A stretch of 14,392 bases of DNA, from the NCBI GenBank assembly GCA_016928395.1, contig JAFGKV010000318.1, forward strand, positions 1-14,392, given 5' to 3'. The notes under the pieces are model-generated. The model did not search any database and was not told the DNA's origin. It saw nothing but the letters and a program-made list of their open reading frames with translations. Positions 1 through 14,392 of this stretch are shown one piece after another; positions within the stretch are counted from its first letter, which is position 1, and the number at the start of each line of letters is the position of its first letter. Both the position numbers and the translations under genes were made by a program. The stretch is from Candidatus Fermentibacterota bacterium. Its GTDB lineage: Bacteria > JAFGKV01.

Positions 1-365
1 AGGCTAGTGGTCTCAGTAATACACTTTCAACACCAACGTCCCGTACGCCCGTGATAAGGATTCAGGGTGAAGACCATCGGCGCCGGCTGACTGTGCCGCC
101 CTTTGGCCCTGACGGATGAGAGCATTGGAACGATTTGCAGTTGCCCCTGCGCCACTCACGATGCTTCGAGAAGGAAGTCAGCCAGGTTGAGGCGACGGAT
201 GCCGTCGATGTCGTCTCCAAAAGCGGGGTCCATGCTGACGACGAGCTTGAAGTAGTTGTCAGGTGGGGCTTGCTTGAACCCAACGTTGCAGCGGACTCGC
301 TCCGCTCGTTGTTGAGCGCCAAGGTTAGGCCTCAAACCACTACTGACGGGAAGAGTCGCAGGCCT
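1..365. other. Upstream region of the glycosyltransferase gene
   Basis: No confident intact gene lies here. A plus-strand frame runs open into the glycosyltransferase from 135, but its first 77 codons do not look like a glycosyltransferase N-terminus. The minus strand over 156-320 has a codon pattern at least as gene-like and is listed separately. Positions 33-49 carry a 17-bp motif, CCAACGTCCCGTACGCC, that recurs with one mismatch at 2960-2976 and is treated as part of a dispersed repeat family. I saw no convincing promoter. Confidence 0.5.
156..320 (-). pseudogene. Possible C-terminal remnant of an unidentified gene, antisense to the glycosyltransferase upstream frame
   Basis: Read on the minus strand, the last ~47 codons before the TGA at 156-158 give a balanced protein sequence ending in DGIRRLNLADFLLEAS. 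Roughly three quarters of the last 33 codons end in G or C, clearly more than in the overlapping plus-strand frame, so this strand looks more like real coding sequence. I see no believable start or upstream part, because the frame runs back into the start of the glycosyltransferase. I do not recognise the family. If real, it is the cut-off 3' end of a gene lost to rearrangement. It could also be a chance reflection of plus-strand codon bias. Confidence 0.25.
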
Positions 366-1538
366 ATGCAAGACAAACGCACGATGCTGCTAAACTGGCT
401 CTACTACAGGCCGGTTGGCCACGCGGTCGAGAGCTTCGCTGCGGCAGCTGACTACTACGCACCAGACAAGAACCTTCGGGTGTCGGTGTTGCTCAATTCG
501 GAGACGCCCTTCGAACTTGCCGCCAACTGCCCGTGGATCCATGCCGCGTACCCGGTCAATGTCGATGACGTTGCGGAGAAGGGCACTGGTGCCCAATGCC
601 TAGAGGCCATTCCTCGCGTCTGGGACTACGTGGTTACATCCGAACGTCGGTTCCTGACTCCCCATGTGTACACTGGCTCGATGGCTCGGTGCCAGGAGGT
701 GATCGATGAGTTCGCTACCGCCAGAATGTGGAAGGGGATCCGTGGCCAGGTAGGCGAAGGCATCGGCCCCATTCCCGACTGCGTTCCCTTCGCCAAGTTC
801 AGAATGGTGCCACACGACGCAGCCAAGAGATGGGTTGCCGCCCACGCGAATCGCAAGCCCATCTTCACGGTGATGCTTGGCGGGGCCTCAGGCGCTTTCC
901 TATACCCGAGAGTGGAGACATGGATCAGCATCCTGAAGGCTTTGCGACAACGCTTCCCAGCTGTCTGCTTCGCGATCACTGGTTCAACCGACTCTTCCGC
1001 ACGTCGGAACACCACCCTCAAGTACTCCAAGCAAGACGTGGGAGAGATAGTTGACAAGCTCGGGAATGCCATCGACTGCTACGATATCGGAATCGACAGC
1101 CAGCTCGCGCTGCTGGAGGCGTCTGACCTGTTCGTTTCGGCACACACTGGGTTTGCGTTTCTTGCGCCCTGCGTGGGAACTCCTTGGTTGGCAGTTTCAG
1201 GAGCACACTGGCCAGATCCGGCCTATGCCAGAAATCCCTTCTATAGCGTTCTGCCCACATGTCCCGAGTACCCGTGCTACACAGGGATGCTTCCCGAATG
1301 TCAGTCCCGCAAAGGGAGGGGGGAACCGGTCTACTGCATGGACACCGCGCTTGAGTCGCGCATACCCGAGATTGTGGAAGGGGCGGCTCGCTGCCTTGAC
1401 CCAACCTTCGACTTGGCCCAGGCAGCCCAAGTCTACGAGTTGCAGGCAAAGGCCAAGGGCGTCAAACTCGAGCGCATGTACACCCTGGACATGCTGAGGG
1501 CACACATGCTGAACACTCAGGACCCGAGTGCGACATGA
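366..1538 (+). CDS. GT9-family (heptosyltransferase-like) glycosyltransferase
   Basis: A predicted GT-B-fold glycosyltransferase of 390 aa, most like family 9 (lipopolysaccharide heptosyltransferases), probably moving an activated sugar onto a surface glycan on the cytoplasmic side. The N-terminal beta strand MLLNWLYYRPVGHAVES (residues 7-23) sits where family members have their first Rossmann strand and acceptor loop. The donor-domain strand is 'IFTVMLGGASGA' (166-177). Residues 253-279 include SDLFVSAHTGFAFLAP, matching the GT9 nucleotide-sugar motif 'D-x-(F/V)-(I/V)-x-x-(D/H)-T-G-x-x-x-(L/A)-A'. A Cys-rich stretch follows at 299-324 (four Cys), as in many GT9 proteins. The frame is open back to 135, but I chose the ATG at 366 because homology-like sequence begins there. 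The ribosome site is weak (GGGAAG, 12-17 bp upstream), so the ATG at 384 is also possible. It stands alone, and the acceptor sugar is unknown. Confidence 0.75.
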   Translation: MQDKRTMLLNWLYYRPVGHAVESFAAAADYYAPDKNLRVSVLLNSETPFELAANCPWIHAAYPVNVDDVAEKGTGAQCLEAIPRVWDYVVTSERRFLTPHVYTGSMARCQEVIDEFATARMWKGIRGQVGEGIGPIPDCVPFAKFRMVPHDAAKRWVAAHANRKPIFTVMLGGASGAFLYPRVETWISILKALRQRFPAVCFAITGSTDSSARRNTTLKYSKQDVGEIVDKLGNAIDCYDIGIDSQLALLEASDLFVSAHTGFAFLAPCVGTPWLAVSGAHWPDPAYARNPFYSVLPTCPEYPCYTGMLPECQSRKGRGEPVYCMDTALESRIPEIVEGAARCLDPTFDLAQAAQVYELQAKAKGVKLERMYTLDMLRAHMLNTQDPSAT

Positions 1539-1965
1539 ACTACGAGCATGCCACGGGTCGGGCGCACGGCCGTTTGTACAATGTGAACTCTCTGGAGGGG
1601 GATGGAGCAGGTAGAGGAGGTCTGCGGTCAATGGACTCTGGAGAGACTCGGGTTGTCCAGACACCTAAGAGATCAAGATCATGGAATGAGGATTTGACCC
1701 CGAAGCGGACAGGGGCTTGGGGGCCGCTGGGGGATTAGGACTTGCTTCTTGGTCTTTGGGCATCTGGTAGAATCAGCCATGTGGGCAGGATGGCGGGCGA
1801 CTGAGCCCCGAGGGCATCGGAGGGGCACTATTACAATGTGAGAATAGTGCCCCCCGGGCAGCTTTCAGACTCATCCGTGGGCAGTAGGGGCCGCCAAGGC
1901 TCGTCCGTCAACCTCGGAACTTGAGTTCTCTCCGCCGTCTCACCACCGGAACCCCGATCCGGTTC
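1539..1965. other. Non-coding stretch between the glycosyltransferase and the GH114 stub
   Basis: A 67-codon plus-strand frame (1535-1738) overlaps the glycosyltransferase stop as ATGA, but its product is low-complexity and resembles nothing, so I do not call it. The only structured element is the perfect hairpin at 1822-1853. The rest has no recognisable coding or RNA feature. Confidence 0.5.
1822..1853. terminator. Perfect 11-bp inverted repeat with a 10-nt loop, terminator-like
   Basis: GGGGCACTATT at 1822-1832 is the exact reverse complement of AATAGTGCCCC at 1843-1853, separated by a 10-nt loop. It lies about 285 bp past the glycosyltransferase stop and about 110 bp past the end of the convergent GH114 stub, so it could end transcription from either side. 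Neither strand has a clear U-tract after it. A Rho-independent role is therefore uncertain, and an mRNA-stabilising hairpin or protein-binding site is equally possible. Confidence 0.4.
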
Positions 1966-2283
1966 TCATCCCCGTTCCTCGAATCCCACAATGCAATACA
2001 CGACCCCACTCTCCCGTATTCCTTCGATTTCGGGATAGGAGTATTCGCCGCTTCCGGTGCCGTCAGAGGAATAATCCATCACGATAAGGTGGAACGTCGT
2101 GTCCGCAGCGATGGCGGCGAGGTCAGCTTCCTGCAGTTGATATGCCCATGAATCAACCCCAGGGATTTGAGCGTCGCATGGAGCGAGGGGAAAGAAAGAC
2201 ATCCCGAAGCACGAGAGACAGGGGATCCACGCGTGCCTATGTCTTCGGGATGCATGCGTCCGTGTGATGCAGTGTAGGTTCAT
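1966..2283 (-). pseudogene. Truncated GH114 / TM1410-like endo-alpha-1,4-polygalactosaminidase, N-terminal stub
   Basis: A 105-aa frame starting at the ATG at 2281-2283, with a strong ribosome site (GGAGA, about 8 nt upstream). Residues 1-40 resemble a signal peptide: a basic/His-rich stretch, then a hydrophobic run ending near 'LAPCDAQ'. The next section carries the family's opening signature: 'WAYQLQEADLAAIAA', then 'FHLIVMDYSSDGTGSGEYS', then 'EIEGIRESG'. Characterised members of this family hydrolyse galactosamine-containing polysaccharides and are usually about 250-320 aa. Here homology stops where the 'SIGEAEDYR' strand should follow, and a TGA comes within 11 codons. None of the three frames downstream restores the family sequence convincingly, so the catalytic barrel is missing. 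The good ribosome site and intact first ~90 codons suggest truncation rather than gradual decay. A short secreted stub may still be translated. Confidence 0.65.
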
Positions 2284-2795
2284 GTTGCTTTCTCCGAGCT
2301 CGATTTGGGAACCTGAGCGCTCCGCATATGAGGGGAGATAACTCATCATCTTCTGGTCTGCTCACCAATTCCTCCTCCAGGCGATCCCCCGGGCAGGCGG
2401 TGGAATGCCAGAGCCTGGAACAACACACGCACCAAGATCGAGAGTTGGGCACTTTGGGGACATTCCATGCCTCCAGAGTCAAATGGTGCCGCCATACCTT
2501 GCTCAACGACCCTTTCGATGTCCCCACGCTCCCGGCAGCCCAGCACCTCCTCCTCCCCCTCGTGGACAGCATCGCCCTGGATACCGACCGTACTCGACCC
2601 CCCAGGGGGAGCCTTCAGGTCGCCTTACACCCCAGACCTTGTTGAAAGGGCACCTCTTCAAGAAAGGGCGTAGGGATGTCGGCAGGATGGAAACCTACTG
2701 GCACGATCGGAGGTTGTCGCGGGCCTCTTCAAGGCCCGGAATCTGACGGATTCGCTCAACCAACCGCGAGCTCCCTTCCCACACGCCGATCACCT

Positions 2796-2833
2796 CATAT
2801 AGGATCTGTCCTAGCTTGGACTTGTCCTATATG
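2796..2833. repeat. CATATAGGA palindromic repeat, copy 1 (38 bp)
   Basis: The element begins CATATAGGA and ends TCCTATATG, an exact 9-bp inverted pair, with an extra internal TGTCCTA half-site. A second 38-bp element at 11914-11951 has the same ends, the same length and about 30 of 38 identical positions. The architecture (outer inverted pair plus an internal direct half-site) resembles REP-type intergenic repeats. Both copies lie downstream of minus-strand genes, here about 170 bp past the MoaD-like gene. Confidence 0.7.
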
Positions 2834-2943
2834 CCTCTTCACCATGCACAGCGGCGGTATAACGGCCCAGCGACGTTGGCAAAATGGTAAATTGCTGGGA
2901 GAGAAGTTGGTGAGCGCGGAAGGTCTCAGGTTCGCTGTGGTGA

Positions 2944-2976
2944 CGTAACTTGACAACTCCCAACGTCCCGTGCGCC
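2944..2976. repeat. CGTAACTTGACA-N7-ACGTCCC dispersed motif, copy 2
   Basis: The 12-mer CGTAACTTGACA at 2944-2955 recurs exactly at 11356-11367, and in both places ACGTCCC follows after 7-8 bp. The continuation CCAACGTCCCGTGCGCC (2960-2976) matches 33-49 with one mismatch. The three sites thus share parts of one element. It could be the end of a mobile element or a small intergenic repeat. The element contains TTGACA, the consensus -35 box, but no matching -10 was found. Confidence 0.45.
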
Positions 2977-3002
2977 ACGCCAAATGCCGCAGGCTTTCCA
3001 CG

Positions 3003-3227
3003 CTACCCCCCTCCTATGGGAGGAAAGATCGAGACCGCGTCATTGTCCTGAAGAACATCCTTAGGGGCCGCATGACGTCCATTACGAAAGATGATGGCAG
3101 CTTCACCGGGGGGAATGGCGAGATCATCCAGTATGTTCTGGATCGTCGTGTTCTCGAGGCATTCCCGTTGTGCGGTGTCGAACCGCCCGTGTTTCAGCAT
3201 CGCGAACAGCTTGATCGTCACCTGCAT
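3003..3227 (-). CDS. MoaD/ThiS-family sulfur carrier protein
   Basis: A 74-aa ubiquitin-like beta-grasp protein. It opens with the strand 'QVTIKLFAMLKHG', has a central helix with 'TIQNILDDL', then 'IIFRNGRHA', then a final strand ending FPPIGGG. Activation of the C-terminal Gly-Gly by adenylation and thiocarboxylation is the family's chemistry: MoaD donates sulfur to the dithiolene of molybdopterin, ThiS to thiazole. The neighbouring tungsten-type AOR argues for a cofactor-maturation role. It is the last gene of the minus-strand group, 67 bp after the 194-aa gene. An AGGT lies about 12 nt before the ATG, so the ribosome site is weak. The tail has three glycines rather than two. Whether it serves pterin synthesis in general or this AOR only cannot be told here. 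Confidence 0.85.
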   Translation of the reverse strand: MQVTIKLFAMLKHGRFDTAQRECLENTTIQNILDDLAIPPGEAAIIFRNGRHAAPKDVLQDNDAVSIFPPIGGG

Positions 3228-3294
3228 ACGCCGCCCATTACCTGAGAGCCTGTCTCAAGACACGCACCGGTGACCCAGAAACTGGGGACTGTGA

Positions 3295-3879
3295 TCAAGA
3301 GGCGGCGCCCGTAACCGCTATCGTCAACAGCGCCATTTCGCCGGAAAAGAGAGCATGGTCCCTCCGCAATCTCTGGCATTCGATTCGTTCACCGTTGACG
3401 GTGAGATTCCTGCACTTCTCCCAGAAGTCATCCGGTTGCCGCGCGAGAGCGCGGGCGAGATCACGGCATTTCACGAGAACGCCTCTCTTGAGGAAGCCGG
3501 GCCCGAGCTCATCCATGATCAGATTGAAGAGTTTCAATCTGACGGGCACCATTCCCGCACGCCAGGACTCCCCACTCTCGGCATGAGTGATGGAACTCCT
3601 GAAGGAGGAATAGAAGCCTCCGCGTCTCATTGTCGCTCCCACCAATCCTGGCATGGCAGCGGAAAGAGCGACAATCGAGCCATCCCGGATCAGCGCGGAA
3701 TCGATATCGTCAATCGGGCTCCCGTCGAGGAAGATGGTGCTGATCCGTGTGTCTATATACTCGGGAGGTATTCTGCATTCCTCGGTGAGGAACTCCCTCA
3801 GTGAGCACCCGGCCCGCGACGTCAGAATGACGCCATCTTGAACGACCTGGGAAACCAGCGAGGAAGGATATTCCTCCAT
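3295..3879 (-). CDS. AOR-cluster protein of unknown function, possible tandem beta-grasp
   Basis: A 194-aa protein without signal peptide or membrane segment, lying between the AOR and MoaD-like genes on the same strand. It matches no named family I can state with confidence, although I believe relatives occur beside AOR genes in anaerobes. By eye its N-terminal half aligns with the MoaD-like neighbour: 'SLREFLTEECRIPPEYID' against 'TIQNILDDLAIPPG', then 'STIFLDGSPIDDIDSALIRD' against 'AIIFRNGRHAAPKDVLQDND', ending MPGLVG where MoaD has PIGGG. The C-terminal half does so again, with 'VPVRLKLFNLI' against 'MQVTIKLFAML', later 'LTVNGERI', and a final 'TIAVTGAAS'. Neither half ends in Gly-Gly, so neither should form a thiocarboxylate. 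A conserved-looking basic patch (ATMRRGGFYSSFRSSITH) links the halves. I infer a structural or chaperone-like role in AOR maturation. The ribosome site is weak. Confidence 0.7.
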   Translation of the reverse strand: MEEYPSSLVSQVVQDGVILTSRAGCSLREFLTEECRIPPEYIDTRISTIFLDGSPIDDIDSALIRDGSIVALSAAMPGLVGATMRRGGFYSSFRSSITHAESGESWRAGMVPVRLKLFNLIMDELGPGFLKRGVLVKCRDLARALARQPDDFWEKCRNLTVNGERIECQRLRRDHALFSGEMALLTIAVTGAAS

Positions 3880-4000
3880 GGAAAGCCTAAGACCGAGGGG
3901 AGGCGGCTCTCTCTGCGGCGCCGTGCTGTTAGTGCTCAGAGGAACCTCGTGCCAACGGCAATGAGGAAAGGGGTGCGCTTCGTCGACATGCCCCTGTCAT

Positions 4001-4033
4001 GAAGAGGGAGAGGCCTGGCGCCTCTCCCTCTTC
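4001..4033 (-). terminator. 14-bp perfect hairpin just downstream of the AOR gene
   Basis: GAAGAGGGAGAGGC (4001-4014) is the exact reverse complement of GCCTCTCCCTCTTC (4020-4033), with a 5-nt loop (4015-4019). It starts 14 bp after the AOR stop and lies in the 168-bp gap before the 194-aa gene. No U-tract follows on the minus strand, so it may reduce rather than abolish read-through, or protect the AOR mRNA 3' end. Either would make the enzyme more abundant than the two small proteins downstream. Confidence 0.55.
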
Positions 4034-4047
4034 CAGTCCACGAAGGG

Positions 4048-5784
4048 TCACCAGTTGAAGACCTTGTCGAGATCCTCGTCCTTGACGGTGAATGTCACGT
4101 TGTGCGGTGCAACAGGCTCGGTTGAGAAATACCGGGGCAGCCGGTCGTGCAGCGCGGTGAAACCGGCCCGCGCGTTGAAATCCCGCTCCATGCTGAGCAC
4201 CTTCTTGCCCAGCTCAACGACGCCGTCGCCGGTGAGACTCAGGCCGTAGAAGGCATTGAGCAGGTCCAGAAGGGCCTGGAATGTGTCTGGCTGATCGAGG
4301 ATCGCGAATGCGATGAAGAGGCACATGCCGGTGGAGTCGACCGCCGCGGTCGCGATCTGGAGATTGCGCGAAAGCTCAATCTGTCCCTCCGTCTTGAGCG
4401 GATCGACATAGCCGCCGACCTTGAGGATGTTGGTTGCGATGGCGTATCCGGCGGTATGGTCAGCTCCCATGGTCGACGTGGCATAGGTGACCCCGATTCC
4501 TTGTACCGCCCGCGGATCGTAGGCAGGCATCGCCTGGCCCTTGACCACGGGAACGCGTTCGACACCGTAGACTTTGCCGGTGACCGCCGCGCCGCCGCCG
4601 AGGATGCGGCCAAGATGCGAGCCTTTGCCCACTTCCTTCACGAGATTGATGGCCGCCTCGGCATCGCCGAACGTGGCAAGACCTGCTTCCATCGCAACAC
4701 CAATCGTGGCGCCCATTTCAATGGTGTCGATTCCGTACGTGTCATCGAGGAAGTCGAGCATGGCGATGGCATCAAGATCGTCGATGCCGCAGTTGGCTCC
4801 GTGTGCCCAGACCGTTTCGTATTCAGGCTGCTTGGTCAGGTAGTGCCCGTCTTTGTCGTGATAGATACCCGAGCAGCGGATGACGCAGCCTTCATGACAG
4901 CCATGCGTTGCAAGGCCACCCCGTTTCACCTCGATCTCGGCTTCGGTCTCGCCGCTGATCTTGGCGGTGCCCTCAAAGCGGCCCTCCTTGAAGTTTCTGG
5001 TCGGATAGGCTCCCGCCTCGTTGATGATATTCGCCAAGACATTCGTGCCGTACGCGGGGAGGGCCTGGCCGGTGACCGGGTGCTTCAGAAGCCCCGCGGT
5101 GAATCGCTTGTTGGCATCCTTGAACCCCTCGGGATCCTTGGCTTCACGCATGGGCATGCCCGTGTCGTCGAGCACGATCACCTTGACCCCCTTTGAGCCC
5201 ATGACCGCTCCAACGCCGCCACGGCCTGCATGCCGGGAAGGGTGAAGCTCCATGTCGGTGCAGGCGATTGAGGCAACATTCATCTTCATCTCGCCGGCAG
5301 TCCCGATCGACATACAGGCGACGTTGTCACCGAATTCAGCCGTTATCCTGGGGATAAGGTCGTAGTTCGTGAGCATTCTGAGGCTGTTGTCGATGGTGAT
5401 CGCTGCGCCATCTTTGTTGATGAGGATCTTGTAGATATCGTCGGTCTTGGGGTTACCTTCGAGAATGATTGCCGCGTAGCCGAGCCGTGCGATGACTTGC
5501 GCAGCCTGGCCTCCCGAGTTCGCCTCCTTGATCCCGCCGGTGAGAGGGCTCTTGCAGCCGACTGAGATTCTGCCCGACATAGACGCGATCGTCCCGCTCA
5601 AGAGGCCGGGCGCGATGACCAGCTTGTTTTCTTCGCCCAGGGGATGGCACAGGGGAGGGACCTCGCGCGACACGACGGCGGTCGTCATGGCTCGTCCGCC
5701 CAGGCCGGCGTAATCGCCAACCGGTGAGACCGTGGCTTTGGGCCCTCCATCGGCGCCCATGTCAATCCTTAGTATCTTGTCCAT
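4048..5784 (-). CDS. Aldehyde:ferredoxin oxidoreductase family protein (tungsten-type)
   Basis: A 578-aa cytoplasmic oxidoreductase of the AOR family, which oxidises aldehydes to acids with ferredoxin as electron acceptor, using a W (or Mo) bis-pyranopterin cofactor and one [4Fe-4S] cluster. The N-terminal cofactor-binding domain is recognisable from 'DYAGLGGRA' (24-32) through 'GLLSGTIASMSGRISVGCKS' (60-79) and 'GRGGVGAVMGSKGVK' (187-201). Candidate cluster ligands are C296, C300, C304 ('THGCHEGCVIRCSG') and the distal C488 ('DSTGMC'). The spacing is C-x3-C-x3-C, where the archaeal enzyme has C-x2-C-x3-C, so this belongs to a divergent subgroup. Length is near the family norm (about 600 aa). 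The start is secure: GGAGGT lies 5 nt upstream of the ATG at 5782-5784, within AGGAGGGAGGT. It is the first gene of a group with the 194-aa protein and the MoaD-like carrier. No partner ferredoxin gene is present. The aldehyde substrate cannot be predicted. Confidence 0.93.
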   Translation of the reverse strand: MDKILRIDMGADGGPKATVSPVGDYAGLGGRAMTTAVVSREVPPLCHPLGEENKLVIAPGLLSGTIASMSGRISVGCKSPLTGGIKEANSGGQAAQVIARLGYAAIILEGNPKTDDIYKILINKDGAAITIDNSLRMLTNYDLIPRITAEFGDNVACMSIGTAGEMKMNVASIACTDMELHPSRHAGRGGVGAVMGSKGVKVIVLDDTGMPMREAKDPEGFKDANKRFTAGLLKHPVTGQALPAYGTNVLANIINEAGAYPTRNFKEGRFEGTAKISGETEAEIEVKRGGLATHGCHEGCVIRCSGIYHDKDGHYLTKQPEYETVWAHGANCGIDDLDAIAMLDFLDDTYGIDTIEMGATIGVAMEAGLATFGDAEAAINLVKEVGKGSHLGRILGGGAAVTGKVYGVERVPVVKGQAMPAYDPRAVQGIGVTYATSTMGADHTAGYAIATNILKVGGYVDPLKTEGQIELSRNLQIATAAVDSTGMCLFIAFAILDQPDTFQALLDLLNAFYGLSLTGDGVVELGKKVLSMERDFNARAGFTALHDRLPRYFSTEPVAPHNVTFTVKDEDLDKVFNW

Positions 5785-5822
5785 TCAAGACCTCCCTCCT
5801 GATTGCGCGCGTCCGAACACTT

Positions 5823-5836
5823 TGATGAGTTCATCA
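5823..5836. promoter_or_regulatory. Palindrome TGATGA-gt-TCATCA upstream of AOR, candidate operator
   Basis: TGATGA (5823-5828) and TCATCA (5831-5836) are perfect reverse complements around a 2-bp centre, about 40-50 bp upstream of the AOR start codon. Size and place fit a dimeric regulator site overlapping the AOR promoter, but no clear -10/-35 pair could be assigned next to it and there is no second copy. A palindrome of this size can arise by chance. Confidence 0.25.
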
Positions 5837-6150
5837 TCGCGCATCGGATCCTGTAGGCCCGGTCCCAGATCGAGAGCCCCGGCCGATTCTCACGGCGGCG
5901 ATGATGGCTGCGAGAAAGTGGAGTCTGAGGCTTGGGACGTCACCTCCTCCCGCTCCAAGCGTGGATGCTGGTTTCTGAGCCCCCAGTCTATGGGTTCTGC
6001 CTATTCTGGCCGCAGATCATAGGGAGTTCCCCGTGAGTGTAGCATCAGGGTTCGGGATTCGTCAAGGGTGGTGCGGGGGGCCTCATCGCGGGCCCGTCGA
6101 GCGTCTGGGCATGACGGCGGGTGTCCTTCCTCCTCCGCGCCTTTGGACCC

Positions 6151-6179
6151 TTGACACGACCTCGCCGGCCTTCCAACAT
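6151..6179 (+). promoter_or_regulatory. Candidate sigma-70-type promoter for the beta-helix gene
   Basis: TTGACA at 6151-6156 is a perfect -35 box, followed after 17 bp by CAACAT (6174-6179), a weak -10 with three of six consensus bases. Transcription would begin near 6187, leaving a leader of about 55 nt before the ATG at 6244. The weak -10 and the fact that many phyla of this kind use other promoter consensus sequences keep confidence low. Confidence 0.25.
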
Positions 6180-6243
6180 CGACCAGAGCGGTGCGGTATC
6201 GTGCCGTGCGCCCTTTCATGCTCCAACATGCGGGGATGTGACC

Positions 6244-8163
6244 ATGACCGCAGGATCCACGTTGTGTCCGGTGCGTAGACTCAGATCATCCGTCACAACA
6301 TTCCGCATTCCGCTCCTCTGCCTGATCGGATGCGCGACTATGGTGGCAGCACAGACGATCCATGTGGACATTGCGAATACATCGGGGATCGAAGATGGGA
6401 CGGTCGAGCATCCCTTCAACACCATTCAGGAAGCATTGAGCCCGGCGCAGAATGGAGATTCCCTCTCGATCGCCCCCGGGACGTATGCCGAAGGTCGGCT
6501 CCTGATCGAGGCGTGTGTTGCCATTGCCGGGCACGACCGGGGCTCGACGATCGTCGATGGGATGTTTGTCCTGTCTACCCATCTCGACAGCCTTCCCGTG
6601 TCAATCACCCGGTTGTGGTGTCAGAACGTGATGCACAGCGACAGCGGCGTAACCATGACGCCCCTGGCGGTAGAGGACTGCGGATTGCAGGTGTTCAACG
6701 ACTCGACGGCATCGGTCTCGATGCCGGGGAGTGTGCTCCTCAAGAATTGCACCGTGACTGACAGCATTCGCGTGTGGAACGCCGCATGCAGCGCCCCCCG
6801 GGAGATCACCAACTGCCAGTCGAGCGGCGGGCTGAAGGTACACGCGACCAGCTCGCACGGGGACATCATCCGCATCCACGGCAACCAGGTGCAGGGGAGC
6901 ATCGAGGTGACCGCCGTGTCCAAGAGCGACACGATCTACGTTACCAACAACACCGTCGGCGACAGCCTCGTGGTGACCGCCACTGCCTCCAGTGAGCCGA
7001 ACATCGTGACGGCCAACACCATCGGCCATGGGGCACGGATGGAGGCCGTTGCCAGCGACGGGTTCCAGTTGCGGGGCAATTTGATCCTGAGCGGGTCGCT
7101 CTCGATGCAGTTCACCGCCCTCTCGAGCAGTGACGTGACCACCAACGATTTCCTCAACGGGGGCATCGACCTCCGCGCCGTCTCCGCCGACTTCGTCGCG
7201 GAGGGGAACCGTATCTGTACTGATGGTACCGTGAACGGGGTACGCCTGCACACCACCGCGGGAGGCGAGATCGTCGATAACACCATCACGCTTCCCTATG
7301 TGCCACCAACCGGTGAACCGTTCGAGTCGGATACCAGCGGGATCTGCGGCGTCCGCGTCAGGGCGGTATCGTACACGGGAACGCGAGGGAACACCATCCA
7401 GGGCGGTACCTACGGCGTGTACACGTGGTCCACCTCCTCGGGCCACATCTCAGGCAACACCGTCAGAAGTTCCCACCATGGGGTCTACCTTGCCGCGGTA
7501 TCGGCGTGGGTCGACAGCAACCTGGTGGAGAACTGCGTGGCCGATGGCGTGATTTTGAGCTACCAGCCCGACTACGGCGACACCAACTCGATCAGGGTCA
7601 ACCACAACACGATTCGGAACAACGGGGGACACGGGATCTGGACCAAAGGCGGCCTCTCCATGGGCAGTGTGGATGATCCGAGCACGGGCTTCAACATCCT
7701 GAAGACCAACGGCGGATACGACCTCTATGTGGAGACCCCGGCCACCTTCGTCGACACTGTATGGGCGCAGAACAATGCGTGGACGCATGACTCGGAGGCC
7801 GCGGTGGCCCGACAAGACATCTACGACGCGACTGACGACCCCAGCAGAGCGAGGGTGGTGTTCATGCCCATGATCATTCTCGATGCGGATGACGGTGTGC
7901 CGGTTCCAGAGGCTCTGCTTCGAATCTCGCCGAACCCAACACGCGGCAGGTTCACTATCGAAGCGCTGAGGGGGCACAGCCCGATTGCGAGAGTCAGGCT
8001 GCTGGACCTGTGTGGGCGCGTCGTCGCGTCTGTGTCGATTCCGGAATCAGGCTCGGACACGGTGGGGTTCGACGTCAGCGACCTGCCCGCGGGGGTGTAT
8101 CCGGTGCGAGTTCATCCGGACGATGGATCTGGGACCAGGGGCATTCTTCTGATCAAGCGATAG
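6244..8163 (+). CDS. Secreted parallel beta-helix protein with T9SS type A-like C-terminal domain
   Basis: A 639-aa predicted surface or secreted protein. The basic N-terminus (RRLR) and hydrophobic run 'IPLLCLIGCATMVAA' form a signal peptide with likely cleavage after A36. LIGC at 27-30 also fits a lipobox, so a lipoprotein is possible. Residues 38-85 (for example DGTVEHPFNTIQEAL and 'GDSLSIAPGTYAEG') are the typical first turn of DUF1565-like right-handed beta-helices. About 400 residues of Asn-rich turns follow, such as 'NTIRNNGGHGIW' and 'GNTVRSSHHGVYL', as in pectate-lyase-like or NosD-like folds that bind or cleave polysaccharide. I see no clear catalytic triad. The last ~80 residues ('ISPNPTRGRFTIE', 'LLDLCGRVVASVS', 'DVSDLPAGVYPVRV', 'GILLIKR') match the type A sorting or FlgD-like Ig domain. 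The ATG at 6244 is preferred over the upstream GTG because it places the signal peptide at the start. It stands alone. Confidence 0.8.
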   Translation: MTAGSTLCPVRRLRSSVTTFRIPLLCLIGCATMVAAQTIHVDIANTSGIEDGTVEHPFNTIQEALSPAQNGDSLSIAPGTYAEGRLLIEACVAIAGHDRGSTIVDGMFVLSTHLDSLPVSITRLWCQNVMHSDSGVTMTPLAVEDCGLQVFNDSTASVSMPGSVLLKNCTVTDSIRVWNAACSAPREITNCQSSGGLKVHATSSHGDIIRIHGNQVQGSIEVTAVSKSDTIYVTNNTVGDSLVVTATASSEPNIVTANTIGHGARMEAVASDGFQLRGNLILSGSLSMQFTALSSSDVTTNDFLNGGIDLRAVSADFVAEGNRICTDGTVNGVRLHTTAGGEIVDNTITLPYVPPTGEPFESDTSGICGVRVRAVSYTGTRGNTIQGGTYGVYTWSTSSGHISGNTVRSSHHGVYLAAVSAWVDSNLVENCVADGVILSYQPDYGDTNSIRVNHNTIRNNGGHGIWTKGGLSMGSVDDPSTGFNILKTNGGYDLYVETPATFVDTVWAQNNAWTHDSEAAVARQDIYDATDDPSRARVVFMPMIILDADDGVPVPEALLRISPNPTRGRFTIEALRGHSPIARVRLLDLCGRVVASVSIPESGSDTVGFDVSDLPAGVYPVRVHPDDGSGTRGILLIKR

Positions 8164-8533
8164 TGGGAATGAGGGGCCAGAACTGCACCCAGAGGATGTA
8201 TGTCGACGCCGGCGCGAAATGTCCCAGAATCGCCGGTGAGCGGATTGCCTCCGAATCCGTGCGGTACGCGGGCCCGGCCACGCGGAACGCTCTCTTGGAG
8301 TGCGCAGGCTTGCCACAGCGCCGTGGCTGTCGGCAAGAGTGGGGGATTCGATGGGAAGCGTGCCGGATTCCGACCCAAGGTGCTGGACTGCCGCGTGCGC
8401 TTTGGATGGTGGGAGCTGGGGGGATTTCGGGGTCAGGTATTGCTTTTTGTGTTTTGAAGGTCAGCTTTCACCTTCTCCAAGCGTTGACGCACACCTTTGT
8501 CCCAGTCCATCGCCATCCGCGCAATGACGAAGT

Positions 8534-8574
8534 GTTACCTATGTTCTGAACCTGAAACGTTACCCATGTTCTGA
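8534..8574 (+). repeat. Tandem GTTACCYATGTTCTGA motif, two copies
   Basis: GTTACCTATGTTCTGA (8534-8549) and GTTACCCATGTTCTGA (8559-8574) differ at one base and are spaced by 25 bp. Tandem motifs like this are known as transposase-binding sites at insertion-sequence ends, and I associate this GTTACCTATGT type with IS481-like elements, with low certainty. No transposase frame is adjacent, so it would be an orphan end. Confidence 0.4.
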
Positions 8575-8582
8575 CTTGACCC

Positions 8583-8643
8583 GTCGGCTGGTAGAGAGCT
8601 GATAGCTGATAGCTGAGAGCTGCCGCGCAGTGGCTACGTGCCC
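8583..8643 (+). repeat. Long direct repeat, left copy (AGCTGATAGCTGAGAGCTG type)
   Basis: The 61-bp segment starts GTCGGCTGGTAGAGAGC, contains short tandem GCTGATA units and ends CCACGTGCCC-like. It matches 11247-11300 at nearly every base apart from one missing 7-bp unit and a few substitutions. Both copies have the same orientation and flank the ~2.6 kb holding the AlbA_2 and membrane-protein genes. Confidence 0.75.
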
Positions 8644-8723
8644 GCTGTGAGACTTTGCCCCCATTCGGTTCTCCCGACGGCCACATTGCCACCACCTGCC
8701 AGTTCTGTCACAAGTCAAAGCTT

Positions 8724-8750
8724 GGCCCCGCACCTCCGGATGCGGGGGCC
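8724..8750 (-). terminator. GC-rich hairpin downstream of the AlbA_2 gene
   Basis: GGCCCCGCA (8724-8732) pairs with TGCGGGGGCC (8741-8750) around an 8-nt loop with one bulged G. It begins 22 bp beyond the stop of the minus-strand AlbA_2 gene. Only a few scattered T residues follow the stem on that strand, so this is a plausible but imperfect terminator. It overlaps the inverted GGGGTCAGG end and may simply be part of that element. Confidence 0.4.
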
Positions 8751-8772
8751 TGACCCCAGGCAGCTACCTACG

Positions 8773-10392
8773 CTATTCCTGTTCATCCATTGAATCAGTC
8801 TCCTGGTCCATTGAATCAGTCTCCTGAGTCTTTGATGCAATGGGAGACTGATTCAATAGGCGTCGTCCAGGCAGGTAATAGGCCCCCGCACCCCGTCGTC
8901 CTGTTCCCGCAAGCCATTCCGCTTCAACGAGTTCCTTGAGCGCACGCCCCGCCGATATTCGGTTCGTACAAAGGATCTTGCGTGCGTCCCCATTGCGCAG
9001 TTTGCCGACCTTCTGCAACCGGGGAAGCAAGCGAATCAACGTTTCGGGCATCTCAGGACCGGCGCGTAGCGGCTCGCGGACCTCGTAAACTTTGCCTCGC
9101 TTCACCGGGAGAACGGCCACCCCCTTGCGAATCATGTCCTTGATCGCGTTCGAAGCGCCGTAGATGTCAGTCCCGATGACCTTCTGAAACTCCCGGCTGG
9201 TGAAACGGTCGCCATGGGCGTGGGCATAGGCCAGTATGCGTTTCTGGTCGCCGGACAGCTCGACCTCCGCGAATTGCTTCAGCCACTCCAGCGTTTTACG
9301 GTCGTAGATGGGCTCGTTTCGCAACGTCACCTGGAAAACGAAGCCCCCGACCATTTCAAAGCGCGGAGGGTAGCAACCGGCGCGATCCATCTCGTCGAAA
9401 ATCCGAGGCACGCCTTCGCCGACATCGCGCATGTATTGCAGGTCCGACAGCACGCGGACGAGCATGGGGTTGCGCGAGAAATGCACCCGCTTTCGCCGGT
9501 TCAGCGCTTCGATCGTCACCGGCGCGGGCGGCAAGCCCGGACTGCGAATCTCCATGCGGTCATCGTACATCCAGACCTCGATGGGCGCGCCCTGCAGGCT
9601 GTAGTCCCGATGAGCGACCGCGTTCACGATGGCCTCCTGCCACGCGAATGTCGGGTACTCCAGCTTTTCGACAAAGAACAGGTCATGAAGCTGCTGTCGC
9701 TCCCGAATGAACGGCTGGATCGCCTCGCGTGCCTCGCGGATCAGCACTGACAGCGGCTCTTCGATACGGAAACGTTTGGCGATATTCAACTCCGCGCCGG
9801 TCTTGCTTGCCGTGCCTTCCCAGCGGATGAAATCCAGGCCGCAACGCGGATGCCAGCGCGTAGGCTCCAGCCCGAACAGCAGAAGGGCCGCCAACGTCGG
9901 AACGGACTGACCATTACGCCCCGAAATCAGTCCGTAGCGACGCAAGGCGTCCTCCGGCGACAAACCTGGCCAGACTTTGCCGAGCTCGTCGGCCACCAGT
10001 TCCAGGTTCAAGTCGTCCAACCGCGCGCCAGGCGGGAAGGATCGCTCCAGCAGGCCCTGCGCTTTTGCGGCCTTCAGCGCCGCCACCTTGTCTGATGCGA
10101 AAGGCAAACTCGTATCGTTCACCCGGAGCAAGCATCGGCTGTCGGCCAACAGGTGAACATCCGGGCTCCAATCCACCTCGAAATGGAGCAGCTTCTTTCC
10201 ATCAGGCGCTTCGACTTTGCACGCCTGGCACGGCAGGGCGGGATTCACGTAGTTGCGATCCTTCGGCACACCTAGCAGCAGGCGGAGCTTGTCCTGCGCG
10301 TGCGGCACTCCCGAGAGCGTGCCGTCATCCTCCATGCCAATCACCAGTTCCCCGCCGTCGGCATTGGCCATGGCCGCCAGCGTCTCGGCCAC
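8773..10392 (-). CDS. AlbA_2 (Schlafen-like) ATP-binding/winged-helix protein, 5' part cut off by an amber codon
   Basis: A 539-aa frame that opens with a GTG in the middle of the AlbA_2 domain: 'ETLAAMANADGGELVIGMED' is the central signature of this divergent AAA/Schlafen-type fold. The next segments are 'LLRVNDTSLPFASDK' (88-102), a GHKL-like ATPase segment 'QEAIVNAVAHRDYS' (252-265) with 'DDRMEIRSPG' (277-286) and 'RDVGEGVPRIF' (322-332), then a winged-helix region (about 380-500). Such proteins often act in anti-phage or toxin-like islands or as transcription regulators, sometimes within type I restriction loci; the substrate here is unknown. The tail carries a duplicated heptad QETDSMD. 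The frame continues in phase upstream to an ATG at 10525-10527, but codon 27 of that longer frame is TAG. Translation would have to restart at the internal GTG, which has no obvious ribosome site, so function is doubtful unless the amber codon is read through. Its neighbours look like a degraded defence island. Confidence 0.8.
   Translation of the reverse strand: MAETLAAMANADGGELVIGMEDDGTLSGVPHAQDKLRLLLGVPKDRNYVNPALPCQACKVEAPDGKKLLHFEVDWSPDVHLLADSRCLLRVNDTSLPFASDKVAALKAAKAQGLLERSFPPGARLDDLNLELVADELGKVWPGLSPEDALRRYGLISGRNGQSVPTLAALLLFGLEPTRWHPRCGLDFIRWEGTASKTGAELNIAKRFRIEEPLSVLIREAREAIQPFIRERQQLHDLFFVEKLEYPTFAWQEAIVNAVAHRDYSLQGAPIEVWMYDDRMEIRSPGLPPAPVTIEALNRRKRVHFSRNPMLVRVLSDLQYMRDVGEGVPRIFDEMDRAGCYPPRFEMVGGFVFQVTLRNEPIYDRKTLEWLKQFAEVELSGDQKRILAYAHAHGDRFTSREFQKVIGTDIYGASNAIKDMIRKGVAVLPVKRGKVYEVREPLRAGPEMPETLIRLLPRLQKVGKLRNGDARKILCTNRISAGRALKELVEAEWLAGTGRRGAGAYYLPGRRLLNQSPIASKTQETDSMDQETDSMDEQE
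8786..8857. repeat. Two direct and one inverted copy of ATTGAATCAGTCTCC at the 3' end of the AlbA_2 gene
   Basis: TCCATTGAATCAGTCTCCTG occurs at 8786-8805 and 8807-8826 (period 21 bp). The inverse, GGAGACTGATTCAAT, lies at 8843-8857. All are inside the coding frame. The direct pair encodes the duplicated QETDSMD heptad and the inverted copy encodes 'LLNQSP'. The second and third copies can fold into a 15-bp stem. The structure looks like a small inserted repeat that has been captured as a C-terminal tail. Confidence 0.75.
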
Positions 10393-10446
10393 GTCCCGAG
10401 CAATATCTGCCGCCTTGCGCTGCTTCGGTCGGGAGCCGGACCGGTC

Positions 10447-10527
10447 CTACGCCGATTTCCGCTCGAAGAACTGTCCTTCCTCGGCGGCGGCCCAGCGGGC
10501 GATGTCCTTTTCTTCATGCGTCGGCAT
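10447..10527 (-). pseudogene. Disconnected 5' end of the AlbA_2 gene, ending in TAG
   Basis: The ATG at 10525-10527 opens 26 codons in the same phase as the large frame (opening MPTHEEKDIARWAAAE, then EGQFFERKSA), followed by TAG at 10447-10449, then 'DRSGSRPKQRKAADIARD' running into the GTG-start frame. 'E-G-x-x-x-E-(F/R)-K' followed by an aromatic residue and 'DRSG' is how AlbA_2 domains normally begin, so the TAG most likely replaces a tyrosine codon (TAC or TAT). This shows the true gene is 584 codons long and interrupted only here. The start lies 9 nt after the stop of the small remnant upstream. Confidence 0.75.
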
Positions 10528-10536
10528 TCGCTCTGC

Positions 10537-10730
10537 TCATTTCTTCGGCTTCGTGTTCGATTCGATCATGCGTTTCGCGTCAACGGAAATGCGCTCAAAT
10601 GCCTCGCGGGCAAGAAGCAAGTTGGCAGGCCCTCTGCTCCTTCACCGTACGACTCTTCCCTTCGCTCCACCTCGCCGATTATCCGGTGCTCTCCCTGCGT
10701 CAGGTGCGGGCGCTTCCGAGAGTCATAGTT
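10537..10730 (-). pseudogene. Frameshifted small ORF upstream of the AlbA_2 gene
   Basis: Two minus-strand frames join into one protein-like sequence. The first gives 'LTQGEHRIIGEVERREES' and 'YGEGAEGLP' and is open from 10730. Near 10621-10632 a one-base shift leads to the second, 'ANLLLAREAFERIS' and 'VDAKRMIESNTKPKK', with TGA at 10537-10539. The joined product is about 64 aa, charged and helical. I do not recognise the family; 'EHRIIGEVERR' faintly recalls HsdS coiled-coil segments, but that is weak. No start codon is visible in the first frame. Its stop is 9 nt from the AlbA_2 ATG, so the two were probably cotranscribed partners. Confidence 0.5.
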
Positions 10731-10788
10731 TCATCTACGGCCCCTCTCTGCGACTCTGAGGACGTTTGGATCGTGGAGTGGACCACCG

Positions 10789-11133
10789 CTACACCCAGAG
10801 CCGAGAGAGCAACAGGTAGACGCAGGAGGCAACAAGGAAGAAGCCGACAATAGCGAGCGCCCGCTTGCGCCTTGACCGTCGAAGCCCGGCGTATTCGTCC
10901 GGCCGAAGAAAGTAGCGGCCTCCTTCGGTGAGGCCGATGGCACCCGCAGAAGACAGGCGAGATAGTCGCCACAGGAGCAGGGGATTGCGAACCGAGACGT
11001 AGATCGCGCCCTCAGGCGAGTTGGCTCTATGCCGGACAAGCAACTTCACGAACCGCCTCTCCAGGGCAATGGAAGTAAAGCCGAGCGCCGCGACAATTGA
11101 GCCCAGCACCTTCAGGATCTCAACAGCTCTCAT
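10789..11133 (-). CDS. Small two-TM membrane protein of unknown function
   Basis: A 114-aa protein with an N-terminal hydrophobic helix 'ILKVLGSIVAALGFTSIAL' (6-24) and a C-terminal one 'ALAIVGFFLVASCVYLLLS' (92-110). A basic, soluble middle section lies between them and includes 'LSRLSSAGAIGLTEGGRYFL' (57-76), which looks like a small helix-turn-wing of a winged-helix fold. The basic stretch RRSRRKR just before the second helix suggests that the loop is cytoplasmic. GGAG lies 4 nt before the ATG. It is the most upstream gene of the minus-strand island, about 58 bp before the frameshifted ORF and 260 bp before the AlbA_2 start. I cannot name a family. Two-TM partners are common in defence islands, but this is only suggestive. 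Confidence 0.65.
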   Translation of the reverse strand: MRAVEILKVLGSIVAALGFTSIALERRFVKLLVRHRANSPEGAIYVSVRNPLLLWRLSRLSSAGAIGLTEGGRYFLRPDEYAGLRRSRRKRALAIVGFFLVASCVYLLLSRLWV

Positions 11134-11246
11134 GCAGGCTCCGGAATCTCATGGTGTGACTGAGCGGTGGCTGCGTGGTTGCCTAATGGGTCGAAAGAAG
11201 CCCCGCCGCTCCCTACCGTCAAGCGGAGAACTGCCGGCAGTAGGCT

Positions 11247-11300
11247 GTCGGCTGGTAGAGAGCAGAAAGCTGAGAGCTGCCGCGCAGTGGCCACGTGCCC
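11247..11300 (+). repeat. Long direct repeat, right copy
   Basis: It starts GTCGGCTGGTAGAGAGC and continues AGCTGAGAGCTGCCGCGCAG to 11300, matching 8583-8643 except for one missing 7-bp unit and a few substitutions. Same orientation as the left copy. The pair brackets the AlbA_2 cassette and could be the product or the substrate of recombination. Confidence 0.75.
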
Positions 11301-11355
11301 CCTCCGCAGCGCAGACTCTCGTTCGGCAACCTCGGAATCGGCGCCCGTGGCTCCC

Positions 11356-11382
11356 CGTAACTTGACATTTTACCTACGTCCC
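11356..11382 (+). repeat. CGTAACTTGACA-N8-ACGTCCC dispersed motif, copy 3
   Basis: CGTAACTTGACA (11356-11367) is identical to 2944-2955, and ACGTCCC (11376-11382) follows with one extra base of spacing. The bases between, TTTTACCTACGT, faintly resemble the GTTACCTATGT motif left of the island, so this may be a related but diverged mobile-element end. Confidence 0.45.
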
Positions 11383-11639
11383 TAGCCCGCTACACGGCGA
11401 TAGCGAGAAGACCAGATGATGATGCGCCTGCCCCCCACTCCTCTGGGGAGTTCTCATCCGGAAATGCGTGCCATGAGCTGTTCACATCTGGGCGGCACCA
11501 GGCCCTTGGGAAGACGCCGAGGCGCGTGACCCTCGCTGATCGAGCCTGCTCCGCACCAGGAGCAGTTCTCCCGCTGAGGGGGGGGACAAGCGGGTCGATC
11601 CGAAGGGCGCGTGTGGCGTCTTTGCTCAACGCGTAGACC

Positions 11640-11870
11640 CCGGGTGATCGACAATGAGATACTGCCGGCGCGGGAAGAAAGGAACGTCATCGAAATGGTC
11701 AAGCAGCATTACGATTTCATCCCTTTGGCCATGCCGGGGACGGCATCCGGCTCGATGCCCCGGCGGCCTACCAGCAGACCCTGTGGGCTGGTTCCCCTGC
11801 ACCAACGTGCCCGAGGTGGCGATCCGCCAATCTCTGAAGAACGTCTTGCCACGGAGGGTGCAGCCCCGCG
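11640..11870 (+). pseudogene. Possible decayed coding remnant
   Basis: Pieces of plausible protein sequence appear in successive plus-strand frames: 'VIDNEILPAREERNVIEMV' with KQHYDF, then 'DGIRLDAPAAYQQTLW', then 'WFPCTNVPEVAIRQSLKNVL'. Their order on one strand suggests a gene broken by two frameshifts. No family is recognised and no start or stop can be fixed. This may be over-reading of non-coding DNA. Confidence 0.2.
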
Positions 11871-11913
11871 CGGGAAGCTGCAAAAGGCAAGCTCCGCATC
11901 GGCAGAGCATTCT

Positions 11914-11951
11914 CATATAGGACTTGTCCTATGTGAGACACGTCCTATATG
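11914..11951. repeat. CATATAGGA palindromic repeat, copy 2 (38 bp)
   Basis: The outer arms CATATAGGAC (11914-11923) and GTCCTATATG (11942-11951) are a perfect 10-bp inverted pair. The left arm also pairs with an internal GTCCTATGTG at 11926-11935 across 2 bp, so two alternative hairpins exist. It lies 41 bp past the stop of the minus-strand fibre gene and could serve as its transcript end. About 30 of 38 positions match the copy at 2796-2833. Confidence 0.7.
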
Positions 11952-11991
11952 CTCAAGACGGAGGTGCTGAGGTGTTGACAGCCGGTCGAAA

Positions 11992-13695
11992 CTACCGAGG
12001 GCTCTCTCTTGTGAGATGCTGGATCTTCTGGAGTTCTCGTTCCCGGAGCTCGGGGTAGAGAAACGAGTCACGCTCCGCCGTTGCGGAGCGGTCGAGGCGC
12101 TTCTCCTCATAACCCTTGCGCTTGGCGACGACGCGGTACATGAACGCTGCGTCGCTCTGGCCTCCAGCGAGTTCCACCACATCGAAGCCGGTTTCACCTC
12201 TGATGACACGGGTCCCTGCGCACTCATCGAGAAGCTGGATGAAGACCTTCATCGGGTTGGCGCCATCGATGGTCACGGTCTCAAGGAAGAGCGGGTCGAA
12301 ATCGACGTGGCATCGGCCCTCCACCAGCCTCCCCTCGCCGAAGTCTTCGAACCAGTTCTCAGGGCTTTCCTGGCAGTAAAGAAGTCTCGGCCCCTCCGAT
12401 GTCTTGACGACACAGCTCTTAGTACCGCTGCAGGCGAGATTGCCCTGGGCGTACACCGCATCTCCCGAGGCTGAGTATGCCACGCCGAGCACTCCGACGG
12501 TAACGCCCGTCGTCGAGGTAGTCCACCCTTGGGCGCCTTTGCCGGTCGGAGACCAATTCACGAACCGCCCGCCATACCCGGTGCTGCTGGTTCCCGCTCC
12601 CAAGCCGAAGACACCGGCGCCTTCCGGGGAGTCGGTCACACCATAGACCCCCATGGTATTGCCACCGGTGGCGGTGTGGCTGCCGTGAACCGCCGCAGCA
12701 TACTCCCCTGCGGTCACGCCGTATACGCCCTGGCCTGCCCCGTTGTTGGACAGGAGCATGATGGGGTTGCCGCTTGATCCAATCAGCTCACAGGGGATGG
12801 CGACCGAGAGTTGCACATCGCCCGATTCTCCTCCCCCGGTCAATCCCTCTCCCGCGACCACTGCCGTGATGTCGCCGAAACCTGTGGCATTGAGGGTTCC
12901 ATCGACCGTCAGGTCCCCCGTGACACGTGTTCTTCCCACGAAGTAGCCAGCCCAGCCGGCTGTCGAATTCGTCTTCCCGTACACCCCGTACGTTGTTCCC
13001 GTGGCGGCCATGGCCTCCCCATACACGGCGGTGCCCGAGACCGAGCTGGTGGTCCCCCGAACCCCGAAGTTCATCCCCGTGGATGACGATGCATTCCCCA
13101 GGACGCCTCGTCCATCGATCGACTGACTCTCGAACCGGCCACCGAAGGTGTATCCGGTGGTCGATGTGGCCCAACCCTCGACTCCCCGGCCCGTGTTTGC
13201 CGAGGCGCTGCCGAACAACCCGCGCGCCGTGGCCGTCGACGTATTGGTCGCGCTGAATGTAGCCAGGTTCCCGGTGGAAATGGCGCCACTCACCTCGGTC
13301 CCCGCCACTAAGCCGCTGGCCATGTAGGCATAGCCGACCGATCCCATTCTGGCGCGTGGGCTCTGGACATCCCCCTCGATGCTGGTCTCCACCCAGTAGT
13401 CAGCATCAAAAGGGAGATTGAGCGCAGGTTGAGGCGATTCCCCGAGCAGCACAGAGAAGATGCCCCCGCTGACCGTGGTCGCCACGGTGCCACTCGTCCA
13501 CAGCGACGAGCCGCCGGAGGCGGCACCATAGATGGCGAAGGTCATGTCATAGTTCCCGTCGGCAACGGGTGCTCCTGCGCTGTCGGTCACCTTGCCCTGG
13601 TAGGTGATCACTGTCGGGATGTCGGCACGACTCACGGTCGGGGTGACTGCGAGCAGAACCAAGAGCGAGATGAGAACACTGCGCGGCAGAGGCAT
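11992..13695 (-). CDS. Secreted fibre-like protein with GVYG-type repeats
   Basis: A 567-aa exported protein. The ATG at 13693-13695 has CAGGAG 7 nt upstream and is followed at once by a signal peptide (PLPRSVLISLLVLLAVTPTV, cleavage near VSRA|D at 24), so the in-frame ATG 21 codons earlier is rejected. Residues 28-120 form a beta-rich module opening 'ITYQGKVTDSAGAPVADGNY' with 'MTFAIYG', common in secreted proteins of uncultured FCB-type bacteria. About 300 residues of degenerate G-(V/R)-x-G repeats follow, such as 'GVRGTTSSVSGTAVYGEA' and 'TMGVYGVTDSPEGAGVFG', like phage tail-fibre shafts. They are split by a hinge, 'RVTGDLTVDGTLNATGFGDI'. The C-terminal ~130 residues form a distinct domain ('SEGPRLLYCQESPENWFEDF', later 'YRVVAKRKGYEEKRLDR'). 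There is no S74 chaperone motif and no T9SS signal. Likely a trimeric surface appendage or adhesin. Confidence 0.75.
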   Translation of the reverse strand: MPLPRSVLISLLVLLAVTPTVSRADIPTVITYQGKVTDSAGAPVADGNYDMTFAIYGAASGGSSLWTSGTVATTVSGGIFSVLLGESPQPALNLPFDADYWVETSIEGDVQSPRARMGSVGYAYMASGLVAGTEVSGAISTGNLATFSATNTSTATARGLFGSASANTGRGVEGWATSTTGYTFGGRFESQSIDGRGVLGNASSSTGMNFGVRGTTSSVSGTAVYGEAMAATGTTYGVYGKTNSTAGWAGYFVGRTRVTGDLTVDGTLNATGFGDITAVVAGEGLTGGGESGDVQLSVAIPCELIGSSGNPIMLLSNNGAGQGVYGVTAGEYAAAVHGSHTATGGNTMGVYGVTDSPEGAGVFGLGAGTSSTGYGGRFVNWSPTGKGAQGWTTSTTGVTVGVLGVAYSASGDAVYAQGNLACSGTKSCVVKTSEGPRLLYCQESPENWFEDFGEGRLVEGRCHVDFDPLFLETVTIDGANPMKVFIQLLDECAGTRVIRGETGFDVVELAGGQSDAAFMYRVVAKRKGYEEKRLDRSATAERDSFLYPELRERELQKIQHLTRESPR

Positions 13696-14108
13696 GGTAG
13701 CACTCCTGTGGGTTGGGGCATCCCTAGCCTGAAGCATGGATCTATGCCCGTTTGGCATTATCCGTCACAGCTTCTGTCGCGCGAAGCTATCTCTCATTTC
13801 TAGTGGAAACAAGCATCCCACGCATCGACCATAGCCATTCTGCTTAAAGAGCCTCGTCAACGTGAGGAAGTATGGTGGATCCGGCCTTGCGACACCCATC
13901 GGCACGCGCTCCGACGCCAGGTTGGGCGACGAGGCGCGGACACGGTGGAGCGTGTCCCTTCAGAGATCTCAGCGGTAGGGATCAAAATCACGCGCGAAGA
14001 GGGTCTTCCTCTTGCACTTGCAGCATGAAACAGGGATCGGGTTCTTATCAGAGGTGGATGAACCGGCAGACGCGAGTGCCGACGGAGCCGTGGCGAAGAA
14101 GTGTTACC
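13696..14108. other. Divergent intergenic region, fibre gene / acetyltransferase stub
   Basis: It holds the ribosome site (CAGGAG) and a candidate promoter of the fibre gene near its left end. The plus-strand frame of the acetyltransferase stub is open back to 13872, but that part is Arg/Ser/Pro-rich and unlike the family, so it is not counted as coding. The antisense frame 13857-14282 is likewise rejected. Nothing else was recognised. Confidence 0.5.
13757..13785 (-). promoter_or_regulatory. Candidate promoter of the fibre gene
   Basis: On the minus strand GATAAT (13757-13762, five of six -10 consensus bases) lies 17 bp downstream of TTCGCG (13780-13785, three of six -35 bases). Transcription would begin near 13750, giving a leader of about 55 nt before the well-placed CAGGAG ribosome site. 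The weak -35 means this is only a candidate. Confidence 0.3.
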
Positions 14109-14330
14109 ATGAAGACCACCATCAGGCATTGCGAAAGCGAAGACTACTACTGGCGGATTCGACAGTTTCTGCGGGAGGTGTTCCTCCTGAATGACCGGCG
14201 GGAGGTGAGTTGGCAGACAGCACGAATGGACTACTGGCGCTGGCACGGTATCGAGAATATGGGCGATGGGACGCTTGAACACGATGTGTTCATCTGGGAG
14301 ACCTCTGGAGGGTGTGCCATACTTAGTTGA
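14109..14330 (+). pseudogene. Truncated GNAT-like acetyltransferase, N-terminal stub
   Basis: From the ATG at 14109 the 73-aa frame reads 'MKTTIRHCESEDYYWRIRQF', then 'LREVFLLNDRREVSW', 'RMDYWRWHGIEN' and 'VFIWETSGGCAIL', then a TAG-like stop region. This resembles the opening of GNAT-type acetyltransferases (usually 250-320 aa) in which 'YWRWHG-(I/L)-EN' precedes the acetyl-CoA-binding core. The sequence follows the family to about position 14325 and is then lost in all frames, so the acetyl-CoA site is absent. The frame extends back to 13872 without family-like sequence. A GAAGAAG lies about 10 nt before the ATG. It is probably a truncated, non-functional gene. The family call is from memory of the pattern. 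Confidence 0.55.
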
Positions 14331-14335
14331 GAATT

Positions 14336-14354
14336 GAGGCGGCCTCCCCGCCTC
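14336..14354 (+). terminator. Small hairpin after the acetyltransferase stub
   Basis: GAGGCGG (14336-14342) and CCGCCTC (14348-14354) form a 7-bp stem with a 5-nt loop, starting 5 bp after the stub's stop. The bases that follow (TGGTTATCTT) are only moderately T-rich. It may be a weak terminator, or a small repeat placed at the point where homology to the acetyltransferase ends. Confidence 0.4.
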
Positions 14355-14392
14355 TGGTTATCTTGAGATAGACACGAACTCAAGGATCCAGA

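Follow-up and report, generated by a model that had tools for sequence, protein, structure and literature searches.

What is a 194-residue protein doing between a tungsten aldehyde oxidoreductase (AOR) and a small sulfur carrier of the MoaD/ThiS family, when it resembles the carrier but lacks its reactive end? The locus lies in a window of 14,392 nucleotides, the whole stretch of DNA analysed here, which is an entire contig of a 4.8-Mb genome (G000). The three genes are transcribed from the minus strand in the order AOR, the 194-residue protein (p194) and a 74-aa MoaD/ThiS protein. The first-pass annotation had proposed that p194 docks the cofactor machinery onto AOR, or holds apo-AOR. Since p194 tracks one group of AORs and has been fused to a dead AOR fragment, we conclude that it probably serves AOR as a dedicated helper, either installing the tungsten cofactor or guarding it. 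The features of the window are as follows.

3295-3879, minus strand: p194, 194-aa AOR-linked MoaD-like protein in two domains (annotated frame)
3658-3879, minus strand: N-terminal beta-grasp (MoaD/ThiS-like) domain of p194, residues 1-74 (AlphaFold; ThiS, Z 5.1)
3598-3669, minus strand: conserved core segment of p194, ALSAAMPGLVGATMRRGGFYSSFR, residues 71-94 (top family conservation, low pLDDT)
3298-3555, minus strand: C-terminal half of p194, probable degenerate beta-grasp, KLFN...G conserved (profile and model comparison)
3880-3939, minus strand: probable N-terminal extension of p194, strand 1 LGLRLS (from homology; CTG start at 3939)
3003-3227, minus strand: 74-aa MoaD/ThiS-family sulfur carrier ending in IGGG (PF02597, 3e-10)
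4048-5784, minus strand: tungsten AOR, complete (PF02730, PF01314; aligned to 1aor and 9mqx)

The p194 gene and the fold of its two halves

According to Pfam and the alignments, the AOR of the window comprises AFOR_N and AFOR_C and has all four cluster cysteines as well as the active-site Glu, Tyr and His. It is separated from p194 by a 14-bp perfect hairpin with no T-run (4001-4033, minus strand), possibly an attenuator or a processing site. The annotated ATG of p194 (3879) falls within strand 1 of the family profile. Adding the in-frame upstream codons (LGLRLS) raised the profile score from 229.7 to 232.8 bits and moved the start of the alignment from profile position 21 to 7. With an ATG internal to a strand and a profile match upstream of it, translation probably starts further upstream at a non-ATG codon, either CTG 3939, which has a GAGG-like ribosome site 5 nt upstream, or another one.

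Neither Pfam nor NCBIfam has a match for p194, and the curated MoaD/ThiS models PF02597, TIGR01682 and TIGR01683 leave it unmatched. When 18 family members were compared with Pfam, only chance matches were obtained and ThiS was matched by none. Sequence searches of the PDB with p194 and with its profile gave nothing significant. An AlphaFold2 model of the whole protein, built with 18 relatives, has a mean pLDDT of 83.9 and a pTM of 0.79, and a Foldseek search with it returned no significant match. Residues 11-70 are modelled with pLDDT block means of 93-96. The best structural match of this N-terminal half is ThiS (1zud; rmsd 1.5 A over 58 residues) at Z 5.1, a score that is weak by itself but is accompanied by top rows nearly all of one fold, after ThiS mostly MoaD, CysO, Urm1 and other ubiquitin-like structures, and by a concordant profile match (hhalign 95.7% against 51 MoaD members; at most 6.9% in 40 column-shuffled controls). 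The N-half is thus predicted to be a MoaD/ThiS beta-grasp domain.

The C-half scored 25-35% against MoaD by hhalign (shuffled controls at most 2.2%) and 72.8% against the N-half (at most 4.1% in 60 shuffles). In both halves the elements succeed one another as strand, helix, strand, helices, strand, last strand. Modelled in isolation, the C-half (pLDDT 73) found no structure with a Z of at least 2; Foldseek ranked MoaD and ThiS as its first two matches, but with E values of 3-5. It is probably a degenerate second beta-grasp copy. Of the two MoaD-like domains originally proposed, therefore, the first is clear, while the second is probable from profile and element order.

The C-terminal Gly-Gly, the end that is adenylated and converted to a thiocarboxylate, is found in 0 of 73 family members, in line with what had been noted for p194. 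The family itself conserves no cysteine cluster. Compared with MoaD/ThiS (PF02597), p194 has the same beta-grasp fold in its N-half, MoaD and often ThiF in its operon, and the same cofactor context. Unlike MoaD/ThiS, it has neither the Gly-Gly end nor a Pfam match, and it carries a conserved segment of about 20 residues past the last strand as well as the degenerate second domain.

Distribution and linkage to one group of AORs

A scan of 84,980 prokaryotic species (one genome each) with short peptide patterns retrieved 17 relatives of p194, every one deltaproteobacterial: they come from Geobacteraceae, other Desulfuromonadales, Syntrophobacteraceae, Desulfomonile and Desulfonatronum. By profile, 60 of 395 genomes from the phylum of one of these relatives were positive; no relative was present in a plasmid collection. 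Judged by its sequence conservation, p194 is a real, conserved gene. Among three genomes of the window's own phylum, both p194 and a close AOR are confined to G000, which suggests that the AOR-p194 cassette was acquired by transfer. Contamination of the metagenome-assembled genome (MAG) may be another source; against it we set the product of a nearby gene (6121-8163), whose paralogous matches at other sites of G000 are joined by weak matches in G001.

In all 16 scan loci with enough sequence, p194 is preceded on its own strand by an AOR, 70-83% identical to that of the window. In the larger set of 78 p194 loci, the distance to an AOR is below 400 bp in 50 (45 of them with the AOR upstream and on the same strand), so that the family is found mostly beside AOR genes. 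Another 18 show no AOR in the stretch examined, some because the contig ends. Certain copies are unlinked to AOR or divergently transcribed, and it is the unlinked ones that put the association to the stronger test. All 17 genomes tested whose p194 is unlinked (or only weakly matching) have an AOR somewhere, 54-78% identical to that of the window in 15.

Counting as related any AOR with an E value of 1e-100 or better, 172 genomes have a related AOR and 59 of them carry p194, against 1 of the other 223 (Fisher 2e-23). Of the 50 genomes that have an AOR of 70% identity or more, 45 carry p194; where every related AOR is more distant, 14 of 122 do (Fisher 3e-23). These values are to be read with the kinship of the 395 genomes in mind, which are not independent trials. 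The linked AORs fall mostly into one clade. Co-occurrence of p194 is thus near-exclusive with one group of AORs. The converse is less strict: in five genomes with a close AOR p194 was not detected, nor was it present in their AOR loci examined. Since some close-AOR sub-lineages (G374, G322/G112 and G239/G112/G080) apparently miss it, p194 does not seem indispensable to close AORs.

A C-x3-C-x3-C cluster motif was considered as a mark of p194-linked AORs. We rejected it as a signature, because 20 of 23 AORs in loci devoid of p194 share the motif.

A conserved segment and fusions to a mini-AOR

The strongest conservation in p194 sits just past domain 1, not within the folds, and spans A71-R94 with the consensus ALSxAMPGLVGAxxRR(8)R. 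Across 73 sequences P77 and R94 are essentially invariant, followed by G78 and G81 (99%), S73 (96%) and R85 (95%). The same region is poorly modelled, with pLDDT block means of 77, 54 and 60 over residues 71-100 and values below 50 at residues 83-85. Near-invariance combined with poor folding on its own is what would be expected of a segment acting on a partner, and we infer such a role for residues 71-94.

A candidate for the partner surface comes from loci, all from one taxonomic order, in which p194 is fused to, or neighbours, a fragment of AOR (mini-AOR):

L051 2417-3751: mini-AOR, fused to p194
L146 2248-3648: mini-AOR, fused to p194
L147 205-1467: mini-AOR, fused to p194
L148 4782-5621: mini-AOR, probably fused to p194
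L057 5450-6037: mini-AOR, separate gene beside p194
L150 4868-5689: mini-AOR, separate gene beside p194

The mini-AOR spans AOR positions of about 290-408 and 480-540. In each of the six, the four cysteines of the cluster and the two DxxG motifs for the pterin are retained, the AFOR_N domain and the HTAGY stretch that holds the active-site His (His448) are gone, and Ala or Gly takes the place of the catalytic Glu313 (P. furiosus numbering; active-site residues as listed in PMC13328260). With the catalytic Glu, HTAGY and AFOR_N missing, the mini-AOR cannot work as an AOR enzyme; it may still bind a cluster, as well as the cofactor by one of its faces. Five of the six loci also have a full-length AOR close by; for L051 it is located elsewhere in the genome. 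The mini-AOR occurs solely with divergent p194s (AGLPG...KKDS). Its fusion to p194 indicates domains 2/3 of AOR as the partner surface.

Cofactor context and proposed role

Most Geobacter-type loci, and some others, have MoaD downstream of p194. In L003 and L105 the gene after MoaD encodes a ThiF-family enzyme, and in L007 such a gene adjoins MoaD. The proposed three-gene module with AOR is a real and selective association, with MoaD and often ThiF alongside. All 13 Geobacter-type operons tested (L003 and 12 of 12 further ones) carry a Moco/W riboswitch (RF01055) immediately upstream of AOR; none was found in the window, nor in six other loci tested alongside L003. The 12.7-kb locus L095 has three Moco/W riboswitches downstream of its AOR-p194-MoaD genes (4492-4611, 4880-5000 and 8450-8567, minus strand); two of these follow one another at a distance of about 270 bp. 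LarC-like nickel-insertion genes adjoin MoaD/AOR or p194 in L013 (2398-3642; called by Pfam) and, as judged by eye, in L101 (4742-5929) and L117 (2679-4112). A Thermus plasmid AOR examined for comparison has no MoaD next to it.

A general role of p194 as a substitute for MoaE was considered and rejected, as MoaE is present in 39 of 55 genomes tested, mostly p194-positive ones. MoaE (PF02391) was not found in the three genomes of the window's phylum (G000, G001 and G002) despite their AOR, nor in the AOR-bearing G003, G231, G273, G313, G387 and G184; either a divergent MoaE, MAG gaps or another molybdopterin route may account for this.

AORs about 60% identical (sister AORs) often have, in the place of p194, a single-domain MoaD-like gene that also lacks Gly-Gly (L106, L115, L118, L119 and L121-L124). 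Seven such tailed genes, each beside an AOR without p194, are located as follows:

L106 9814-10146: MoaD-like gene without Gly-Gly
L118 6052-6360: MoaD-like gene without Gly-Gly
L119 6749-7030: MoaD-like gene without Gly-Gly
L121 4585-4890: MoaD-like gene without Gly-Gly
L122 6133-6411: MoaD-like gene without Gly-Gly
L123 2793-3128: MoaD-like gene without Gly-Gly
L124 3551-3877: MoaD-like gene without Gly-Gly

They resemble p194 in their beta-grasp family, operon position and a C-terminal tail past the last strand. Unlike p194, they are single domains of 92-118 aa, and their tails read PPELAFNLY or GTPGPYRVFLG where p194 has AMPGLVGAxxRR. As second MoaD-like genes they match the description of aorD/aorE in Aromatoleum aromaticum, and are possibly their counterparts.

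The AOR operon of A. aromaticum has, like the p194 module, two MoaD-like genes, aorD and aorE (PMC6365974, PMC9295118). Co-expression of aorDE together with tungstate brought AOR activity up to 85 U/mg, compared with 4.5 U/mg before, and the tungsten content to 1.52 per complex (PMC9295118); without added tungstate, activity rose but tungsten content did not. The Aromatoleum enzyme is of the three-subunit AorABC type, unlike that of the window, and p194 is likened to AorD/AorE by description. A 2026 classification (PMC13328260) places WorX, a ThiS-like protein predicted to be pterin-related, near Class I WORs. WorX is like p194 in standing beside a single-subunit tungsten oxidoreductase, and the resemblance of p194 to it is by fold only. 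By description, WorX is just ThiS-like and p194 is set apart by its two domains and distinctive segment; as a ThiS-like protein beside a WOR that consists solely of WorL, the 74-aa MoaD of the window is the better fit to WorX. The relevant passages of Iyer, Burroughs and Aravind 2006 (PMC1779556) report MoaD strictly adjoining AOR, with MoeB near, and propose a role in the tungsten cofactor; the MoaD of those passages is a sulfur carrier, p194 a two-domain protein without Gly-Gly. A literature search, including a text search for the p194 signature, found no description of the family, which agrees with the initial impression that no function had been described. The AOR literature describes only small MoaD/ThiS-like proteins, and the p194 family has been unnamed until now. 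It joins a known kind, the AOR-linked MoaD-like helpers.

We regard it as fairly probable that p194 is an AOR-specific maturation factor, that is, a cofactor-loading chaperone and not a sulfur carrier, and a role analogous to that of AorD/AorE would be the best reading. The docking or apo-AOR-holding role first suggested becomes more concrete, if still conjectural, through the mini-AOR fusions and the riboswitch. The first-pass annotation had not seen either of these (the riboswitch being upstream of Geobacter-type operons), nor the segment A71-R94 or the ATG internal to a strand.

Could p194 be a permanent small subunit instead, structural or for electron-transfer docking, of an otherwise single-subunit AOR? 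Its place directly after AOR, the strict co-occurrence and the fusion to an AOR-derived Fe-S domain would suit such a subunit. We consider this unlikely, given that no cysteine cluster is conserved, that unlinked and divergently transcribed copies exist, that certain close AORs have no p194, and that the Aromatoleum enzyme as purified does not contain the MoaD-like AorD and AorE (PMC6365974). A regulator or inhibitor, with the beta-grasp plugging the active or ferredoxin site when aldehyde or tungsten is scarce, appears quite improbable: the tail is indeed flexible and conserved, and the fused dead mini-AOR could be a decoy or titrating partner, but riboswitch control links the operon to cofactor supply, and the conserved neighbours are MoaD and ThiF, not sensors.

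We give very little credence to a sulfur-carrier pro-form, in which a protease would cut after RRGG and free a thiocarboxylate-forming tail on the N-domain (compare HcyS and MoaD-MoaE fusions). An internal Gly-Gly (RRGG or RKGG) is present in the segment of 50 of 73 members, including that of the window, and certain operons encode a ThiF-type enzyme. The remaining members have DS, NS, GS or HS, so the site is not a universal processing site and Gly-Gly processing is disfavoured; moreover, conserved residues run past it up to R94, and an ordinary MoaD ending in GGG adjoins p194. That the linkage is incidental, with the genes being neighbours by common descent within one lineage and not for a joint function, is just as hard to credit: nearly all relatives come from one phylum-level group, yet AOR still co-occurs with unlinked p194 copies, p194 has separately been fused to an AOR fragment, and the AOR-p194 pair is present also in the different phylum of the window.

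For the maturation factor that we favour, we infer direct binding of AOR, the binding site, handling of the cofactor and release as follows. The MoaD-derived domain would have lost sulfur transfer and kept a protein-docking role. The segment ALSxAMPGLVGAxxRR(8)R would fold into apo-AOR on its open side, that of the pterin and the [4Fe-4S] cluster, at domains 2/3, the same part that the mini-AOR retains. There it might keep apo-AOR open, or present and pass W-bis-MPT, with its arginines contacting the pterin phosphates, and would depart once the cofactor is seated. The C-terminal domain could provide a second, more variable docking surface. Beyond this, it is a tentative thought that p194 founds a class of chaperones for W-bis-pyranopterin enzymes, in which a ubiquitin-like domain without sulfur chemistry places a tail in the pterin/Fe-S cavity of apo-AOR; in one lineage, the dead AOR fragment joined to it would carry the cofactor or act as a scaffold for assembly.

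For the insertion of the tungsten pterin into AOR-family enzymes, the literature offers only putative MoaD-like factors (AorD/AorE and WorX). With p194 there is now a defined family whose conserved segment is a precise target for mutagenesis and whose Geobacter-type operons lend themselves to tests; the natural fusion with the mini-AOR indicates a putative binding site. AORs reduce organic acids to aldehydes, and p194 could aid their heterologous production.
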